Source: Nocardioidaceae bacterium (GTDB lineage Bacteria > Actinomycetota > Actinomycetes > Propionibacteriales > Nocardioidaceae). From it: a stretch of 64,000 nt of DNA. Both the position numbers and the translations under genes were made by a program. The notes under the pieces are model-generated. The model was not told the DNA's origin, did no database searches, and worked only from the letters and a program-made list of their open reading frames with translations. The stretch lies in contig JAUJOD010000002.1 of assembly GCA_030447865.1 (NCBI GenBank), positions 255,881-319,880 on the forward strand, written 5' to 3'. This document shows positions 1-64,000 of the stretch, one piece after another. How positions within the stretch are numbered: position 1 is the stretch's first letter; each line of letters begins with the position of its first letter.

Positions 1-137
1 AGCGGTGCCGGGAGTGGTCGACGTACGCCGACCAAGAGCCGTGATGACGACACTGCTGCGAAGGAATACTCCCCTCCACCTGGCTGGGATTCTCGCAGAA
101 CGGCGGCTTCCAACCAAACAGCCGCAGGCAGCGGGGC

Positions 138-143
138 TACGCT
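138..143 (+). promoter_or_regulatory. Putative -10 hexamer, leaderless sulfotransferase start
   Basis: TACGCT fits TANNNT and ends 6 nt before the GTG at 150. No Shine-Dalgarno is visible, so the transcript may begin at the start codon. This is a pattern-based inference. Bases 1-137 hold no gene I can support. Confidence 0.4.
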
Positions 144-149
144 CCTCGG

Positions 150-1058
150 GTGTCTGCTGCTCATGTTGTGTACCGATCCTCGGACGAAGACAGCCGCAGG
201 TGGCAGGACTTCCCGCTTCGGTCCGGCGACATTGTGATCAGCACCAGATCCAAGTGCGGTACAACGTGGATGCAGATGATCTGTGCCCTGCTGATCTTCC
301 AGACCCCTCGGCTGCCGGCACCGCTGTCGCGCTTGTCACCGTGGCTTGACTGGCTGGTCATCCCCAAAGACGAGGTGTACGGCGCCCTAGCGGCCCAGGC
401 GCACCGTCGCTTCATCAAGACCCACACTCCGCTGGACGGGATTCCGCTGGACTCGCGGGTCACGTACGTCGTGGTGGCGAGGGACCCGCTTGACATGGCG
501 GTGTCGCTGTACCACCACTCTGACAACCTCGACCGGGAAGTAATTCGCCGTCTCACCGGTCAACCGATGTCGAGAGCGCCAGCGACTGCTCCGCGCCCGC
601 CCTTGCGTGAGTGGTTGTTGTCATGGATCGACCGGGACGTCGATCCGCAGGAAGAGCTGGACTCCCTGCCTGGCGTGCTGTGGCATCTCTCGGACGCCTG
701 GGGCCGCCGGGGTGAGTCGAACATCGTGCTCGTTCACTACGACGACCTATCAACCGACCTCGAGCACGAGATGCGCCAGCTGGCCGCCCGGCTGCGTATC
801 ACCGTGCCCGAGCAAGCGTGGCCTCAACTCGTCGCGGCAGCCGGGTTCGAGCAGATGCGGAGACGAGCTGACCAGGTGGTCCCGGCTCCCCCTGGAGTTC
901 TGAAGAGCTCGAGTGGCTTCTTCCGGCAGGGAACGTCCGGATCAGGGCGACGGCTCCTCACCGACGCGGAGCTCGCCCGCTATCGCGCCCGCACGACACA
1001 GCTGGCCCCATCCGACCTGCTGAGCTGGCTCCACCGCGAGGGCGACGCAACCCCATGA
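150..1058 (+). CDS. PAPS-dependent sulfotransferase
   Basis: Cytoplasmic sulfotransferase of the Sulfotransfer_1 fold, expected to move a sulfuryl group from PAPS to an unknown acceptor. The 302-residue product has the 5'-phosphosulfate loop STRSKCGTTW (residues 31-40), a KTH motif near 90, the 3'-phosphate motif RDPLDMAVSLYHH (111-123) and a C-terminal FFRQGTSGSG element that matches the family's FRKGxxG motif. Length is usual for the family. GTG at 150 is chosen because the PAPS loop must stay close to the N terminus and because a TANNNT hexamer lies 6 nt upstream. It is not closely similar to the three sulfotransferases at 25-29 kb. The substrate cannot be read from sequence. Confidence 0.85.
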   Translation: MSAAHVVYRSSDEDSRRWQDFPLRSGDIVISTRSKCGTTWMQMICALLIFQTPRLPAPLSRLSPWLDWLVIPKDEVYGALAAQAHRRFIKTHTPLDGIPLDSRVTYVVVARDPLDMAVSLYHHSDNLDREVIRRLTGQPMSRAPATAPRPPLREWLLSWIDRDVDPQEELDSLPGVLWHLSDAWGRRGESNIVLVHYDDLSTDLEHEMRQLAARLRITVPEQAWPQLVAAAGFEQMRRRADQVVPAPPGVLKSSSGFFRQGTSGSGRRLLTDAELARYRARTTQLAPSDLLSWLHREGDATP

Positions 1059-1189
1059 ACGAGACGGGAGGGCGGAGGTGGTGACCCCCGCGGAAGCGCC
1101 CCCCGATGTCCGCGGCGGTCGAGCAGATTGGGTCTCCACCTCGCCGCCAGTCAGTCGCCACCAGCAAGCCAAGGTGCCCGACCTTCGCG

Positions 1190-1846
1190 TCAGCTGCGCT
1201 CGGCCCCAACTGCACGGAACTCCTCAACGGCGCTGGTGACGTCGGCCTGTGCGACGTCGCGCACCTGCGTCGCGATCATCCAGCGCACGCCGAACGGGTC
1301 GACCAGGGTGCCTAGCCTGCTGCCGTAGAACTGCTCCTCCACTGGCCGCTGCATAACAGCGCCTGCCCGCTCGGCGGCGGCCATCGTGGCATCCGCATCT
1401 GGCTCGTAGAGGTTCAATGCGAACGTCGCGGTGGTGTTGCCCGCCGCTGGCGCGACCGCGCCGAAGTCCGGATAGGCGTCCGAGACCATGATCTCGGCAC
1501 CGTCGATCTCGAGCTGAGCGTGTCCCACCCTGCCGTCGGGGTCGACGAAGCGCTCCGTTGTCTCGGTGGCGCCGAAGATGTCGGCGTACCACTCGATGGC
1601 CCGCGCCGCCTCTCGCGGACAGATGTACGGCGTCAGCACCTGTCCCCGTGGCGGCACGTAAGTTCGGCCGGCGGCTGGTGACTGTTCAACTTCGTCAGGC
1701 ATGACGTCATGCTCTTCCGGTCGGTGCTGCTTGGGTAGTTTCGACATCTTGTCTCCGACGGTGACGACCACGTCACCTTCCCACGGCTCGTCGCGCCAAG
1801 CTCCCGGCTCGCCGAGGCAGTGCGCGAGAACGTCGCTGGCGTTCAC
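1190..1846 (-). CDS. VOC (PhnB-like glyoxalase fold) protein with a YjbR-like N-terminal remnant
   Basis: Residues about 70-200 form a vicinal-oxygen-chelate domain of the PhnB type (start GQVLTPYICP, end LGTLVDPFGVRWMIAT), normally a metal-dependent or catalytically silent small enzyme; substrate unknown. Residues 1-33 do not belong to that domain: PGAWRDEPWEGDVVV resembles the start of MmcQ/YjbR-family DNA-binding proteins. The GTG at 1846 overlaps the amidohydrolase stop as GTGA, consistent with translational coupling. An internal ATG at 1747 has GGAG a few bases upstream and may be the working start of the VOC protein. The ORF therefore looks like an in-frame deletion fusion. The VOC assignment is firm; the start is not. 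Confidence 0.75.
   Translation of the reverse strand: MNASDVLAHCLGEPGAWRDEPWEGDVVVTVGDKMSKLPKQHRPEEHDVMPDEVEQSPAAGRTYVPPRGQVLTPYICPREAARAIEWYADIFGATETTERFVDPDGRVGHAQLEIDGAEIMVSDAYPDFGAVAPAAGNTTATFALNLYEPDADATMAAAERAGAVMQRPVEEQFYGSRLGTLVDPFGVRWMIATQVRDVAQADVTSAVEEFRAVGAERS
1748..1846 (-). pseudogene. Remnant 5' end of a MmcQ/YjbR-family gene
   Basis: The first 33 codons of the VOC ORF match, from memory of the family, the N terminus of MmcQ/YjbR proteins (DVLAHCLGEPGAW then DEPWEGDVVVTVGDK). The usual continuation (IFAFLG and the rest of the fold) is missing and VOC sequence follows directly. No separate ORF for the remainder is present. Confidence 0.45.
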
Positions 1847-2655
1847 CCGTTGGCCCCGTCGTCGAGCCTGAACAACGATGCCGCGTTGTCATGCGTGATC
1901 TGGCGTACTTCGACTGGCGAGAAGCCCAGACGATCGACTGCGCGGAGCGCAGAACCGACACCAAAGAAGGGGTAGTCGCTGCCGAAGAGGACCCTGTCGA
2001 CGCCGAGCTCCCGACACAGCCACGTCAGCTGCGCCGCCAGTGGAGAATCGGCGTACAACGGCGCGATTCCGGACAGCTCGAACCATGCATTGCGTGCGTA
2101 CGAGGGGTATTCGGCAAGCACCCGATAGACCAGCAGTTCAAGGAACGACGGTCCAAGCATGTGCGCCAGGATTACCTGGGTCTCGGGACAGCCCGTGATC
2201 AGGTTGACGAACTTGCCAGGCTGGGCAGGATCGGTCACCGACCAGGAGTCGAAGAGCACCGGAAGTCCTCGTTCGCCCGCCCGGCGAACGATCTTCGCCA
2301 CCCCATCGTCAGCCACGTCGAACTCTTGAGTGTTGGGATGAAGCTTGAGCCCCCTAGCACCCGCTGCGGCGACGCGGTCGACCTCGGCGAGGGCCTTCGC
2401 ATCATCTGCCGGGTGCACTGAGCACATGGCGTAGAGCCGCGTGTCCTCTTCTGCGGCCGCCAGCGCGAGGTTGTTGAGCTCCCGGGTCCGAGGTAGGTCG
2501 TTGCGCGGTGCCATTACGAGCACCCCGGCGGCGATGAGGCGAAGGTCGCCCAGAGTCCCCTCATAGTCGGCTAGTCGATGGCTGCGACCAGCCATCTGAG
2601 AGTCGTCATCGAGCTGCAGATGCACATGGACGTCAACGACAGGTCCGTTCGCCAC
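1843..2655 (-). CDS. Amidohydrolase family protein (Amidohydro_2)
   Basis: TIM-barrel metal-dependent hydrolase of the Amidohydro_2 (ACMSD/TIM-sulfonate type) group, 270 residues. Metal-site elements are visible: DVHVH at residues 8-12, GLKLHPN mid-protein, AHMLG, and GSDYPFF near the C terminus. It could act as a decarboxylase or lactone hydrolase on a small acid; substrate unknown. GTG at 2655 is supported by a strong Shine-Dalgarno, GGAGGTGA, directly upstream. It is followed, with a 4-nt GTGA overlap, by the YjbR/VOC fusion gene, so the two are probably co-transcribed. Confidence 0.8.
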   Translation of the reverse strand: MANGPVVDVHVHLQLDDDSQMAGRSHRLADYEGTLGDLRLIAAGVLVMAPRNDLPRTRELNNLALAAAEEDTRLYAMCSVHPADDAKALAEVDRVAAAGARGLKLHPNTQEFDVADDGVAKIVRRAGERGLPVLFDSWSVTDPAQPGKFVNLITGCPETQVILAHMLGPSFLELLVYRVLAEYPSYARNAWFELSGIAPLYADSPLAAQLTWLCRELGVDRVLFGSDYPFFGVGSALRAVDRLGFSPVEVRQITHDNAASLFRLDDGANG

Positions 2656-2679
2656 CTATCACCTCCGCATGGATACGCT

Positions 2680-4785
<2,106 letters not shown>

Positions 4786-4792
4786 AGCGACG

Positions 4793-4798
4793 AGACTA
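4793..4798 (-). promoter_or_regulatory. Putative -10 hexamer for leaderless uvrB
   Basis: TAGTCT on the minus strand, 7 nt before the uvrB ATG. No Shine-Dalgarno is visible. This spacing predicts transcription starting at the A of the start codon. Confidence 0.45.
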
Positions 4799-4840
4799 CG
4801 GCCTGACACCGACAGTCAGCCTGAGTGATTGTGGTCGGCG

Positions 4841-5527
4841 TCACTGCCGCTCACCATCTCGCACCGCGCTCGCCGCAGCCGAGGTGACGTGCGCCCGAGC
4901 CAGTCCAAAGCCCACGATCAGCACGATCGCCGCCAAGGCGAGCCCGCCGAGCGCGTCGCTGGCCCAATGAAAGTCGCCCAGCACGGTCCGAACGGCGGCG
5001 ACCAGCCCGACGACCGAACCAGCAACGAGAGCCGCCGTGGCCGCCCTGTCCAGCTGCGCGTCTCCCCACCGCATCGCCAGCCCGAGAAAGACCACGGTGG
5101 CCGCACTCACGGCGGCGGTGGCGGTGTGACCCGACGGGAAGTATCCGGGGTAGTCGATGGGATCCGCCAACACCCCCGGGCCCGGTCTGCCGACCGCCAG
5201 CTTCACGACGTACACCACCGCTTCGACGGTCAGGAAGTTTCCCGCCGCCAACACCACTGGCCAGAGTTGCCAGCGGACGTGGGCCGCTACCAGCCCGGCG
5301 ATCGCCATCACAGCGGCAGCGACACCGAGATCTCCGAAGGCACCCAGGGCGTCCATCCACACGGGGATGGCCGTTGACCGTGGCTGCACAGCGTCGCGGA
5401 CCCGTCCATCGAGGTGGGTGAGGAGCCCGCCGGCGACAACGTCCGCGGTGACGAGAGTGAGAAGAAGGACACAGCCCACGAGAAGCCGTACGTCGACCGG
5501 TCGGAGGCTGACCCGGGGCAGGGTCAT
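4841..5527 (-). CDS. PAP2-superfamily membrane phosphatase
   Basis: Integral membrane phosphatase of the PAP2/undecaprenyl-pyrophosphate or phosphatidic-acid phosphatase type, 228 residues with about five or six hydrophobic segments. All three signature motifs are present in order: KLAVGRPGP, PSGHT, and RTVLGDFHWASD with the catalytic His. The active site is expected on the outer face of the membrane. It is the last gene of a three-gene operon (Nudix, AlkA-type glycosylase, PAP2); its ATG overlaps the preceding stop codon as ATGA. The lipid substrate cannot be told from sequence. Confidence 0.88.
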   Translation of the reverse strand: MTLPRVSLRPVDVRLLVGCVLLLTLVTADVVAGGLLTHLDGRVRDAVQPRSTAIPVWMDALGAFGDLGVAAAVMAIAGLVAAHVRWQLWPVVLAAGNFLTVEAVVYVVKLAVGRPGPGVLADPIDYPGYFPSGHTATAAVSAATVVFLGLAMRWGDAQLDRAATAALVAGSVVGLVAAVRTVLGDFHWASDALGGLALAAIVLIVGFGLARAHVTSAAASAVRDGERQ

Positions 5528-6471
5528 CTCGGCAGGTGCTGCCGGGGAGCCATCCGCGGTCCGTGCCGCGGCCGCCCGCGCAACCGGGTGGTCACGATGT
5601 GCTGGATGCGGTACCGGTGCGGCCGATCGGGTTGCAGAACGACCTCCAGCTCCGCGTCGGTCATCTCCCTCCCCCGCAGCGCCCAGCCCATGTGGCGGGC
5701 GACGTTGTAGTCGCCGAAGCTGACTGCGTCGGCATCACCGTGTGCGCGCTGGCGCACCTCCGCCGCGGTCCAGGTGCCGACGCCAGGTAATGAGCAGAGC
5801 CGACGCTCCACCTCATGCGCTGGCAGGCTGACGGTTCGCTCAAGCGCGGCAGCTGCCTGTGCCGCCCGCACGATCGTCGAAGAACGCGCGCCGTCGATGG
5901 AGCAGCGCAGCCACTCCCAGGAAGGAATCCGCGCCAGATCGCAAGCCGTGGGTAGGCACCGCATCCCCCTGCTCGCGCCCGGTCCGGGGGCTGGCACGCC
6001 GAACCGGGTCAACAACCGCCGCCAACCCAGCCACGCCTCGCGTCCCGTCACCTTCTGCTCGATCACAGCAGCGACCAGCGCCTCGAGCACGAGACCGGTC
6101 TGCGGGACCCGCCAATGCGGATTCCGCCGCCAAGCGGCGCGGACGATCGAATCGCTCGCAACAAAATCGCTGACGTCGTCTGCGGCTCCCAGCATGGCGG
6201 GGGCTTGCTGCAGCATCCAGTCGGCTCCGTCACCCCACGTCTGCAACGTGACCTCGCCCGCCGTGGGGTCAGCGTGGATGCGCACGGTGACGGCTCCGAG
6301 CGGCGTCATCGCCGCCCGCCACAGCGTGCCGTCCGCGTCGCGCCGAAAGGACGGGTCACCAGCCCCTCGGCGTACCGATCGCAGCACGTCGTACGGGTCA
6401 CACGGCCACGACGGGCGCCAGGTACGCACCTGCATCGCGGCCGCCGTGGCGGCGCCAGGATCTCCCCTCAT
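5524..6471 (-). CDS. AlkA-type DNA-3-methyladenine glycosylase (HhH-GPD)
   Basis: Base-excision repair glycosylase of the HhH-GPD superfamily, removing alkylated bases. About 315 residues from ATG 6471, which overlaps the Nudix stop codon as ATGA; an in-frame start further upstream would run into the Nudix gene. Visible elements: EQKVTGREAW (EQ entry helix), the helix-hairpin-helix LPGVGTWTAAEV, and the downstream FGDYN with the likely catalytic Asp. The N-terminal part resembles the AlkA N domain. Operon with Nudix upstream and PAP2 downstream suggests a damage-response or housekeeping repair unit. Confidence 0.85.
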   Translation of the reverse strand: MRGDPGAATAAAMQVRTWRPSWPCDPYDVLRSVRRGAGDPSFRRDADGTLWRAAMTPLGAVTVRIHADPTAGEVTLQTWGDGADWMLQQAPAMLGAADDVSDFVASDSIVRAAWRRNPHWRVPQTGLVLEALVAAVIEQKVTGREAWLGWRRLLTRFGVPAPGPGASRGMRCLPTACDLARIPSWEWLRCSIDGARSSTIVRAAQAAAALERTVSLPAHEVERRLCSLPGVGTWTAAEVRQRAHGDADAVSFGDYNVARHMGWALRGREMTDAELEVVLQPDRPHRYRIQHIVTTRLRGRPRHGPRMAPRQHLPR

Positions 6472-6938
6472 GGAGCCTGGAACCGGGTTCGATTGGTGTC
6501 GTCGACTGCACACCGGATGCGTTCTTCATAGATCGGAGCCATCAACGGCAACGCTCTTAGCGGGAACCAGGCGACAGCCACCGATTCGTCGTCGGCGACA
6601 TGGGCTGTGCCGGATAGGTAGCTGCACCGGAACAGGTGGTCGAGGTAATGGGCCTTGTCTCCATTGGTGTGCACTACCAGCGGGGTGGAGTTCACCCACG
6701 CGAGGCGTTCGACCCGGACCTGCACGCCGGTCTCTTCCAGGACCTCGCGGACAACGGCCACCGCCGGCTGCTCGCCCGGATCAACGATTCCGGTGATGGG
6801 GGTCCAAGCCAGGTTATCGCTGCGCTGAACAAGCAAGACCTCGTCACCGCGCAGCACGACCGCCGTAACACCGGGGAGCCACAGCGGAGCGTGACCGATG
6901 TGTTGGCGGAGGTCAAGCACGTACTTGGGGACAGGCAT
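6468..6938 (-). CDS. Nudix hydrolase
   Basis: Nucleoside-diphosphate-linked-moiety hydrolase, 156 residues. The Nudix box is complete: G-x5-E-x7-REVLEETGV starting GIVDPGEQP. Such proteins clear oxidised nucleotides or metabolites; the substrate is not predictable. Promoter-proximal gene of the Nudix-AlkA-PAP2 operon with 4-nt ATGA overlaps. ATG 6938 is preceded by a TANNNT hexamer 8 nt upstream and no clear Shine-Dalgarno. The C-terminal residues overlap the start of the glycosylase gene. Confidence 0.9.
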   Translation of the reverse strand: MPVPKYVLDLRQHIGHAPLWLPGVTAVVLRGDEVLLVQRSDNLAWTPITGIVDPGEQPAVAVVREVLEETGVQVRVERLAWVNSTPLVVHTNGDKAHYLDHLFRCSYLSGTAHVADDESVAVAWFPLRALPLMAPIYEERIRCAVDDTNRTRFQAP

Positions 6939-6946
6939 TGAGTGTC

Positions 6947-6952
6947 AAGGTA
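6947..6952 (-). promoter_or_regulatory. Putative -10 hexamer for the Nudix-AlkA-PAP2 operon
   Basis: TACCTT on the minus strand, 8 nt before the ATG at 6938. Compatible with a leaderless operon transcript. Confidence 0.35.
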
Positions 6953-7115
6953 GCAACCGAGTAGCACGGCTGACCTGGTTTGCGCAGTGTTGAGGGGCAC
7001 CAGGAGCCCGCGGGCCTCACAAATTTCGCCGCTGGCACTTCGCGGCCTCGCCACCTTGGGTGACTTGGACACGTCAAGTATCTCCTCGGTGGTGCGGAAC
7101 GCGAGAATGTCGGGC

Positions 7116-8669
7116 ATGCTGCTTCGCGACCTCGTCGCCACGTCTCAAGCCGTTGCCGCCACTAGCTCGCGTCTCGCGAAGCGGTCAGCCCTCGTCGAGC
7201 TGCTGGGCAGGCTGACGTCCGCCGCCGATATGGAGATCGCCACCGCATACCTCGCCGGAGAGCTCCGCCAACGCAGGACCGGTGTCGGCTGGGCAACCGT
7301 CTCAACAGTGCCCGCACCAGCCGCTGAGCCGTCGCTCACCCTGACCGAGGTCGACGCGGAGCTCGACCGCATCTCAAGGTTGTCAGGCCCCGGGTCGGCG
7401 GTACTCCGAGCCGACGCTGTCTCCCAGCTGCTCGCGCGTGCCACCGCTGATGAGCAGGCCTTTCTGCGCAGCCTCCTGATCGGTGACGTCCGGCAAGGGG
7501 CCCTCGACTCGTCGATGCTCGACGCGATCGCCACCGCAGCCGGCATCCCGCTGGCAGTGATCAGGAGGGCGGTGATGCTCCGTGGGGCCACCGGTCCGGT
7601 CGCGGTGGCTGCGCTCACCGCTGGCCAGCCGGCTGTCGAGTCGTTCGGGCTCACCGTCGGCCGGCCGGTCCGGCCCATGCTCGCGTCGTCGGCACCCGAC
7701 GTGCCGGCTGCGTTCGCCAAGCTCCAACTCCAGCCGAACAGCGAAGCCGTGATCGACACGAAGCTCGACGGCATCCGTATCCAGGTCCACAAGGCTGGCG
7801 CTGACGTCCGAGTCTTCACCCGGAGCCTCGAGGACATCACCGCCCGGCTACCCGAAGTCGTCGCTGTGGTCCAGACGATGCACGCCTCAGCGGTCATCCT
7901 CGACGGCGAGGCGATCGCGCTCGACGAGGCCGGGCGCCCACGCCCCTTCCAGGAGACCGCGTCGCGCACGGCACGCATGCTCGACGAAGCTCCTACTGCT
8001 GCGAATGCCTCCATCACACCGTTCTTCTTTGACTGCCTGTACGTCGATGGCGACGAGCTCATCGACCTGCCGCTGGGTGACCGGTTGGCGCGGCTCGACG
8101 CCGTCGTTCCGGCTGGCTCGGTGGCCTCTCGCCTAGTCACCGGCGACGTCGAGGCGGGCAGTGCCTTCTTCGCCGAGGTGGTGGCCGCCGGCCAAGAGGG
8201 AGTGATTGTCAAGGCGCTCGATGCGCCGTACGACGCTGGACGCCGGGGCGCTGGCTGGATCAAGGTCAAGCCCCGTAACACGCTCGATCTGGTCGTTCTC
8301 GCCGTCGAGTGGGGCAGCGGCCGACGGGCTGGCACCTTGTCCAACATCCACCTCGGGGCACGTGACCCTCGGGATGGCACCTTCGTGATGCTCGGCAAGA
8401 CATTCAAGGGCATGACCGACAAGATGCTGGATTGGCAGACCCAGCGGTTTCTCGAGCTTGAGACTTCGCGCACCGGTCAGGTCGTGCACGTCCGGCCCGA
8501 GCAGGTGGTTGAGATCGCCTTCGACGGGTTGCAGCGGTCCTCGCGCTATCCGGGCGGGCTAGCCCTGCGGTTTGCCCGGGTGCTGCGCTACCGCGACGAC
8601 AAGACCGCCGCCGAGGCCGACACCATCGAAACGGTGCAGCAGATTGCCCGCAAGTCCGACCGGCAATGA
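7116..8669 (+). CDS. ATP-dependent DNA ligase (LigB/LigC-like)
   Basis: ATP-dependent DNA ligase of the actinobacterial LigB group, about 517 residues from ATG 7116. N-terminal DNA-binding domain, then the adenylation motif TKLDGIRIQVH with the nucleotidylated Lys near residue 216, RSLEDIT (motif Ia), FFFDCLYVDG (motif III region), EGVIVK (motif IV) and WIKVKP (motif V), then an OB domain. The chosen start gives MLLRDLVATSQ, like mycobacterial LigB; earlier in-frame starts add sequence unlike the family. It runs divergently from the Nudix operon. Usually accessory to the NAD-dependent LigA and dispensable. Confidence 0.92.
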   Translation: MLLRDLVATSQAVAATSSRLAKRSALVELLGRLTSAADMEIATAYLAGELRQRRTGVGWATVSTVPAPAAEPSLTLTEVDAELDRISRLSGPGSAVLRADAVSQLLARATADEQAFLRSLLIGDVRQGALDSSMLDAIATAAGIPLAVIRRAVMLRGATGPVAVAALTAGQPAVESFGLTVGRPVRPMLASSAPDVPAAFAKLQLQPNSEAVIDTKLDGIRIQVHKAGADVRVFTRSLEDITARLPEVVAVVQTMHASAVILDGEAIALDEAGRPRPFQETASRTARMLDEAPTAANASITPFFFDCLYVDGDELIDLPLGDRLARLDAVVPAGSVASRLVTGDVEAGSAFFAEVVAAGQEGVIVKALDAPYDAGRRGAGWIKVKPRNTLDLVVLAVEWGSGRRAGTLSNIHLGARDPRDGTFVMLGKTFKGMTDKMLDWQTQRFLELETSRTGQVVHVRPEQVVEIAFDGLQRSSRYPGGLALRFARVLRYRDDKTAAEADTIETVQQIARKSDRQ

Positions 8670-8711
8670 CCACGGGTGACCATGGGCCAAGGCGGCGAAT
8701 ATCCACAGGGC

Positions 8712-8727
8712 TGGAACGGTTGTTCGA
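8712..8727 (+). promoter_or_regulatory. LexA (SOS) box upstream of the DUF222/HNH gene
   Basis: TGGAACGGTTGTTCGA contains the exact GAAC-N4-GTTC core of the actinobacterial SOS box and differs from the TCGAAC-N4-GTTCGA consensus at one outer base. It lies 20 nt upstream of the putative -10, overlapping where -35 would be. Several mycobacterial 13E12-repeat genes are known LexA targets, which supports the call. Confidence 0.65.
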
Positions 8728-8746
8728 GGTTGTCGGTGGGTGGTTC

Positions 8747-8752
8747 TAGTGT
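8747..8752 (+). promoter_or_regulatory. Putative -10 hexamer, leaderless DUF222 gene
   Basis: TAGTGT lies 6 nt before the GTG at 8759, downstream of the LexA box. No Shine-Dalgarno is visible. Confidence 0.45.
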
Positions 8753-8758
8753 TCGGGT

Positions 8759-10168
8759 GTGGCGACAGCGACGGTGGAGCGGTCCGGCGGTGGTGGTGGC
8801 ACCTCGTCGGTGGAGCCGTACGCCCGCTGCCTGGACATCATCTCTGCGGCGTTGGCGCAGGTGGTCGACACCCCTGCTTGGTCGTTGACCGATGAGGCGT
8901 TGACCGACCGGATCAGCGCGGCTTTGGGGGTGTCGGCTGGGCTGGATGAGCTGCTGGCCCGGCTGGTGGGGTCGGCGTTGGAGCGGGAGCTGGCCCGGTT
9001 AGCCGGGGCGTCGTCCCCGACCGCCTGGCTGAGTGCCACCCAGGGTCTGTCGCGGGGTGCGGCGGCGGGGATCGTCGCCCGCGCTAAGGCGGTCAACGAC
9101 ACGGTGAACACCACCCGGCAGGCGTGGGCAGCCGGCCAGCTGAGCACGGAGCAGGCGGTGCTGATCGCCGAGACCGTCACCGGGTTGAGCGGCACGGTGG
9201 ACCTGGTCGCCCGGGAGGAGGCGGAGGTCTACCTGATCGACCAAGCGCCCCGGTTCAGCTACCCCGAGTTGCGGCACCTGGCCAACCATGTGGTCGAGGT
9301 GGTCGACCCCGACGGCGCCGACACCAAACTGGCTGCGCTGCTGGCGGCTGAGGAGGCCCGGGCGTTGCAGGAGACGACGTTCTCGGCCCGCAAGGGCTTC
9401 GACGGGATCGGTAGGTTCTCCGGCAAACTGCCCAACCAGGCGTTGGACATGCTCACCACCGCCCTGGACGCACTGGCCGCCCCGCGCCGCACCCCGACCA
9501 ACCCACCCGGCACCGGCCTGGCCGAGACCGTCCACGGGCCGGGCACATCCGATCTGCTGGACGCCGATGGTGTGCACTGTGACACCGAGATCGGGACCTT
9601 GACCTACGGGCAGCGGCGGGGGCGGGCGTTCCTGGAGTTGATCGAACACCTCCCGGTGGACAAGCTCCCCCAACACGGGGTGGTCAACGCCCAGATCGTG
9701 GTCACCATCGACGCCAAGACGTTGGCCACCGGCATCGGCGAAGCCACCCTGCACACCGGCGGTGTCATCTCCGCCGGCCAGGCCCGCCGGTTGGCCTGCA
9801 ACGCCGGACTCCTCCCGGTAGTTCTGGACGGGCCGTCGAAGATTTTGGACCTCGGCATGTCCCAACGGTTCTTTGACCGCTACCAACGCATCGCCCTCGC
9901 CGTCCGCGACAAGGGCTGCGTGTGGCCCGGCTGCGACCGGCCACCCGCCTGGTGCGAAGCCCACCACATCGAAGCGTGGCACCTCGGCGGACCCACCGAC
10001 CTGTCCAACGGGTGCCTGCTGTGCGCCTGGCACCACCGCCTCCTCGACACCGGCGAATGGGCGGTGATCATGGCCGCCGACGGCATCCCCGAGGTCATCC
10101 CACCCCAACGCATCGACCCTCACCGAAGACCCATCCGACACGAACGCCTCAAACCCCGACCAAGGTAG
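8759..10168 (+). CDS. DUF222 and HNH endonuclease domain protein (13E12-like)
   Basis: Protein of 469 residues with an N-terminal helical DUF222 domain and a C-terminal HNH nuclease module: CVWPGCDRPPAWCEAHHIEAW followed by LCAWHHRLLD, giving the Cys pairs and HH/H metal site of the family. These proteins occur in many copies in actinobacterial genomes and in the REP13E12 family of M. tuberculosis; their role is unclear, with SOS-linked nuclease activity suspected. The LexA box upstream fits that idea. A GTG start follows a TANNNT hexamer. The 3' flank contains a duplicated 22-nt element and a pentanucleotide tandem repeat, as often seen around multicopy elements. Not obviously disrupted. Confidence 0.9.
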   Translation: MATATVERSGGGGGTSSVEPYARCLDIISAALAQVVDTPAWSLTDEALTDRISAALGVSAGLDELLARLVGSALERELARLAGASSPTAWLSATQGLSRGAAAGIVARAKAVNDTVNTTRQAWAAGQLSTEQAVLIAETVTGLSGTVDLVAREEAEVYLIDQAPRFSYPELRHLANHVVEVVDPDGADTKLAALLAAEEARALQETTFSARKGFDGIGRFSGKLPNQALDMLTTALDALAAPRRTPTNPPGTGLAETVHGPGTSDLLDADGVHCDTEIGTLTYGQRRGRAFLELIEHLPVDKLPQHGVVNAQIVVTIDAKTLATGIGEATLHTGGVISAGQARRLACNAGLLPVVLDGPSKILDLGMSQRFFDRYQRIALAVRDKGCVWPGCDRPPAWCEAHHIEAWHLGGPTDLSNGCLLCAWHHRLLDTGEWAVIMAADGIPEVIPPQRIDPHRRPIRHERLKPRPR

Positions 10169-10193
10169 GAGCACCAACGTGAGTGGCTTCCGT

Positions 10194-10241
10194 GCAATCC
10201 GGGAGGCCCAATGCATTTTGCAATCCGGGACGCCCAATGCA
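10194..10241. repeat. Two direct copies of a 22-nt element, 4 nt apart
   Basis: Copies at 10194-10215 and 10220-10241 begin GCAATCCGGG and end GCCCAATGCA, with one difference at the twelfth base, separated by TTTT. They lie just after the DUF222 stop codon in non-coding DNA. The shape resembles a small dispersed (REP-like) repeat, but other genomic copies cannot be seen here. Confidence 0.8.
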
Positions 10242-10313
10242 GCATCGTGAGGTGCCGGCTCCCGCCCCACCACCGAAGCACCGGACGTGCGCCGTGAGAA
10301 GGCCGTGCGAAGG

Positions 10314-10358
10314 CCTTGCCTTGCCTTGCCTTGCCTTGCCTTGCCTTGCCTTGCCTTG
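10314..10358. repeat. CCTTG pentanucleotide repeat, nine units
   Basis: Nine uninterrupted CCTTG units followed by CCT. They lie in the 232-nt gap between the convergent DUF222 and M23 peptidase genes and do not enter either reading frame. Long pure microsatellites are rare in bacterial chromosomes and prone to slippage. Confidence 0.95.
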
Positions 10359-10400
10359 CCTGGCTCGGCTCTTGGCTTGCCGTGGCTTGGGATGGCTTCC

Positions 10401-11597
10401 TTACCGAATGCTGCCGAAGCGGATTCGCTCCGTGCGCTGAGCTGTGAGCCGCTTAGAGAAGACGCCGGTCGACATGTCCCACACGCCGAGGTCGCTGACA
10501 CCGTCGGTGTTCCATGAGCCCACCACAGGTAGCGACGTACTCGTGCCGTAGACGACGGTCTTCGTCGTACCGTCGGGCATGGCCAAACTGAAGGTCGTGG
10601 TGTCCGGGTCATAGACGCCCACGTTGCTGCGCCCGTCGCCGTCCCAGTCGCCGGTGATCGGCAAGCTCGACACCGCTCCGAACACCTTGGTCGTCAGGTT
10701 GCCCCGGGCGTCACGCAAGAAGAACGTCGCGGTGCCCGGGTTGAAGGTCCCGACGTCCCAGCGGCCGTCTCCGTTCCAGTCACCGGTTACCGGCACATCG
10801 TTGCGGTCGCCGAACGAGAACACCTGAAGGCTGCCGTTGGACTTCTTTAGCGCGAAGGTGGCCGTTGGCTGGCTCCACACGCCGAGGTCCGACCGGCCGT
10901 CGGCGTCCCAGTCCCCGACAAGCGGCGTGTCGGTCGGCAACCCGTAGATCACCCGCTTCACGTTGCCGGTGGGGAACCGCTTGCGGAAGGCCGCGGCACC
11001 GGCGCGGCGGCCGAACACCCCGACGTCGCTGAACCTGTCGCCGTTCCAGTCGCCCACGATCGGGACGTCGCCGCAGTTAAGCGACGTCAGCCAGCTGTCA
11101 TAGACGAAGGCGGTTCCGTCGAACATCGCCGGCTGGTCCGTCTTGTCAAGCCGCTGCTCGTAGTGCAGGTGCGCCCCCGATGATCCGCCTGAGTCGCCGA
11201 GGAGCCCCAGCGTCTGCCCCTGGTCGACGCGCTGGCCGGCGACGACCAACGCCTTCTGCAAATGGGCGTACAGGCTCGTCCATCCGCTGCCGTGGTTGAT
11301 CACGACGTACAGACCGTAACTGGCGTCACCGAGGTCGACCACCGAGCTGACAACTCCGGGTGCACTGGCCGACACGATGTGGCCGAGGTCGTAGCGGTCT
11401 CGATTCCAGTCGATGGAGTACGGGCTCGGATGGTGAGTCGCCCGGGTGGAACCCTCCCACGACTCACCACAGGCGAACGGCATCTGCCAGTCGGGGACCT
11501 CGCTGGCCACCGCGGGCAGCGCCGGCCAGAACAGAGTGGCGGAGACGCCCGTCGCGACGGTCGCCAGCAGACGAGACGAGTCCGGCGTCAGGCGCAC
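10401..11597 (-). CDS. Secreted M23 (LytM-like) peptidase with FG-GAP/VCBS-type repeats
   Basis: Exported protein of 398 residues. GTG 11597 is chosen because AAGGAG lies 5 nt upstream and it gives a signal peptide (RLTPDSSRLLATVATGVSAT then a hydrophobic run ending LPAVAS). Residues about 35-175 are an M23 metallopeptidase domain: HHPSPYSIDW supplies the first His/Asp and GAHLHYEQ the HxH pair. The rest has four or five repeats of about 47 residues, each with a GDWDGDGRSDLGV-type calcium-binding loop, as in FG-GAP/VCBS beta-propellers. Likely role: cell-wall peptide cleavage or a surface-anchored lytic factor. An in-frame start 23 codons upstream lacks a signal-peptide logic. Confidence 0.87.
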   Translation of the reverse strand: MRLTPDSSRLLATVATGVSATLFWPALPAVASEVPDWQMPFACGESWEGSTRATHHPSPYSIDWNRDRYDLGHIVSASAPGVVSSVVDLGDASYGLYVVINHGSGWTSLYAHLQKALVVAGQRVDQGQTLGLLGDSGGSSGAHLHYEQRLDKTDQPAMFDGTAFVYDSWLTSLNCGDVPIVGDWNGDRFSDVGVFGRRAGAAAFRKRFPTGNVKRVIYGLPTDTPLVGDWDADGRSDLGVWSQPTATFALKKSNGSLQVFSFGDRNDVPVTGDWNGDGRWDVGTFNPGTATFFLRDARGNLTTKVFGAVSSLPITGDWDGDGRSNVGVYDPDTTTFSLAMPDGTTKTVVYGTSTSLPVVGSWNTDGVSDLGVWDMSTGVFSKRLTAQRTERIRFGSIR

Positions 11598-11758
11598 GCC
11601 AACTCCTTCCCGAGCTGTGAGTGGCCCGTCGACTCCACCGAACGCGGCGCCTGCCGTATACCACAAAGGTCACAAGAAACTCAGCAGCCGCAACAGTAAC
11701 GCGTGTCGACGCATTTGTCGCTATTCGTAAAGAAGGGAGTACGCCACGTGACGGCGGC

Positions 11759-11764
11759 TACAGT
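11759..11764 (+). promoter_or_regulatory. Putative -10 hexamer, leaderless epimerase gene
   Basis: TACAGT lies 6 nt before the ATG at 11771, and no Shine-Dalgarno is present. Confidence 0.45.
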
Positions 11765-11770
11765 GCCTGC

Positions 11771-12766
11771 ATGCGAATCCTGTTCATCGGTGGCACCCGG
11801 TTCGTCGGCCGCGCGATGGCCGAAGCCGCGCTGCAACGCGATCATGCCGTCACGCTGTTGCACCGGGGACAGACCGACAGCCCCGTCCTTACCGCGGCCG
11901 AGCACCTGCGTGCCGACCGCGACAAGGACCTGTCGGTGCTGGCCGGCCGCGCGTTCGACGCGACGATCGACGTCTGCGCGTACGTGCCACGGCAGGTGCG
12001 CGCACTGGCCGACGCCCTCAACGGTCGCGGCGGTCATCATGTGTTCGTTTCAACCATGTCGGTGTACGCCGACACCGACGCGCCGGGGCTGACCGAGAGC
12101 GCTCCGTTCATCGAGCTCGACGACCCCGCGACGGAGGAGGTCACCGGCGACACGTACGGCGGGCTCAAGGTGCTGTGCGAGCGCCAGGCGCAGGTGTCGT
12201 ACGGCGACGACGGACTGACGATCGTTCGGCCCACCTATGTAATTGGTCCGCACGACCACACCGGGAGGTTCACCTGGTGGGTGCGGCGGATCGCGCGCGG
12301 CGGGGAGGTGCTCGCGCCTGCCCCCTACGACGCGCCGATCCAGATCATCGACGCGCGGGACCTGGCGGAGTGGACCCTGGACCTGGCGGAGGAACGCGTA
12401 AGCGGCGCGTACAACGCCATCTCGCCGGCGCCGCCGTTCGGGTTCGGCGACCTGCTCGACGCCGCTGTGCGGGCCGTCGGGCCGTCCGACACCCGACTCA
12501 GCTGGGTCGAGCCGCGCTGGCTGACCGACCGGGGCGAGACATACCAGTCGCTGCCGCTGTGGACCGAGGGTCAGCGCGAGTGGACGTTGGCCGCTGACCC
12601 GACCAAGGCAAGCGCCTCCGGGCTGTCACAGCGACCACTGGCGCAAACGATCTGCGACACCTGGGACTGGATCAAGGCAGAGCAACCGCCGATGGTCTCC
12701 GGCTGGGGAATCGCTGCAGCCCGCGAAGCGGAGCTGCTCGCCGCCTGGCACACCCGGACCCGATGA
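11771..12766 (+). CDS. NAD-dependent epimerase/dehydratase (extended SDR)
   Basis: Cytoplasmic extended short-chain dehydrogenase/reductase, 331 residues. The N terminus is a Rossmann nucleotide-binding loop (RILFIGGTRFVGR) and the catalytic pair appears as YGGLK in DTYGGLKVLCE, with a Ser in VFVSTMSVY. The family acts on nucleotide sugars or isoprenoid/flavonoid-like substrates; specificity is unknown. ATG 11771 starts right at the Rossmann strand, and a TANNNT hexamer lies 6 nt upstream. Divergent from the M23 gene across a 173-nt gap; no operon partner. Confidence 0.85.
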   Translation: MRILFIGGTRFVGRAMAEAALQRDHAVTLLHRGQTDSPVLTAAEHLRADRDKDLSVLAGRAFDATIDVCAYVPRQVRALADALNGRGGHHVFVSTMSVYADTDAPGLTESAPFIELDDPATEEVTGDTYGGLKVLCERQAQVSYGDDGLTIVRPTYVIGPHDHTGRFTWWVRRIARGGEVLAPAPYDAPIQIIDARDLAEWTLDLAEERVSGAYNAISPAPPFGFGDLLDAAVRAVGPSDTRLSWVEPRWLTDRGETYQSLPLWTEGQREWTLAADPTKASASGLSQRPLAQTICDTWDWIKAEQPPMVSGWGIAAAREAELLAAWHTRTR

Positions 12767-12793
12767 AGCGACAGATCGACCGGCAGAGCGGCA

Positions 12794-13684
12794 TTAGCCG
12801 GACTGCAGTCGCTCCCGCACCGATCCCACAGGGCGGATCAGGCCTTCTTGCGCCACCGAGGCGATCAACGCGCCTTCGTGGCTGAACACCCGACCAAGCG
12901 CGAACCCGCGAGCCCCCGAGGCAGAGGGTGAGTGCTGGTCGTACAGCATCCATTCGTCGGCGCGAAACGGCCGGTGGAACCACATCGAGTGGTCGAGGGA
13001 GGCGGGCTGAATGCTGCGGGACCCGATGATCAGGCCGTGCGGTACGAGGGAAACTCCTAGCAGGGTGAGGTCGCTGGCGTAGGTGAGAACGCAGGTGTTC
13101 AGCACGGGATCAGGCGGGACCGCTCCGGCCGCCTTCAGCCAGATCTGTGTGCGCGCTGGATGCGCCGCTGCCGCCAAGGAGCCGCCGGCGCGAGAGTCGC
13201 CGGCATAGCGTACGTCGAGGGCTGCCCATTCGTGCTCCCACGAGCGGTCGTTAGCGCGACCGGTCACCTTCCGGTACACGTCACCCATGCTCGGGCACTC
13301 ATCGGGAGCGGGCACCTGCGGCATGGCGTCTTGGTGGTCGAAGCCCACTTCGTCGATGTGAAAGGACGCCGTCAGGTAGAAGATGGACCTCCCGTGTTGC
13401 CGCGCCACCACCCGGCGGGTCGAGAACGACCGTCCGTCGCGGATGCGTTGCACGTCGTACAGGATCGGCACGTCGGTGTCGCCCGGCAGCAGGAAGTACG
13501 AATGCAGCGAGTGGACGGAGACGTCGTCGTCCACCGTCTGAGAGGCCGCCCAGAGCGCCTGCGCGGCCACCTGTCCACCGAAGACTCGTTGCAGTGCCGT
13601 CTCGAGTTGTCGGCCGCGGTACAGGTCGAGATCGAGCCGCTCAAGCACGAGAAGGTCCAGAAGTTCGGGCACTGAGTGGGGCAC
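12794..13684 (-). CDS. tesB: Acyl-CoA thioesterase II
   Basis: Double-hotdog acyl-CoA thioesterase of the TesB family, 296 residues, hydrolysing medium to long acyl-CoA to free fatty acid and CoA. Family landmarks: VFGGQVAAQAL near residue 35, SLHSYFLLPGD near 60 and the C-terminal SLDHSMWFHRPF with the conserved Asp, followed by SPSASGARGFALG. GTG 13684 gives the usual N terminus; a second GTG five codons in is possible. Convergent with the epimerase. Its 5' end sits 111 nt from the divergent sigma factor gene. Confidence 0.92.
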   Translation of the reverse strand: MPHSVPELLDLLVLERLDLDLYRGRQLETALQRVFGGQVAAQALWAASQTVDDDVSVHSLHSYFLLPGDTDVPILYDVQRIRDGRSFSTRRVVARQHGRSIFYLTASFHIDEVGFDHQDAMPQVPAPDECPSMGDVYRKVTGRANDRSWEHEWAALDVRYAGDSRAGGSLAAAAHPARTQIWLKAAGAVPPDPVLNTCVLTYASDLTLLGVSLVPHGLIIGSRSIQPASLDHSMWFHRPFRADEWMLYDQHSPSASGARGFALGRVFSHEGALIASVAQEGLIRPVGSVRERLQSG

Positions 13685-13795
13685 GCGCCGATTCTCGCAT
13701 CAGCCTTCGAGCGGGCAGCGACCCAACCTTTTGCCGACGCCGGTCGTCCTCGTAGGTGCGGGGCAATCCGCCAGCCGTCGGTCGAGAGGGCAGTC

Positions 13796-14323
13796 ATGGC
13801 AGCACAGCGAAGCCGCGAGAAGTTCGCGGAGTTCGCCCAGGCGAGGTCACCAGCGCTCTTCCGAGCGGCGTTCCTGATGGTCGGTGACCGTGGCCTGGCG
13901 GAGGACCTCCTGCAAGAGGCGCTTACCAAGACGTACGTCGCCTGGCCGCGGTTGCGCGAGATGGCCAACGCCGAGGCGTACACCCGAAAGGCCATCACCA
14001 CCACAGCGATCTCGTGGTGGCGGCGCAAGTCGTGGCAACGCGAGGTCCCACGAGACGACCTGCCTGACCAACGGGTGGAAGAGCAGGGTGCTCACGTGGA
14101 CGAGCGCGACTGGCTCTGGACGGAACTGCAGATGCTCGCGCCGCGGCAGCGCGCGGCCATCGTCTTGCGCTACTACGAGGACCTCACCGAGGCGCAGACA
14201 GCCGAGGCGATGGGGTGCTCAGTCGGCACCGTCAAGAGCCAGGTCTCCGACGGTCTCAACCGGCTGCGAACCCGAGTCGGGCCGGGCGTGATTCCCCACT
14301 CCAACGAAATGACGGTGAACTGA
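13796..14323 (+). CDS. SigE-family (ECF) RNA polymerase sigma factor
   Basis: ECF sigma factor of the actinobacterial SigE-like group, 175 residues. Region 2 runs from FRAAFLMVGDRGLAEDLLQEAL through AISWWRRKSW; region 4 carries RQRAAIVLRYYEDLTEAQTAEAMGCSVGTVKSQ, a standard helix-turn-helix. ATG 13796 has GAGAGGG upstream and starts at the family's N terminus; the longer in-frame ORF has no supporting signal. It overlaps the next gene as TGATG, so the two are coupled and the partner probably controls or reports for this sigma factor. Target regulon unknown. Confidence 0.9.
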   Translation: MAAQRSREKFAEFAQARSPALFRAAFLMVGDRGLAEDLLQEALTKTYVAWPRLREMANAEAYTRKAITTTAISWWRRKSWQREVPRDDLPDQRVEEQGAHVDERDWLWTELQMLAPRQRAAIVLRYYEDLTEAQTAEAMGCSVGTVKSQVSDGLNRLRTRVGPGVIPHSNEMTVN

Positions 14324-15450
14324 TGACGGGAACGCTCAAGGACCTGATGACAGAGCGGGCAGACGCTGAGGCGTCCCCGCAGGTCGACGTCGACGCGATT
14401 GTCCGCGCTGGCGACTCCCGCGTCAGGCGCCGTCGGGTCGTTGCCGGCGCAGGCGCGGCAGCGGTTGCCGCCTCGGTGGCGTTCGTGGTGCCAGCGGTGG
14501 TGGACTCCTCGTCACCCCCGTCGCCGGATCGGAGCCGCAGCGTGCAGCCGGCTACCGCGGAGTTCGCGCAGAGCCGGGTCAGCTACGCCGTGGGCTCATC
14601 GATCCACTACGGCGATCGGTTGATTGATGTGTCCCCGCACGACGTCGCAACCTATGTGCAGACCGACGACGGCTTCGTCTTCATCGATCGCCAAGGCACG
14701 ATCTACTTCGCCGATGGCGCCGATGTCGTGGAGATCGGCCGCAGCCAGCAGCCTTACGGCCCATTGTTGGCGGCCGACGACTCGGGGTCGTACGTCGGCT
14801 GGGTGGACACCACGCCAGCCGTCGCGGAGTTCGTCGTCTACGACACCTCCAGCCGCTCCGAAGTGGTGCGCACGTCGGAAGGCAACCAACCTACGACCAA
14901 GCAGACAGGTGAGTTCGACCTACCGATGATCAGGTCGATCGACGGGCAGCACGCCTACTGGCACAGCACTGCGGGCATCACCGCCTGGGATCTCACGGCG
15001 GGGACTGGTGAACTTATCGCCCCGGATGCCACCTATGAATGGCTGAAAGACGTGGCGGCCGGACAACTAGCCCGGACCTCTGACAACGGTGATCGGATCG
15101 TGGTCAGCGGCAACCCAGCTGGCAACGCGCCCGCCTTCGACGGCTGGTTCGCGGACCTGTCGCCCAACGCGATGTATCTCTACACCGACAAAGCCGACGA
15201 GGTGCGGATCTTCGACGTGCAAACGGGCGACCAGGTGACCCCTGGCCATTCCGGGTACCCGTTCATCTTCCTCAGCCAGTGGCTCGACGACGACAGCTTC
15301 GTCGTGGTCGGCATCAAAGCCGGCAACAGGGAAACCGACCCGCTCGACCTGCTGACGTGCACCATCTCAGCTGGCGAGTGTACGGTCGCCGCGACCGAGG
15401 TGGGCCAAGTCAACGAGCTGGCGCTGCCGATCGGTGACGTGCTGGACTGA
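14323..15450 (+). CDS. Membrane-anchored sigma-factor partner with extracytoplasmic propeller-like domain
   Basis: Protein of 375 residues with an acidic cytoplasmic N terminus (about 1-35), a positively charged RVRRRRVV stop followed by one hydrophobic segment (about 38-62), then an extracytoplasmic region with repeated beta-rich stretches such as YVGWVDTTPAVAEFVVYDT. Two Cys near the C terminus (LLTCTISAGECTV) could form a disulfide. No HxxxCxxC zinc anti-sigma motif is seen. The ATG overlaps the sigma factor stop. This arrangement is common for SigE-family sigma factors, where the second gene is an anti-sigma-like or sensory protein; I infer that role from context only. Confidence 0.7.
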   Translation: MTGTLKDLMTERADAEASPQVDVDAIVRAGDSRVRRRRVVAGAGAAAVAASVAFVVPAVVDSSSPPSPDRSRSVQPATAEFAQSRVSYAVGSSIHYGDRLIDVSPHDVATYVQTDDGFVFIDRQGTIYFADGADVVEIGRSQQPYGPLLAADDSGSYVGWVDTTPAVAEFVVYDTSSRSEVVRTSEGNQPTTKQTGEFDLPMIRSIDGQHAYWHSTAGITAWDLTAGTGELIAPDATYEWLKDVAAGQLARTSDNGDRIVVSGNPAGNAPAFDGWFADLSPNAMYLYTDKADEVRIFDVQTGDQVTPGHSGYPFIFLSQWLDDDSFVVVGIKAGNRETDPLDLLTCTISAGECTVAATEVGQVNELALPIGDVLD

Positions 15451-15465
15451 CGCTCGCGTCGCCAC

Positions 15466-17385
15466 TCAGGCGATGTCGGTGGCGGGGCTGTCGGAGGTAG
15501 TCGTGGCGGCACCGTCTATGGCGGCTACTCGGGCCGTGATCTCGCGAGCCAGGCTCTGCGCCGTCAACCCGATCTCTTCGAGGAGCACAGCACGCTTCGC
15601 ATGCGGCAGGAACCGTTGCGAAATCCCGAACACGGCCGTGGGGAGGTCGACTCCCGCGTCGGCCAGCACCTGTGCCAAGGCGCTGCCGCACCCGCCCACC
15701 CGGCCGCTGTCCTCCACGCTCACCACCAGCCGGTGCTCTCGCGCTAGCGAGACGAGGTCGGGGCTGACCGGCTTGACCCAGCGCGGATCAACCACGGTGA
15801 CGCCGATTCCCTGAGCTTGCAGGCGCGCTGCCACGTCCATGCAGGTGGCCACCATCGAGCCCACAGCAACGATCAAAACATCTGGTTCCCCCGAGCGGAC
15901 CATCACGTCGACGCTGCCGGCACTGTCGAGGGCGGGCAGGTCTGGCTGCACCGCGCCCTTCGGCACCCGGACGACGGTGGGCGCGTCGTTTACGTCGACA
16001 GCCTCCCGTAGCAGCTCCCGCAGCCGCTCACCGTCGCGGGGGGCGGCAATCCGCAGGCCGGGGACCACCTGCAGGATCGACAGGTCCCACATCCCGTTGT
16101 GCGAGGGCCCGTCGTCGCCCGTCACACCCGCGCGGTCGAGGACGAGGGTGATTCCGCAGCGGTGAAGTGCGGCGTCCATCAAGACCTGATCGAACGCCCG
16201 GTTCAGGAACGTGGCGTAGATCGCTACGACCGGGTGCAGTCCGGCCATCGCCATGCCGGCAGCTGAGGTGACGGCGTGCTGCTCGGCGATCCCCACGTCG
16301 AACGTGCGGTCAGGGAAGCAGGCCGCGAAGCCGTCGAGGCCAGTCGGATGCAACATCGCTGCGGTGACGGCGACGACATCGGGGCGGTCGACCCCGATGG
16401 CGACGAGCTCGTCGCGGAACACGTCGGTCCAGATTCGCCCCGCACTAGCCAGCAGCTCGCCGGTCTCGGGGTCGAACGCGCCGCTTGGCGAGTGCAGGTT
16501 GTCGGCCTCGTGGCGTTCGGCCGGCGGGTAGCCGTTGCCTTTCCGCGTGATCGCGTGCACGATGACCGGCCCGCCGAAGCTGCGGGCCTGCGTCAGCGCC
16601 TGCTCCATGGCCACCCGGTCGTGGCCGTCGACAGGGCCGACGTACTTCAGGCCGAGGTCCTCGAACATGCCCTGGGGTGCGAGCGCGTCCTTGAGCCCCT
16701 TCTTCACCGCATGCAGCGTGTCGTAGAGCGGGGGGCCGACCAGCTTGGTGCGGGTCAGCTTGGCCTTGATGAGGTCAAGCACCTGCTCGTAGCGGGGATC
16801 GGTGCGCAACGACGCCAGGTGGTTGGCCAGGCCGCCCACAGTCGGGGTGTACGAGCGGCCGTTGTCGTTGACGACGATGACGAGCTTGCTGTCGGGCGAA
16901 GTGGCGATGTTGTTCAGCGCCTCCCAGCACATCCCTCCCGTCAGGGCACCGTCGCCGACCACCGCCACGACGTACCTGTCCTCGCCGCGGACGACATAGG
17001 CCTTGGCGAGCCCATCGGCGTACGACAGTGACGTGGAGGCGTGCGAGTTCTCGACGATGTCGTGCTCGGACTCCGCCTGGCTGGGGTAGCCGGAGAGGCC
17101 ACCTTGCTGCCGCAACGAGTCGAAGCTGGCGGCTCGACCGGTGAGGATCTTGTGGACGTATGCCTGGTGCCCGGTGTCGAAGACGATGCGGTCGTGTGGT
17201 GAGTCGAACACCCGGTGCACGGCCACCGTCAGCTCGATCACGCCGAGGTTAGGCCCGAGGTGACCGCCGGTCCGAGACACCTTGGCCACCAAGAACGCCC
17301 GGATCTCGGCGGCAAGGTCGCTGAGCTGCTGATCGTCGAGGTCGCGCAGGTCGCGCGGACCGGTGATCTGGTCGAGCAAGCCCAT
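15466..17385 (-). CDS. dxs: 1-deoxy-D-xylulose-5-phosphate synthase
   Basis: Thiamine-diphosphate enzyme joining pyruvate and glyceraldehyde 3-phosphate, the first step of the MEP isoprenoid pathway. 639 residues. His in GGHLGPNLG near 42, the ThDP motif [16 protein letters not shown] at 144-159, the transketolase pyrimidine domain with [11 protein letters not shown] mid-protein and a C-terminal transketolase domain (VEDSGRVGG). ATG 17385 has GAAAGG upstream. It ends 15 nt from the convergent sigma-partner gene. Position near aconitase and the K+ module matches actinobacterial synteny. Confidence 0.97.
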
Positions 17386-17436
17386 CGAGCACCTTTCGTC
17401 GTACGTGGCCGAGTTGCTGCCAGCACCGGTCTGCTC

Positions 17437-17442
17437 ATTCTA
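17437..17442 (-). promoter_or_regulatory. Putative -10 hexamer for dxs
   Basis: TAGAAT on the minus strand, 51 nt upstream of the dxs ATG, giving a short leader that contains the GAAAGG ribosome site. No convincing -35 was identified. Confidence 0.4.
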
Positions 17443-17464
17443 GGTGGTCGGCGGACGACAGGAC

Positions 17465-17986
17465 CTACCGCCGCAGCCGGTCGAGGACTTCGGCGATGTC
17501 GACCGGCTGCGACGTGTCGACCTCGATGCAGGTGCCGAGGCCGATGGGCTTGAGGACGTCGCTGGCATCCCGAATCCGCTTCAGAGTGGGCTCGTCGGGC
17601 GGTAGATGCGGACCGCTTCGCGAGCGATGTGCATACCGCGCGACCGCAAGGTCGGCGGGGACGCGGCAGAGCAGCTCGACGATTTCTCTGTCCTGCTGCG
17701 CCAATAACCCAGTGATTCGGTCGGTGTCGCGTCCAGGCGCGATCCACAGGTCCACCACCACGGCGCCGTCTGCGGCAGCCAGTTGAACGGCGAGTTCCCG
17801 CTCGGCCGCGAGACGCAGTCCATACGGGTCGGGAGTCTGCACGCCGGCGACGTAAAGGCTCGCTTTGATCTCGTCGAGGGAGAGGAACGTCGCGCCGAGT
17901 GCGACGGCTAGCGCTGAGCCCAGGGTTGTCTTACCAGCGCCCGGGACGCCGGTAACAACCAGTAACGGTGCTGGAATGTCTACCAC
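17465..17986 (-). CDS. Small P-loop kinase-like ATPase
   Basis: P-loop protein of 173 residues with Walker A GVPGAGKTT at about 13-21, a DEIK element near 38, a central VVVDLW strand and an Arg-rich lid-like stretch (ARYAHRSRSG). This is the layout of AAA_33/zeta-toxin-like small kinases that phosphorylate small molecules; no substrate can be named. GTG 17986 is used. It lies between dxs and the LexA-boxed gene, all on the minus strand, separated by 45-80 nt. Confidence 0.75.
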   Translation of the reverse strand: MVDIPAPLLVVTGVPGAGKTTLGSALAVALGATFLSLDEIKASLYVAGVQTPDPYGLRLAAERELAVQLAAADGAVVVDLWIAPGRDTDRITGLLAQQDREIVELLCRVPADLAVARYAHRSRSGPHLPPDEPTLKRIRDASDVLKPIGLGTCIEVDTSQPVDIAEVLDRLRR

Positions 17987-18031
17987 CCAAAGACTCTCGA
18001 GTCCCCGTCGTCCAAGGCTCCCACGCAGGCA

Positions 18032-18403
18032 TCACAGTCGGGCGCGGAACTGGCGGCCGCGGAAGGCGTCCTCGATCAGGCCGACCGCTCGCCGTACCCC
18101 GAGCAGCCGAGCACCTTCGCGCTCCCACATGGCAATCGCCCCCTCGACCGACTCGGTAGGCAGGAAGTCGCGCAGGCTCGTCCTGGCCTCGGAGATGCCG
18201 CGCTCCGCAGCCTGGATGCTGGCCTCGGTGTGCAGAGCCGCGAACCGTGCAAGGACTACCGGATGGCGTTTGAGGCCGGCGTACATGCGGTAGTCCGGTG
18301 GGCACTGGTCGAGCAGCCATCCGACCGCGCTGTCTTCCCACCACGGCACCCCGGGCGGTCGAACCTGCTCCGGCCAGCCCGCAGGAACCACCACCGCAGT
18401 CAT
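18032..18403 (-). CDS. Uncharacterised 123-residue protein under a LexA box
   Basis: Soluble, mostly helical protein of 123 residues that I recognise only as a conserved actinobacterial hypothetical. It has a Trp/Pro-rich start (GWPEQVRPPGVPWWEDSAVG), the stretch DYRMYAGLKRHPVVLARFA and a basic C-terminal tail ending RGRQFRARL. No catalytic motif or membrane segment is visible. ATG 18403 follows TATCCT by 7 nt and a perfect LexA consensus box lies just upstream, so it is probably SOS-induced. Much longer overlapping readings in this strand give Arg-rich, non-protein-like sequence and were not used. Confidence 0.7.
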   Translation of the reverse strand: MTAVVVPAGWPEQVRPPGVPWWEDSAVGWLLDQCPPDYRMYAGLKRHPVVLARFAALHTEASIQAAERGISEARTSLRDFLPTESVEGAIAMWEREGARLLGVRRAVGLIEDAFRGRQFRARL

Positions 18404-18410
18404 AAGGCTG

Positions 18411-18416
18411 AGGATA
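18411..18416 (-). promoter_or_regulatory. Putative -10 hexamer of the SOS-boxed gene
   Basis: TATCCT on the minus strand, 7 nt before the ATG at 18403. Confidence 0.5.
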
Positions 18417-18424
18417 GCACCTCT

Positions 18425-18440
18425 TCGAACATGTGTTCGA
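18425..18440. promoter_or_regulatory. LexA (SOS) box, perfect consensus
   Basis: TCGAACATGTGTTCGA matches TCGAAC-N4-GTTCGA at every fixed base. It lies 8 nt upstream of the -10 of the 123-residue gene, across the expected -35, so LexA bound here would block that promoter. It also sits 4 nt beyond the stop codon of the GNAT gene, in the gap between the two genes. Confidence 0.8.
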
Positions 18441-18444
18441 GACG

Positions 18445-19212
18445 TTAGGATGCGCGGGCGGCGGAGACGAGATGGTGCACGCGGGTGTACCCCAGGCGCG
18501 AGTACAACGCCAACGCCGCAGCATTGTCGGTATAGACGCCAAGCGCCACCTCGGGTGACACCTCGCGCAGCCCGCGCACAGTGAGGGCGGCGCTGACAGC
18601 CCAGGCAAGGCCTTGGCGGCGAACGCGCGGAGCGGTGGTGATGCCACGCAGGTGGGCTCCACCGTTCTCCGTGACGGTGAGCGCTCCCACACAGGCCAGC
18701 CCCTCGTCGTCGCTCACCCCGAGCCAACTGTGGATGCGCGGCTCTCCGGGCCGTACGTGCGCGTCGCTGTTCCCAGCGTCGAGAAGCTCGTTGATCGCTG
18801 CCGGATCATCGACCTCCCTCACCCGCACGTCCTCGGACGTGGCTGGCGCCGACGACGTCACCCTGTAGTCCCACCGCCCTCGAACCCGGAGACCCCATTG
18901 ATCTGCCGGGACCAGCGGGTAGGCCGACGCCGACACCGTCACTCCACCCGGCACGGCACCCAGCTGCTGAGGCAGCTCATCGATGAGGGCTGATACATCG
19001 GTCGGCTCCCCCAGCATCAACACCCAGGGCGCCGGCATCGCGACCCGAAGGCCGCGGGTACGGGCGACTGCAAAGCTGTCACCCACGCGCCAGGCGCCAA
19101 GCAGGCCGGTGTCGGGGACGCTCCACCGCAGGAACGGGTCGCTCGTCTGCTCCCGCAGCGTCTCGAGCGACACCGCCTCCAGCCGGCTCGCGTTGTCTAC
19201 AGTTTCGCGCAT
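18445..19212 (-). CDS. GNAT-family N-acetyltransferase
   Basis: Acetyltransferase of about 255 residues with a C-terminal GNAT domain: the acetyl-CoA loop VRRQGLAWAVSAAL (Q/RxxGxA form) and the ending NAAALALYSRLGYTRV. The N-terminal half is a less conserved domain, as in two-domain GNATs of actinobacteria. ATG 19212 overlaps the divergent HIT start codon; a GTG at 19173 with GGAGG just upstream is a good alternative and would remove that overlap. Acceptor substrate unknown. Confidence 0.8.
   Translation of the reverse strand: MRETVDNASRLEAVSLETLREQTSDPFLRWSVPDTGLLGAWRVGDSFAVARTRGLRVAMPAPWVLMLGEPTDVSALIDELPQQLGAVPGGVTVSASAYPLVPADQWGLRVRGRWDYRVTSSAPATSEDVRVREVDDPAAINELLDAGNSDAHVRPGEPRIHSWLGVSDDEGLACVGALTVTENGGAHLRGITTAPRVRRQGLAWAVSAALTVRGLREVSPEVALGVYTDNAAALALYSRLGYTRVHHLVSAARAS
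19198..19203 (+). promoter_or_regulatory. Putative -10 hexamer, leaderless HIT gene
   Basis: TACAGT lies 7 nt before the ATG at 19211. The hexamer is inside the 5' coding part of the divergent GNAT gene if that gene starts at 19212. Confidence 0.5.
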
Positions 19213-19627
19213 GGGCTGCCTGTTCTGTCGCATCGTGGAGGGAAAGGAGCCGGCGTACGTCGTGGAGGAAACGGCCGACACCGTGAGCTTCCTTGATACC
19301 CGACCGGTGTTCAAAGGACACGTCCTGATCGTCCCAAGACGCCATGTGGAGACCCTGGCTGACCTGTCGCCGGAGCTGGTCGGGCCGGTCTTCACTGCGG
19401 CTCAGCGCCATGCGGCTGCCATGACGACGGCGTTGAGCGCAGACGGGTCGTTTGTCGCGATGAACAACACGGTCTCGCAGTCGGTCCCCCACCTGCACGT
19501 GCATGTCGTGCCGCGCCGCAGGAAGGACGGCTTGCGCGGGTTCTTCTGGCCGCGCCATACGTACGCCGATCCCGCCGAAGCCGAGCAGTACGCCGCGCTG
19601 CTCAGTGCCGGCCTGGCGTCCGGCTAG
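19211..19627 (+). CDS. HIT-family nucleotide hydrolase/transferase
   Basis: Histidine-triad protein of 138 residues. The N terminus CLFCRIVEG is the classical HIT start and HLHVHV at residues 94-99 is the catalytic His triad. Family members hydrolyse AMP-linked compounds such as adenosine phosphoramidates or dinucleoside polyphosphates. ATG 19211 is fixed by the Cys-containing N terminus. Convergent with the large membrane protein; 14 nt separate the two stops. Confidence 0.92.
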   Translation: MGCLFCRIVEGKEPAYVVEETADTVSFLDTRPVFKGHVLIVPRRHVETLADLSPELVGPVFTAAQRHAAAMTTALSADGSFVAMNNTVSQSVPHLHVHVVPRRRKDGLRGFFWPRHTYADPAEAEQYAALLSAGLASG

Positions 19628-19641
19628 TTCCATCCCCGCGA

Positions 19642-22116
19642 CTAGGCGAGCCGCTCCATCGCTCGTCCGAGCGTGCGCAGGTCGCCCAACCGCTTCTCCC
19701 ACGTCATGCCCAGGAACAACAGAGCGGCTCCCACGCCGGCGAAGAGGACCCAACGAGGCAGGGCGAACGCGTACGGCGCCAGGTTGAGGGCCGCCAGCAC
19801 GCCCACCACGACGGCGCCGGTGACAAGTGGAGCGCTCAACCGGCGGTAGGCCCCGAGAAGCAACGCGCCGAGGGCGCTGCCGCCAAGGATCAACGCCCGC
19901 CAGGAGACAGGGTCCTCGAGCGAGCGCAGCAGGCTGGGCAGGAATGTCAGCGTGAGCCCGGGCAGTAGCGCCTTGACCGATCCAAGCTCAGGTTGCCGCC
20001 AGAGCTTCCACGCGCCGACTCCCAGCACAACCAGCGCGCTTGGCAGGGTGTAGGCCTCGACTACGTCTACGTTGGTGTCCGCGAGTCGAACCCAGGTGGA
20101 AGCGGCAAGCAGCACGCCCCCTGGAATGCTCAACCTCCGCCGGTCCGCTGACACGAGGGAGACGACGACAGCGGCAACACCGGCTACTAGCAACGCCACC
20201 TGCAAGATCAGCGGGTCAGGTCTTGCCAAGATCAGGCCGGTCGCCGTCGCCACCGCGGCGGCGGCTTCGACGCCGATGCGCGAACCCTCGCGCGTCCTCA
20301 TCAGCCGCGCCTGCGCCAGGACGACGACGAGGGCGCCGGCCGAGACGACGGAGAGACCCCGCACGGGTGCGTCCGCACCCGCCACCGTGGCCCAAGCGGC
20401 GACCGACAGCGCCAGCAGCAGTCCGGACATGAACGCCAAACCGCCGCTGTCGGCACGCCGGCGCGACACCGCTGAGAAGCCCCCGAGGACGACACACAGC
20501 GCGAGGCTCGCGAGCGCCGTGAGCCGCACGGAGCCGAGCGATGCCGACAGCGCCGCGAGACCGGACAGGGCGAAGCTCAGCGCGGCGGGCCGGTTGCGGC
20601 GCCACCACGCCGCAAGAGCCGAGAGGACCGCCAGCGAGAGCAGAACGCCCACGACCACGGCCAAGGACACCCGAGAGGTCAACAGGCCCACTACCGCGGC
20701 TCCAGCCGCGATCACCGCCGCGGAGATGACCGACGGGAGTCGCCGGAGCAGCAACAGCCAGCCGACTACCCCGAGAGCCACGAGAACACCGGAGGTGGCC
20801 ACCGGCGACACTTCGGAAACTACACCGAACGTCGCCGGGTACGCCTGCACGGACTTCGTCCATGGCGGCCGTGCCGGTGAGATCGACTTCACGGCCACCA
20901 CCGCGAGCGACGGCGCGACCAGGAACGAGGTGACCAGCGCCGGCAGCAGAGCGGCAAGGCGCGCGCCCTGGCCCCAGATGCCCCGGCCAAGCACCACCCA
21001 CAGCACCGCAAGGGCGACGGCCGCGGCGGCGAACGCGCCGATCACCGTCTCGGCGCTGGAGTCCCAGACCGGCCTGACCAGCACCGCCGTAACGCCGGCC
21101 AACGCGAACGCCGCCGCCACAGTGCGAAGCACCGGCGCCACAACGGTCAGTGATGCCGCAGCGGCGAAAATGCCGGAGCAGATCAGCACGCCGTAGGCGC
21201 CGTTGTCGAGCCACAGCTCGTTGACCGTGTCCGCGCCAGCCAACCGGTACAGCGACACCAGTCCGGCGACAACGAAGCAGACAGCGCCGATGGTCACCGT
21301 GCCGACCGTGAGGGACCACAGTGCCTGGGCGCGGGCCCCCACCGCGGCCAGCGCTAGCAGCGGCAGACAGAGAAATGCGACGTACTCGTCCGCTAGCGGC
21401 CAGTGCTGGAAAGCCAGCAGGAGGAGCCCGCCGATCCCGAGCACCGCCACCAGTTGAGCGCCGACAAGCGACCCGAGGGCGCTGTGCGCTCCGACCAGCG
21501 CCCACGCGACACCGGCAGTGACCAGCAGCACCGCCAGCGTCCAACCGGCGGCAGGCGAGGAAAGGGCATCGAGTCCGGCGAACCCGCCGTAGTAGGCCGA
21601 CAGGAAATCGACAGCCACCAGGGTCGCGAACAGCAGGACAAACGCCTCCGCGGAGCCGCGTAAACCCTTGCGGACCGCCAGACCGGCCACGGCCCCCACA
21701 ACGGTCGTGACTGCCAGCAGGATCGCCGCCTTGGCTGCCAGCGACAGGTCCGACCACGTCACCGAGACGAAAACGACGGCCGCCACCACAACGCACAAGA
21801 CCCCTAGCCCCAGCAGCACCGCGGAGGCCGACATCGCCGGGAGGCGGAGCCGTGCTGTATTCCGCTTCGCTGGCCGAATCGGTTCTACCGGCTGGAACGG
21901 TCGGATGTCTGGGTCGAGCACCGCCGCGGCTGACGGGGACGGCTCCTGTAGGCCCATCCGGATCAGGTGCAGGCTGTAGTCGGCGGTGGCCAGCGCCCTG
22001 CGCAGCATGTCGGCCTCGGGACCTGTCTGCGGCAGCCCGCACTGCGGGCATACGTCGAGACCACCCAACGCGAAGCCGCAATCCAGGCAAGCCCCCGAGC
22101 GCAGGTATCGGCTCAC
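19642..22116 (-). CDS. Large polytopic membrane protein with N-terminal zinc ribbon (SCO7613-like)
   Basis: Membrane protein of 824 residues. The N terminus has two CxxC pairs (ACLDCGF and CPQCG, residues 9-26) forming a zinc ribbon, then a cytoplasmic linker to about residue 90, then some 20 or more hydrophobic segments almost to the end. The layout matches the SCO7613 family of actinobacteria, which has no assigned function. No transporter signature or catalytic motif is visible. GTG/ATG at 22116 directly precedes the zinc ribbon. It follows acnA on the same strand with a 55-nt gap, so it may share its transcript. Confidence 0.8.
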   Translation of the reverse strand: MSRYLRSGACLDCGFALGGLDVCPQCGLPQTGPEADMLRRALATADYSLHLIRMGLQEPSPSAAAVLDPDIRPFQPVEPIRPAKRNTARLRLPAMSASAVLLGLGVLCVVVAAVVFVSVTWSDLSLAAKAAILLAVTTVVGAVAGLAVRKGLRGSAEAFVLLFATLVAVDFLSAYYGGFAGLDALSSPAAGWTLAVLLVTAGVAWALVGAHSALGSLVGAQLVAVLGIGGLLLLAFQHWPLADEYVAFLCLPLLALAAVGARAQALWSLTVGTVTIGAVCFVVAGLVSLYRLAGADTVNELWLDNGAYGVLICSGIFAAAASLTVVAPVLRTVAAAFALAGVTAVLVRPVWDSSAETVIGAFAAAAVALAVLWVVLGRGIWGQGARLAALLPALVTSFLVAPSLAVVAVKSISPARPPWTKSVQAYPATFGVVSEVSPVATSGVLVALGVVGWLLLLRRLPSVISAAVIAAGAAVVGLLTSRVSLAVVVGVLLSLAVLSALAAWWRRNRPAALSFALSGLAALSASLGSVRLTALASLALCVVLGGFSAVSRRRADSGGLAFMSGLLLALSVAAWATVAGADAPVRGLSVVSAGALVVVLAQARLMRTREGSRIGVEAAAAVATATGLILARPDPLILQVALLVAGVAAVVVSLVSADRRRLSIPGGVLLAASTWVRLADTNVDVVEAYTLPSALVVLGVGAWKLWRQPELGSVKALLPGLTLTFLPSLLRSLEDPVSWRALILGGSALGALLLGAYRRLSAPLVTGAVVVGVLAALNLAPYAFALPRWVLFAGVGAALLFLGMTWEKRLGDLRTLGRAMERLA

Positions 22117-22171
22117 CTACGAAGTGTCGCAGGTAACCGGCCGAAATGGCCCAATCACAGCCGAAGCGCCG

Positions 22172-25039
<2,868 letters not shown>

Positions 25040-25115
25040 GGCATCTCCTTCGGTCTGTCGTCAGCCTCATCTTCGTCTACCCAGCCGCCCGAGAGCCACC
25101 GGACTACGTCGGAAG

Positions 25116-25133
25116 TATCTTGACATCAAGATA
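25116..25133. promoter_or_regulatory. Palindromic operator upstream of acnA
   Basis: TATCTTGACATCAAGATA is an 18-bp inverted repeat with perfect 8-bp arms around CA. On the minus strand its TTGATG could serve as a -35, with TAGTCC 17 nt downstream as a weak -10. The site is MarR-like in size. TamR, a MarR-family regulator of aconitase in Streptomyces, is a candidate by function only; I have not matched the site. Confidence 0.6.
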
Positions 25134-25160
25134 CACAATATCGAGGAAGCTGCCTAGGTC

Positions 25161-26216
25161 TTAGGTGGACTCACCGCGCGTGCGGCGTAGCTCGTCGTAG
25201 CTGATCTGGACCTCTGCCAGCTCCTGCGTCACCCCAAGGAGCCCGTCCAGTGCGGTGGCGAGGAGCTCGGCGTCCGAGGCCGTCCCGGGGTCGATGCCTT
25301 GCCCTTCGGTGTACGGCGCTGGCAGCAGCTCGTCGAGGTCGCCGACGACCGTGATACCCGAGGCGCGCAGCTCCTCGATCATCGCCTCGGCCCGTTTCAC
25401 GGCCCACGCGTGCTCGGATGCCGACAGCGCGATGCGCGGCTCCCGGGCCGCACGTTGGGCGAGGACGGACCGGCACAGTGCCTTGTGGAACCCGGTCCGG
25501 TAGCGCAACACGTCGATGTCGCCCAGCTCGGCGTTGAGCCGCCGCACCAGCTCAGCGGAGTACGCCCCGAGACTGCTGTGGCTGCGCGCTGGTTCTTCGA
25601 AGTCGGAGAAGTCGACCCCCAGGGAGATACCGCATCGCTCGGCGAGCACCCCCGGAGCTCCAGCCGCAGGCACCGTGACCAGCGTGGTTCGCTCCTTCGG
25701 CACCGACTCGAGCCATCGGCTCAGGAACGCGGGGATGTCGTGCCGCCGCCAGAAGCGGTTGGCGATCTCGGGGTCGGGTGGCTGATCGGTGCACACCGAC
25801 TCGGCGTACTGCGCCCAGGTCCACGTCTGCCGGTTAGCGGTTCCTTCCTGCCACTGTGACGGGATCACCCGTGCCAGGTCCCGCGCCGTCACCATGACGT
25901 GCACCTGAGCCGGAGCCAGCGCCGCCACCAGCTGAGCGATCTTGCCGCGCGACCGCAGGGAGAGAATCTCGTTGGAGAGGAAGACATCGCCGTCGTGCTC
26001 GCGGATCTGGTCGGCGAGCGTCGTCCACGCCCGCTCGTTCCACGGCCGGATGTATGAGCTGCCGAGCAGCACGTTGATCGCGGCGAAATTGACGCCCGGT
26101 GGTGGGCACAGCACCCCTTGCGCGGCCAGCCGCTTGCTGTTGATCGTGCAGAGAGCCTGAATGTACGTCGTGGCGGACTTCATCGTGCCGATGTGCAGAA
26201 AGACCCGCCTCGCCAT
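25161..26216 (-). CDS. Sulfotransferase-family protein, paralogue A
   Basis: P-loop sulfotransferase-like protein of 351 residues. The 5'-phosphosulfate loop is HIGTMKSATTYIQ at residues 7-19 and a 3'-phosphate-type motif is ARDLARVIPSQW near 108-119. Shares with paralogues B and C the start MARRV.LHIGTMKSATTY, the FxRRHD/FWRRHD element, the SLGAYSAELVRRLN block and a C-terminal helical tail. It lacks the LKNGST motif found in B and C (TANRQTWTWAQ instead), so it is the most divergent of the three. The acceptor is unknown; the neighbouring glycosyltransferase suggests a glycan or glycolipid. It follows paralogue B by a few bases. Confidence 0.8.
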   Translation of the reverse strand: MARRVFLHIGTMKSATTYIQALCTINSKRLAAQGVLCPPPGVNFAAINVLLGSSYIRPWNERAWTTLADQIREHDGDVFLSNEILSLRSRGKIAQLVAALAPAQVHVMVTARDLARVIPSQWQEGTANRQTWTWAQYAESVCTDQPPDPEIANRFWRRHDIPAFLSRWLESVPKERTTLVTVPAAGAPGVLAERCGISLGVDFSDFEEPARSHSSLGAYSAELVRRLNAELGDIDVLRYRTGFHKALCRSVLAQRAAREPRIALSASEHAWAVKRAEAMIEELRASGITVVGDLDELLPAPYTEGQGIDPGTASDAELLATALDGLLGVTQELAEVQISYDELRRTRGEST

Positions 26217-26221
26217 AGCGG

Positions 26222-27310
26222 TCAGGCTAACGCCGACGTCTGGGAGTCGACGTCATAGCGTTGCCGCTCTTGCTCGACCCGCAGGTCAGCGACGATCTTG
26301 GCCATTCCGCCGAGACTGACCAGCGCCGTCTCGAGCAGATCGGCGTCGGAGGTGTCGGCAGGATCGATCGCCTGGGTCCGCGCTTCTCGCGCCGGCCGGA
26401 GGTCCGCAAGGTCGCCGACGACCCGCACCGGTGACGCCTTGATCTGTTCGATCATCCGCTCCGCTCGTGCGCACACCCAGTCCAGCTGCGGCTGCGTGAG
26501 CCCGAAGGACGGCTCCAATTGGGCCCTGCCTGCCAAGGCAAGCCTGGCGAGGGCGTCCTTGATCCCCCATCGGTAGTGGTGACGTTCAAGGTTGGGCGAC
26601 ACACCGTTCAGCCGCCGTAACAGCTCTGCTGAGTAGGCTCCTACAGAGGAGTTGCCGTGGTCCGGCTGCTCGAACCCGCTGGCGTCGACTCCGATCGCCG
26701 ACGCGAACCTCTCGCCCACCACCTGCGCGCTGTTGCCCGGTGGTGGGACGGTGACGACGGTGATTCGCTCCGCTGGCACGAACTGCTGCCATCTGGCCAA
26801 GATCGCCACCACGTCGTGCCGCCGCCAGAACCAGCTACCTTCGTCCTCGCTCCGCCGAACGTGGCCGGCCTGTGCCGGCTCGGCGCAGACAGCCGCCGCG
26901 AAGTCGGACCATCTCGTCGTGCTTCCGTTCTTGAGCGTCGTCTGCCAGTGCGAGGGGATGACCCGGCCGAGATCGCGAGCGGTCACCACCACCTCGACCT
27001 CGCCAGGTTCCATCGCGGCGACCACCCGCTTGATCTTCCCTGTTCCTAGGGGGGCGAGCAGCTCATTCGACCACACCGCGTCGCCGGGGTGCTGCTGGAT
27101 GGACTGGACCAGATCAGGCCAGGCGCCCTGGCGACCAGGTCGTTCGGTGTCTCGGCCGACCAAGTCGGCGAGGGCGAGGAAGGGCAGGTCCCCCGGTGGC
27201 CAGAGCAGGCCCTGGTCTGCCAGCCGCTGCGCGTTGAACGAGCAGAGTTCCTGCAGGTACGTCGTGGCCGACTTCATCGTGCCAATGTGCAGATGCACGC
27301 GTCGAGCCAT
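26222..27310 (-). CDS. Sulfotransferase-family protein, paralogue B
   Basis: Second member of the tandem set, 362 residues. PAPS-loop HIGTMKSATTYLQ at 7-19; 3'-phosphate motif ARDLGRVIPSHW near 110; then the family block TLKNGSTTRW, FWRRHDVVAIL, TVVTVPPPG and SSVGAYSAELLRRLN. It is closer to paralogue C than to A. C-terminal 60 residues are helical with DTSDADLLETAL. The last codons form part of the promoter of paralogue A. Cytoplasmic, no signal peptide or membrane segment. Acceptor unknown. Confidence 0.8.
   Translation of the reverse strand: MARRVHLHIGTMKSATTYLQELCSFNAQRLADQGLLWPPGDLPFLALADLVGRDTERPGRQGAWPDLVQSIQQHPGDAVWSNELLAPLGTGKIKRVVAAMEPGEVEVVVTARDLGRVIPSHWQTTLKNGSTTRWSDFAAAVCAEPAQAGHVRRSEDEGSWFWRRHDVVAILARWQQFVPAERITVVTVPPPGNSAQVVGERFASAIGVDASGFEQPDHGNSSVGAYSAELLRRLNGVSPNLERHHYRWGIKDALARLALAGRAQLEPSFGLTQPQLDWVCARAERMIEQIKASPVRVVGDLADLRPAREARTQAIDPADTSDADLLETALVSLGGMAKIVADLRVEQERQRYDVDSQTSALA
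26224..26229 (-). promoter_or_regulatory. Putative -10 hexamer, paralogue A
   Basis: TAGCCT on the minus strand, 7 nt before the ATG at 26216. The hexamer overlaps the last codons and stop of paralogue B (TTA GCC TGA). Confidence 0.5.
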
Positions 27311-27317
27311 GCCGATC

Positions 27318-27323
27318 AGGCTA
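27318..27323 (-). promoter_or_regulatory. Putative -10 hexamer, paralogue B
   Basis: TAGCCT on the minus strand, 7 nt before the ATG at 27310, identical to the boxes of paralogues A and C. Confidence 0.5.
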
Positions 27324-27369
27324 ACCGTTGGACGTCAACGCACGCCCCTCATAACGCGACAGGCACAGT

Positions 27370-28284
27370 TCACAGCACCTGGCGGAAACGTTCCGGCAGC
27401 TGTCGCAGCGGCCACTTCTCCATCGCTTCCAGTTGAGTGCCCCAGCTGCGAAAGTAACCGGCGTTGCTACGGCCAACTACGTGGGTCAGGTCCGGCTCGT
27501 TCGGGTCGAATTCGGGGACGGTCTGGTCAGTCGGGGTCTCCACCCACGACAGCAGCCGGGACGTCAGCTCTTCAGCGCCCCACTTCCACGTACTGGCGCC
27601 CCCCCTTCCCTCCTGCTCGCTGATGACGCGTCGCTGCTGCGACACCGTGGCGAGGAAGGAGACGTCATAGAACTTCAAATGCAGCAGCAGCAACTCACGG
27701 TCGATCTCGAACGGCTTCTTGATCCCGTGAAAGCCGGCTGACCAGTCCGAGGCGACCCGCTTGATGAGCGGCTTGCACATCACTGGGGCGAACTTGACGA
27801 ACCGACGCTGTGCCAGCACCGGTCGCGCTTGGACGAGCGGCGGCTCGAGTCGTGGGTTGTGCAGGAGGTTCACGGCTAGTGGAGCGATCACCTCGCGTTG
27901 ACGGTGGCTGCTGAGGTAGTCGAGGAGTCCGCTGTAGCGCGCTGGATCAGGCACCAGAAACTCATCAACGTCGGTGAAGATGACGACGTCGTAGCAAGCG
28001 AGCAGGCCCCGAGCGAATCCGTTGACCAACGTCTTGCGCATGGTCGGCCAGGAAAACTTCAAGGGACCAGGGGGAACGCGGAAACGTGCGCACGGCAGGT
28101 TGCTCGTGGAGCCGTCAACACTGTTGTCGTCGATGACCATCACGTTGTCCGAGCCGAACTGACCACCGTAGTAGTCCAGCCAGCGCGGCAGCATCTCGGC
28201 CTCGTCGCGGGCCATGGTCAACGCCGCGACCCGCAGTCCCTGTGTCGGCTCGCCGCCTGATCGGGCAGTCGTCGATTGCACCAT
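27370..28284 (-). CDS. Glycosyltransferase family 2-like protein
   Basis: GT-A fold glycosyltransferase of 304 residues, GT2/GT92-like. N-terminal strand ALTMARDEAEMLPRWLDYY, then VMVIDDNSVDGS and the metal-binding FTDVDEFLVPD (DxD-type). The middle part HLKFYDVSFL and an aromatic C terminus complete the domain. No membrane segment. Among the tandem sulfotransferases it is the only gene with an ordinary Shine-Dalgarno (GGGGGG before ATG 28284). It may make the sugar acceptor that the sulfotransferases modify; this is context inference. Donor and acceptor unknown. Confidence 0.8.
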   Translation of the reverse strand: MVQSTTARSGGEPTQGLRVAALTMARDEAEMLPRWLDYYGGQFGSDNVMVIDDNSVDGSTSNLPCARFRVPPGPLKFSWPTMRKTLVNGFARGLLACYDVVIFTDVDEFLVPDPARYSGLLDYLSSHRQREVIAPLAVNLLHNPRLEPPLVQARPVLAQRRFVKFAPVMCKPLIKRVASDWSAGFHGIKKPFEIDRELLLLHLKFYDVSFLATVSQQRRVISEQEGRGGASTWKWGAEELTSRLLSWVETPTDQTVPEFDPNEPDLTHVVGRSNAGYFRSWGTQLEAMEKWPLRQLPERFRQVL

Positions 28285-28349
28285 GATCCCCCCACGACGC
28301 TCCTGCAGAACGCGCCTTGCACCCAGGCTAGCCGCAGCAGCAAGCCGCC

Positions 28350-29471
28350 TCAGCGCTGCTCGAGGACCGTCGCGGTGAGCAGCCGCTCGCGATTCTCGAG
28401 CAGGTCGTCATGGTCGCGGCGCAGCTGTTCGTACTCGATTCGCACGTCGGTGTGGACCCGGGCCATGCCGGCCAGGCCGAACACGGCGGCCTCCAGCAGG
28501 TCGGCTTCACTGGCCACTGCTGGATCGATGCCACCGTCACTCGGCTCGGCGTTCGGGACCAGATCGTCGAGCTCCCCGACAACCCATACCCCCAACTGGT
28601 CGAGCTCGGCCACCATCACCAGCGCCCGGCGTCGGACCCAGGCCAACTGCTCCGCGCCTAGACCGCAACGAGGCTCAGTGGATGCCCGCTCCGCCAGCAC
28701 CAACCGAGCTAAGGCGTTCCGCACGCCCATCCGCTGGTATTCACTGCCCAGGCCCGCTGTCTGGCTGTTGACCCTCCTGATGAGTTCCGCCGAGTAGGCC
28801 CCAACTGACGAGTTCGCGTACGCGGGTGGAGCGAACGCGTGACCGCCGACGTCGATGACCGAGGCGAACCGCGCCTCGACAATCTGCGGGGGGCTGCCGG
28901 CCGGTGGCACCGTGACCACGGTGAGCCGGTCACCAACTGCCTGCTGCCACTTCCGCAGGATCGCCGGTAGATCTTGCCTGCGCCAGAACCACTCGCTGGG
29001 GTCGTCGGCGCCCGGCTCCGACTGGGCGGGCTTGACCGGGTCAGAACAGATGGCCGTCGCGAACTGCGCCCAGGTGAGCGTGCTGCCGTTCTTCAGCGTC
29101 GTCTGCCACTGGGAGGGGATCACTCGGGCCAGGTCACGTGCGGTCAGCACGACGTGGACCTCTGCGGGGGCGAAGGCACCGACCAGGCGGGAGATCCGCC
29201 GCGGCCCCAGCATTGCCAGCAGCTCGTTGGAGACGACCGCGTCGCCGGCATGCTGCCGAAGCTGGGCGTCCAGCCCGGCCCAGGCACCCTCGCTCGGCCG
29301 TCGCGCGCCGGTCTTGCCGAGCAGGTCGTTCACCGCAGCGAACGGCAGCCCCCGCTCCGGCCACAGCACGCCGGCCTCGGCCAGGGCCTCCCGGTTCAGG
29401 TCGCCCCACTGCTGCAGGTACGTGGTCGCCGACTTCATGGTGCCGATGTGGAGGTACACCCGCCGGGCCAT
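28350..29471 (-). CDS. Sulfotransferase-family protein, paralogue C
   Basis: Third and longest member, 373 residues. HIGTMKSATTYLQ at 7-19, ARDLARVIPSQW near 110, TLKNGSTLTWAQF, FWRRQDLPAIL, TVVTVPPAGSP and SSVGAYSAELIRRVN. C-terminal tail with EYEQLRRDHDDLLENRERLL reads as a short coiled coil, possibly for oligomerisation. First gene transcribed in the block, next to the divergent end of the K+ permease gene on the same strand. Acceptor unknown. Confidence 0.8.
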   Translation of the reverse strand: MARRVYLHIGTMKSATTYLQQWGDLNREALAEAGVLWPERGLPFAAVNDLLGKTGARRPSEGAWAGLDAQLRQHAGDAVVSNELLAMLGPRRISRLVGAFAPAEVHVVLTARDLARVIPSQWQTTLKNGSTLTWAQFATAICSDPVKPAQSEPGADDPSEWFWRRQDLPAILRKWQQAVGDRLTVVTVPPAGSPPQIVEARFASVIDVGGHAFAPPAYANSSVGAYSAELIRRVNSQTAGLGSEYQRMGVRNALARLVLAERASTEPRCGLGAEQLAWVRRRALVMVAELDQLGVWVVGELDDLVPNAEPSDGGIDPAVASEADLLEAAVFGLAGMARVHTDVRIEYEQLRRDHDDLLENRERLLTATVLEQR

Positions 29472-29478
29472 GCGGCTC

Positions 29479-29484
29479 AGGCTA
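29479..29484 (-). promoter_or_regulatory. Putative -10 hexamer, paralogue C
   Basis: TAGCCT on the minus strand, 7 nt before the ATG at 29471. Confidence 0.5.
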
Positions 29485-29516
29485 ACGAACCACCGACTGG
29501 TGAGCGGCCGTGACGA

Positions 29517-31526
29517 TCACTCATGACCGCGGCGTACGCCACCGGCGATGAAGCTCTCCCGGTCGGCCCGCTCCTCAGCGGCTGCCGAAGAGCGGAGCTG
29601 GAACGGCACGGAGGTCACCATCACCCCGGGGGTGAACAGCAGCCTGCCCTTCAGGCGCAGCGCGCTCTGGTTGTGCAGCAGCTGCTCCCACCACCGCCCG
29701 ACGACGTACTCGGGGATGTAGACGGTGACCACGTCGCGTGGGCTCCGGCGCCTGATGTCCCTGACGTAGTCGAGGATCGGCCGGGTGATCTCACGGTACG
29801 GCGACTCGAGCACCCGCAGCGGGATCGGCAGCCCCGCCTCGTCCCAGGCGGCCAGCAGGTTGGCAGTGGCGTCGTCGTCTACGTCAACGGTGATCGCCTC
29901 CAGGGTGTCGGGGCGCGACGCCCGTGCGTAGGCCACCGCGCGCAAGGTCGGCTTGTGCACCTTCGAGACGAGTACGACCGCGTGGATCCGGGATGGAAGC
30001 GACGCATCTTCGTCCGCCGCTGTGAGTTCACGCGACACGATGTCGTAGTGGTGCCGGATGGCCTTCATCACGAAGAAGATGACGGCCATGGCCAGTATCG
30101 CGATCCATGCGCCGGCCAGGAACTTGGTCACCAGAACGACAACGAGGACCGTCGCTGTGATGCTCAGCCCGAACCCGTTGATCAACCTGCTGCGCAGCAT
30201 GCGGCGACGTTCGGTCGGGTCTGTTTCGGTGCGCAAGAGCCGGGTCCAGTGCAAGACCATGCCGGTCTGGCTGCACGTGAAGGAGACGAAGACCCCGACG
30301 ATGTAGAGCTGGATAAGGCGCGTTACTTCGGCGTCGAACGCGATGATCAAGAGCACGGCGAAGGCAGCCAGCAAGATGATCCCGTTGCTGAAGGCAAGTC
30401 GGTCTCCGCGGGTGTGCAGCTGGCGCGGCAGGTAGCCGTCGCGGGCGAGGATTGACCCCAGCACGGGAAAACCGTTGTACGCCGTGTTGGCCGCGAGGAC
30501 GAGGATGACCCCGGTGGCGGCGGTGACAAAGAAGAAGCCGGGCGGGAAGCCTTCGAAGACCGACCGCGCGATCTGCCCGATCACGGGCTCTTGGTGGTAC
30601 GCCGCGCCAACCGGCGTGCCGTCTGGCCGGAGCAACGCGCTGGCCGGGTGGAGAGCCAACTTCACGTCGACGATATTTGCGAGCGTGATGATGCTCAAGG
30701 CCATGGTGACCGCGATCATGCCGAGCACCAGCAGGGTGGTTGCGGCGTTACGGCCCTTGGGCTTCCGGAACGCCGGTACACCGTTCGCTATCGCCTCAAC
30801 ACCGGTCAGCGTGGCGCAGCCCGAGGCGAACGCACGCAGCAGCAGGAAGCCGAATGCGAGGCCGGTGAGACCGTCGGCGAACGTCTCATCGGGGACGATG
30901 CGAAGGTCCGCGCTCTCGGCCAACGGCAACCCGCCGGCGAAGAAGTACTGGAAGAAGCCCCAGCCGACGAGGCCATAGATGGCGACCATGAACAGGTAGG
31001 CCGGCACGGCGAAAGCGGTTCCCGACTCGCGCACGCCTCGCAGGTTCATCGCCATCAGTGCCAGGACGGCCAGCACGGCGACCGTGACCTGGTGTCCCTG
31101 CAGCGGTTCTATCGCGGTGGCTGCATACTGCGCGGCCGAGGAGATAGAGACCGCCACCGTCAAGACGTAGTCGACCAGCAGCGCGCTGCCCACCGACAGT
31201 CCAACCGTTGAGCCCAGATTGACGGTAGCCACCTCGTAGTCACCACCGCCGCTTTGGTAAGCCTGCACGTTCTGCCGGTACGACGCCACCACCGCAAGCA
31301 GCACGATCGCTATGCAGATGCCGATCTTCCAGGAGTAGGTGTAGGCGCCAGCGCCCGCCGCAGCGAGGACGATGAAGATCTCATCCGGCGAGTAAGCCAC
31401 GCTCGAAAGGGGGTCACTGGCGAAAACGGGAAGCGCGACCCTCTTCGGCAGCAGAGTCTCGCTGATCTGTCCGCTCCGGAGCTTGCGGCCAAGCAAGACC
31501 CGCTTGCCCAGATCGGCGATTCCCAC
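29517..31526 (-). CDS. APC-family permease (KimA-like, probable K+ transporter)
   Basis: Membrane protein of 669 residues with about 12 transmembrane segments and a C-terminal soluble domain of some 170 residues (from ADEDASLPSRIHAVVL). Conserved first helix region FASDPLSSVAYSPDEIF and GGGDYEVATVNLG match the APC permeases that include the c-di-AMP-regulated potassium importer KimA. The two TrkA regulatory genes transcribed divergently next door strengthen the potassium assignment. GTG 31526 follows a TANNNT hexamer by 6 nt. In mycobacteria the equivalent gene is Rv2690c beside ceoBC. Confidence 0.85.
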   Translation of the reverse strand: MGIADLGKRVLLGRKLRSGQISETLLPKRVALPVFASDPLSSVAYSPDEIFIVLAAAGAGAYTYSWKIGICIAIVLLAVVASYRQNVQAYQSGGGDYEVATVNLGSTVGLSVGSALLVDYVLTVAVSISSAAQYAATAIEPLQGHQVTVAVLAVLALMAMNLRGVRESGTAFAVPAYLFMVAIYGLVGWGFFQYFFAGGLPLAESADLRIVPDETFADGLTGLAFGFLLLRAFASGCATLTGVEAIANGVPAFRKPKGRNAATTLLVLGMIAVTMALSIITLANIVDVKLALHPASALLRPDGTPVGAAYHQEPVIGQIARSVFEGFPPGFFFVTAATGVILVLAANTAYNGFPVLGSILARDGYLPRQLHTRGDRLAFSNGIILLAAFAVLLIIAFDAEVTRLIQLYIVGVFVSFTCSQTGMVLHWTRLLRTETDPTERRRMLRSRLINGFGLSITATVLVVVLVTKFLAGAWIAILAMAVIFFVMKAIRHHYDIVSRELTAADEDASLPSRIHAVVLVSKVHKPTLRAVAYARASRPDTLEAITVDVDDDATANLLAAWDEAGLPIPLRVLESPYREITRPILDYVRDIRRRSPRDVVTVYIPEYVVGRWWEQLLHNQSALRLKGRLLFTPGVMVTSVPFQLRSSAAAEERADRESFIAGGVRRGHE

Positions 31527-31532
31527 GCTCGG

Positions 31533-31538
31533 ATGCTA
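31533..31538 (-). promoter_or_regulatory. Putative -10 hexamer, leaderless permease gene
   Basis: TAGCAT on the minus strand, 6 nt before the GTG at 31526. No Shine-Dalgarno is visible. Confidence 0.45.
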
Positions 31539-31678
31539 AACCACGGTCACCAGGTGCCTCAGACGGCGCGTGCGACCGGATCGCCGAGGACGCCTCGCGT
31601 TGTCGGTGTAGCGTCGAACCTGGCAGAGCCGACTGACCGCCAGCGGCCTCGAGCCGCCAGAACCGTCGAAAGGCCGCC

Positions 31679-32338
31679 GTGCACGTCGTCATCATGGGGT
31701 GTGGTCGGGTGGGCTCGACGCTGGCCCGCAACCTCGAGGAGCGCAAGCACTCGGTCTCCGTCATCGACTACAACCCCGATGCCTTTCGCCGGCTGGGTGC
31801 CGCCTACTCCGGCGACAAGGTCACCGGGTACGGCTTCGACCAGGCCGTGCTCGAATCGGCGGGCATCGCCCGCGCCGGCGCGTTCGCGGCAGTGAGCAGC
31901 GGTGACAACTCCAACATCATCTCGGCCCGGGTGGCGCGCGAGACGTTCGGCATCGACAACGTGGTAGCCCGCATCTACGATCCCCGCCGGGCCGCCGTCT
32001 ACCAGCGGCTCGGCATTCCGACCGTCGCAACGGTCCGCTGGACGGCTGACCAGATCCTGCGCCGGCTGCTGCCGGACGGTTCGGAGCCGGACTGGAGAGA
32101 CCCCTCGGGAGCGATCCGCATCAGCAACATCGAGGCACCCGTTGCCTGGATCGGCCGGCCGCTGACCGAGCTCGAGCGGACCGGGGCGCGGGTCGCCTTC
32201 CTGACCCGTCTCGGCGAGGGGATGTTGCCAGGTCCCGGCACAGTGCTGCAGGACAAGGACATGCTGCACCTGGTGCTGGCTGAAGCCGACGCCAACAGGG
32301 TTACCGCCGCCATCGCGGCCGGGCCTGAGGACCGCTGA
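31679..32338 (+). CDS. TrkA-type potassium transport regulator (RCK), first copy
   Basis: Cytoplasmic regulatory protein of 219 residues with an RCK_N Rossmann domain (GCGRVGSTLARNLE, about 7-20) and an RCK_C domain from about 140. It binds NAD(H) and gates a K+ permease or channel. Equivalent to CeoB of mycobacteria. The GTG at 31679 has GAAAGG 5 nt upstream. It overlaps the second copy by TGATG, so the pair is made together, and it is divergent to the APC permease. Confidence 0.92.
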   Translation: MHVVIMGCGRVGSTLARNLEERKHSVSVIDYNPDAFRRLGAAYSGDKVTGYGFDQAVLESAGIARAGAFAAVSSGDNSNIISARVARETFGIDNVVARIYDPRRAAVYQRLGIPTVATVRWTADQILRRLLPDGSEPDWRDPSGAIRISNIEAPVAWIGRPLTELERTGARVAFLTRLGEGMLPGPGTVLQDKDMLHLVLAEADANRVTAAIAAGPEDR

Positions 32339-33006
32339 TGCGGGTAGCCATCGCTGGTGCGGGGGCTGTCGGTCGTTCCGTCGCGGCTGAGCTGCTCGAG
32401 AACGGCCATGAGGTCCTGCTCATCGACAAGAACCCCAAGGCGATCAAGGCCGACAGCGTGCCGCGCGCCGAGTGGCTGCTTGCTGACGCGTGCGAGCTGT
32501 CGTCGCTCGACGAGGCGGCGCTGCAGCGTTGCGACGTTGTCATCGCGTGCACCGGTGACGACAAGGCCAACCTGGTGATCTCACTTCTCGCCAAGACCGA
32601 GTTCGCAGTGCCGCGGACGGTTGGCCGGGTGAACCATCCCGCGAACGAGTGGCTGTTCAGCGACGCGTGGGGCGTCGATGTCTCGGTCTCCACACCGCGG
32701 ATCATGTCGGCCCTGGTCGAGGAGGCCGTCACGGTCGGTGACGTCGTGCGCCTCTTCACCTTCCGGCAAGGAGAAGCGAACATGGTGGAGCTCACCTTGC
32801 CCGACGACTCGCCGTACGTCGGGTCACGGGTGAAAGAGGTGCCGTGGCCGGCCGACACGACGTTGCTCGCGCTGCTTCGCGAAGGCCACGTGCATACCCC
32901 CGACCCCGACGCCACCCTCGAGGGGCACGACGAGCTGTTGCTGCTTGCGACGACCGCTGCCGAGACTGACATCGAGCGGCTGCTGTCGCCGCACACCCAC
33001 CACTGA
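32338..33006 (+). CDS. TrkA-type potassium transport regulator (RCK), second copy
   Basis: Paralogous RCK protein of 222 residues, equivalent to CeoC. Nucleotide-binding loop GAGAVGRSVAAELLE at 7-21 and an RCK_C domain in the C-terminal third (VELTLPDDSPYVGSRVKEV). The start codon overlaps the preceding stop (TGATG). Two RCK proteins side by side usually form a hetero-complex on the permease. Convergent with the DUF3159 gene; the gap of 48 nt shows no strong hairpin. Confidence 0.92.
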   Translation: MRVAIAGAGAVGRSVAAELLENGHEVLLIDKNPKAIKADSVPRAEWLLADACELSSLDEAALQRCDVVIACTGDDKANLVISLLAKTEFAVPRTVGRVNHPANEWLFSDAWGVDVSVSTPRIMSALVEEAVTVGDVVRLFTFRQGEANMVELTLPDDSPYVGSRVKEVPWPADTTLLALLREGHVHTPDPDATLEGHDELLLLATTAAETDIERLLSPHTHH

Positions 33007-33054
33007 GGAAACACCAGCGGGGCGCGTGCCGGTGGCCCGCCTGGCGCCCGCAGG

Positions 33055-33792
33055 TCAGGAAGGGGCGGGGGTCTGCTGTGCCGTTGGGTGCTGTGCCGTC
33101 GGGCGCTCTGCCGTTTGGTCGAGGGGCGTCTCGTCCCTGTTCAGCAGCCACACCATCGCGGCGAGCACGCCAAGCTGCAGCGGCCAGCCCATCGCGATCT
33201 TTGCTATCCCCAGCCAACCGGCCTGGCCGGACGCCCACAGCGGGTACTGCACGATGACCCGCAGGATGCACGGAACAGCAAGCACCCAGGTCAGCTTGGC
33301 GCACAGGCGCACCAGCCGCGGGTTGTTGTGCCAGGCTGTGAGCTCGCCGGTGACGCCACCGATCATGAACCCGACAAGGGGCCACCTGATCAAAGCGGAG
33401 CCGGTGAGCACCACGGCGTAGACGGCGTTGTAGATCAGCCCCGGCAAGAACGCGTCCTCGGCGCGGCCCGAGCGCAGCGCGAAGAAAGCGGCGATCGCAA
33501 TGCCGATCATCGAGTTGACCACGAACTGCACCGTCGAACGCTGGAGCAGCCGCAGCACCAGCAACGCCACCGCGAGGGAGCCGGAGACGGTCAGGGAGAG
33601 CCGCAGGTCATGAGTGGAGATCCAGCTGAGGGTGAAGCCGAGCGTGGGGATAGCTCCCTCGAGCATGCCGCGCTTTCCACCAAGGGCCTTGGACAGCTGG
33701 GCCCGCACGAGCGCCTCGACCGTCGTGACCTCGGCTGGGCGGACCTCAGCCTTGACCTCGCTGGCTGATGACTGCGGCGTCGCCTCGCTCAC
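33055..33792 (-). CDS. DUF3159 membrane protein
   Basis: Integral membrane protein of 245 residues with about five hydrophobic segments from residue 45 to 215 and a cytoplasmic N terminus. It belongs to the DUF3159 family next to dut in actinobacteria (Rv2693c position); function unknown. The C terminus is a low-complexity stretch of about 20 residues rich in Pro, Thr, Ala and Gln, encoded by 15-bp tandem repeats. GTG 33792 lies 4 nt past the stop of the OB-fold gene, so the genes dut to DUF3159 form one operon. Confidence 0.82.
   Translation of the reverse strand: MSEATPQSSASEVKAEVRPAEVTTVEALVRAQLSKALGGKRGMLEGAIPTLGFTLSWISTHDLRLSLTVSGSLAVALLVLRLLQRSTVQFVVNSMIGIAIAAFFALRSGRAEDAFLPGLIYNAVYAVVLTGSALIRWPLVGFMIGGVTGELTAWHNNPRLVRLCAKLTWVLAVPCILRVIVQYPLWASGQAGWLGIAKIAMGWPLQLGVLAAMVWLLNRDETPLDQTAERPTAQHPTAQQTPAPS
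33075..33119. repeat. 15-bp tandem repeat, three units, in the DUF3159 3' end
   Basis: Units at 33075-33089, 33090-33104 and 33105-33119 read GCTGTGCCGTTGGGT with one to four changes. Being a multiple of three they only change the length of the Pro/Thr/Gln-rich tail. Confidence 0.75.
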
Positions 33793-33796
33793 CCGG

Positions 33797-34171
33797 TCAG
33801 ACCCGCAGCTCGTACCGAGGGTTGTACATCACCCGGCGACCGTCGTGGCACGAGACGCGCCCCCACGCCACCAGATCGGCGCCGGCCTTGATGCCAGGAA
33901 TGGTGCGCCTGCCGAGCCAGACCAACGTGATCACACCGGAGCCGTCGTACAGGGTGGCTTCGACGGTCGGGGTGCCGGCTCGAGGCGCCAGCGCAACGTT
34001 CTTCAGGTGACCGAAGACCCGGACGACTTCCCGATCGCTGACCGCGTCGATCTGCTGGCACCCATGCACCTCACGGGCGTGCCCCAGGGCGTGCGCGTCG
34101 AGCTCCTCGGGCGTGGCGGCCAACTTCTTCAAGGCACGCCGCAGACGCCCGGGGGCGGGGTCGATCCTCAT
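33797..34171 (-). CDS. OB-fold nucleic-acid-binding protein
   Basis: Small protein of 124 residues with an OB-fold in its second half (VRVFGHLKNVAL to VMYNPRYEL), matching the tRNA_anti-codon/OB family seen in this position in actinobacteria (Rv2694c). Probable nucleic-acid binding, role unknown. The N terminus has RRALKKLAATPEELDA, a helical segment. ATG 34171 lies 6 nt after a TANNNT hexamer that includes the DUF3710 stop codon. It can be read both as part of the dut operon and from its own promoter. Confidence 0.8.
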   Translation of the reverse strand: MRIDPAPGRLRRALKKLAATPEELDAHALGHAREVHGCQQIDAVSDREVVRVFGHLKNVALAPRAGTPTVEATLYDGSGVITLVWLGRRTIPGIKAGADLVAWGRVSCHDGRRVMYNPRYELRV

Positions 34172-34177
34172 GGTTTC

Positions 34178-34183
34178 AGCCTA
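34178..34183 (-). promoter_or_regulatory. Putative internal -10 hexamer for the OB-fold gene
   Basis: TAGGCT on the minus strand, 6 nt before the ATG at 34171. Its TAG is the stop codon of the DUF3710 gene. Confidence 0.4.
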
Positions 34184-34834
34184 GCTCTCGTCCGCCTGGT
34201 CGGCAGGCAGCCGGGCGTTGGCCGGCATCTGCAAGGCGATCATCTCCCGCGGCGCCATCGGCCCTTCGCCGCGTACGACGATCACGGACCGAAACGCTGT
34301 CTCGATCGGCCCGTCAGGGTCTGGGTCGGCGGCGCTCTTGCCCAAGAAGGTGCCGCGCAGCAGCCAGCGCGGACCCTCCACCCCGACGATGCGGCTGGGC
34401 TGGGTAGCCGACCGACCATCGGGCGTGCGGACCGGGACCACCACCTTGACCTCGGTGCCGAACTCGCCGAGCGACTCCGACGACGTCCCGCCCCGCCGCT
34501 CCGCCTCGGCAGCGATGTCGGCGCGGACGTCGTCCCAGATGCCACTGTTCCGCGGCGCCGCGAACGCCCGCAGCTCCAGCCCGGAGTCCGGCCCGGCGAG
34601 CATGACGGCCGCCACCGCTGACGTCCGTTGGTCGACCTGAAGCCGCAGCTCGAGGCCCGGCGCGCCTTTGACGACCAGGCCGCCGAGGTCGATATAGCTG
34701 TCGTCCTCGGCATCTGCGGTGGTCTCGGAACGATCCCATGGGCCGCGGGGGCGGTCGGCAGGCGGTTGGTCCTCGCTCGCCGCCGGCTCAGCAGGTACGT
34801 CGTCGGAGCCGGTGGGGCGTCGGCGGAAGATCAC
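34181..34834 (-). CDS. DUF3710 protein
   Basis: Soluble protein of 217 residues, member of the DUF3710 family always found downstream of dut in actinobacteria (Rv2696c position). The first 50 residues are acidic and disordered; the conserved part starts at [11 protein letters not shown] and includes [18 protein letters not shown] and [11 protein letters not shown]. No catalytic motif is known. The start GTG overlaps the dut stop codon as GTGA. Confidence 0.85.
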
Positions 34835-35334
34835 GGCGCATCCTCGGATGGCAGCTGGACTTGTCGGGGTGCGGCGGAGCGCGACGCGAAACCGCCGGTG
34901 GAGCCGTACCCCCCAGCGGCCCGGTGCGAGCCCGGAAGCCGGTCGACCTCAACGAACCTCGCCGGCTCGAACCGTTGGAACACCAGCTGGGCGATGCGGT
35001 CACCCCTGCAGACATGCACCGGCTCGGTCCGATCGAGGTTGATCAGCACGACCTTGACCTCTCCCCGGTAACCGGCGTCGATGGTGCCTGGGGCATTGAC
35101 GATCGACACCCCCGACTGCGCAGCCAGGCCGGAGCGGGGATGCACGAGGGCGACGTAACCGGCCGGCAGCGCGATGCCGATGCCAGTTGGCACCACGGCC
35201 CGGTCGCCCGGCGACAGTGTGACGTCAACGGTGCTGACGAGGTCAGCGCCGGCGTCTCCCGGATGGGCGTACGTCGGCAAGGGGACGTCGGGGTCGATCC
35301 GGCGGATCAGCACCTCGAGCATGTGCGATGTCAC
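34831..35334 (-). CDS. dut: dUTP diphosphatase
   Basis: Trimeric dUTPase, 167 residues, hydrolysing dUTP to dUMP and keeping uracil out of DNA. The five family motifs are seen: HPGDAGADL (1), PRSGLA (2), [15 protein letters not shown] (3), [10 protein letters not shown] (4) and the C-terminal GSTGGFAS (5) that closes over the active site. GTG 35334 is used; an ATG four codons in (35322) is possible. First gene of the dut-DUF3710-OB-DUF3159 operon, divergent from DUF3093. Confidence 0.97.
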
Positions 35335-35405
35335 TCTCCCTGGCAGAGCTCGGACGCTCAGCGGCTGACCAGGCTACCTGGCGACGAGGGTGGCAGGCTT
35401 GGCCT

Positions 35406-35870
35406 GTGCACAGACCCGCCCAGCCCTACACCGAGACCCTACGGGTGCCCCCAACCTGGTGGGTGGCGGGTCTGCTGGTGGTCGTCGCCGTCTGGTGGGC
35501 GTTCTTCGTGGCCGGGCCGGGCAGCGTTGCGTTGGCGGCCGCCGCGGTAGCGCTCGCGATCGTGGTGACGGGGTTGGTGCGGTACGGCGACGCGACGGTC
35601 AGCATCGATGCAGGCGGGCTGCGGGCCGGGCGCGCACACCTGCCGTGGCGATACGTGGGCGCGGCGATCGCGTTGGACGCCGCGACGACCCGGCGGGCAC
35701 TGGGTGTGGACGCCGACGCTCGGGCGTACTTGCTGACGAGGCCCTACGTCGGGTGCGCGGTGAAGGTCGGCGTTGTCGACGACCGCGACCCGACGCCGTA
35801 CTGGCTGATCTCGAGTCGCAAGCCGGCAGAACTCGCCGCCTGTCTCAACGCCCGCGTCATGCAAGACTAG
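35406..35870 (+). CDS. DUF3093 membrane protein
   Basis: Small membrane protein of 154 residues with two close hydrophobic segments (about 18-58) and a soluble C-terminal domain beginning VSIDAGGLRAGRAHLPWRYVG. It belongs to DUF3093, divergent from dut in actinobacteria (Rv2698). GTG 35406 gives the usual VHRPAQPYTETLRVP start; the longer in-frame ORF would overlap the dut start. Function unknown. Confidence 0.85.
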   Translation: MHRPAQPYTETLRVPPTWWVAGLLVVVAVWWAFFVAGPGSVALAAAAVALAIVVTGLVRYGDATVSIDAGGLRAGRAHLPWRYVGAAIALDAATTRRALGVDADARAYLLTRPYVGCAVKVGVVDDRDPTPYWLISSRKPAELAACLNARVMQD

Positions 35871-35916
35871 GCAGCGCCAGCTAGTCAGGCCGACACACCA
35901 TCCGCAGGAGCAGCTT

Positions 35917-36264
35917 GTGGCCAAGAAGTCCGACAAGTCCGAGAAGAAGTCTGACAAGGGCAAGACGGCCTGGAGGATGCTCGGCACCGGCTCGGCGCTA
36001 GTCGCCGGGGTCGCGGCGGCTCGGGTGCTCGATGCGCTGTGGCACACGGCGACGGGACGCAAGCCGCCGAGCACACCCGAGAGCCCCGACATCGCCCATC
36101 GCGAGGCGCTGGTGTGGGCAGCGGTGAGCGGTATGGCGATCGGTGTGGCGAAGACGTACGCGACCCGCCGAGCTGCCCGCTACTGGGTTCGCTCCACCGG
36201 TGAGCTGCCGCCGGGCATGGCGGAGGACGCGTCGCTCCGCGACAAGCAGGAGATCTCGTCCTGA
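35917..36264 (+). CDS. DUF4235 protein
   Basis: Membrane protein of 115 residues with a Lys-rich start, two hydrophobic stretches (about 20-45 and 62-80) and YWVRSTGELPPGM at the end, features of DUF4235. GTG 35917 is preceded by AGGAG. Function unknown. Convergent with DUF4193; the stops are 4 nt apart. Confidence 0.82.
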   Translation: MAKKSDKSEKKSDKGKTAWRMLGTGSALVAGVAAARVLDALWHTATGRKPPSTPESPDIAHREALVWAAVSGMAIGVAKTYATRRAARYWVRSTGELPPGMAEDASLRDKQEISS

Positions 36265-36268
36265 TCAG

Positions 36269-36568
36269 CTAGGCGGCGCAGTCGGTGCAGATGAGCTGGC
36301 CGCTCTTGTCCGAAGCGAGCTGGCTGCGGTGGTGGACGAGGAAACAGCTCGAGCAGGTGAACTCGTCCTCTTGGCGCGGCAGCACCTGTACGGAGAGCTC
36401 CTCGTGGGAGAGGTCCGCCCCTGGCAGCTCGAACGTCTCAGCCGCCTCTACCTCGTCCTCGTCGACTTTGCCGGAGTTCTTGTCGAGGCGCCGCGCCTTC
36501 AGCTCCTCGAGTGAGTCCTCGTTGAGCTCTTCCTCGGTCTTGCGCGGTGCGTCGTAGTCAGTAGCCAT
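36269..36568 (-). CDS. DUF4193 zinc-ribbon protein
   Basis: Acidic protein of 99 residues with a C-terminal zinc ribbon (FTCSSCFLVHHR and LICTDC). N terminus MATDYDAPRKTEEELNEDS is the DUF4193 signature. In mycobacteria the equivalent (Rv2699c) is conserved near sigA; role unknown, possibly RNA polymerase-associated. ATG 36568 has a weak AAGTGAG upstream. Confidence 0.9.
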   Translation of the reverse strand: MATDYDAPRKTEEELNEDSLEELKARRLDKNSGKVDEDEVEAAETFELPGADLSHEELSVQVLPRQEDEFTCSSCFLVHHRSQLASDKSGQLICTDCAA

Positions 36569-36710
36569 CTGTGCTCACTTCTTGGTTGTCGAGTTGTGCG
36601 GCTTCGCATGGTGCACGGTCTGCAACGTCTAGGCACTGCATTTTGTGCCCGACCGGCGGCGAGATTGTGCCTGATTTCTCGGCCCGGCGCCACGTGAGGC
36701 CCCAGCCGCT

Positions 36711-37556
36711 TCACGGAGTGGGGAACTGCGACCTGATAACGGCGTCGAACAGCCGGTCAGGCAGCAGTCGTCGACTGGTCACAGCAGCGTGGGAGACCGG
36801 TCCGACGACGTACCGAGCGCGGGGACGGGCGGCCTCGGCTGACCTGACGACCACCCTTGCCACGACGTCGGCGGAGGAGGCGAGACTACGGCGCCGACCG
36901 TCGTACGCGCTGGCGTAGCGGGCAGCCAGCCGCTGCTTGAAATCGTCGTACGGCCCCTCTCCCCCGGCCGCTCCAGATTCGTCGATCGTGCTGATCGCCG
37001 TCGCGCCGAACTCGGTAAGCACAGGCCCCGGCTCGATCAGGCTGACACCGACGCCGAACGGCGCCACCTCGAGGCGCAGGGCGTCGCTGATGGCTTCGAC
37101 GGCGTGTTTCGTCGCGTGGTAGAAGCCCCCGCCCGGCAGCGAGAACCGGCCGCCCATCGACGACAGGTTGATGACGCGGCCGAATCGTTGGCGGCGCATC
37201 GCCGGCAGCACGAGTTGGGTCATCCGGACGAGGCCGAAGACGTTGGTCTCGAACTGACGGCGCACGTCGGCGAGGTCGGCCTCCTCGACTGGAGCTTGCA
37301 GGCCGTAGCCGGCGTTGTTCACCAACACGTCGACCGCGTCGTGCCGCGACTGCACGGCGTCGACGGCGGCGCGCATGCTGTCGTCGTCGACGACGTCGAG
37401 AGTCAGCGTGGAGATGCCGTCAGTTGCCAGGCCGGCGAGAGAGTCGGGGCGTCGGGCGGTCGCATAGACGGTGTGGCCGCGGGCGTGGAAGGCACGCGCG
37501 GTCGCCGCTCCGATGCCTGCGGAGCAGCCAGTGATGAGAACGGCACGGGACGGCAC
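36711..37556 (-). CDS. Short-chain dehydrogenase/reductase
   Basis: Classical SDR of 281 residues, NAD(P)-dependent. TGCSAGIG glycine-rich loop near residue 8, NNAGYG near 85, Ser in NLSSMGG and the catalytic YHATK. Substrate unknown. GTG 37556 begins at the family N terminus; the longer ORF upstream is the 3' end of hemH read in another frame. The promoter hexamer TAGCCT 7 nt upstream includes the hemH stop codon, so the gene may be expressed both with hemH and alone. Confidence 0.85.
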   Translation of the reverse strand: MPSRAVLITGCSAGIGAATARAFHARGHTVYATARRPDSLAGLATDGISTLTLDVVDDDSMRAAVDAVQSRHDAVDVLVNNAGYGLQAPVEEADLADVRRQFETNVFGLVRMTQLVLPAMRRQRFGRVINLSSMGGRFSLPGGGFYHATKHAVEAISDALRLEVAPFGVGVSLIEPGPVLTEFGATAISTIDESGAAGGEGPYDDFKQRLAARYASAYDGRRRSLASSADVVARVVVRSAEAARPRARYVVGPVSHAAVTSRRLLPDRLFDAVIRSQFPTP

Positions 37557-37563
37557 GCCCGTC

Positions 37564-37569
37564 AGGCTA
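37564..37569 (-). promoter_or_regulatory. Putative -10 hexamer of the SDR gene
   Basis: TAGCCT on the minus strand, 7 nt before the GTG at 37556; its TAG is the stop codon of hemH. Confidence 0.45.
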
Positions 37570-38691
37570 GGTGACCGGTTGACGTGACACAGCCCCGGCC
37601 GGCTCCACCTCACCCAGAGCCGGGCGCAAGCCTCGGGGGTTCGGACAGCAGTTCGCGGGGCAGCGGTCCCAGCTGGGACCCAACTCCCCCATCGCAACCC
37701 GCTCAACCGCGTCGCCACGTTCGGCGGCTGCGCGCTCAACCAGCAGGTCACGAACCATCGCCACGTACGCCGGGTGCACTCCCGGAGTGGCGGCCCGCGC
37801 GAACGGCAGCTGCAGCGCGGCGGCGGTGGCTGCTGCCTCGGTGTCGAGGTCGTGCACCACCTCCATGTGGTCGGACACGAAGCCGATCGGCACGGCTACC
37901 ACAGCGCTGCAGCGTTCCCCTCTCGCCAGCGTGTCAAGTGCGTCGTTGACGTCGGGCTCCAGCCACGGCACGGCGGGTGGGCCGGACCTGCTGCAGTACG
38001 CCAGCTGCCAGTCGTGAGCGGTGCCGGTACGGCGTTGCACGCCCTCGGCGACCAGGCTCGCCACTGACCGGTGCTGGGAGATGTACGCCCCGCCCGATGG
38101 GCCTGACGACTCCGCCATGGCGACTGGGACCGAGTGGGTGACGAACACCAGCTGAGCAGCGCCGCGCACGTCACCGGGCAGGTCCGCCAGGGCGGCGCAG
38201 GTCGCGTCGACAAACGGCTCCACGAAGCCGGGATGATTGAAGTAGTGGCGCAGCCTGTCGACGCGCAACGAGGCCATCGGCACCACCGCGTCATGCAGGT
38301 TCTCCCTGTACTGCCGACAGCCTGAGTACGACGAGTAAGCACTGGTGACGAATGCCGCCGCCCGGACGACCCCGTCAGCCTGCATCTGCGCCGTGGTCTG
38401 GCTGAGGTAGGGCTCCCAGTTGCGGTTGCCCCAGTACACCGGGAGATCGATGCCGCTCTCGGCGAGGTCGCGCTGAACGGCCTCCCGCAACGCCCGGCAC
38501 TGGTCGTTGATCGGGCTGCGCCCGCCCCGCTCGAGGTAGTGCGAAGCCACTGCGGTGAGCCTGTCGAGCGGGATGTCGCGGCCCGCCGTGACGTTGCGCA
38601 GGAAGGGCATGACGTCGGCCGGCTGCTCCGGGCCGCCGAACGAGACGATCAGCAACGCGTCGTACGGCGCGACCGAGGCAGCATCGGACAT
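37567..38691 (-). CDS. hemH: Coproporphyrin III ferrochelatase
   Basis: Inserts iron into coproporphyrin III in the coproporphyrin-dependent haem pathway of Gram-positive bacteria. 374 residues from ATG 38691, which has GGGAGG upstream; the N terminus is YDALLIVSFGGPE. Conserved elements: YWGNRNWEPY, VFVTHSVP with the active-site His, and FVSDHMEVVHDLD with the catalytic Glu. The C terminus has RCPANCCPNP and an earlier SGCRQY, the four Cys pattern of the [2Fe-2S] cluster in actinobacterial enzymes. The ORF extends far upstream without any protein-like sequence. Confidence 0.95.
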   Translation of the reverse strand: MSDAASVAPYDALLIVSFGGPEQPADVMPFLRNVTAGRDIPLDRLTAVASHYLERGGRSPINDQCRALREAVQRDLAESGIDLPVYWGNRNWEPYLSQTTAQMQADGVVRAAAFVTSAYSSYSGCRQYRENLHDAVVPMASLRVDRLRHYFNHPGFVEPFVDATCAALADLPGDVRGAAQLVFVTHSVPVAMAESSGPSGGAYISQHRSVASLVAEGVQRRTGTAHDWQLAYCSRSGPPAVPWLEPDVNDALDTLARGERCSAVVAVPIGFVSDHMEVVHDLDTEAAATAAALQLPFARAATPGVHPAYVAMVRDLLVERAAAERGDAVERVAMGELGPSWDRCPANCCPNPRGLRPALGEVEPAGAVSRQPVT

Positions 38692-38908
38692 GCAGGAATC
38701 CTCCCACCTGTGGTGCGCCCACCGGGGTGGCGCCCCAGCCGCTCCGAGCCGGCTGCCCCCGCGCGGCTGTTCCGAGAGCGCGGCTGCCGCCGCGCGGGGG
38801 GCACCGGCTGAGGTGTTGAATAGCGGGAACAGCGCGGTGTGCCTGACCGCGGCAATCCGAACGCCGCGACACACGTGGCCACACCTCGCCAGGAGCCGGA
38901 AGGACCAC

Positions 38909-40027
38909 ATGCGCCAGCTCAAGCTCGTGGGGTTGACTGATGATGGCCGACAGGTCATCTTCGTCGATGACGCGGGTGTGCAGTTCGGGGCGCCTGCAGA
39001 CGACAAGTTGCGTGCGGCGCTTCGCGGCGACCGGCCGCGGCTCGGCCAGTTGGAGATCGAGATGGACAGCGCCTTGCGCCCCCGTGACATCCAAGCCCGT
39101 ATCCGTGCCGGGGAGACCCCAGACGCGGTGGCGGCGGTGGCCCAGGTCTCCGTCGACAAGATTTTGCCGTTCTGCATCCCAGTGCTGGCCGAACGCCACC
39201 ACATCGCGGAGTTGGCCCGGCGCAGCCACGTGCGCCGCAAGAACGTCGAGGGGCCGGCTCGCCGCCTCGCGGAGGTGGTGACCGAACGGTTGCGCAGTCG
39301 GGGGGTCAACCCCGACTCGGTCGAGTGGGACGCCTGGCGCCGCGATGACGGCCGCTGGGCGGTGCAGGGCACCTATCTCTCCGGCGAGCGGGAGCGGACC
39401 GCGTTGTTCGCCTTCGACGTGATGGGGCGCTACAGCGTTGCTGAGGACGACGAGGCCAGGTGGCTGACCGGTGAGCGTCAGTCCACCCGCAAAGGCCCTC
39501 AGCCGCGCGAAGGCGGCCGCGGTGGCGAACGTCGCCTGGCAGCCGTACCGAGTGGCAGTGACCTCCTCAGTCTGGCCGACGACGGCGACGGCGACGACGA
39601 CGCGAATGACGACCTCACGGCGGTGGTGCGGGCGATATCGGAGTCCGGTGAAACACAGCCACAACCCCCGATCACCGTGGACACCGACGGCTACCCCCGA
39701 CCAGACACTGGAGATGACGCCGCCGAGCTGCCTGCGGAGGCCAACGAACCCGCCGAAATGGCTTCGGTCCCGGACTCAACGGTGGTGGACGACGACGATC
39801 CCGCCGCGCTCACCTCGGCAGACGAGCACGCTGGTCCGTCCACCGAGCCGGCCAGCGAGCCGGTCACTGAGTCGGTGACGGGTCGCAAACGCCGACCGGG
39901 CAAGCGACCCAGCGTGCCCAGCTGGGACGAGATCATGCTGGGTGGCGCCGGCGGTGGCGGCGCCGGCGGCGACAGTGGTGCTGGTGGCGGTGAGGACAGT
40001 GGCAGGGGTAAGGACCCGGGCCACTGA
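38909..40027 (+). CDS. sepH: Septation protein SepH
   Basis: Cell-division regulator that stimulates FtsZ assembly in actinobacteria. 372 residues. The N-terminal DUF3071 domain starts MRQLKLVGLTDDGRQVIF and includes a helix-turn-helix stretch near LRPRDIQARIRAGETPDAVAAVA. A long acidic, low-complexity linker follows, then the conserved C-terminal motif KRPSVPSWDEIMLG. A Gly-rich tail ends the protein. ATG 38909 has GGAAGG upstream. Divergent from hemH over 217 nt with a GC-rich, partly palindromic stretch and no clear promoter. Position beside hemH matches Streptomyces. Confidence 0.92.
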   Translation: MRQLKLVGLTDDGRQVIFVDDAGVQFGAPADDKLRAALRGDRPRLGQLEIEMDSALRPRDIQARIRAGETPDAVAAVAQVSVDKILPFCIPVLAERHHIAELARRSHVRRKNVEGPARRLAEVVTERLRSRGVNPDSVEWDAWRRDDGRWAVQGTYLSGERERTALFAFDVMGRYSVAEDDEARWLTGERQSTRKGPQPREGGRGGERRLAAVPSGSDLLSLADDGDGDDDANDDLTAVVRAISESGETQPQPPITVDTDGYPRPDTGDDAAELPAEANEPAEMASVPDSTVVDDDDPAALTSADEHAGPSTEPASEPVTESVTGRKRRPGKRPSVPSWDEIMLGGAGGGGAGGDSGAGGGEDSGRGKDPGH

Positions 40028-40032
40028 GTGCG

Positions 40033-41949
40033 ATGACATACGTGGTGACAGGTGCCACCGGGATCGTCGGTCGGCACCTCGTCGAAGAACTGCTCAGCAA
40101 CCGCGACGGCACGATCTTCGCCGTGGTGCGGGAGGACGCGGCACCGCGGTTTGACCGCTTGCACCGCAGTCGGTGGAACTTTTCCGACCGGATCCAACCG
40201 GTGATCGGTGACCTCAACGCGACGTCGCTTGAGGTTGCCGCTGACTGGCTGCAGCAGCACCGGGGGTCGGTCTCCCACTTCTTCCACCTGGCCACGGTGT
40301 ACGACATGACCGCCCCACCTGAGCGCAACGCTGCTCTCAACGTCGCCGGCACGCGCGCGGCCGTCGCCTTGGCGGACGAGCTGGGGGCTGGTGTTTTCCA
40401 TCACCTCTCGTCGGTCGCCGTCGCTGGCGACTACCGCGGCGGGTTCGACGAGACGATGTTCGACGAAGGCCAGCGGCTCCCGTCGCCGTACCACCAGACG
40501 AAGTTTGCGGCGGAGCGCATCGTGCGCGAGGAGTGCCCCGTTCCGTGGCGCATCTACCGTCCCGCCATCGTGGTCGGTCACTCCGAGACCGGGGTGATGG
40601 ACACGATCGACGGACCGTACTACTTCTTCCCCCTCCTGAAGAAGCTGCGCGACACGCTGCCGCAGCGGGCACCGCTGATGAGCGTCGACCTCGGCGACAC
40701 CAACGTCGTACCGGTCGACTTCGTCGCGACGGCGTTGGACCACCTGGCCCACACCGACGGCCTTGACGGGCAGGCTTTCCACCTGGTCGACCCCGCGCCG
40801 CAAGCCGTTGTCGAGGTCGTCAACACGTTCGCGGTGGCGGCGAGGGCGCCCCGGCTCATGGTCCCGGTTGACCGTCGGGTCACGGCTGCGCTGCCTCGCT
40901 CGTGGGAGCCGGTCAACGTCTTGACGTCGGTGCTGCGCACCGCACCTGCGCAGCGCGCCTTGGCTGAGACGGTGGGTCGCCTTGGCGTTCCACCCGAGGT
41001 GCTCAGCCAGGTGGTGCTGCCGGCCACGTTCTCCGCCCGGGCGACCGAGAAGGCGTTGTCCAGGTACGGCATTTCGTGCCCGCCGGTGGAAACGTACGCC
41101 GCCGCGTTGTGGGACTACTGGGAGCAGCACCTGGACCCCTCGACCGCATCGGACGTTGCCTTGCGGGACGCGCTGCACGGCCGCACCGTGGTGATCACCG
41201 GCGTCAGCTCCGGGGTCGGCAGGGCCACCGCGCTGAAGGTGGCTCAGGCGGGTGTGACCCCTCTGTTGTTGGCATGCGACGAGCAGGACCTGCTCGAGAC
41301 CCAGGGCGAGATCGAGGAGGGCGGCGGTTCGGCCGCCGGCTACCCGGGCGACCTCGCCGACCTCGACGACATCGACGCGTTGACCGAGCAGATCACCGCC
41401 AAGCACCACACCGTCGACCTCGTCATCAATGCCGCCGGATGCTCGCTCGGGGGCTCGACGCAGTTGTCACGAGACAGGTTCCACGACTTCGAGCGCGCGA
41501 TGCAGTTGACGTACTTCGGTGCGGCCCGCCTCGTGCTGGGCCTGCTGCCAGCCTTGCGCGAGTCCGGCACCGGGCACGTCATCACGATCAACTCGATCGA
41601 CGCGCAAGCCGATCCACCGGCGGCGTACGTCGCAAGCAACGCAGCACGTGCCGCCTGGAGCGGAGGGGTGAGCGCGGAGCTGTCCGGAGAAGGCATCCGG
41701 TTCACCACCATCGACACGCCGCCGGTGCGTACGCCGATGGTCGCCCCGGTGACTTTCGAGGCCGACCCGACAATCACCCCAGCCCAAGCCGCCGACCTGG
41801 TCATGGCCGCGATCAAGGAGCAGCCGCACGAGATCAACTCCCCGCTCGACGCCGTCCGCGAGCTCGCCCGAGCGTTGCTTCCGGAGAGCGCTTTCCGCGT
41901 CCTGCCCATTGGCCCGCTGACCGGCCGGCCGACCCGGGGCTCCCGTTAG
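40033..41949 (+). CDS. Two-domain SDR, AcrA1-like (acyl reductase-type fusion)
   Basis: Fusion of two short-chain dehydrogenase modules, 638 residues. Residues about 1-370 are an extended SDR of the NAD_binding_4 (fatty acyl-CoA reductase-like) type, with TGATGIVGRHL at 6-16 and an intact YHQTK. Residues about 380-620 are a classical SDR with TGVSSGVGRAT and a catalytic Ser in INSID, but the expected YxxxK reads YVASN: the Lys is replaced by Asn (codon AAC). The layout resembles mycobacterial AcrA1. The second domain may be structural or use another base. ATG 40033 lies 5 nt after sepH; no firm substrate. Confidence 0.75.
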   Translation: MTYVVTGATGIVGRHLVEELLSNRDGTIFAVVREDAAPRFDRLHRSRWNFSDRIQPVIGDLNATSLEVAADWLQQHRGSVSHFFHLATVYDMTAPPERNAALNVAGTRAAVALADELGAGVFHHLSSVAVAGDYRGGFDETMFDEGQRLPSPYHQTKFAAERIVREECPVPWRIYRPAIVVGHSETGVMDTIDGPYYFFPLLKKLRDTLPQRAPLMSVDLGDTNVVPVDFVATALDHLAHTDGLDGQAFHLVDPAPQAVVEVVNTFAVAARAPRLMVPVDRRVTAALPRSWEPVNVLTSVLRTAPAQRALAETVGRLGVPPEVLSQVVLPATFSARATEKALSRYGISCPPVETYAAALWDYWEQHLDPSTASDVALRDALHGRTVVITGVSSGVGRATALKVAQAGVTPLLLACDEQDLLETQGEIEEGGGSAAGYPGDLADLDDIDALTEQITAKHHTVDLVINAAGCSLGGSTQLSRDRFHDFERAMQLTYFGAARLVLGLLPALRESGTGHVITINSIDAQADPPAAYVASNAARAAWSGGVSAELSGEGIRFTTIDTPPVRTPMVAPVTFEADPTITPAQAADLVMAAIKEQPHEINSPLDAVRELARALLPESAFRVLPIGPLTGRPTRGSR

Positions 41950-43139
41950 TCAGGGGCGTCGACCAGGAGCGGCACGAGCATCTCCTCGGGCGTGAGTGAG
42001 CCGTGCAGACCGATCAGCGACGCCTCGTGCGGGAAGCGGCTCGACGAGACGACGGCCATGCCGCTGCCGCTGGCCACCAGCACGTCGCCCAGGCGCGGTC
42101 GGACGTGGGTGTCGACCGACCCGAACCACCCTTCGTCGATGGCCTCGTCCCGGGTGACCACCCAGGCCGCGGTGCCGCAGCGCTCACGCCAGCGCAGGGC
42201 GACGTCGTCCACCGCGCCGGCCGCGCAGTACAGGTGACGAAAGCGCGCCTCACCACCGAAGACGGTGACCCCGTCGATGAGCTCCATCTCATCGTCGACG
42301 TCGATCCGCGCCTCCAGCTCGATGTCGACCATGCCGTGGTCGGCGGTGATCAGCAGCGCGGTCGTCGGCGGCAGCGCCTCCCGCAGCCGGGCTGCGAACA
42401 TGTCGATGACCGCCAACTGGTGCCGCCAGGCCCACGACGACGACCCGCGCCGGTGCCCTGTCGCGTCCAGCTCGCCGTCGTACACGTAGGTGAGCGAGGG
42501 GGAACCGGCGGCAGACCGAACGGCGGCGGAGATCCGCTCACCTGAAGTGTCTGCGGGCACGAACTCGGCCCCGCGCTGGCTGACGTCGGTCAGTCCCGAC
42601 CCAGCGAACGCTCGACGGCTGACCGCGGTTGCGGCCACGCCCGCAGTCGCGGCCCGGCCGAAAACGGTGTCATGGACCTGCCACTCGCGTGGGTCGACTG
42701 TCTTGTCCCACCGGAGCGCGTCGAGCAGCCGGTCGGTGCCGGGTATGCGGGACGTGAACCCCACCACCCCATGGGCCCCCGGCGGGAGCCCGGTGCCGAG
42801 CGTGGTCAGGCTCGTCGCTGTCGTTGACGGCACGCCGCAGGTGATCGGGCTGGTCGCCGCGGCCAGGGTCGACAGATAGGGAGCGTCCACGGCGTTGTCA
42901 CGGAGAAGCTGCCATCCGAGCCCGTCGACCAGCAGCACGACGTAGGAGTCCCTCGGCGGCAGGCTGAAGGTGTTCGTCCATCCCGGCACTCCCAGCGCCG
43001 CAACAGCCGAGGGCAAAACCTCTGCTAGTGACCCCCCGAAGTAGCGCGGCAGGACGCCCTCGGTCTGGGCGCCGTCGGTCTGGGCGCCCTCCATCCGGAC
43101 GCCCTCGGTCGAGACGCCCTCCGTTTGGGCGCTGGTCAA
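41946..43139 (-). CDS. Alkaline-phosphatase superfamily nucleotide pyrophosphatase/phosphodiesterase
   Basis: Metal-dependent phosphatase/phosphodiesterase of about 397 residues. VVLLVDGLGW holds the first metal Asp, PSTTATSLTTLGTGLPPGAHG the nucleophile Thr/Ser and Gly-His, ITADHGMVD the second metal site and HGSLTPEEMLVPL the last His. Probably hydrolyses nucleotide or nucleotide-sugar substrates; no signal peptide is visible. TTG 43139 overlaps the DUF5998 stop (TTGA). Residues 5-29 are five 5-residue repeats (xTEGV/A), encoded by 15-bp DNA repeats, so the natural start is uncertain; an ATG in the repeat is another choice. Its stop interlocks with that of the opposite gene. Confidence 0.8.
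   Translation of the reverse strand: MTSAQTEGVSTEGVRMEGAQTDGAQTEGVLPRYFGGSLAEVLPSAVAALGVPGWTNTFSLPPRDSYVVLLVDGLGWQLLRDNAVDAPYLSTLAAATSPITCGVPSTTATSLTTLGTGLPPGAHGVVGFTSRIPGTDRLLDALRWDKTVDPREWQVHDTVFGRAATAGVAATAVSRRAFAGSGLTDVSQRGAEFVPADTSGERISAAVRSAAGSPSLTYVYDGELDATGHRRGSSSWAWRHQLAVIDMFAARLREALPPTTALLITADHGMVDIELEARIDVDDEMELIDGVTVFGGEARFRHLYCAAGAVDDVALRWRERCGTAAWVVTRDEAIDEGWFGSVDTHVRPRLGDVLVASGSGMAVVSSSRFPHEASLIGLHGSLTPEEMLVPLLVDAPD
43053..43127. repeat. 15-bp tandem repeat, five units, in the phosphatase 5' end
   Basis: Five degenerate 15-nt units encode residues 5-29 as QTEGV, STEGV, RMEGA, QTDGA, QTEGV. Repeat number could vary in frame. Confidence 0.8.
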
Positions 43140-43732
43140 GAGGCCACTGTCGCAGCGCTCAGGGCGCGCGCAAACTCCAGCAGCTGGTCTACCGCCTCGG
43201 CTCCGTCAGCGCTGGAACTGATCCGCAGCGCGAAGTCCTCCGCCGACAGCATGCCGCTGTAGCCGTGGTCGCCGACGCACTCCGGGTCGTTGCAGCTGGC
43301 GGGCTCGAGGTCGACCCGCTTCACCGCGCCCCAGCCGACGGTCAGCACTGCCTCGGTAACACCCGGCGTGCTGCCCGAGTTCGGCTCGATCGCGGGGTTA
43401 GCCACCATGCGGGTGACGGCGACGCTGCCGACGCGATGAAGCGGCACCGCCTCGGTCGAGGTCGAGGCGTACGGCGCCGGGAGCAGGTCGTCGGGAGGGT
43501 GCTCGTCGGTGTGGGCGACGAGCAGCCGCGACGGGGTCAGGGCCAAGACCGTGACGTGCCTGCGCACCTCGTCCCGGTCGAACGTCGGTTCGTGGTGCAG
43601 CACGTACGCCAGCACGGGTTCCGCAGCAAGAGCGGACTCGATCGCCTCCGCTACGACGCTCGGGTAGTAGCCGCACCGGTCAATGGCGTCGCGCAGGTCG
43701 GTGGTCTGGTCCGCGGAGCTGGACTTGAGCAT
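43136..43732 (-). CDS. DUF5998 protein
   Basis: Soluble protein of 198 residues that I place in DUF5998, an actinobacterial family regularly found with this phosphatase and sepH. Recognisable parts: LRDAIDRCGYYPSVVAEAIES and ADEDPECVGDHGYSG-like CNDPECVGDHGYSG. No catalytic motif. ATG 43732 has GGGAGG 9 nt upstream; the longer in-frame ORF is not protein-like. Its stop overlaps the phosphatase start. Confidence 0.72.
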   Translation of the reverse strand: MLKSSSADQTTDLRDAIDRCGYYPSVVAEAIESALAAEPVLAYVLHHEPTFDRDEVRRHVTVLALTPSRLLVAHTDEHPPDDLLPAPYASTSTEAVPLHRVGSVAVTRMVANPAIEPNSGSTPGVTEAVLTVGWGAVKRVDLEPASCNDPECVGDHGYSGMLSAEDFALRISSSADGAEAVDQLLEFARALSAATVAS

Positions 43733-43775
43733 GGGTGCATCCTCCCACGACGCTGCGCTCACTGGCGCCGGGCGC

Positions 43776-46493
43776 TCAGTTGGCGAGGGTGTCCGTCGAG
43801 CTCGACGGCCCCGCCAGTCGGCGGGTGAACCAGTCGCTGCGGGCGTCCCCCACGGGAGCCACCCGCCCCGCCGCTCGCAGTACGGCAGCACTCCGCGCCC
43901 CCACGAGAACGAGGTCGAGGTTGAGCTCCTGCACCTCGGGCAGGTCGTCCTTCAGCTGGGCGAGCCGCAGGATGAGGTCCTCCACCAGACCGACGTCGAC
44001 CACCTCCGCGCCCCGGTAGCCGAAGAACAGCGGCGCCGCCCGCACCTCGCGGACCAGGTTGGCGGCGTCGGCCTGGGTCAGCGGCGGGATGCGGTAGGAC
44101 ACGTCCCCCAGCAGCTCCGACGGCGCTCCGGCCACTCCGAACGAGACGATGGGCCCGAACAGCGCGTCTTCGAAGCTGGCGATGGTGACCGGTACGCCAG
44201 GGGCCGCCATCGGCTGCACCACGAAACCAGCCTCGGCCGGGTCGTCGATCAACTGCGTCAGGCTCCGCCAGGCGGCGGTCATGTCGTCGGCGTCGTCGAC
44301 ACTGCGCCAGACATGCGCGAGGTCGGGTCGGTGTCTGAGCCGTTCCGCGGTCGCCTTCAACACAACGTCCCACGAGAACGCCTCACCTGCAGTGATCGCT
44401 TCTGCCAGCGAACTCACCCGTGCCGTCGGGGTCAAGGCGATGCCGTAGCTCGCTAGTAACTCACGTAGGGCGTCGTCGCCAAGCTCGGCGCCATTCGCCG
44501 ACCCGGCGAGCGCCTGGTCCACCAGCGACCGGCCGCGCCGAGGGTCGATGTCGTCGAACACGCGCGGGAGGCCCGGTGGGCGGCTGGCCCACTCGGCATG
44601 GCCGACCGCCCGCGCCAACGCCCGCACGGCAGCCTCCGGAGTGGGGTACGACGGGACCGAGCGGCGGCCGGCCGCTGCGGCAAACCCAGTGGCTGGTGAA
44701 TCAGCGGGGACCCGCAGCAGCTCCGGCACCCCTGGGGCGCCAAGGAACGTGGATACGACCGGTTTGTCGGACCGCTCCCCCACCGCCGCCACGATGCCTG
44801 CGACCGCCGTGCCGGTGGTGTTCGGCGGCGGCGTGAAGCCGGCGATGACCGCGTCGACGGTGGGGGCGCCGATCGCGTCGTCAAGGGCCTGCTCGAACTC
44901 CTCCGCGGCGGACTCGGCGCCCAGCGCCACCGATCTCGCCACGGTCAAGTCGGCCGCTGCCGCGGCGTCGGCGACGAGTAACCCCAGCGCTTCGGAGTTC
45001 CCCACGACAGCGACCCGGCGCCCCTGCGGCAGCGGCTGGTGGGCGAGCAGTTGGGCGACGTCCATCATCTCGTCCAAGGTGTCGACCCGGATCACCCCGG
45101 CCTGCCGGAACATCGCGTCGACCGCCGACTGCGGCACGACAGTGGAGCGCACGGTATGGCCGACCGGCACACCCTGCGTCGTACGACCTGACTTGACCGC
45201 CACTACCGGCTTACGGCGGCCCACGCGCCGGGCGATCCGGGAGAACTTGCGCGGGTTCCCGATCGACTCCAGGTACAGCAGCACGACGTCGGTGGCGTCG
45301 TCGTCCTCCCAGTACTGCAGCACGTCGTTGCCGGACACGTCGGCCCGATTACCTGCGGAGACGAAGGTCGAAAGCCCGAGGCCGCGCCGTGTCATGGTCT
45401 CGAGGATGGCCACCCCCAGCGCTGCGGACTGGGAGAACAGGCCGACCCGACCGGGTGGTGGCATGACTGGTGACAGCGACGCGTTGAGCGAGACCTCCGC
45501 GGCCGTGTTGATGATGCCGAGGCAGTTCGGGCCCACCAGCCGCAGGCCGTACGACCTGGCGAGCCCGACGAGCCGCCGCTGCCGCACCCGGCCCTCCTCG
45601 CCGGTCTCGGCGAAGCCGCTGGACACGACGACCAGCCCGTGCACGCCCTTGGCGGCGCAGTCGAGGACGACGTCGTGGGCGGCCTGGGCTGGGACCGCGA
45701 CGATGGCGACCTCGACGCGGTCGGGGATGTCCCGCACGTTCGGGTACGCCGGCACGCCGGCGATGGCATCGGCGGCGGGGTTGACGACGTACAGCCGACC
45801 CCGGTAGCCGCCCAGCACGAGGTTGCGCACCAGCGCGCGCCCAACACTGTCCTCCCGACGGCTCACGCCGATGACGGCGACGCTCGCCGCTGTCAAGATG
45901 CGCTCCATCGATCGTTTCTCCGCGCGATGCTCCCGCGACAGCATTACTCCCGCCGCCGTCTCGGTGTGGTCGATCGGGAACACCAGACGCAGCACACCGT
46001 CGGCTAGGTCGTCGGCGACGGAGTAGCCGGCGTCACGCAACGTGTGTGTCATGCGGGTGTTGTCGGGCAGCACCTCCGCGACGAACCGTGCCACGCCGCG
46101 CTCCCGGCCCGCCTGAGCCAGGTGCTCGAGCAGCACCTGGGCGACCCCCCTGCCCTGCTGGGAGTCCTCGACCAGGAACGCCACCTCCGCCTCAGCCTCG
46201 TCCACCTTGTCGTACCGGCCGACCCCCACGATGTCGGGACCCAAGGTGACGACGAAGGCGACCCGGTTGCGGTGGTCGACGGTGGTGAAACGTTCGAGGT
46301 CCCGCTCGGACAACGACGGGTAGGGGGCGAAGAAGCGTTTGTACTTCGACTCTGGTGAGACTCGTGAGTAGAACGCGACCAACCGGTCGGCGTCGTCCGG
46401 ACGGATTGGACGCAACCGCGCCGCTCCCCCGTCGAGCAGCAGGACGTCGGCCTCCCAGTGCGCGGGATACTGCGTCTGTCGTGCCGCATCCAC
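43776..46493 (-). CDS. GNAT-acyl-CoA synthetase fusion (Pat-like protein acetyltransferase)
   Basis: Protein of about 905 residues: an N-terminal GNAT domain (residues about 15-190, with VEDSQQGRGVAQVLLEHL as the acetyl-CoA loop) followed by an ADP-forming acyl-CoA synthetase region with CoA-binding (VAVIGVSRREDSVGRALV), succinyl-CoA-synthetase-like (GPNCLGIINT, LFSQSAALG) and ATP-grasp parts. This reversed order, GNAT first, is that of the Streptomyces PatA lysine acetyltransferase; Salmonella Pat has it last. Likely acetylates acetyl-CoA synthetase and other proteins. GTG 46493 is 7 nt after a TANNNT hexamer; GTG 46499 is an alternative. Confidence 0.85.
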   Translation of the reverse strand: MDAARQTQYPAHWEADVLLLDGGAARLRPIRPDDADRLVAFYSRVSPESKYKRFFAPYPSLSERDLERFTTVDHRNRVAFVVTLGPDIVGVGRYDKVDEAEAEVAFLVEDSQQGRGVAQVLLEHLAQAGRERGVARFVAEVLPDNTRMTHTLRDAGYSVADDLADGVLRLVFPIDHTETAAGVMLSREHRAEKRSMERILTAASVAVIGVSRREDSVGRALVRNLVLGGYRGRLYVVNPAADAIAGVPAYPNVRDIPDRVEVAIVAVPAQAAHDVVLDCAAKGVHGLVVVSSGFAETGEEGRVRQRRLVGLARSYGLRLVGPNCLGIINTAAEVSLNASLSPVMPPPGRVGLFSQSAALGVAILETMTRRGLGLSTFVSAGNRADVSGNDVLQYWEDDDATDVVLLYLESIGNPRKFSRIARRVGRRKPVVAVKSGRTTQGVPVGHTVRSTVVPQSAVDAMFRQAGVIRVDTLDEMMDVAQLLAHQPLPQGRRVAVVGNSEALGLLVADAAAAADLTVARSVALGAESAAEEFEQALDDAIGAPTVDAVIAGFTPPPNTTGTAVAGIVAAVGERSDKPVVSTFLGAPGVPELLRVPADSPATGFAAAAGRRSVPSYPTPEAAVRALARAVGHAEWASRPPGLPRVFDDIDPRRGRSLVDQALAGSANGAELGDDALRELLASYGIALTPTARVSSLAEAITAGEAFSWDVVLKATAERLRHRPDLAHVWRSVDDADDMTAAWRSLTQLIDDPAEAGFVVQPMAAPGVPVTIASFEDALFGPIVSFGVAGAPSELLGDVSYRIPPLTQADAANLVREVRAAPLFFGYRGAEVVDVGLVEDLILRLAQLKDDLPEVQELNLDLVLVGARSAAVLRAAGRVAPVGDARSDWFTRRLAGPSSSTDTLAN

Positions 46494-46500
46494 CCGCACG

Positions 46501-46506
46501 AATCTA
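46501..46506 (-). promoter_or_regulatory. Putative -10 hexamer of the Pat-like gene
   Basis: TAGATT on the minus strand, 7 nt before the GTG at 46493; its TAG is the stop codon of the upstream DinB gene. Confidence 0.45.
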
Positions 46507-47019
46507 CTCGCCGACGCTGCCGTCGGTGAGCTCGCGGGCGATGTCGAGGTGGCCAGCGTGGCGGGCGTACTCCTGGAGGACGTGGAAGAGTATCCACACC
46601 AGTGCCGGCGCCTCTTGCGCCGACTGAAAGCGCCCACCGACGGCGCTGCTGGCCCCCAGCTCGGCGCGCTCAACGATCTGCCTCATCCGGCGACCGCCTT
46701 CGGTCAAGGCAGCCAGCAGTTCCTGGGCAGACTCGTCCGGACCGACGTACCAGCGTCCCTGTGCATCGTTGTCGCCCCATGGGTCGGAGACCGGTTCGGC
46801 TGTGAAGCCCCACCGCAACCACCGTCGCTCCATGAACACGAGGTGCTTGATCAGCTCGAGCGGAGTCCACCCGGACGGCAGCCGGCTGGTGCGCAGCTCC
46901 GTTTCGCTCAAGCCTTCGAGCTTCGCAGCGACGGTCGCTCGGTAGTAGTCGAGGTAGTCGAGGAACAACGCCTTGGTGTCCGACGTGTGCTTCCCAGGCT
47001 CAGGCAGCTTCGGAGTCAT
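46504..47019 (-). CDS. DinB-family protein (DUF664)
   Basis: Four-helix DinB-fold protein of 171 residues (DUF664 group), probably a mycothiol- or metal-dependent enzyme of unknown substrate. Metal-ligand-type His occur at IKHLVFMERRW, LFHVLQEYARHAGHLD. ATG 47019 is used; the longer ORF upstream only runs through repeat DNA. Immediately followed by the Pat-like gene, whose promoter hexamer begins with the DinB stop codon. Divergent from parC across 280 nt of repeat-containing DNA. Confidence 0.82.
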   Translation of the reverse strand: MTPKLPEPGKHTSDTKALFLDYLDYYRATVAAKLEGLSETELRTSRLPSGWTPLELIKHLVFMERRWLRWGFTAEPVSDPWGDNDAQGRWYVGPDESAQELLAALTEGGRRMRQIVERAELGASSAVGGRFQSAQEAPALVWILFHVLQEYARHAGHLDIARELTDGSVGE

Positions 47020-47040
47020 GGTCAGCGAGTATGCCGTTGC

Positions 47041-47138
47041 CACCGACCGTCTCCCGCGATAACCCGGTAGACGTACGCCGCAGAGCCAAATCACCGACCG
47101 TCCCCCGCGATAACCCGGTAGACGTACGCCGCAGAGCC
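47041..47138. repeat. Two 47-bp direct repeats, 4 nt apart, plus a degenerate third
   Basis: Copies at 47041-47087 and 47092-47138 begin CACCGACCGT and end CGCAGAGCC with one mismatch. A diverged third unit follows (about 47148-47182: CCGTCTTCCCCCGCG and GACGTACGTCGG). Each contains AGACGTACG. Only two good units with a 4-nt spacer, so not a CRISPR. Non-coding gap between DinB and parC. Confidence 0.85.
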
Positions 47139-47299
47139 GCTTGGGGCCGTCTTCCCCCGCGTGTCGGCAGACGTACGTCGGGCCCGGTCCTAGCGAGTAA
47201 GCCGCTGCGCGGGTCGGTGCGGGGGGTTGTCGGCTGGCAGCGCGACAATGGCTGCGACCCTGCCAGCGTCTCGACCGGCACAGCTGAGGACACCGACCC

Positions 47300-49744
47300 A
47301 TGGCCCGCCGTACCACTGCCCCTGACGAGGACTTCGAAGAGCACATCGTCGACATCGACGTACGCGACGAGATGCGCTCGAGCTATCTCGAGTACGCATA
47401 CTCCGTCATCTACTCGCGTGCGTTGCCCGACGCTCGCGACGGGCTGAAGCCCGTCCAGCGCCGCATTCTCTACACGATGAACGACATGGGCGTGCGGCCT
47501 GACCGTGGGCACGTCAAGAGCGCCCGGGTCGTGGGTGAGGTGATGGGCCGGCTGCACCCCCACGGCGACGGGGCCATCTACGACGCGCTGGTGCGGATGG
47601 TGCAGCCATGGGCCCTTCGGCTGCCGCTCGTCGACGGCCACGGCAACTTCGGCTCACCTGACGACCCCCCGGCCGCCATGAGGTACTCCGAGTGCCGGAT
47701 GGCGCCTGCGGCGCTGCCGATGACAGCCGGCATCGACGAGGACACCGTCGACTTCAAGCCCAACTACGACAGCCGCGAGCTGGAGCCAGCGGTGCTGCCC
47801 GCAGCGTTTCCCAACCTGCTCGTCAACGGCGCCAGCGGTATCGCGGTCGGCATGGCGACGAACATGGCGCCGCACAACCTGGTCGAGGTGGTCCAGGCGC
47901 TGCGCCATCTCGTCGCGTCACCGCAGGCGAGTCTCGACGACCTGATGCGGTTCATCCCCGGCCCTGACCTGCCCACCGGCGGCAAGATCATCGGCCTCGA
48001 CGGCATCCGCGACGCCTACCAGACCGGGCGCGGGTCCTTCCGCATGCGGGCGAGCGCCCGGATCGAGAACGTCACCCCCCGGCGCAAGGGCATCGTGGTC
48101 ACCGAACTCCCCTACAACGTCGGTCCCGAGCGCGTCATCGAGCGCATCAAGTCCCTCGTGCAGGCCAAGAAGCTCCAGGGCATCGCCGACGTCAAGGACC
48201 TGACCGACCGCACCAAGGGCCTGCAGCTCGTCATCGAGATCAAGAACGGCTTCCACCCCGAGGCGCTGCTCGAGCAGCTCTACCGGCAGACGCCGATCGA
48301 GGAGGTGTTCGGCATCAACGCGGTCGCCCTAGTCGACGGTCAGCCACGCACGCTCGGGCTCAAGCCGCTGCTCGAGGTCTATCTGCAGCATCGGTACGAC
48401 GTCGTCCGCCGCCGCTCCGCCTTCCGGCGCACCAAGGCTGCCGATCGACTCCACCTCGTCGACGGGCTACTGATCGCCATTCTCGACATCGACGAGGTGA
48501 TCCAGCTGATCCGCTCCAGCGACAACGCCGACCAGGCCCGCAACCGCCTGATCACCGTCTTCGACCTCAGCCAGACGCAAGCCACCTACATCCTCGACAT
48601 GCCACTGCGCCGGCTGACGAAGTTCTCCAAGCTCGAGCTGGAAAGTGAGAAGGCGCAGCTCGAGTGCACCATCGGGGAGCTCACTGCAGTCCTCGACGAC
48701 GAGTCGCGGTTGCGCCAGATGGTCGCCGACGAGCTGGGTGAAGTCGCCACGCAGCACGGTACGCCGCGCCGTACCGTGCTGCTTGAGTCAGCCGCACAGC
48801 CGGTGTCGGCAGCTGTGCCGCTCGAGGTCGCCAACGACCCCTGTTTCGTCCTGCTGTCCTCGGCCGGTCTGTTGGCGCGCACCAGCAACGACACCCCACT
48901 ACCGGCGGGCGGGGCGCGGGCCAAGCACGACGTGGTGGTCAGTGTCGCCGCGGCAACCGCACGGGGCAGTGTCGGCGTGCTCACCTCGGCTGGCCGGCTC
49001 GTACGGCTGGGGGTCCTCGACCTGCCCACGCTGCCCACGACCGCCGCCGCGCCGCACCTGCAGGGCGGCGCGCCGGTCACCGAGTTCGTGGCGTTGGAAC
49101 CAGGTGAACGCGTGGTCGCGGTGACCTCCCTGACCGCTGACTCCCTCGGCGTGATGGTCGGCACCGCGGGCGGAGTCGTCAAGCGCGTCCAGCCGGAGGT
49201 GCTGACCAACAAGGACTCGTGGCCGGTGATCCGGCTCGAGCCGCAGGACGAGGTGGTGGGTGCCGTGGAGCTGATGGCGGGGCACGACGAGCTCGTGTTC
49301 GTCACCAGCGACGCCCAACTGCTGCGCTTTCCGGTCGCTGCGGTGCGCGCACAGGGTCGCGCCGGAGGCGGCATCGCGGGGGTCCGGTTGGCCAGAGACG
49401 CTCGAGTGCGCTTCTTCGGCGCCCTCCGGCTCGCTGACGACAACGTTGTCGTCACCGTGTCCGGCTCCAGTTCGGCGCTACCAGGCACCGAGGCGGGCAG
49501 CGTCAAGGTGACGCCGCTGTCGGAGTACCCAACAAAGGGGCGCGCCACCGGCGGTGTCCGCTGTCATCGGTTCTTGCGTGGTGAAGACATCCTGCTGACG
49601 GCGTACGTCGGCCCTGCACCGGTCCGGGCCGCTGCTGCCAGCGGGGCGCCAGTCGACCTGCCCGAGCAGGTCGGGCGCCGGGACGGCTCCGGAACGCCGG
49701 CTCCACAGCCGATCGCCGCCTTCAGCGGTCCTCGCGGCGGGTAA
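47300..49744 (+). CDS. parC: DNA topoisomerase IV subunit A (ParC-type)
   Basis: Type IIA topoisomerase breakage-reunion subunit, 814 residues. Active-site RY at 128-129 ([10 protein letters not shown]) in the WHD, the quinolone-region sequence [15 protein letters not shown] at 86-100, then a coiled coil and C-terminal beta-pinwheel blades with [10 protein letters not shown]. At the position of the E. coli GyrA Ser83 this protein has Gly91. Streptomyces carries such a ParC besides GyrA; partner here is parE at 61-63 kb. ATG 47300 has GAGGA upstream at 10 nt. Confidence 0.93.
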
Positions 49745-49782
49745 GGCGACGCGGCAGTCGGCCGGCATGGCAGGCTGACGTT

Positions 49783-50460
49783 GTGCGCAAACTCGTGCCG
49801 TTCTTGGTGACCATGATCGTGGCGCTGACCGGCTGCTCGGGCGGCTCCTCACCTGCTGACGACCAATCCCCCGAGGAGCGACTGGCAGAAGCCAAGCAGA
49901 ACTTCGATGCCGCTGACTACATCGGTTTCACGCTCAACGCCGCAGAGCTTCCCGCCGACCTGGAGGGTTTGCTGAGCGCGGAAGGTACCGGCACCCATGA
50001 CCCGGCATTCACCGGTGAGGTGAAGGTGCAGGCCCCTGTCGACTTGATCGCGCCGCTCATCGCCGTTGACGGCGCAGTGTATGCAGAGCTGCCCTTCGTG
50101 GGGTGGAGCGAGCTCGACCCGACCGCCTACGGCGCTCCGAACCCCGCGGAGCTCATGGCCCGTGATGGCGGCATCTCGTCGTTGTTCACCGCAACGACGA
50201 ATCTCAAAACGGGTGACTCCCAACGAAGCGGCCAGCAGATTCTCACCACGATCAGCGGCACGCTGCCAGGCGAGGCAGTGCAGGACCTCTTCCCTTCAGC
50301 CGGGTCCGCCGACTTCACGGTCAACTACACCTTGACCGACGACAACGACGTGTCCGGTGCGACGATCACCGGCCCGTTCTACGAGGGCTTCGGCGACCAG
50401 ACCTACACGATCGACCTGGAGCTCGACGCTGACCCCGTCGACATCCAGGCACCGATCTGA
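49783..50460 (+). CDS. LprG/LppX-family lipoprotein
   Basis: Exported lipoprotein of 225 residues: signal peptide MRKLVPFLVTMIVALTGCSGG with lipobox LTGC, then a linker and a beta-half-barrel domain (FTGEVKVQAPVDLIAPLIAVDGAVYAEL) typical of the LppX_LprAFG family, which carry triacylated lipids. The GTG at 49783 starts the signal peptide. Eleven nt separate it from the MFS gene, which is P55-like; in mycobacteria LprG and P55 form one lipid export and drug-tolerance pair. Same role inferred here. Confidence 0.85.
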   Translation: MRKLVPFLVTMIVALTGCSGGSSPADDQSPEERLAEAKQNFDAADYIGFTLNAAELPADLEGLLSAEGTGTHDPAFTGEVKVQAPVDLIAPLIAVDGAVYAELPFVGWSELDPTAYGAPNPAELMARDGGISSLFTATTNLKTGDSQRSGQQILTTISGTLPGEAVQDLFPSAGSADFTVNYTLTDDNDVSGATITGPFYEGFGDQTYTIDLELDADPVDIQAPI

Positions 50461-50471
50461 CGTCTCGCCTC

Positions 50472-52244
50472 GTGACAGCCGGGCAGCAACGCGCAGACGG
50501 GGCTGCCCGGGCGCTGCTCGTGCTCGCCGCCGTCGCCGTGGGGTTCGCGGCGGCAGACACCTACGTCGTCGTGCTGGCCCTGCCCGAAATGATGGCCTCA
50601 GTCGGCCTCAACCTCGACGAGCTGCAACGCGCAGCCCCTGTCGTGTCGGGGTTCCTGTTGGGGTACATCGCGATGCTTCCGCTCATCGGGCGCATCGCCG
50701 ATATCCGCGGCCGCATCCCGGTGCTCGTCGGATCACTTGTCGTCTTCTCGGTGGGTTCACTGGTCACCGCAGCGTCGTACGACCTCGTCACGATGGTGGC
50801 CGGGCGGTTCCTCCAAGGCGTCGGAGGCGGTGGACTGGTGCCGGCCACGCTGGCGTTGGTCGCCGACATCTGGACGGCCGAGCAGCGTGGGGTGCCGCTC
50901 GGCGTTGTCGGCGCGGTTCAGGAGGTCGGCAGTGTGCTCGGCCCGCTGTACGGCGCGGTGGTGCTGTCGTTCTCGACGTGGCACACGATCTTCTGGCTCA
51001 ACCTCGCGGTCGGGCTGGTGCTGGCGGCCGGACTGCTCGCCGTCCGTCCCGCGGCCAGCCCAGCCGGGCACAACGCCACTGAGTCGCGCGCCGCTGTGGA
51101 CTGGCTGGGTGCCCTGCTGGCGGTGTTGGCAGTCGTCGCCCTCGCCTTGGTGCTCCTTGCTCCCGAGCGGCTCACCAGCGGGCTCACGACCGGACTTGCC
51201 TACATCCCCTATGCCGGCGACAGCCGCTGGACGACGCCGATGGCGCTGACCTGCTACGTCCTGGCGGCGCTCTTTGTCGGCCGCGAGCTGTCGGCTAAGC
51301 GCCCATTGATCGACCTGCGCAGCACCGCTGACATCAGGTCGTCGGCGGACCTGATTGGGGCTGGGCTGCTGGGTCTTGCCCTGGCCGGGGTCGTGTTGGC
51401 GTTCGCCACCGCCGATCCCGAGGTGCAGGTCTTCTCACCGCTGGGTCCGTGGTTCCTTGCTGGTAGCGCGGTGGCTGCGCTGCTGTTCGTCTGGCGGCAA
51501 CGAGTTGCGACCTACCCGCTTATCCCCCAGCGCGCACTGGCGGACCGGCCCGCCTGGGGCGCGGTGCTCGTCAGCTTCCTGATCGGGTCCTCGCTCATCG
51601 CCGCCCTTGTCGACATCCCGATCTTCGCCCGGGTCACCGTGTTCCCGAACTCCCAGTTGGGCGCCGCCCTGGTCCTGGTGCGGCTGCTTGCGGCGCTGCC
51701 GGTCGGCGCGCTGGCCGGTGGATACCTGTTGCGCCGGGTCCCCGCCGCAGTGCTGGCGTCCGTGGGCATGGTGGCGGCGGCCGCCGGCTTCGTCTGGATG
51801 GCTCAGTGGGACCGGTCCGCGCTCGACTCCCCCGTGGCCACCGTGCCGCTGGTGCTGTGCGGGCTCGGGTTCGGGCTGGCGATCGCCCCCGTCAACGCAG
51901 CACTGTTGGCAGCGACCCGGTCAGAGGTGCACGGCATCGCATCGGCGCTGCTGATCGTCGCCCGCATGGTCGGGATGCTGGTGGGGATCTCCGCGCTCAC
52001 CACGATCGGGTTACGGCGCTTCTACGCCGTCGCGGCCGACGTACCGTCGATTCAACAGGTGTGCGGGGCAGACCGGATCTGCGACGCTTACGTCGATGCG
52101 CTTCGGGAGGCCGGGATCGCCCAGATCCATGCGATCTTTTGGGGAGCAGCGGTCGCTGCTCTGCTGGCGGCCGTCGCATCCGCTGTGCTGCTCCGCACCG
52201 TGGACCCGACCGGACCAAGGGGACGACGTGGACTCGGCCTTTGA
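50472..52244 (+). CDS. MFS transporter, P55-like (14-TM)
   Basis: Major facilitator efflux protein of 590 residues with about 14 transmembrane segments. The start AADTYVVVLALPEMM, LGYIAMLPLIGRIADIRGR (loop 2-3 motif), FLQGVGGGGLVPATLALVADIW and QEVGSVLGPLYG resemble mycobacterial P55 (Rv1410c) as I recall it. Works with the LprG-like lipoprotein just upstream in moving lipids or drugs out. GTG 50472 starts the first helix. The 3' end overlaps the carbonic anhydrase start by 17 nt. Confidence 0.88.
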   Translation: MTAGQQRADGAARALLVLAAVAVGFAAADTYVVVLALPEMMASVGLNLDELQRAAPVVSGFLLGYIAMLPLIGRIADIRGRIPVLVGSLVVFSVGSLVTAASYDLVTMVAGRFLQGVGGGGLVPATLALVADIWTAEQRGVPLGVVGAVQEVGSVLGPLYGAVVLSFSTWHTIFWLNLAVGLVLAAGLLAVRPAASPAGHNATESRAAVDWLGALLAVLAVVALALVLLAPERLTSGLTTGLAYIPYAGDSRWTTPMALTCYVLAALFVGRELSAKRPLIDLRSTADIRSSADLIGAGLLGLALAGVVLAFATADPEVQVFSPLGPWFLAGSAVAALLFVWRQRVATYPLIPQRALADRPAWGAVLVSFLIGSSLIAALVDIPIFARVTVFPNSQLGAALVLVRLLAALPVGALAGGYLLRRVPAAVLASVGMVAAAAGFVWMAQWDRSALDSPVATVPLVLCGLGFGLAIAPVNAALLAATRSEVHGIASALLIVARMVGMLVGISALTTIGLRRFYAVAADVPSIQQVCGADRICDAYVDALREAGIAQIHAIFWGAAVAALLAAVASAVLLRTVDPTGPRGRRGLGL

Positions 52245-52725
52245 CGACCTGCTGGCGGCCAACGCCAGGTACGCCGAGTCGTTCACGTTGGCCGGCTTCG
52301 ACGGCGTCGCTCACGCCGGCGTCGCCGTGGTGACCTGCATGGACTCGCGCATTGACCCACTGGGCATGCTCGGGCTGGCTCCAGGTGACGCCAAGATCTT
52401 CCGCAACCCCGGTGGTCGAGTGACAGACGCTGCGTTGGAGGCGCTGGTTCTCGGCGTGCACCTGCTCGGAGTCGACCGGGTGCTCGTGGTGCCGCACACC
52501 CGGTGTGCGATGGCGTCGAGCACCGAGGCCGAGCTGCGTAACCGGGTCGCTGCGGCCAGCGGTCAGGACGCCTCGTGGACTCGGTGGAGCGTGGTGCCCG
52601 ACCAGGTGGCGGCGCTGCGCGACGACGTCGCCCGAGTCAGGTCCCACCCGCTGGTTCCCGACCGGGTCGCTGTTGGCGGCTTCCTGTACGACGTGGATAC
52701 CGGCCGCCTCACCCAGCTCGTCTGA
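52228..52725 (+). CDS. Beta-carbonic anhydrase
   Basis: Zinc enzyme interconverting CO2 and bicarbonate, 165 residues, like M. tuberculosis Rv1284. Zinc ligands and catalytic dyad: CMDSR near residue 36 (Cys and Asp-Arg) and PHTRC near 90 (His and Cys). Family length is normal. GTG 52228 overlaps the transporter 3' end and has AAGGGG upstream, so it is probably co-expressed. Convergent with the GNAT gene, one base apart. Confidence 0.9.
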   Translation: MDSAFDDLLAANARYAESFTLAGFDGVAHAGVAVVTCMDSRIDPLGMLGLAPGDAKIFRNPGGRVTDAALEALVLGVHLLGVDRVLVVPHTRCAMASSTEAELRNRVAAASGQDASWTRWSVVPDQVAALRDDVARVRSHPLVPDRVAVGGFLYDVDTGRLTQLV

Positions 52726-52726
52726 G

Positions 52727-53380
52727 TCAGTTGTCGAGGCCGATGTCGCGGCGAAGCGCCGGCAGTCCCTCAACCTCCAGCGGGTACTGCGAGCGGACCA
52801 GCTGCGCGGGCAGGAGGGTGAGGCGCTCAGCGATGGCCAATTCTCCGTCGCGACGCTTCTCGCGCGTCTGCCCGTTGGGTGAATATCCCACCTTGCGGCT
52901 CACGGCACCCGAGGCGGGGTTGTCGACGAAGGCGACTGAGGTGATCTCTTCGGCCTCAAGGTGGTCGAAAAGAAATCTGCACATGGTCTGGCGCATGAGC
53001 GTGCCGGTTCCTCGTCCTTGGTGCTCGAGCCCCAACCACGAACCGGTCTCGCCGGTGCGGGTGACGAGATAGTTCTCGGCGGCGAAGGCCTGAATGCCGA
53101 CGACCTGGCCATCGCGTCGTACGACGAGCTCCAACGACCAGCGCTCCGGGGTGTTCCGGGCACGGCTCTCCCAATAGTGCACGGCCATCTTTCGGGCGAG
53201 CTCTGTCTTGGGGGCGTCGGTCCAGGGGAACGTGAACGGCATCCGGTCGGGCGGGTGGATCCCGCGCTCGGCCAGGTCGACAAGCGCCGGAATGTCGTCG
53301 TCGCGGACCGCTGCGAGCTCCAGCGGCCCGGACCTGATGCGGAGGGCGAACTGCGGCCAGAATTCCTCGATGCTCTTCAT
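52727..53380 (-). CDS. GNAT acetyltransferase, RimJ/RimL-like
   Basis: Acetyltransferase of 217 residues. Acetyl-CoA loop EHQGRGTGTLMRQ near 120 and FVDNPASGAVSRKVGY near 155, as in RimJ/RimL-type GNATs that act on protein N termini or amino compounds. Substrate unknown. ATG 53380; no operon partner. Convergent with the carbonic anhydrase gene. Confidence 0.85.
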   Translation of the reverse strand: MKSIEEFWPQFALRIRSGPLELAAVRDDDIPALVDLAERGIHPPDRMPFTFPWTDAPKTELARKMAVHYWESRARNTPERWSLELVVRRDGQVVGIQAFAAENYLVTRTGETGSWLGLEHQGRGTGTLMRQTMCRFLFDHLEAEEITSVAFVDNPASGAVSRKVGYSPNGQTREKRRDGELAIAERLTLLPAQLVRSQYPLEVEGLPALRRDIGLDN

Positions 53381-53431
53381 CGTGCATTCTCGGCACGCCG
53401 GCCCCCTCGAGCCAACCGGTTTTGCCCCGCC

Positions 53432-54118
53432 TCACCGGATGAGCGGTAGCCTTCCGACCGCTTCGCCGAGCTCATCGCGCTCCCCGGCGCCGAGGGCGCG
53501 CCGTCCGGTCAGCCCCCGAGCCAGCGCCACATCGGCCCAGTGACCGGGGGCTGGCCGTCCCAACAGGCCCTCAAGCGTGCGACGCGTGAGCTGCAGCCCG
53601 GTCGCCGGTGGTGGCAGGCCGTCAGAGAGAGCGACGACAAGGTCGAGGTGGTGCAGGGTCGCCTCGACGACGAGGGTCTCGAAGAAGTCCGTGGCCGTGA
53701 GGACATGGCCTTGAGTGGCCACCCGGGCGGTCGGGTCGAAGCGCCGGGCGGCAGCGACGGCTGCGCACGCGGTGTGGGTCCAGTGCCGCACAAGGGCGGA
53801 GGGTTGTTCGTAGGCTTGCGCGCTTCGCCGGACGAACGCCGCGCTGGCCTCCCGCGCACGCTCATCGTCCCCGTCTTCGGCGGCGTACGCCCGCCAGTAC
53901 GAGACGGCGTTGGTGTCGGCATCCTGCTTGACGGGGTCGGCGAGGGCGATCAGGCAGCGCTGGGCGTCGAGCATGATGTGGAAGAGCAGTGCGTCAACCG
54001 GCCACGCCTCGCACCCCGTCGGGCGGGCAAAGTCCTCGGGGACGAGTTCCGCGGCGACGTCAGTGATCGCCCTGTAAGACTCCCCAAGCGCGGCAGCGGT
54101 GTACTGCGAGCAAGGCAC
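53432..54118 (-). CDS. DinB/mycothiol-dependent maleylpyruvate isomerase-like protein
   Basis: DinB-fold protein of 228 residues of the MDMPI_N type (TIGR03083-like), a mycothiol-linked enzyme family. Metal-ligand-like His in LLFHIMLDAQR and VEATLHHLDL. GTG 54118 starts MPCSQYTAAALGE. A diverged copy of its 5' end, including 25 bp upstream, lies at 58034-58086 on the other side of the ABC transporter genes, which suggests the transporter island inserted into or beside a former paralogue. Confidence 0.78.
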   Translation of the reverse strand: MPCSQYTAAALGESYRAITDVAAELVPEDFARPTGCEAWPVDALLFHIMLDAQRCLIALADPVKQDADTNAVSYWRAYAAEDGDDERAREASAAFVRRSAQAYEQPSALVRHWTHTACAAVAAARRFDPTARVATQGHVLTATDFFETLVVEATLHHLDLVVALSDGLPPPATGLQLTRRTLEGLLGRPAPGHWADVALARGLTGRRALGAGERDELGEAVGRLPLIR

Positions 54119-54409
54119 AGCTAGATCCTGCCAAATGCGGCTCCCTTCTCCTCCACGCCGCCTGGGTCGGCTTCCGCACCGCAGCAGGCTGGGAACGTTG
54201 CCAAGCAGACACGATCTCTGCGGACGGTACAGATGGACGCGGAGTCGCCCCTAGGTGGCCAGCCAGCGGATTGCCCCGATTCCCGGGTGAGCCGCCAGTG
54301 ATCCGGCAACTTACTCCGAGCCAGACCTAACCTCTACGCCAATCCGCTGACTCTCGCCGCTAGCTAATTGAACGGCATCAGCATTGGAACCGTCCGGCGC
54401 GCGGATCAC

Positions 54410-54421
54410 CGTTACGTAACG
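54410..54421. promoter_or_regulatory. 12-bp palindrome upstream of the ABC exporter
   Basis: CGTTACGTAACG is a perfect palindrome about 85 nt before the permease start. Shape of a dimeric regulator site; no regulator gene is visible nearby. Confidence 0.4.
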
Positions 54422-54459
54422 CTCTCGCCGAGCATCGACCACTGCTGCGGGTGGGTCGG

Positions 54460-54465
54460 TACAGT
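54460..54465 (+). promoter_or_regulatory. Putative -10 hexamer of the ABC exporter operon
   Basis: TACAGT, with TCGACC 19 nt upstream as a weak -35. It leaves a 40-nt leader containing GGAAGGGGG before the GTG at 54506. Confidence 0.3.
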
Positions 54466-54505
54466 CTTGCTGGCCCGATCACGTGCGCGGGGAAGGGGGC
54501 CCAGC

Positions 54506-57277
54506 GTGTTGCAGGGACTCGCCTTCACTTGGGCCCGGTTGCGGCATCAGTGGGGCAGAAGTGCGGCGGTTGTCTTGAGCTTGGCGATCGCGGTCACTGC
54601 ATTTGTGGTGCTCACGTCGACGGCCCGTGAGTCAAGACTAGTGACCGTCCGCACGGTGAACGAGAACTATCGATCAGCCTATGACATCCTCGTCCGGCCA
54701 AAGAACAGTCAAACGGATTTGGAACGATCTGCCGGGCTGGTTCGGCCAAACTACCTCTCGGGGATCTTCGGTGGGATCACCTGGCAGCAGCTACGGGAGA
54801 TACGCCAGATTCCTGGGACGTCCGTGGTGGCACCGATCGCTATGATCGGGCAGGTCCTGCAGACGACTGACGTTCCGGTAGACGTTAGTTCGAGTTTGGG
54901 CGGTGGACGGGACGCGGTCGGCTTCACCTCCTCGTTCGTCAGTGCGCGTGGACAAGCGCGGGCAGCAGGCCCCGCAGGTTATGTCTATGTGACACCCAAC
55001 AGGCTCACGTGGGGCCCGCTGACGGCTCCTTCGCAGTCCTTCGGAGCCGTGGAGCGGCAGGGCCACCGAAGTGTCACCACCTGCCGGCATGCTGCGCCAG
55101 CGCGGCGTTACGGTTCGCCGTTTGAAGCTGCTCGGCTCTGGCAAGTCAGCTGCTGGTCCCGCGTCAGCGGTGATCCGAATGGGGAATGGTCGCCCCTGGG
55201 AAGCTACCGCTACCCCGCATACATCACCGTGTCGATCCCGGTCACTGTTGCCGCAGTGGACCCGGCCGCTGAGGCCGCGCTCGCTGGGCTCGACGGAGCG
55301 GTCGTGGCTGGTCGATACCTCCGTCAGTCAGATCGGCCCGAGCGATTGCCGGCACCAGCCAACGACAGTGTCGCAGTCCCGGTGATCGCGAGTTCCCGCC
55401 CGGTGGTCAACGAGAGGTTGATCGTCAAGGTGCACGAGCTGCCGCGACGAGTGGTCGAGGCGATACACCGAGGGCGGGGCCCTAGCTCGATCCGCCACCG
55501 GATGGCAAGGTTGACCGATCGTCCCGTCCGCATCATCCAGGTGCGTGCGGGCGAGATCGTCAACTCATGGCTGGACGCCGCACGTCTCAACGCTCCAGCT
55601 GTGGACGGTTACTGGGTCCCGGGGCAGGTGGACTACGCCGGCGCAGCCGGTGGAGTGCTGCACCCTCAGCCCACCCGGAATGGCGAACGGACGTGGGCCT
55701 CGAACCTGGGCCGTGGCAGCGGTGGATTTGTCGCGGTCCCTCCGGACGCCCAGGGCACCGCCTATCGAGAACTGTCACCGCATCGGCTGATCAACTCAAC
55801 GACGCGCAAGCACGGCGGCTTGTCGATCCCGGTGCTGGACATCGTTGGCACCTTCGACCCGTACCGAATCCGTGGGTTCTCGGCCCTGTCGCAGGTACCC
55901 CTGGAGACGTACCGTGCCCCAACCGCGACACCGGCCAACCGCGCCACCGAGCGCGCTTTAGGTGGTCAGCCACTGCTGCCGAACATGAATCCGGCAGGAT
56001 ACCTTCAGTCACCGCCCCTGCTGCTGACCACGTTGCGCGGATTGAGGGCATTCCATAACCCCGCTGCATTCACAAGACAGAACACGCCGAAGGCTCCTAT
56101 CAGTGTGGTCCGGGTCCGGGTCGCTGGAGTGACTGGAGCGGACCCGGTGAGCCGTGAACGCATCAGGTTGGTCGCACAACGCATTCAGGAGTCGACCGGA
56201 CTGCACGTCGACATCACCATCGGTTCCTCCCCGGCGCCTCAAGAAGTTCGGCTGCGGGATAGGCCCCTGGGCACACCGCCGTTCACCGTCGTGGAGAACT
56301 GGGTGAAAAAGGGCGTTGCCACGCAGGTAATCGCCGCCATCGACCGCAAGAGCCTTGCCCTTTTCATATTGATCCTGGTTTCGAGCGGGCTGGCCGTGGC
56401 CAACGCCACCAACGCGTCCGTTCGGGCGCGCCGTCGGGAACTAGGTGTGCTTGCGTGTCTGGGCTGGCGCAGACGGACCTTGATTCAGGCAGTGTGCAGC
56501 GAACTACTGATCCTTGGGCTGACCGCTGGCATTATCGGGAGCCTGGCCTCGATCCCGGTGTCCCACGTCTTGGGCTCACCGGTGGGGGCTCCTCGCGCCC
56601 TGTTGGCGGTCCCGGTCGCCCTGCTCGTCGTCTTCATCTCCGGTGTGGCTCCGGCGCTGTGGGTCGGCAGCATCGAGCCAATCTTCGCCGTCCGCCCACC
56701 GGGCTCTCCCCGATTGCCGAAGATTCCGCTGAGGGGAGTCGTCGCCGTAGCGATTTCTGCGTTGATCCGCACTCCCGGACGCTTCATCGCTGCGGCGCTC
56801 AGCGTGTCCCTAGGGATAGCCAGCCTGATTGTCCTGCTGTCGATCGCCCTGGCTTTCCAGGGCGATGTGGTGGGAACCCTGCTCGGAGATGCAGTCGCGC
56901 TCCAGGTCCGCACCCCAGACATCGTGGCGGGCGCATTCATTGCTTTGCTCGGCATCGTCACCGTCCTTGACCTCATTTACCTGGATCTGCGGGAACAGGC
57001 ACCGAAGTACGCCTCCTTGCAGGCCACCGGGTGGACCGACGCCCGGCTCATGGGGCTGCTGGTGTGGCAGGCCGCCCTGACTGGTTTCTGTGGCGCTCTT
57101 GTAGGTGCTGCCGGTGGCATCGCGGCCGTCAACTGGCTCGTCTCGCTGAACCAAGACGTCATCAAAGTCGCCGCTGCCGTCGCAGTAGCCGCCGTCATCA
57201 CGTCTGCTGTCGCCGCGCTCATACCGGCGCTAGCCATCCGCCGACTACCCACCGCGCGGCTGCTGGCAGAGGAGTAG
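54506..57277 (+). CDS. ABC transporter permease with large extracytoplasmic domain
   Basis: FtsX/MacB-type permease of 923 residues from GTG 54506, preceded by GGAAGGGGG. One hydrophobic segment near residues 14-36, then an extracytoplasmic region of roughly 550 residues, then a cluster of hydrophobic segments from about 605 to the end, with a conserved cytosolic LGVLACLGWRRRTLI and ASLQATGWTDARLMGLL coupling-helix pair. This is the two-FtsX-domain layout. Ectodomain of unknown fold with several Cys. No signature for a substrate: peptide, lipid or antibiotic export is possible. Four nt separate it from the ATPase gene. Confidence 0.8.
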   Translation: MLQGLAFTWARLRHQWGRSAAVVLSLAIAVTAFVVLTSTARESRLVTVRTVNENYRSAYDILVRPKNSQTDLERSAGLVRPNYLSGIFGGITWQQLREIRQIPGTSVVAPIAMIGQVLQTTDVPVDVSSSLGGGRDAVGFTSSFVSARGQARAAGPAGYVYVTPNRLTWGPLTAPSQSFGAVERQGHRSVTTCRHAAPARRYGSPFEAARLWQVSCWSRVSGDPNGEWSPLGSYRYPAYITVSIPVTVAAVDPAAEAALAGLDGAVVAGRYLRQSDRPERLPAPANDSVAVPVIASSRPVVNERLIVKVHELPRRVVEAIHRGRGPSSIRHRMARLTDRPVRIIQVRAGEIVNSWLDAARLNAPAVDGYWVPGQVDYAGAAGGVLHPQPTRNGERTWASNLGRGSGGFVAVPPDAQGTAYRELSPHRLINSTTRKHGGLSIPVLDIVGTFDPYRIRGFSALSQVPLETYRAPTATPANRATERALGGQPLLPNMNPAGYLQSPPLLLTTLRGLRAFHNPAAFTRQNTPKAPISVVRVRVAGVTGADPVSRERIRLVAQRIQESTGLHVDITIGSSPAPQEVRLRDRPLGTPPFTVVENWVKKGVATQVIAAIDRKSLALFILILVSSGLAVANATNASVRARRRELGVLACLGWRRRTLIQAVCSELLILGLTAGIIGSLASIPVSHVLGSPVGAPRALLAVPVALLVVFISGVAPALWVGSIEPIFAVRPPGSPRLPKIPLRGVVAVAISALIRTPGRFIAAALSVSLGIASLIVLLSIALAFQGDVVGTLLGDAVALQVRTPDIVAGAFIALLGIVTVLDLIYLDLREQAPKYASLQATGWTDARLMGLLVWQAALTGFCGALVGAAGGIAAVNWLVSLNQDVIKVAAAVAVAAVITSAVAALIPALAIRRLPTARLLAEE

Positions 57278-57280
57278 GAC

Positions 57281-58006
57281 ATGGGCGCCCACACTGACCG
57301 GTCGATGGCCGAGGGAACCGTCGTCCTAGAAGACGTGACCAAGCGCTACCGGCTCGGCGACGGCTCCTGGCTGACCGCGATCGACTGTCCCAACTTTGTC
57401 GCCGAATCTGGGTCCTCCACCGCGTTGGTCGGTCCATCAGGTTCAGGTAAATCGACACTGCTTCATCTAGTCGGCGCGATCGACAAGCCTGACCGGGGCA
57501 GGATTACCGTGGGTGGGCTCGACCTCACGGCACTCAACCGCAGGCAACTCGCCGACTACCGGTCAACGATCGGATTCGTGTTCCAGCAATACCACTTGCT
57601 GCCCGCGATGTCCGCCCTCGACAACGTTATGGCACCCCTCGTCGGACGAAAGGTTTCCTACGACCGCAAACAGCGGGCACTCGAGCTACTCACTTCGGTG
57701 GGACTAGCTGACCGAGCGCACGCCGTGCCAAGCCAGATGTCCGGCGGCCAACAACAACGCGTGGCTATCGCCAGGGCATTGATCAACAACCCAAGACTCT
57801 TGCTTGCCGACGAGCCCACCGGCAACCTGGACGCCACAACTGCCGCAGGGATCATCGAACTGCTACGTGGTCTCCAAGCCGAGCGGGGCATGACCATGAT
57901 CGTCGGCACCCACGATGAGGCAATTGCCAAGAGGTGCGACACCGTGGTGCCGATTGAACAGGGCGCGCTCGATGCCGACCCGGGTCGCCGGCTTTCTTCG
58001 GGTTAA
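57281..58006 (+). CDS. ABC transporter ATP-binding protein (MacB/LolD-type)
   Basis: Nucleotide-binding subunit of 241 residues: Walker A GPSGSGKST, Q-loop FVFQQYHLLP, signature MSGGQQQRVAIARAL, Walker B LLLADEPTGNLD and H-loop THDEA. LolD/MacB group, which pairs with FtsX-type permeases, here the gene just upstream. Complete and not disrupted. Beyond its stop lies debris and then recombinase genes, so the pair looks like transferred cargo. Confidence 0.92.
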   Translation: MGAHTDRSMAEGTVVLEDVTKRYRLGDGSWLTAIDCPNFVAESGSSTALVGPSGSGKSTLLHLVGAIDKPDRGRITVGGLDLTALNRRQLADYRSTIGFVFQQYHLLPAMSALDNVMAPLVGRKVSYDRKQRALELLTSVGLADRAHAVPSQMSGGQQQRVAIARALINNPRLLLADEPTGNLDATTAAGIIELLRGLQAERGMTMIVGTHDEAIAKRCDTVVPIEQGALDADPGRRLSSG

Positions 58007-58033
58007 TCAGCGGCCATCCAACGAGAGGGCGTC

Positions 58034-58086
58034 GCGCGGCGGCGGTGTACTTCGGGCAAGGCATGGCTAATCCTGCGAATGCGACT
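58034..58086 (-). pseudogene. Relic of the 5' end of a DinB/MDMPI gene
   Basis: Aligns with 54089-54142 with about five mismatches and two single-base gaps: same start region (MPCPKYTAAAR versus MPCSQYTAAAL) and the same upstream bases (AATGCG...AGGAT). Only about 11 codons survive. Indicates a second, lost copy. Confidence 0.6.
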
Positions 58087-58089
58087 GCC

Positions 58090-58155
58090 TCAGGCGTCGA
58101 TCGCGTCGGGGTCGAGTTCGTACGCGCCTTGCACGATGAACCTGTTGCACCGGGT
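58090..58155 (-). pseudogene. C-terminal fragment of an unidentified protein
   Basis: On the minus strand a frame ends NRFIVQGAYELDPDAIDA then TGA at 58090-58092. It reads like a real protein tail but has no start and I do not recognise it. It may be debris from a gene cut by the island. Confidence 0.3.
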
Positions 58156-58189
58156 TGTGCTACCCCGACGCGGACCACCGACGCGCCGG

Positions 58190-58241
58190 ATGCCGCTCGG
58201 ACAGCAGCATTATGCCGGTGATCCGTGCGCGGCTTGGTCAT
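58190..58241 (-). pseudogene. Truncated third gene of the recombinase set (DUF6262/TnpC-like)
   Basis: A start codon at 58241 overlaps the stop of the second recombinase as ATGA. The first residues, MTKPRTDHRHNAAVRAAS, resemble the start of the small DUF6262/TnpC-type proteins that follow paired recombinases; the frame then runs into unrelated sequence. Confidence 0.4.
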
Positions 58242-59482
58242 GATGCTTCGTCTTCCGTGAGACCGGTGAGGAGTTTGTCGAAGAGGTTGGCTCGGTGGTG
58301 TTGGCCCTTGGCTTCAGCGTCGTCGTGCTGGGCTTGCAGGGTGGGCCGGAACTCGATGCTGGTCTGGAAGAAGGTGCAGGTTTCGCAGATCGCCTCGAAA
58401 GCGCAGTCGAGCTCGGCTGGTCGGGTGCAGTGGCCGTTGCCGAGTAGGCGGTGGTGCTCGCGGCGCAGTCGGGCCATCTTCGGTCCGATGGTGTCGGCGG
58501 GCAGAGGCTCGGCTTGCGCGTAGAGGGCGTCGACCTGGTCGGTGACGGCGAAGTACTCATCTGCGACGGTGCGGTTGGCGATCTTGGCGTAGCGCAGGGT
58601 CATGTCCATGCTGCGGTGGCCGAGCATCGCCGCGATCGCTTCCAGGCTCATTCCGCGGTTGATGGCCTGGGTGGCCAGGGTGTGCCGCAGCTGGTGGGGG
58701 TGGATGTGCGGCAGTCCGGCGGCGGCGCCAGCCTTGTTCAAGAACCGGGTGACTGTGTGCCGGTCCAACGGCCGGCCGTTCTCTCCCGGGAGCAGCAGCG
58801 GATGATCTGCTGGGACGTGGGCGGCGCGGTAGTCGTCGATCAGCTGCACCAGGTGTGGGTGCAGCGGCAGGTAGCGGTCCTCGCGGAGCTTGCCGACCGG
58901 GACGTGCAGCCAGGGCGCGGCGCCGATCTGGACCACGGCGTCAGCGGGGAGCGCAGTGAACTCGCTGACCCGCAGCCCGGTGCGCAGGAGAACCTCGACG
59001 GTGACCCTCACCAGCAGCCGCTTGTCGTTCGCAGCGGTGCGCAGCAGCTTCGCGGCCGCGGCGTCGTCGAGTGCCTTGGGCAGCGGATGGTCCTGTCGGG
59101 GCAGGTCGCCGGGGAACATCGGCACCCGTAGTGGCGCCTCGTCCCAGCCCCATTCGTCGATGCGGACGAAGAACATCCGCAAGGTGCCGAGCCGGTGCGC
59201 CAGGGTGGCGGTGGTGACCCGGGCCTTGTTCTGTCCGGGTCGTTTGGCCAACCAGGGCTTGTAGTCCTCGACGTGCCGCCGGGTCACCTGCGCGATGGAG
59301 GTGACCTCGGGGGCGGTCTCGACGAGGAACCCAGCGAACGCTCGCAGTGCCTGGTCGGTGTTGTTCACGCTGCCCGGTCTGAGCACGCAGGCGATCTGCT
59401 CGAGGTAGCGACGCATCGGCTCGGTGATCTGCGGGCGCGCCGCCAGTTCCGGCCAGGTGGGCAGCAGCAGCGGCCCGCTCAC
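58238..59482 (-). CDS. Tyrosine recombinase, TnpB-like (second of pair)
   Basis: Phage-integrase-type recombinase of 414 residues. Core-binding domain to about 140; catalytic RTGLRVSE, HPHQLRHTLAT (H-x-x-R) and LGHRSMDMTLRYAK with the nucleophile Tyr. A C-terminal extension has Cys at HCTRPAELDCAFEAICETC, a likely zinc-binding element seen in Tn554-type TnpB recombinases. GTG 59482 overlaps the first recombinase stop (GTGA). Intact; may move the adjacent exporter genes. Confidence 0.88.
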   Translation of the reverse strand: MSGPLLLPTWPELAARPQITEPMRRYLEQIACVLRPGSVNNTDQALRAFAGFLVETAPEVTSIAQVTRRHVEDYKPWLAKRPGQNKARVTTATLAHRLGTLRMFFVRIDEWGWDEAPLRVPMFPGDLPRQDHPLPKALDDAAAAKLLRTAANDKRLLVRVTVEVLLRTGLRVSEFTALPADAVVQIGAAPWLHVPVGKLREDRYLPLHPHLVQLIDDYRAAHVPADHPLLLPGENGRPLDRHTVTRFLNKAGAAAGLPHIHPHQLRHTLATQAINRGMSLEAIAAMLGHRSMDMTLRYAKIANRTVADEYFAVTDQVDALYAQAEPLPADTIGPKMARLRREHHRLLGNGHCTRPAELDCAFEAICETCTFFQTSIEFRPTLQAQHDDAEAKGQHHRANLFDKLLTGLTEDEAS

Positions 59483-60588
59483 CGGGCGCTCCCACCGATA
59501 GTGTTCGGCTGGCCGGCGTAGAGCTGGGCGTCGAGCACCTCGGCGGCCTTCCGATACTGAGAGGCCAGCCAGTCATCGGCCAGATGCAGGTAGATCCGGG
59601 TGGACTCGATCGAGGCATGCCCGGCCTGGGCCTGAACCGCCTCCAGCGCCATGCCGGCCTCCCGGAGACGGGTCAGGCAGGTGTGCCGCAGCTCGTGACA
59701 GGTCGCATGCGCGAGGCCGGCGCGGCGTCGGGCGCCGGTGAGTACCTCGTCCAAGCCCTTGGCGGACAAGGGTCTCCCACGGTTGGGTCCCTTGAGCACC
59801 ACGAACACCCGGTCGGTGTCCGCGCCGGCTGGCCGCTCGGTCTCCAAGTAGGCCGCGACCGCGGTGAAGAACCGCGTCGAGACCGGGACCAGTCGCTGAT
59901 GTCCGCCCTTGCCGTCGGCGATGAACACTCGCCGTTCGGCGACCCGTAGGTCCTCCAGCCGCAAGCCCAGCACCTCACAGCGGCGCAGCCCACCGAACAC
60001 CATCGCGGCCACCATCGACTGGTCCCGGTGCCTGCGCAGTGCGGCGGTCAACGCATCCACCTCGGCCGGGGTGAGGATCCGCGGCAGCCTGCGGGTCCGT
60101 CGAGTCAGTGGCACCCCCTGCCCCGGCCGGGACCGCTCCCGTCGTGTCGGCAGACCCCGGAGCACCGGGTTCGCGGTGACGTCTCCACGAGCCTGCAGGT
60201 AGCCGAAGAAGCCGGAGATAATCGACAACCGTCGCGCCACCGTGCTGATCGCCACCCCGCTGTGCTCCTCGCCCCCATCCACCGGCTGCACGATCGCTCC
60301 GTCCCTGCGGCCGGTGCGCTGGGCAGTAATGAACCCGAGCACGTCGGCCGACCGCACCTCCCTTGGTGGCTTACCGACGACGGTAAAGAACACCCGCAGG
60401 TCATACGCGGCGGCCAGCACCGTGTTCGGTCGACACCGGCCCTCCAAGAACTCCAGGTAGTCGTCGACCAACGGCATCGAGAGCCGCACCACCGGTTCGC
60501 CGGACGGTCCTCGAGAACGGACAGGCACGGATCGGACAACGACATCTCTAGGCCTCCAGCTCCATCGACAGGCAGCCACACGGCTCAT
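59479..60588 (-). CDS. Tyrosine recombinase, TnpA-like (first of pair)
   Basis: Recombinase of 369 residues from ATG 60588, which has AGGACA upstream; other starts at 60639 and further in are possible. SAM-like core-binding domain about 40-150, then GGLRRCEVLGL (first Arg), CHELRHTCLTRL, AGHASIESTRIYLHL with the Tyr nucleophile. Two recombinases with overlapping ends, then a truncated DUF6262-like gene, copy the TnpA-TnpB-TnpC design of Tn554-like elements. Element ends were not located. Confidence 0.87.
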   Translation of the reverse strand: MSRVAACRWSWRPRDVVVRSVPVRSRGPSGEPVVRLSMPLVDDYLEFLEGRCRPNTVLAAAYDLRVFFTVVGKPPREVRSADVLGFITAQRTGRRDGAIVQPVDGGEEHSGVAISTVARRLSIISGFFGYLQARGDVTANPVLRGLPTRRERSRPGQGVPLTRRTRRLPRILTPAEVDALTAALRRHRDQSMVAAMVFGGLRRCEVLGLRLEDLRVAERRVFIADGKGGHQRLVPVSTRFFTAVAAYLETERPAGADTDRVFVVLKGPNRGRPLSAKGLDEVLTGARRRAGLAHATCHELRHTCLTRLREAGMALEAVQAQAGHASIESTRIYLHLADDWLASQYRKAAEVLDAQLYAGQPNTIGGSAR

Positions 60589-60657
60589 CGAAATGTCCTG
60601 AAAGATCACCGGCATAACGAGCAGATCCGGATGGGCCACGATTCTTGATGGGTGCCG

Positions 60658-61014
60658 TTAGTAGTGCCTCGCAGCGCCTGACCGACGCCACCATGTCGCC
60701 AGCAATCCAGCCGCAATCAGGGCAAGCGCCGCGGTCACCACGCCTAAGACTCGTGCGTCATCTGCGTCTTCCTGGTGGCCGCTTGTCGCGGCCGCGAGCC
60801 ATATGAGGCCAGCGACGGCGGCGAGGAGAGCAGCGCCAGTTCCGCACTTCATGAGGCCACGATTGCGTTGGCGGCGCTCGGCGAGCAAGGGCCGTCGCCA
60901 CAGGACTTCTGCCGCTTGGTTCCTGGCCGCTAGTCCCAAGACGTCCAGGACGACGTACCCAAGGAGGAAAAGAACTGCGAGTCCGACGGTTCCGAGCACC
61001 CCGACGGGCTCCAT
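60658..61014 (-). CDS. Small three-TM membrane protein
   Basis: Membrane protein of 118 residues with three hydrophobic segments (about 7-27, 58-78, 88-107) and a basic middle loop (RRPLLAERRQRNRG). Not recognised. ATG 61014 follows TAAAGT by 6 nt. It lies between parE and the recombinases, on the same strand; GC and codon use are ordinary, so probably chromosomal. Confidence 0.6.
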   Translation of the reverse strand: MEPVGVLGTVGLAVLFLLGYVVLDVLGLAARNQAAEVLWRRPLLAERRQRNRGLMKCGTGAALLAAVAGLIWLAAATSGHQEDADDARVLGVVTAALALIAAGLLATWWRRSGAARHY

Positions 61015-61020
61015 GAGCCC

Positions 61021-61026
61021 ACTTTA
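61021..61026 (-). promoter_or_regulatory. Putative -10 hexamer for the small membrane gene
   Basis: TAAAGT on the minus strand, 6 nt before the ATG at 61014. Confidence 0.45.
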
Positions 61027-61065
61027 GGTCAGACGCGCGGGCATGGATCCGAGGCCACCGTGTGC

Positions 61066-61081
61066 CCGCTCATCGGAGCGG
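61066..61081 (-). terminator. Possible hairpin terminator after parE
   Basis: CCGCTC-CGAT-GAGCGG on the minus strand, 5 nt past the parE stop: a 6-bp GC-rich stem with a 4-nt loop and no U-tract, as in many actinobacterial intrinsic terminators. Confidence 0.4.
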
Positions 61082-61086
61082 ACGGG

Positions 61087-63165
61087 TCAAACGTCGAGAT
61101 CCTCAACGCTCAAGTGTCCTCCGTTACTAATGACGAAGTCCTTGCGCGGTGCGACGTCGTTGCCCATGAGCAGCTCGAAGACGCGTTCGGCGTCGTCGGC
61201 GTCGTCGATCGTGATGCGCCGCAACGTGCGGTGGCGGGGGTCCATGGTGGTCTCAGCGAGCTGATCCGCATCCATCTCGCCGAGGCCCTTGTAGCGCTGA
61301 ACTGGGTCCTTCCAGCGGACTCCCTTCTTCGAGAGCTCGGCGAGCCGTCGCTGCAGCTCGTCGTCGGAGTACGTGTACACGTATTTCGGCATCCCCTTCT
61401 TCGGGTTGGAGAGCTCGATGCGATGCAGTGGCGGTACGGCGGAGTAGACGCGCCCCTTCTCGAGCAGCGGATGCATGTGCTTGTGGAACAACGTCGCCAG
61501 CAGGCACCTGATATGGCTCCCGTCAGTGTCGGCGTCGGCCATGAACACGATCTTGCCGTAGCGGACCGCGTCAAGGTCGAACGTGCGGCCGCTGCCGGCG
61601 CCGACCACCTGAATGATGGCCGCGCACTCGGCGTTCTGGAGCATCTCGCCGGGAGACTTCTTCTGGGTGTTGAGGATCTTGCCCCGGACCGGCAATAGCG
61701 CTTGGTACTCGGAGTTGCGAGCAAGCTTCGCGGTGCCCAGCGCGGAGTCACCCTCGACGATGAACAACTCGCTGCGATCGACGTCGTTGCTACGACAGTC
61801 GGCAAGCTTGGCCGGCAGCGCGCTGGACTCGAGAGCGTTCTTGCGCCGCTGGGTGTCGCGCTGCTGACGTGCCGCCACGCGGGTGCGCGCGGCGTTGACG
61901 ACTTTCTCCATCACCGCCCGCGCCTGCGGCTTCTCTGCTTTCTTGGTCGAGGTGAGGAAAGCCTTCAGCTGCGCCGACACCACCTTGGTCACAATCCGGG
62001 CGGCGGCGGGCGTACCGAGCACCTCCTTGGTCTGGCCCTCGAACTGAGGCTCGGCCAGCCGCACGGCGACCACGGCGGTCAGACCCTCCAGGACGTCGTC
62101 CTTGATCACGTCAGCTTCGCCCGCCTTCAGCAGCCGGGTGGACCGGATGACGTCGTTGAAGGTCTTGGTGAGGGCCCGCTCGAACCCCACGACGTGGGTG
62201 CCGCCCTTCGGAGTGGCAATGACATTGACGAACGACCGCAGCTCGGTGTCGTACCCGCTTCCCCAGCGCAACGCTACGTCGACGGCGAGTTCACGGTCTA
62301 CGTCCTGCGGGCTCATCTGGCCGGCGGCGTCGAGCAGGGGGACGGTCTCGGTGAAGGACTCCGAGCCCTGAAGCCGCAGAACACTCGTGACCGGTTCATC
62401 GACTGCCAGGTATTCGCAGAACTCGGCGATGCCGCCGTCATGGCGGAACCGCTCCTCGACCACCTCGTGGCCGCGCTCGTCGCGGACGGTGATGTCGAGT
62501 CCCGGCACGATGAACGAGGTTTGCCGCGCCCGGGTCACGAGCTCGTCGTAGGCAAAGACTGCGTCACGGGTGAACACCTGTCGGTCGGGCCAGAACCGCA
62601 CCCGGGTGCCGCTTACGCCCTTCTTCACCCGACCGCTCTTGGCCATGCCCGACTGCGGCCTGAACTCAGCGGTTGGGCCAACGCCGGCGAAGACACCCGG
62701 AACGCCGCGCCGGAACGACATCGTCCAGGTGGCAGGACTCCGGTCGACCGCAACGTCGACGCGAGCGGAGAGCGCGTTGACCACCGATGCGCCGACACCG
62801 TGCAGGCCGCCGGTGGCGACGTAGGACCCGCCACCGAACTTCCCCCCTGCGTGCAGCCTGGTGTAGACAACCTCGACACCGGACAGCCCTGTCTTCGGCT
62901 CGGTGTCGACGGGGATGCCGCGCCCGTCGTCTCGCACCTCTGCTGAGCCATCGGAGTGCAAGATCACGACGATGTTGCGGCATTGTCCGGCCAACGCCTC
63001 GTCGACACTGTTGTCGATGATCTCCCACAGGCAGTGCATGAGCCCGCGGGTGTCGGTCGAGCCGATGTACATGCCGGGGCGCTTGCGGACCGCGTCGAGG
63101 CCTTCGAGCACCAGCAGGTGACGGGCGTTGTACGACGCATCGACGGCGGATCCGCGCGCTACCAC
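61087..63165 (-). CDS. parE: DNA topoisomerase IV subunit B (ParE-type)
   Basis: ATPase subunit of type IIA topoisomerase, 692 residues. GHKL ATPase motifs EIIDNSVDEALAG near 48, DDGRGIPVD near 78 and GGLHGVGASVVNALS; transducer domain; TOPRIM with LFIVEGDSALG and DADTDG. C-terminal GyrB/ParE signature QRYKGLGEMDADQL. GTG 63165 has AGGAGG 6 nt upstream. Partner of the ParC at 47 kb; in Streptomyces the two lie similarly apart. The 288-nt gap to the next gene has no supported gene. Confidence 0.95.
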   Translation of the reverse strand: MVARGSAVDASYNARHLLVLEGLDAVRKRPGMYIGSTDTRGLMHCLWEIIDNSVDEALAGQCRNIVVILHSDGSAEVRDDGRGIPVDTEPKTGLSGVEVVYTRLHAGGKFGGGSYVATGGLHGVGASVVNALSARVDVAVDRSPATWTMSFRRGVPGVFAGVGPTAEFRPQSGMAKSGRVKKGVSGTRVRFWPDRQVFTRDAVFAYDELVTRARQTSFIVPGLDITVRDERGHEVVEERFRHDGGIAEFCEYLAVDEPVTSVLRLQGSESFTETVPLLDAAGQMSPQDVDRELAVDVALRWGSGYDTELRSFVNVIATPKGGTHVVGFERALTKTFNDVIRSTRLLKAGEADVIKDDVLEGLTAVVAVRLAEPQFEGQTKEVLGTPAAARIVTKVVSAQLKAFLTSTKKAEKPQARAVMEKVVNAARTRVAARQQRDTQRRKNALESSALPAKLADCRSNDVDRSELFIVEGDSALGTAKLARNSEYQALLPVRGKILNTQKKSPGEMLQNAECAAIIQVVGAGSGRTFDLDAVRYGKIVFMADADTDGSHIRCLLATLFHKHMHPLLEKGRVYSAVPPLHRIELSNPKKGMPKYVYTYSDDELQRRLAELSKKGVRWKDPVQRYKGLGEMDADQLAETTMDPRHRTLRRITIDDADDAERVFELLMGNDVAPRKDFVISNGGHLSVEDLDV

Positions 63166-63453
63166 CCGATGCCTCCTGACCTGCGGCTACGGCTCTCGTG
63201 CCCGGCCGTCCGTCTTTCGGCGAACGATACCTACCGCCGCCGACATGACCGCGGTGCCCACGCCGAGATGTTCGACACGCGCGATGCATTTGGATCGACG
63301 TCCAATGGATGGCACGGTGGAAGGACCACCATGCGTCGGAGGTGGCAGGAGCCGCAGCTCACGCGACTCCGCGCCCAGGCCGGGAATGTCGGTTCCCGGT
63401 TGGAGGTTGTATCAGCCGAGACGACGTTCGACACGTACGGGAAAGAGGTTCAG

Positions 63454-63684
63454 GTGACCACAGCAGTCGCACCTTCTCCGCAGTTCACCGCCCTGGACCG
63501 TTGTGACCGGTGCGGAGCCCAGGCCTACGTGCGCGTCGAGCTCGCCCGAGGCGGTGAGCTGCTCTTTTGTGCACACCACGCGCGGGAGCACGCTGACAAG
63601 CTGCAGCAGGTAGCCGCCGCCATCCAAGATGAGACCGGACGCCTCACGGCAACCCGCGCAACTGCGGGCAACGACGAGCCCTGA
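63454..63684 (+). CDS. Small zinc-finger protein (DUF7455)
   Basis: Protein of 76 residues with a CxxC pair and a Cys/His pair: DRCDRCGAQAYVRV and LLFCAHHAREH, a likely zinc knuckle. It matches the DUF7455 family found near parE and the principal sigma factor gene in actinobacteria. Function unknown. GTG 63454 has AAAGAGG upstream; the longer in-frame ORF is antisense to parE. Confidence 0.78.
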   Translation: MTTAVAPSPQFTALDRCDRCGAQAYVRVELARGGELLFCAHHAREHADKLQQVAAAIQDETGRLTATRATAGNDEP

Positions 63685-63773
63685 GGTCTCGGCTGCGCTT
63701 CACCGTCTAGCTTTCTTACCCGTGGCGGTCACCATGACGGTGGCCGCCATCGGCATCTCTACCCGGAGCGGTC

Positions 63774-64000
63774 GTGCCCCCGGCTGGTGAGGTGCTGGTT
63801 GGTGCCCTGATCGTCGTCGGGCTGTTTGGCATCCTCATCCCGGCCGTACCCGGCGCTTTGCTGGTGCTGGCGGCCATCTTCGTCTGGGCCTCTGAGGTCG
63901 CCTCCGCGACGAGCTGGTGGGTGTTCGGAGTAGCCGCTGGGTGCATCGCGGTGTCGCAGATCATCAAGTTCACCATCCCGGGGCGTCGGCTGGTGGACGC
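63774..64000 (+). CDS. DUF456 membrane protein, 5' part
   Basis: Frame open from GTG 63774 to the window end, at least 75 residues. Hydrophobic start VLVGALIVVGLFGILIPAVPG matches the DUF456 family, whose glycine-rich helices recur with PGLLL-type loops; SQIIKFTIPGRRL fits the end of its first repeat. GGAG lies 7 nt upstream. Function unknown; the rest lies outside the window. Confidence 0.65.
   Translation, partial: MPPAGEVLVGALIVVGLFGILIPAVPGALLVLAAIFVWASEVASATSWWVFGVAAGCIAVSQIIKFTIPGRRLVD

Follow-up and report, generated by a model that had tools for sequence, protein, structure and literature searches.

The locus analyzed here raises the question of how an ABC exporter gene pair came to lie between an intact gene of the DinB/MDMPI (mycothiol-dependent) family and a second, partial copy of that gene's 5' end. 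The window, i.e., the whole stretch of 64,000 nucleotides examined, corresponds to G000:C2:255881-319880, G000 being the genome that carries it. Family relatives include Nocardioidaceae MAG YX3bin2 and Nocardioides sp. QY071; the comparison genome used most below, G001, belongs to the same genus as G000 and is 70% complete. The features on the DinB side of the locus are the following (window positions):

52727..53380, minus strand: GNAT acetyltransferase gene (Pfam Acetyltransf_3), the outer edge of a variable slot, 95% colinear with G001
53432..54118, minus strand: intact DinB/MDMPI family gene, 228 aa, GTG start (Pfam MDMPI_N, 3.7e-13)
54088..54145, minus strand: repeat copy 1, covering the opening ~33 nt of the intact DinB and ~25 nt ahead of it (matches copy 2 in 48/58 columns)
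54146..58033, no strand assigned: ABC segment between the repeats, 3.9 kb, missing at the G001 locus (GC 0.643 vs. 0.678 for the window)
54506..57277, plus strand: FtsX-like ABC permease, 923 aa (Pfam FtsX, 9.4e-17; 42% paralogue in G000:C3)
57281..58006, plus strand: LolD/MacB-type ABC ATPase, 241 aa (Pfam ABC_tran; NCBIfam LolD is the best match, under its cut-off)
58034..58089, minus strand: repeat copy 2 (the relic), a DinB-like start (ATG...MPCPKYTAAA) plus a 25-nt spacer, reaching the parE stop codon (by alignment to copy 1)
58090..58140, minus strand: displaced native 3' end of parE (FIVQGAYELDPDAIDA and stop; 47/51 identical to the parE end of genome G003, with the family-consensus tail)

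A DinB relic joined to a displaced parE end

The MDMPI_N domain of the intact gene scores 50.8 bits against a Pfam cut-off of 24.2, which places it within the DinB/MDMPI family. A sequence-only reading of this DNA had noticed that its 5' end and the 25 bp upstream recur just past the ABC genes, and alignment bears this out. The two stretches (54088-54145 and 58034-58089, in the same orientation) are identical in 48 of 58 columns (83%), with 2 single-base gaps, and their Smith-Waterman local score of 62 compares with a best score of 35 among 300 random sequences (Markov queries of equal length and dinucleotide make-up, searched against the window). On the minus strand DinB starts GTG CCT TGC TCG CAG TAC ACC GCT GCC GCG and the relic ATG CCT TGC CCG AAG TAC ACC GCC GCC GCG; the start codons thus differ (GTG at 54118 in DinB, ATG in the relic), and the longest exact run shared by the copies is about 10 bp. 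The repeat ends where the MDMPI_N domain begins (DinB residue 13), so that the duplication includes none of the conserved part of DinB. Nor was any further DinB sequence, outside the 58 bp, found at 54146-54505 or 58007-58033. Joining the 5' end of the relic to DinB in silico yields an intact in-frame ORF of 228 aa.

The earlier description of the relic's neighborhood was right about the ABC side and overlooked the other, where the repeat boundary falls at a parE stop codon and the displaced parE end follows. This segment corresponds to the final 51 bp of the parE genes of related genera (identity 92% in G003, 84% in G002 and G024), and when it is joined in silico to the parE body an intact 2079-nt ORF of unchanged length is obtained, ending in RKDFIVQGAYELDPDAIDA and a stop, which is the family consensus. 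Since the relic abuts the displaced parE tail, it records the order parE stop, 25-bp spacer, DinB start. A genome search found a single DinB in G000, and beyond contig G002:C48 (described below) the nearest DinB proteins, in the family and class, are about 46-49% identical. By codon usage and GC3, DinB (0.825) and the GNAT gene (0.839) look native.

The exporter segment and its variable slot

An FtsX-domain permease with an adjoining ABC ATPase identifies the two genes of the segment as an exporter of the FtsX/MacB type. The predicted exporter would presumably work as an ordinary MacB/LolCDE-type pair, having, as those systems do, an FtsX-domain permease and a LolD-like ATPase side by side; here, however, there is a single permease of 923 aa and the ATPase stays under the curated cut-offs for LolD and MacB. 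Codon bias, which the sequence-only reading had proposed to examine together with GC, deviates modestly across these genes: GC3 is 0.73 for the permease and 0.72 for the ATPase, against about 0.8-0.89 for most genes of the window. Three shorter window genes show GC3 values similar to those of the pair, so that the deviation points only modestly to a foreign origin. The pair has a patchy distribution: at E <= 1e-50 it was found in 15 of 391 genomes of the order, with 33-53% identity outside this locus. We rejected a phage origin (no relative among viral contigs), a plasmid origin (the best plasmid matches, in Streptomyces, have about 36% identity) and a defence system (PADLOC gave weak generic ATPase or LolE-like matches only). 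Elsewhere in the same genome, G000:C3 (L072 4223-7719) carries a second FtsX permease, 42% identical, with an ATPase in convergent arrangement.

A relative without the island, the comparison that had been suggested for the locus, is provided by G001. This genome follows the window colinearly (95%) up to 53436, where its homology on the GNAT side stops, and again from 61075. The slot in between (L113 3992-9100) is occupied by a sigma-factor-like gene, lipoprotein-like genes with internal repeats and an ISL3-like transposase (ORF reading), with no DinB, ABC or recombinase genes; nor was a DinB or ABC match found elsewhere in this 70% complete genome. Within the order, the distance from the carbonic anhydrase gene to parE ranges from about 60 bp to 8.7 kb (gene-order reading). 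Together with the slot contents of G001 and of Nocardioides G360 (see below), this range indicates that the parE-GNAT slot is a variable insertion locus, one that keeps gathering foreign genes. Judging from these comparisons, the ABC pair is a lineage-specific insertion in this slot. No tRNA or Rfam attachment site was found there.

The arrangement DinB-ABC-relic-parE tail is also seen in a second assembly, on a 4527-bp contig binned with another genus (G002:C48; L049, 1-4527) that is 99.96% identical to window positions 53640-58166 and stops 40 bp short of the recombinase element described below. The parE of G002 is only 80% identical to that of the window, and therefore this contig is probably either misbinned or very recently transferred. 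Its reads may not be independent of those behind the window, and we do not count it as a second occurrence.

Insertion at the parE end and the two-recombinase element

The body of parE lies about 3.0 kb away from its displaced tail. The split tail and the restored consensus ORF imply that the parE 3' end received an insertion of about 3.0 kb, by which the relic was separated from the parE body. The features of this stretch are:

58206..60634, minus strand: ~2.43-kb mobile unit, bounded by inverted repeats (TTATGCCGGTGATC...GATCACCGGCATAA) and carrying overlapping genes for two tyrosine recombinases; copies in G185 and G001
58238..59482, minus strand: tyrosine recombinase B, 414 aa (Pfam Phage_integrase)
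59479..60639, minus strand: tyrosine recombinase A, 386 aa (Pfam Phage_integrase)
60658..61014, minus strand: 118-aa ORF that reads as hydrophobic (unmatched in Pfam, NCBIfam and PHROG)
61087..63165, minus strand: parE/gyrB-type gene with a replacement 15-codon tail (VISNGGHLSVEDLDV) (Pfam, NCBIfam; tail comparison)

The replacement tail occupies 61087-61135, the two body/tail junctions of parE have TTC(A/G)TC in common, and the 118-aa ORF is a remnant of the insertion. The two recombinases form a pair of adjacent, co-oriented genes that overlap by 4 bp, each with a Phage_integrase domain. The pair moves as a unit, as seen in genome G185, where two copies of 2431 bp, 99.96% identical, are located at unrelated sites; G001 has a 94% copy with the same ends at yet another site. 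From these copies, it is an autonomous and separate mobile unit. Related recombinase proteins are found on Nocardioides and Rhodococcus plasmids, including pREL1 (NC_007491), and a related copy of the element itself is present on the Nocardioides plasmid NZ_CP124682.1. Tn554-like tyrosine-recombinase pairs have been described in Actinobacteria (PMC3414803) and resemble the present one in being two adjacent, co-oriented tyrosine recombinases, multi-copy and mobile, but the published long partner has 611-828 aa, compared with 386 and 414 aa here. Neither a TnpC partner nor an abnormally long TnpA was found, the 118-aa ORF giving no match in Pfam, NCBIfam or PHROG. We considered whether the ABC island could be part of the recombinase element and rejected this, the element being its own ~2.43-kb unit with its own ends. 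It lies between the relic and parE, outside the ABC segment, and so does not by itself explain that segment.

G001, G006, G020 and G028 likewise have alternative parE tails of equal length. For example, the parE of G001 is 46-47/48 identical per block to that of the window up to nt 2019 and then 28/45 over the tail, a break that suggests a putative independent tail replacement at the same point of parE. In G020 no displaced parE tail was found within 40 kb. Nocardioides G360 (L188 4416-4988) has two copies of the parE tail (72 bp, 93% identity), separated by about 500 bp with one small ORF, i.e., a one-gene insertion at the parE end. G360 was the only one of 70 genomes checked to have a nearby second parE tail, the window being the other case. 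A general literature search returned nothing on parE as an integration site by title or abstract.

How the exporter segment may have arrived

The explanation that we favor, with moderate confidence, is that the ABC segment entered the 5' end of a resident DinB downstream of parE and left the 58-bp imperfect repeats. Both the order of events and the recombination mechanism are what we infer from the scars. The ancestral order, to judge from the fossil junction, would have been parE-DinB-GNAT, all on the minus strand, with the DinB start 25 bp after the parE stop. A 3.9-kb segment carrying the FtsX-type ABC pair would then have entered at the DinB 5' end, the outcome being one intact DinB and a second copy of its leader and first ten codons still joined to parE, so that two 58-bp copies would flank the island. 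These copies may be imperfect attachment-site repeats of an integrative segment without its own recombinase, or the scar of a recombination anchored at the DinB 5' end. Separately, about 3.0 kb would have entered the parE 3' end, supplying the new 15-codon tail, and would now hold the Tn554-like two-recombinase element.

A repeat score far above chance, the repeat boundary at the parE stop codon, the restored parE and DinB ORFs, the colinearity of both G001 flanks around other cargo, the low GC3 of the ABC genes next to a native-looking DinB and GNAT gene and the variable distance between the carbonic anhydrase gene and parE count in favor of this insertion. Tyrosine integrases use direct repeats of 8-60 bp at the 3' or, rarely, the 5' ends of genes, and decayed integrative elements can retain the repeats without the integrase (PMC5704250, PMC4701971). 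Specifically, decayed elements of the CIME type keep attL and attR, have no integrase and are found in tandem at gene ends (PMC5704250). Our segment is similar in its recombinase-free cargo, the target gene kept intact and the neighboring insertion at the same locus, and its imperfect direct repeats at a gene end may correspond to attL and attR; it differs in that the repeats are only 83% identical, the target is a 5' end and the segment is not known to excise or to have a full-length relative. Counting against the insertion are the longest exact run, short for an attachment core, the lack of a recombinase in the island, the uninserted parE-DinB junction being found in 0 of 335 family genomes (among the matches listed, none continues beyond the parE stop into DinB) and the fact that the ABC pair was not found beside DinB elsewhere in relatives. 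A repeat starting exactly at the parE stop codon is not what an attachment-site model predicts. The 83% identity also weakens that model and leaves room for the import of a second allele or for a lost tandem copy.

The sequence-only reading had the ABC genes inserted within or beside a former tandem copy of DinB. Insertion beside DinB agrees with our data, G001 lacking both DinB and the ABC genes there and the GC3 of the pair being modestly off; the tandem copy is unsupported. It could be that DinB was duplicated in tandem after parE and that the first copy was then interrupted or replaced by the ABC genes, with only its 5' end left behind. Indeed, a start codon, a leader and ten DinB-like codons in frame are present in the relic, with an identity compatible with an old duplicate. 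We consider this unlikely: none of the 29 DinB-bearing family genomes (341 searched, 1.5-kb flanks read) has a second DinB adjoining the first, G000 has just one, neither edge of the island preserves any further DinB remnant and the relic runs straight into the parE end. The absence of a second copy from every relative had been named as a finding that would speak against the idea, and as far as these genomes go this is what is found for a tandem copy.

The divergence between the copies (17%, vs. 5% between the two sister genomes) and the cut of the relic at an arbitrary codon would be accounted for if imported DNA, bearing its own DinB allele and the ABC genes, had recombined with the resident DinB through one homologous and one illegitimate crossover. 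The relic would then be the resident 5' stub and the intact DinB that of the donor. Yet DinB has native-looking codon usage and the ABC genes do not, and no donor with DinB beside the ABC pair was found, which makes such an import rather improbable. We regard as very improbable a reading in which the 58-bp block is no gene remnant but an attachment or regulatory sequence, a site or leader that the poorly conserved first codons of DinB happen to overlap. The repeat does stop ahead of the conserved domain (MDMPI_N from residue 13); against this, only two copies were found, inspection revealed no convincing inverted repeat and both copies retain a start codon.

Returning to the insertion into a resident DinB, we tentatively raise a broader possibility, about which we remain doubtful: the parE 3' end, together with the start of the DinB gene behind it, may constitute a recurrent integration site of the Nocardioidaceae, taking up small cargo that is mobilized in trans, with replacement parE tails or gene ends keeping the target working. 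Cargo would then amount to the exporter pair in the window and one gene in G360.

No new enzyme class or mechanism is implied by this locus, which documents genome insertion with unusual clarity but is ordinary in kind and adds one more case of known processes. For the family, the parE 3' end emerges as a possible site of repeated insertion, with G360 and, judging from its divergent tail, G001 as further cases. The history of the slot can still be read from its scars, namely the displaced parE end, the fragment of the DinB start and the reading frames that are restored when the pieces are rejoined.

Follow-up and report, generated by a model that had tools for sequence, protein, structure and literature searches.

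The window, a stretch of 64,000 nucleotides from a Nocardioidaceae genome (contig JAUJOD010000002.1), very probably contains a mobile element of approximately 2.4 kb that is composed of two recombinase genes, A and B, has short terminal repeats, and targets sites of the kind found in integron-like cassette arrays; it would not be the carrier of the exporter next to it. No recognizable third gene is present in the window's copy or in 18 of 20 relatives. It also seems on balance probable, as a joint reading, that integron-like cassette arrays with palindromic TGCCG sites, lying to one or both sides of a non-IntI integrase, occur in Nocardioidaceae and in other actinobacteria, and that the A/B transposon is specialized on their sites. 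The features of the element are listed below.

58192 to 58203, minus strand: target-site arm on the B side (host DNA), part of the joined site together with the core and 60624-60638
58204 to 58209, minus strand: attR core hexamer TGCTGC, probably target-derived
58210 to 58223, plus strand: terminal inverted repeat on the B side, a perfect match to 60604-60617
58210 to 58241, minus strand: first part of the proposed third ORF, interpreted as a non-coding end of the element
58238 to 59482, minus strand: tyrosine recombinase B, 414 aa, GTG start (PF00589, 5.6e-27)
59479 to 60525 (5' end approximate), minus strand: tyrosine recombinase A, homologous part of approximately 348 aa (PF00589, 1.6e-32)
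60604 to 60617, minus strand: terminal inverted repeat on the A side, pairing with 58210-58223
60618 to 60623, minus strand: attL core hexamer TGCTCG
60624 to 60638, minus strand: target-site arm on the A side (host DNA), belonging to the joined-flank site

A repeat search of the window showed that the element is bounded by a perfect 14-bp inverted repeat, whose B-side copy begins 14 bp past the stop codon of B. When the terminal 14-mer was searched with at most two mismatches, 0.21 matches were expected in the window and three were found, two of them perfect; the whole genome contained no further perfect copy and two single matches elsewhere with one mismatch each. By its ends, from the repeat to the attL core, the element extends from 58210 to 60623. 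A previous reading of the same DNA, made from the sequence only, had placed it at 58190-60588, which was close but missed the terminal inverted repeat. The nearest plasmid relative, on pCHL of Nocardioides sp. QY071, aligned with the window over 58207-60630, which is the element and nothing else.

Relatives were drawn from 18 loci in genome contigs, 12 of 294 family genomes, and plasmid matches. After removal of duplicates there were 21 loci with a short B (the window included) and nine with a long B, several of them cut by contig ends. Loci representing the same places (L015 and L052, L012 and L054, L017 and L059) were counted once, and L035-L047 (shorter versions of places retrieved at greater length), L031 (25% identity) and L032 (a 71-residue match) were dropped. 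A repeat similar to that of the window was found 3' of B in 21 of 21 short-B loci, the window included (0 to 4 mismatches), and a similar terminal motif was found in the long-B loci. Genome G110 contained two short-B copies with different flanks and sites, and G289 contained two long-B copies with different flanks. No relative of the element was found in the viral contigs searched. The long-B insertions L050, L051, L056 and L060 had similar flanks, as if one kind of target gene were involved.

The two tyrosine recombinases on the minus strand and their GTGA overlap at 59479-59482, as described in the sequence-only reading, were borne out, and both proteins matched PF00589 in a profile search. 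Protein B was aligned by phmmer with the XerC-like 4a8e and with 9i5v_14 across the R, K, HxxR, H and Y positions, and A was aligned at the same positions with 4a8e and with XerA 5hxy. These positions, which we take to be catalytic, make the active sites of both proteins complete by alignment with known recombinases. Four cysteines lie near the C-terminus of B. The relationship of the pair to Tn554, also proposed previously, was supported by the likeness of B to a protein annotated as Tn554 family transposase B (24.7% identity over 89%, E 6e-16).

In the short-B loci, the DNA just outside the element ends formed an inverted repeat around TGC. The target is a palindromic core site with arms of about CATCCGCTCA and TGAGCGGGCG around TGCCGA. 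The attR hexamer was TGCCGA or TGCCGC in 17 of 20 complete hexamers, and the attL hexamer was TGCTTG in 16 of the 17 short-B loci read, the window being the exception (TGCTCG). A search for the target motif in six genomes gave 211 matches with at most three mismatches compared to 111 in the reversed control, a modest excess; the closest matches included clusters with one small gene between sites. It was through this search for the element's own target motif that the cassette arrays were first noticed. In three loci (L118, L119 and L120), a tyrosine integrase of approximately 311 aa, or a piece of one, lay beside the site clusters. At 1e-40 this integrase was found in 64 of 294 family genomes, and there was no match in the window's genome at the same threshold.

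A 33-bp site matrix was built from 20 loci around close homologs of the integrase. The first version was seeded from two loci found by the element's motif and is not independent of the element; it gave 250 sites scoring at least 12 compared to four in reversed sequence (two with the final matrix), and 237 compared to none at a score of at least 14. A second matrix, for which the only seeds were TGCCG places shortly 3' of array integrases, gave 250 compared to two and 236 compared to none at the same scores, and it removes the circularity of the matrix, not that of the discovery route. In 14 of the 20 loci, a site was found no more than 65 bp 3' of the integrase match, and in nine of the 20, sites lay within 200 bp on both sides of the integrase. 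Depending on the locus, sites on the two sides face the same way or opposite ways. The distance from one same-strand site cluster to the next had a median of 601 bp (n=129), corresponding to the median cassette length. In arrays L154-L173 (e.g., L161, L172 and L160), L118 and L120, the TGCCG sites often occurred as tandem pairs 20 to 22 or 34 bp apart.

Eight alignments of 150 to 3500 bp with at least 88% identity were common to pairs of the 20 array loci, and 14 of their 16 ends lay within 20 bp of a core, compared to 4.6% of random nearby positions; three of the eight concern one cassette. Among 253 alignments of any identity from 32 loci, 27% of the ends were within 30 bp of a core compared to 3% in the shifted control, and only eight of the 253 had all four ends (two per copy) within 40 bp of a core. 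Many of the remaining alignments probably represent parts of the integrase gene. Judged from these alignments, the array cassettes are apparently mobile units bounded by recombination sites. The arrays thus look like integrons in having short gene cassettes bounded by recombination sites and a tyrosine integrase. They are unlike integrons in that the sites are centered on TGCCG, the site orientation across the integrase is the same or opposite, and the integrase is not of the IntI type (48 bits against the integron-integrase model TIGR02249, the cut-off of which is 265).

When the flanks of an insertion were joined, the empty site could be reconstructed for 16 of 21 short-B and seven of nine long-B loci. 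On the cassette-site matrix, 13 of the 16 short-B loci reached a joined-flank score of at least 12, compared to none of the seven long-B loci, the low short-B scores being those of L059 (2.8), L019 (4.9) and L028 (9.3). With the independently seeded matrix, for which L030, an internally deleted copy, was added to give 17 short-B loci, the figures were 14 of 17 and zero of seven, respectively. The joined flanks of the window itself scored 19.1 on the first matrix and 19.0 on the independently seeded one. By comparison, scores of at least 12 were reached by two of 16,334 TGC-centered 33-mers in the reversed array loci, two of 2,953 in the reversed window, two of 2,620 in the real window, and none of 1,255 in four array-free loci. 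The flanks of the 21 short-B loci contained 29 further sites in 148 kb, distributed over 12 of the loci (one site in the reversed control), and 27 of the 29 were oriented as the target. The flanks of the nine long-B loci contained one site in 66 kb, compared to four in the control. No further cassette site was present in the 3.4 and 4.2 kb examined on the two sides of the window's element.

An orthologous empty site for the window was not found, as genome G001 differs over the whole stretch, and none was found for L048, L049 or pCHL, where the adjacent DNA was not conserved or a common gene alone matched. In G110, unoccupied sites elsewhere matched the flank of L049 up to the TGC with one mismatch.

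Several other occurrences of cassette-type sites were observed. At 39803 and 9840 of the window, on the minus strand, 33-mers scored 18.5 and 12.9 on the cassette-site matrix and may be chance matches or relics. In the window's genome, a methyltransferase gene lies between two cassette-type sites (L117:4720-5590, contig C5) and adjoins a sigma-factor-like ORF that is seemingly cut short. On pCHL, a TetR/SMR operon is bordered, as a cassette would be, by the target site of the element and by another cassette-type site on the same side; an erm gene is found approximately 4 kb from the element. In G110, an intergenic repeat of approximately 170 bp (L085, L086 and L048:5411-5579; 87 to 95% identity) starts in part at a cassette-type site.

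These junctions would be accounted for if A and B excised and inserted the element at TGC by conservative site-specific recombination. A and B would pair attL with attR at the shared TGC core, the element would leave as a circle with TGCTTG at its junction, and the circle would be inserted into a cassette site, so that attL would keep the TGCTTG of the element and attR the TGCCG(A/C) of the target. Because the core is asymmetric, the orientation of insertion would be fixed. Since the target is the recombination site of cassette arrays, the element would behave as a specialist of such arrays, a habit comparable to that of IS1111-attC elements in integrons. Moreover, as A and B must recognize cassette sites, they may also excise or reshuffle cassettes.

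A stronger form of this idea is that A/B is itself the cassette recombinase of those arrays that have no 311-aa integrase, and that the element is its own integrase cassette. Insertion does require recognition of the cassette core sites, and the array-bearing short-B loci include some outside the one family that, together with plasmids, was searched for the integrase. We nevertheless regard this explanation as unlikely: the element's own ends differ from cassette sites, none of the 20 arrays around the 311-aa integrase that were used for training had an A/B homolog at 1e-30, and nine of the 21 short-B loci had no further site in the examined flank.

Complete integrons are reported to be absent from Actinobacteria (PMC9024848), and it is in this phylum that the element's target led to cassette arrays. 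Should the arrays function as their appearance suggests, cassette capture would have arisen or persisted there with another integrase and another site, and the gathering of accessory genes in actinobacteria would become directly testable. No paper on such arrays or on the target of the element was found in a literature search whose coverage left out bioRxiv and most subscription journals.

The sequence-only reading had described a third ORF, starting as ATGA at the stop of B and cut after about 18 codons, as a truncated DUF6262 gene. The ATGA overlap (58238-58241) is present. In contrast, the frame is not cut at that point; it is open for 129 codons (57852-58241), runs through the terminal repeat, and exits the element after 32 bp. 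The ATGA arises where the stop codon of B follows a TCA codon. Among the 18 relatives that have the ATGA, the frame starting from it was 3 to 393 codons long, so it is not a gene in those. A profile search gave no DUF6262 match in the window's ORF, and DUF6262 (PF19776) had no match in the window's genome; above the cut-off it was found in none of the 10 genomes searched, with one sub-threshold match each in G188 and G176 (23 bits), away from the elements.

The ends of the relatives point the same way. Seventeen of 20 end at the same place after B as the window: 15 end 25 to 28 bp past the B stop (28 bp in the window), and L026 and L028 do so by alignment despite a frameshifted B. The short terminus is therefore not damage of the window's copy. 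The previous reading had itself named similar truncations fixed in relatives, or an intact DUF6262 gene elsewhere in the element, as observations that would speak against a broken gene, and alike ends are largely what the relatives show. The long-B relatives likewise end shortly past B. L018 has 210 bp more after B, with no Pfam match and no recognizable gene there. The sister loci L024 and L025 have 326 bp after B, which hold the following gene.

L024:3090-3392 and L025:7230-7532: third gene of 100 aa with a weak helix-turn-helix match

This gene overlaps the B stop as ATGA, stops 27 bp before the element end, and is 92% identical between the two loci. It had no match to DUF6262 at E 1, was absent from the other 19 short-B loci, and showed no similarity to the window's third ORF. 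A search of 189 sources with the L024 gene returned L024, L025 and one weak 30-residue match (E 0.027).

In a tree of B (32 proteins, 30 of them different, some partial), the 19 short-B rows were set apart by a branch (94/98, slightly below what the tool marks as firm support), with L024 and L025 at the base of this group. The long-B rows (76/83) were neighbors of the short-B rows, and the Tn554-class rows stood apart. The third gene of L024 and L025 means that the two-protein form may not be the original one, and given the basal position of this pair an old loss of the third gene in the remaining short-B elements is possible. Taken as a whole, the loss or truncation of a third gene (tnpC or another) from a Tn554-type element is quite an unlikely account of the window's copy. 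The distant relationship of B to Tn554-family TnpB is in its favor, as are the basal pair with the 100-aa gene and the Tn554-class loci L185 and L186, which have a gene matching PF19776 after B (in L186 with an ATGA-type overlap); the shared ends and the lack of any DUF6262 likeness in both the window's ORF and the L024/L025 gene argue against it.

Judged by sequence relatedness, the pair is distantly related to Tn554, and the class nearest to it is that of the actinobacterial elements without TnpC in Van Houdt et al. 2012 (PMC3414803). As in Famint36/41 of that paper, there is an adjacent pair of tyrosine recombinases without TnpC, found in actinobacteria in repeated copies. The window's B was 51 to 54% identical to B of the long-B loci, its neighbors in the tree. 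One of the loci, L014 (pRhX5), and the record NC_007491 (pREL1 of R. erythropolis PR4) had identical match figures and presumably contain the same element; NC_007491 is listed with the TnpC-less pair (PMC3414803). The large recombinases of that class are given as 611 to 828 aa (PMC3414803), whereas B of the window, with 414 aa, lacks the N-terminal extension of approximately 200 aa (L014, 611 aa) and is below the length of the class. The short-B elements also differ from the long-B elements in their cassette-site target, and the section on the TnpC-less class gives neither ends nor target (PMC3414803).

Tn554 itself resembles the element in its tyrosine recombinase pair, its TnpB-related B and its specific target, and the B protein of the Tn554-class locus L184 has the same C-terminal four-cysteine pattern; imperfect terminal repeats are described for Tn554 too (PMC10214605). 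The element is unlike Tn554 in that it has no TnpC (DUF6262), nor is the third gene of L024 and L025 a DUF6262 gene. SEs and Tn554-related elements are described as taking over a 6-bp footprint from the donor's left flank (PMC10214605); the attL hexamer of the present elements, being constant across insertions, would speak against such copying here. SEs and GInts likewise have tyrosine recombinases and specific sites, and SEs have imperfect terminal repeats, yet each has four conserved genes (PMC10214605) compared to two genes between the ends here. A remnant of a recombinase-in-trio (RIT) element without ritC is very improbable: overlapping recombinase genes and terminal inverted repeats are indeed shared with RITs (PMC3414803, PMC10214605), but the element has two adjacent recombinase genes and not three, no third recombinase was found between the ends in the compared loci (the sole third gene being the 100-aa helix-turn-helix gene), and its 2.4 kb compare to approximately 3.5 kb for RITs (PMC3414803).

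ICEs and IMEs (Int and Xis) aside, the tyrosine-recombinase groups Tn554, RIT, SE and GInt are described with three or four recombination proteins (PMC10214605). Most short-B members appear to manage with two, and the two relatives with a small third gene offer a natural comparison for the role of a helper.

The window's copy may be old, or its assembly wrong. In seven of eight relatives compared, A is open from an ATG located 79 bp from the attL core, which is the annotated start of A in pCHL. In the window, this usual start, in the region 60525-60617, is out of frame through a one-base length difference just after the ATG, and further in-frame starts of A remain. Both core hexamers also deviate from the usual ones. 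With the usual start of A out of frame, this copy may function poorly or not at all, unless the assembly is in error; the present immobility considered in the previous reading may thus hold on this ground, and not through a broken third gene. Intact copies exist outside the window's genome. The full-length further copy that the previous reading proposed to seek was not found in the window's own genome, where the six other matches to B (one of them A) were partial, with 29 to 34% identity.

The proposal that the element moved the adjacent exporter was not upheld, and the element as an exporter-moving integrase was set aside since the exporter lies outside the element ends. It is highly unlikely that A/B is the integrase of an exporter island: the exporter (54368-58006) does adjoin the element within a 7.6-kb stretch that differs between the window's genome and G001, but this stretch (53437-61074) contains both element ends and does not stop at them, the sequences immediately flanking the two ends make up a single target site, and no further perfect copy of the terminal repeat exists in the genome. 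The variable stretch lies between an acetyltransferase gene and a gyrB/parE-type gene. At the same place, G001 has 5.3 kb of other genes, including transposase-like ORFs.
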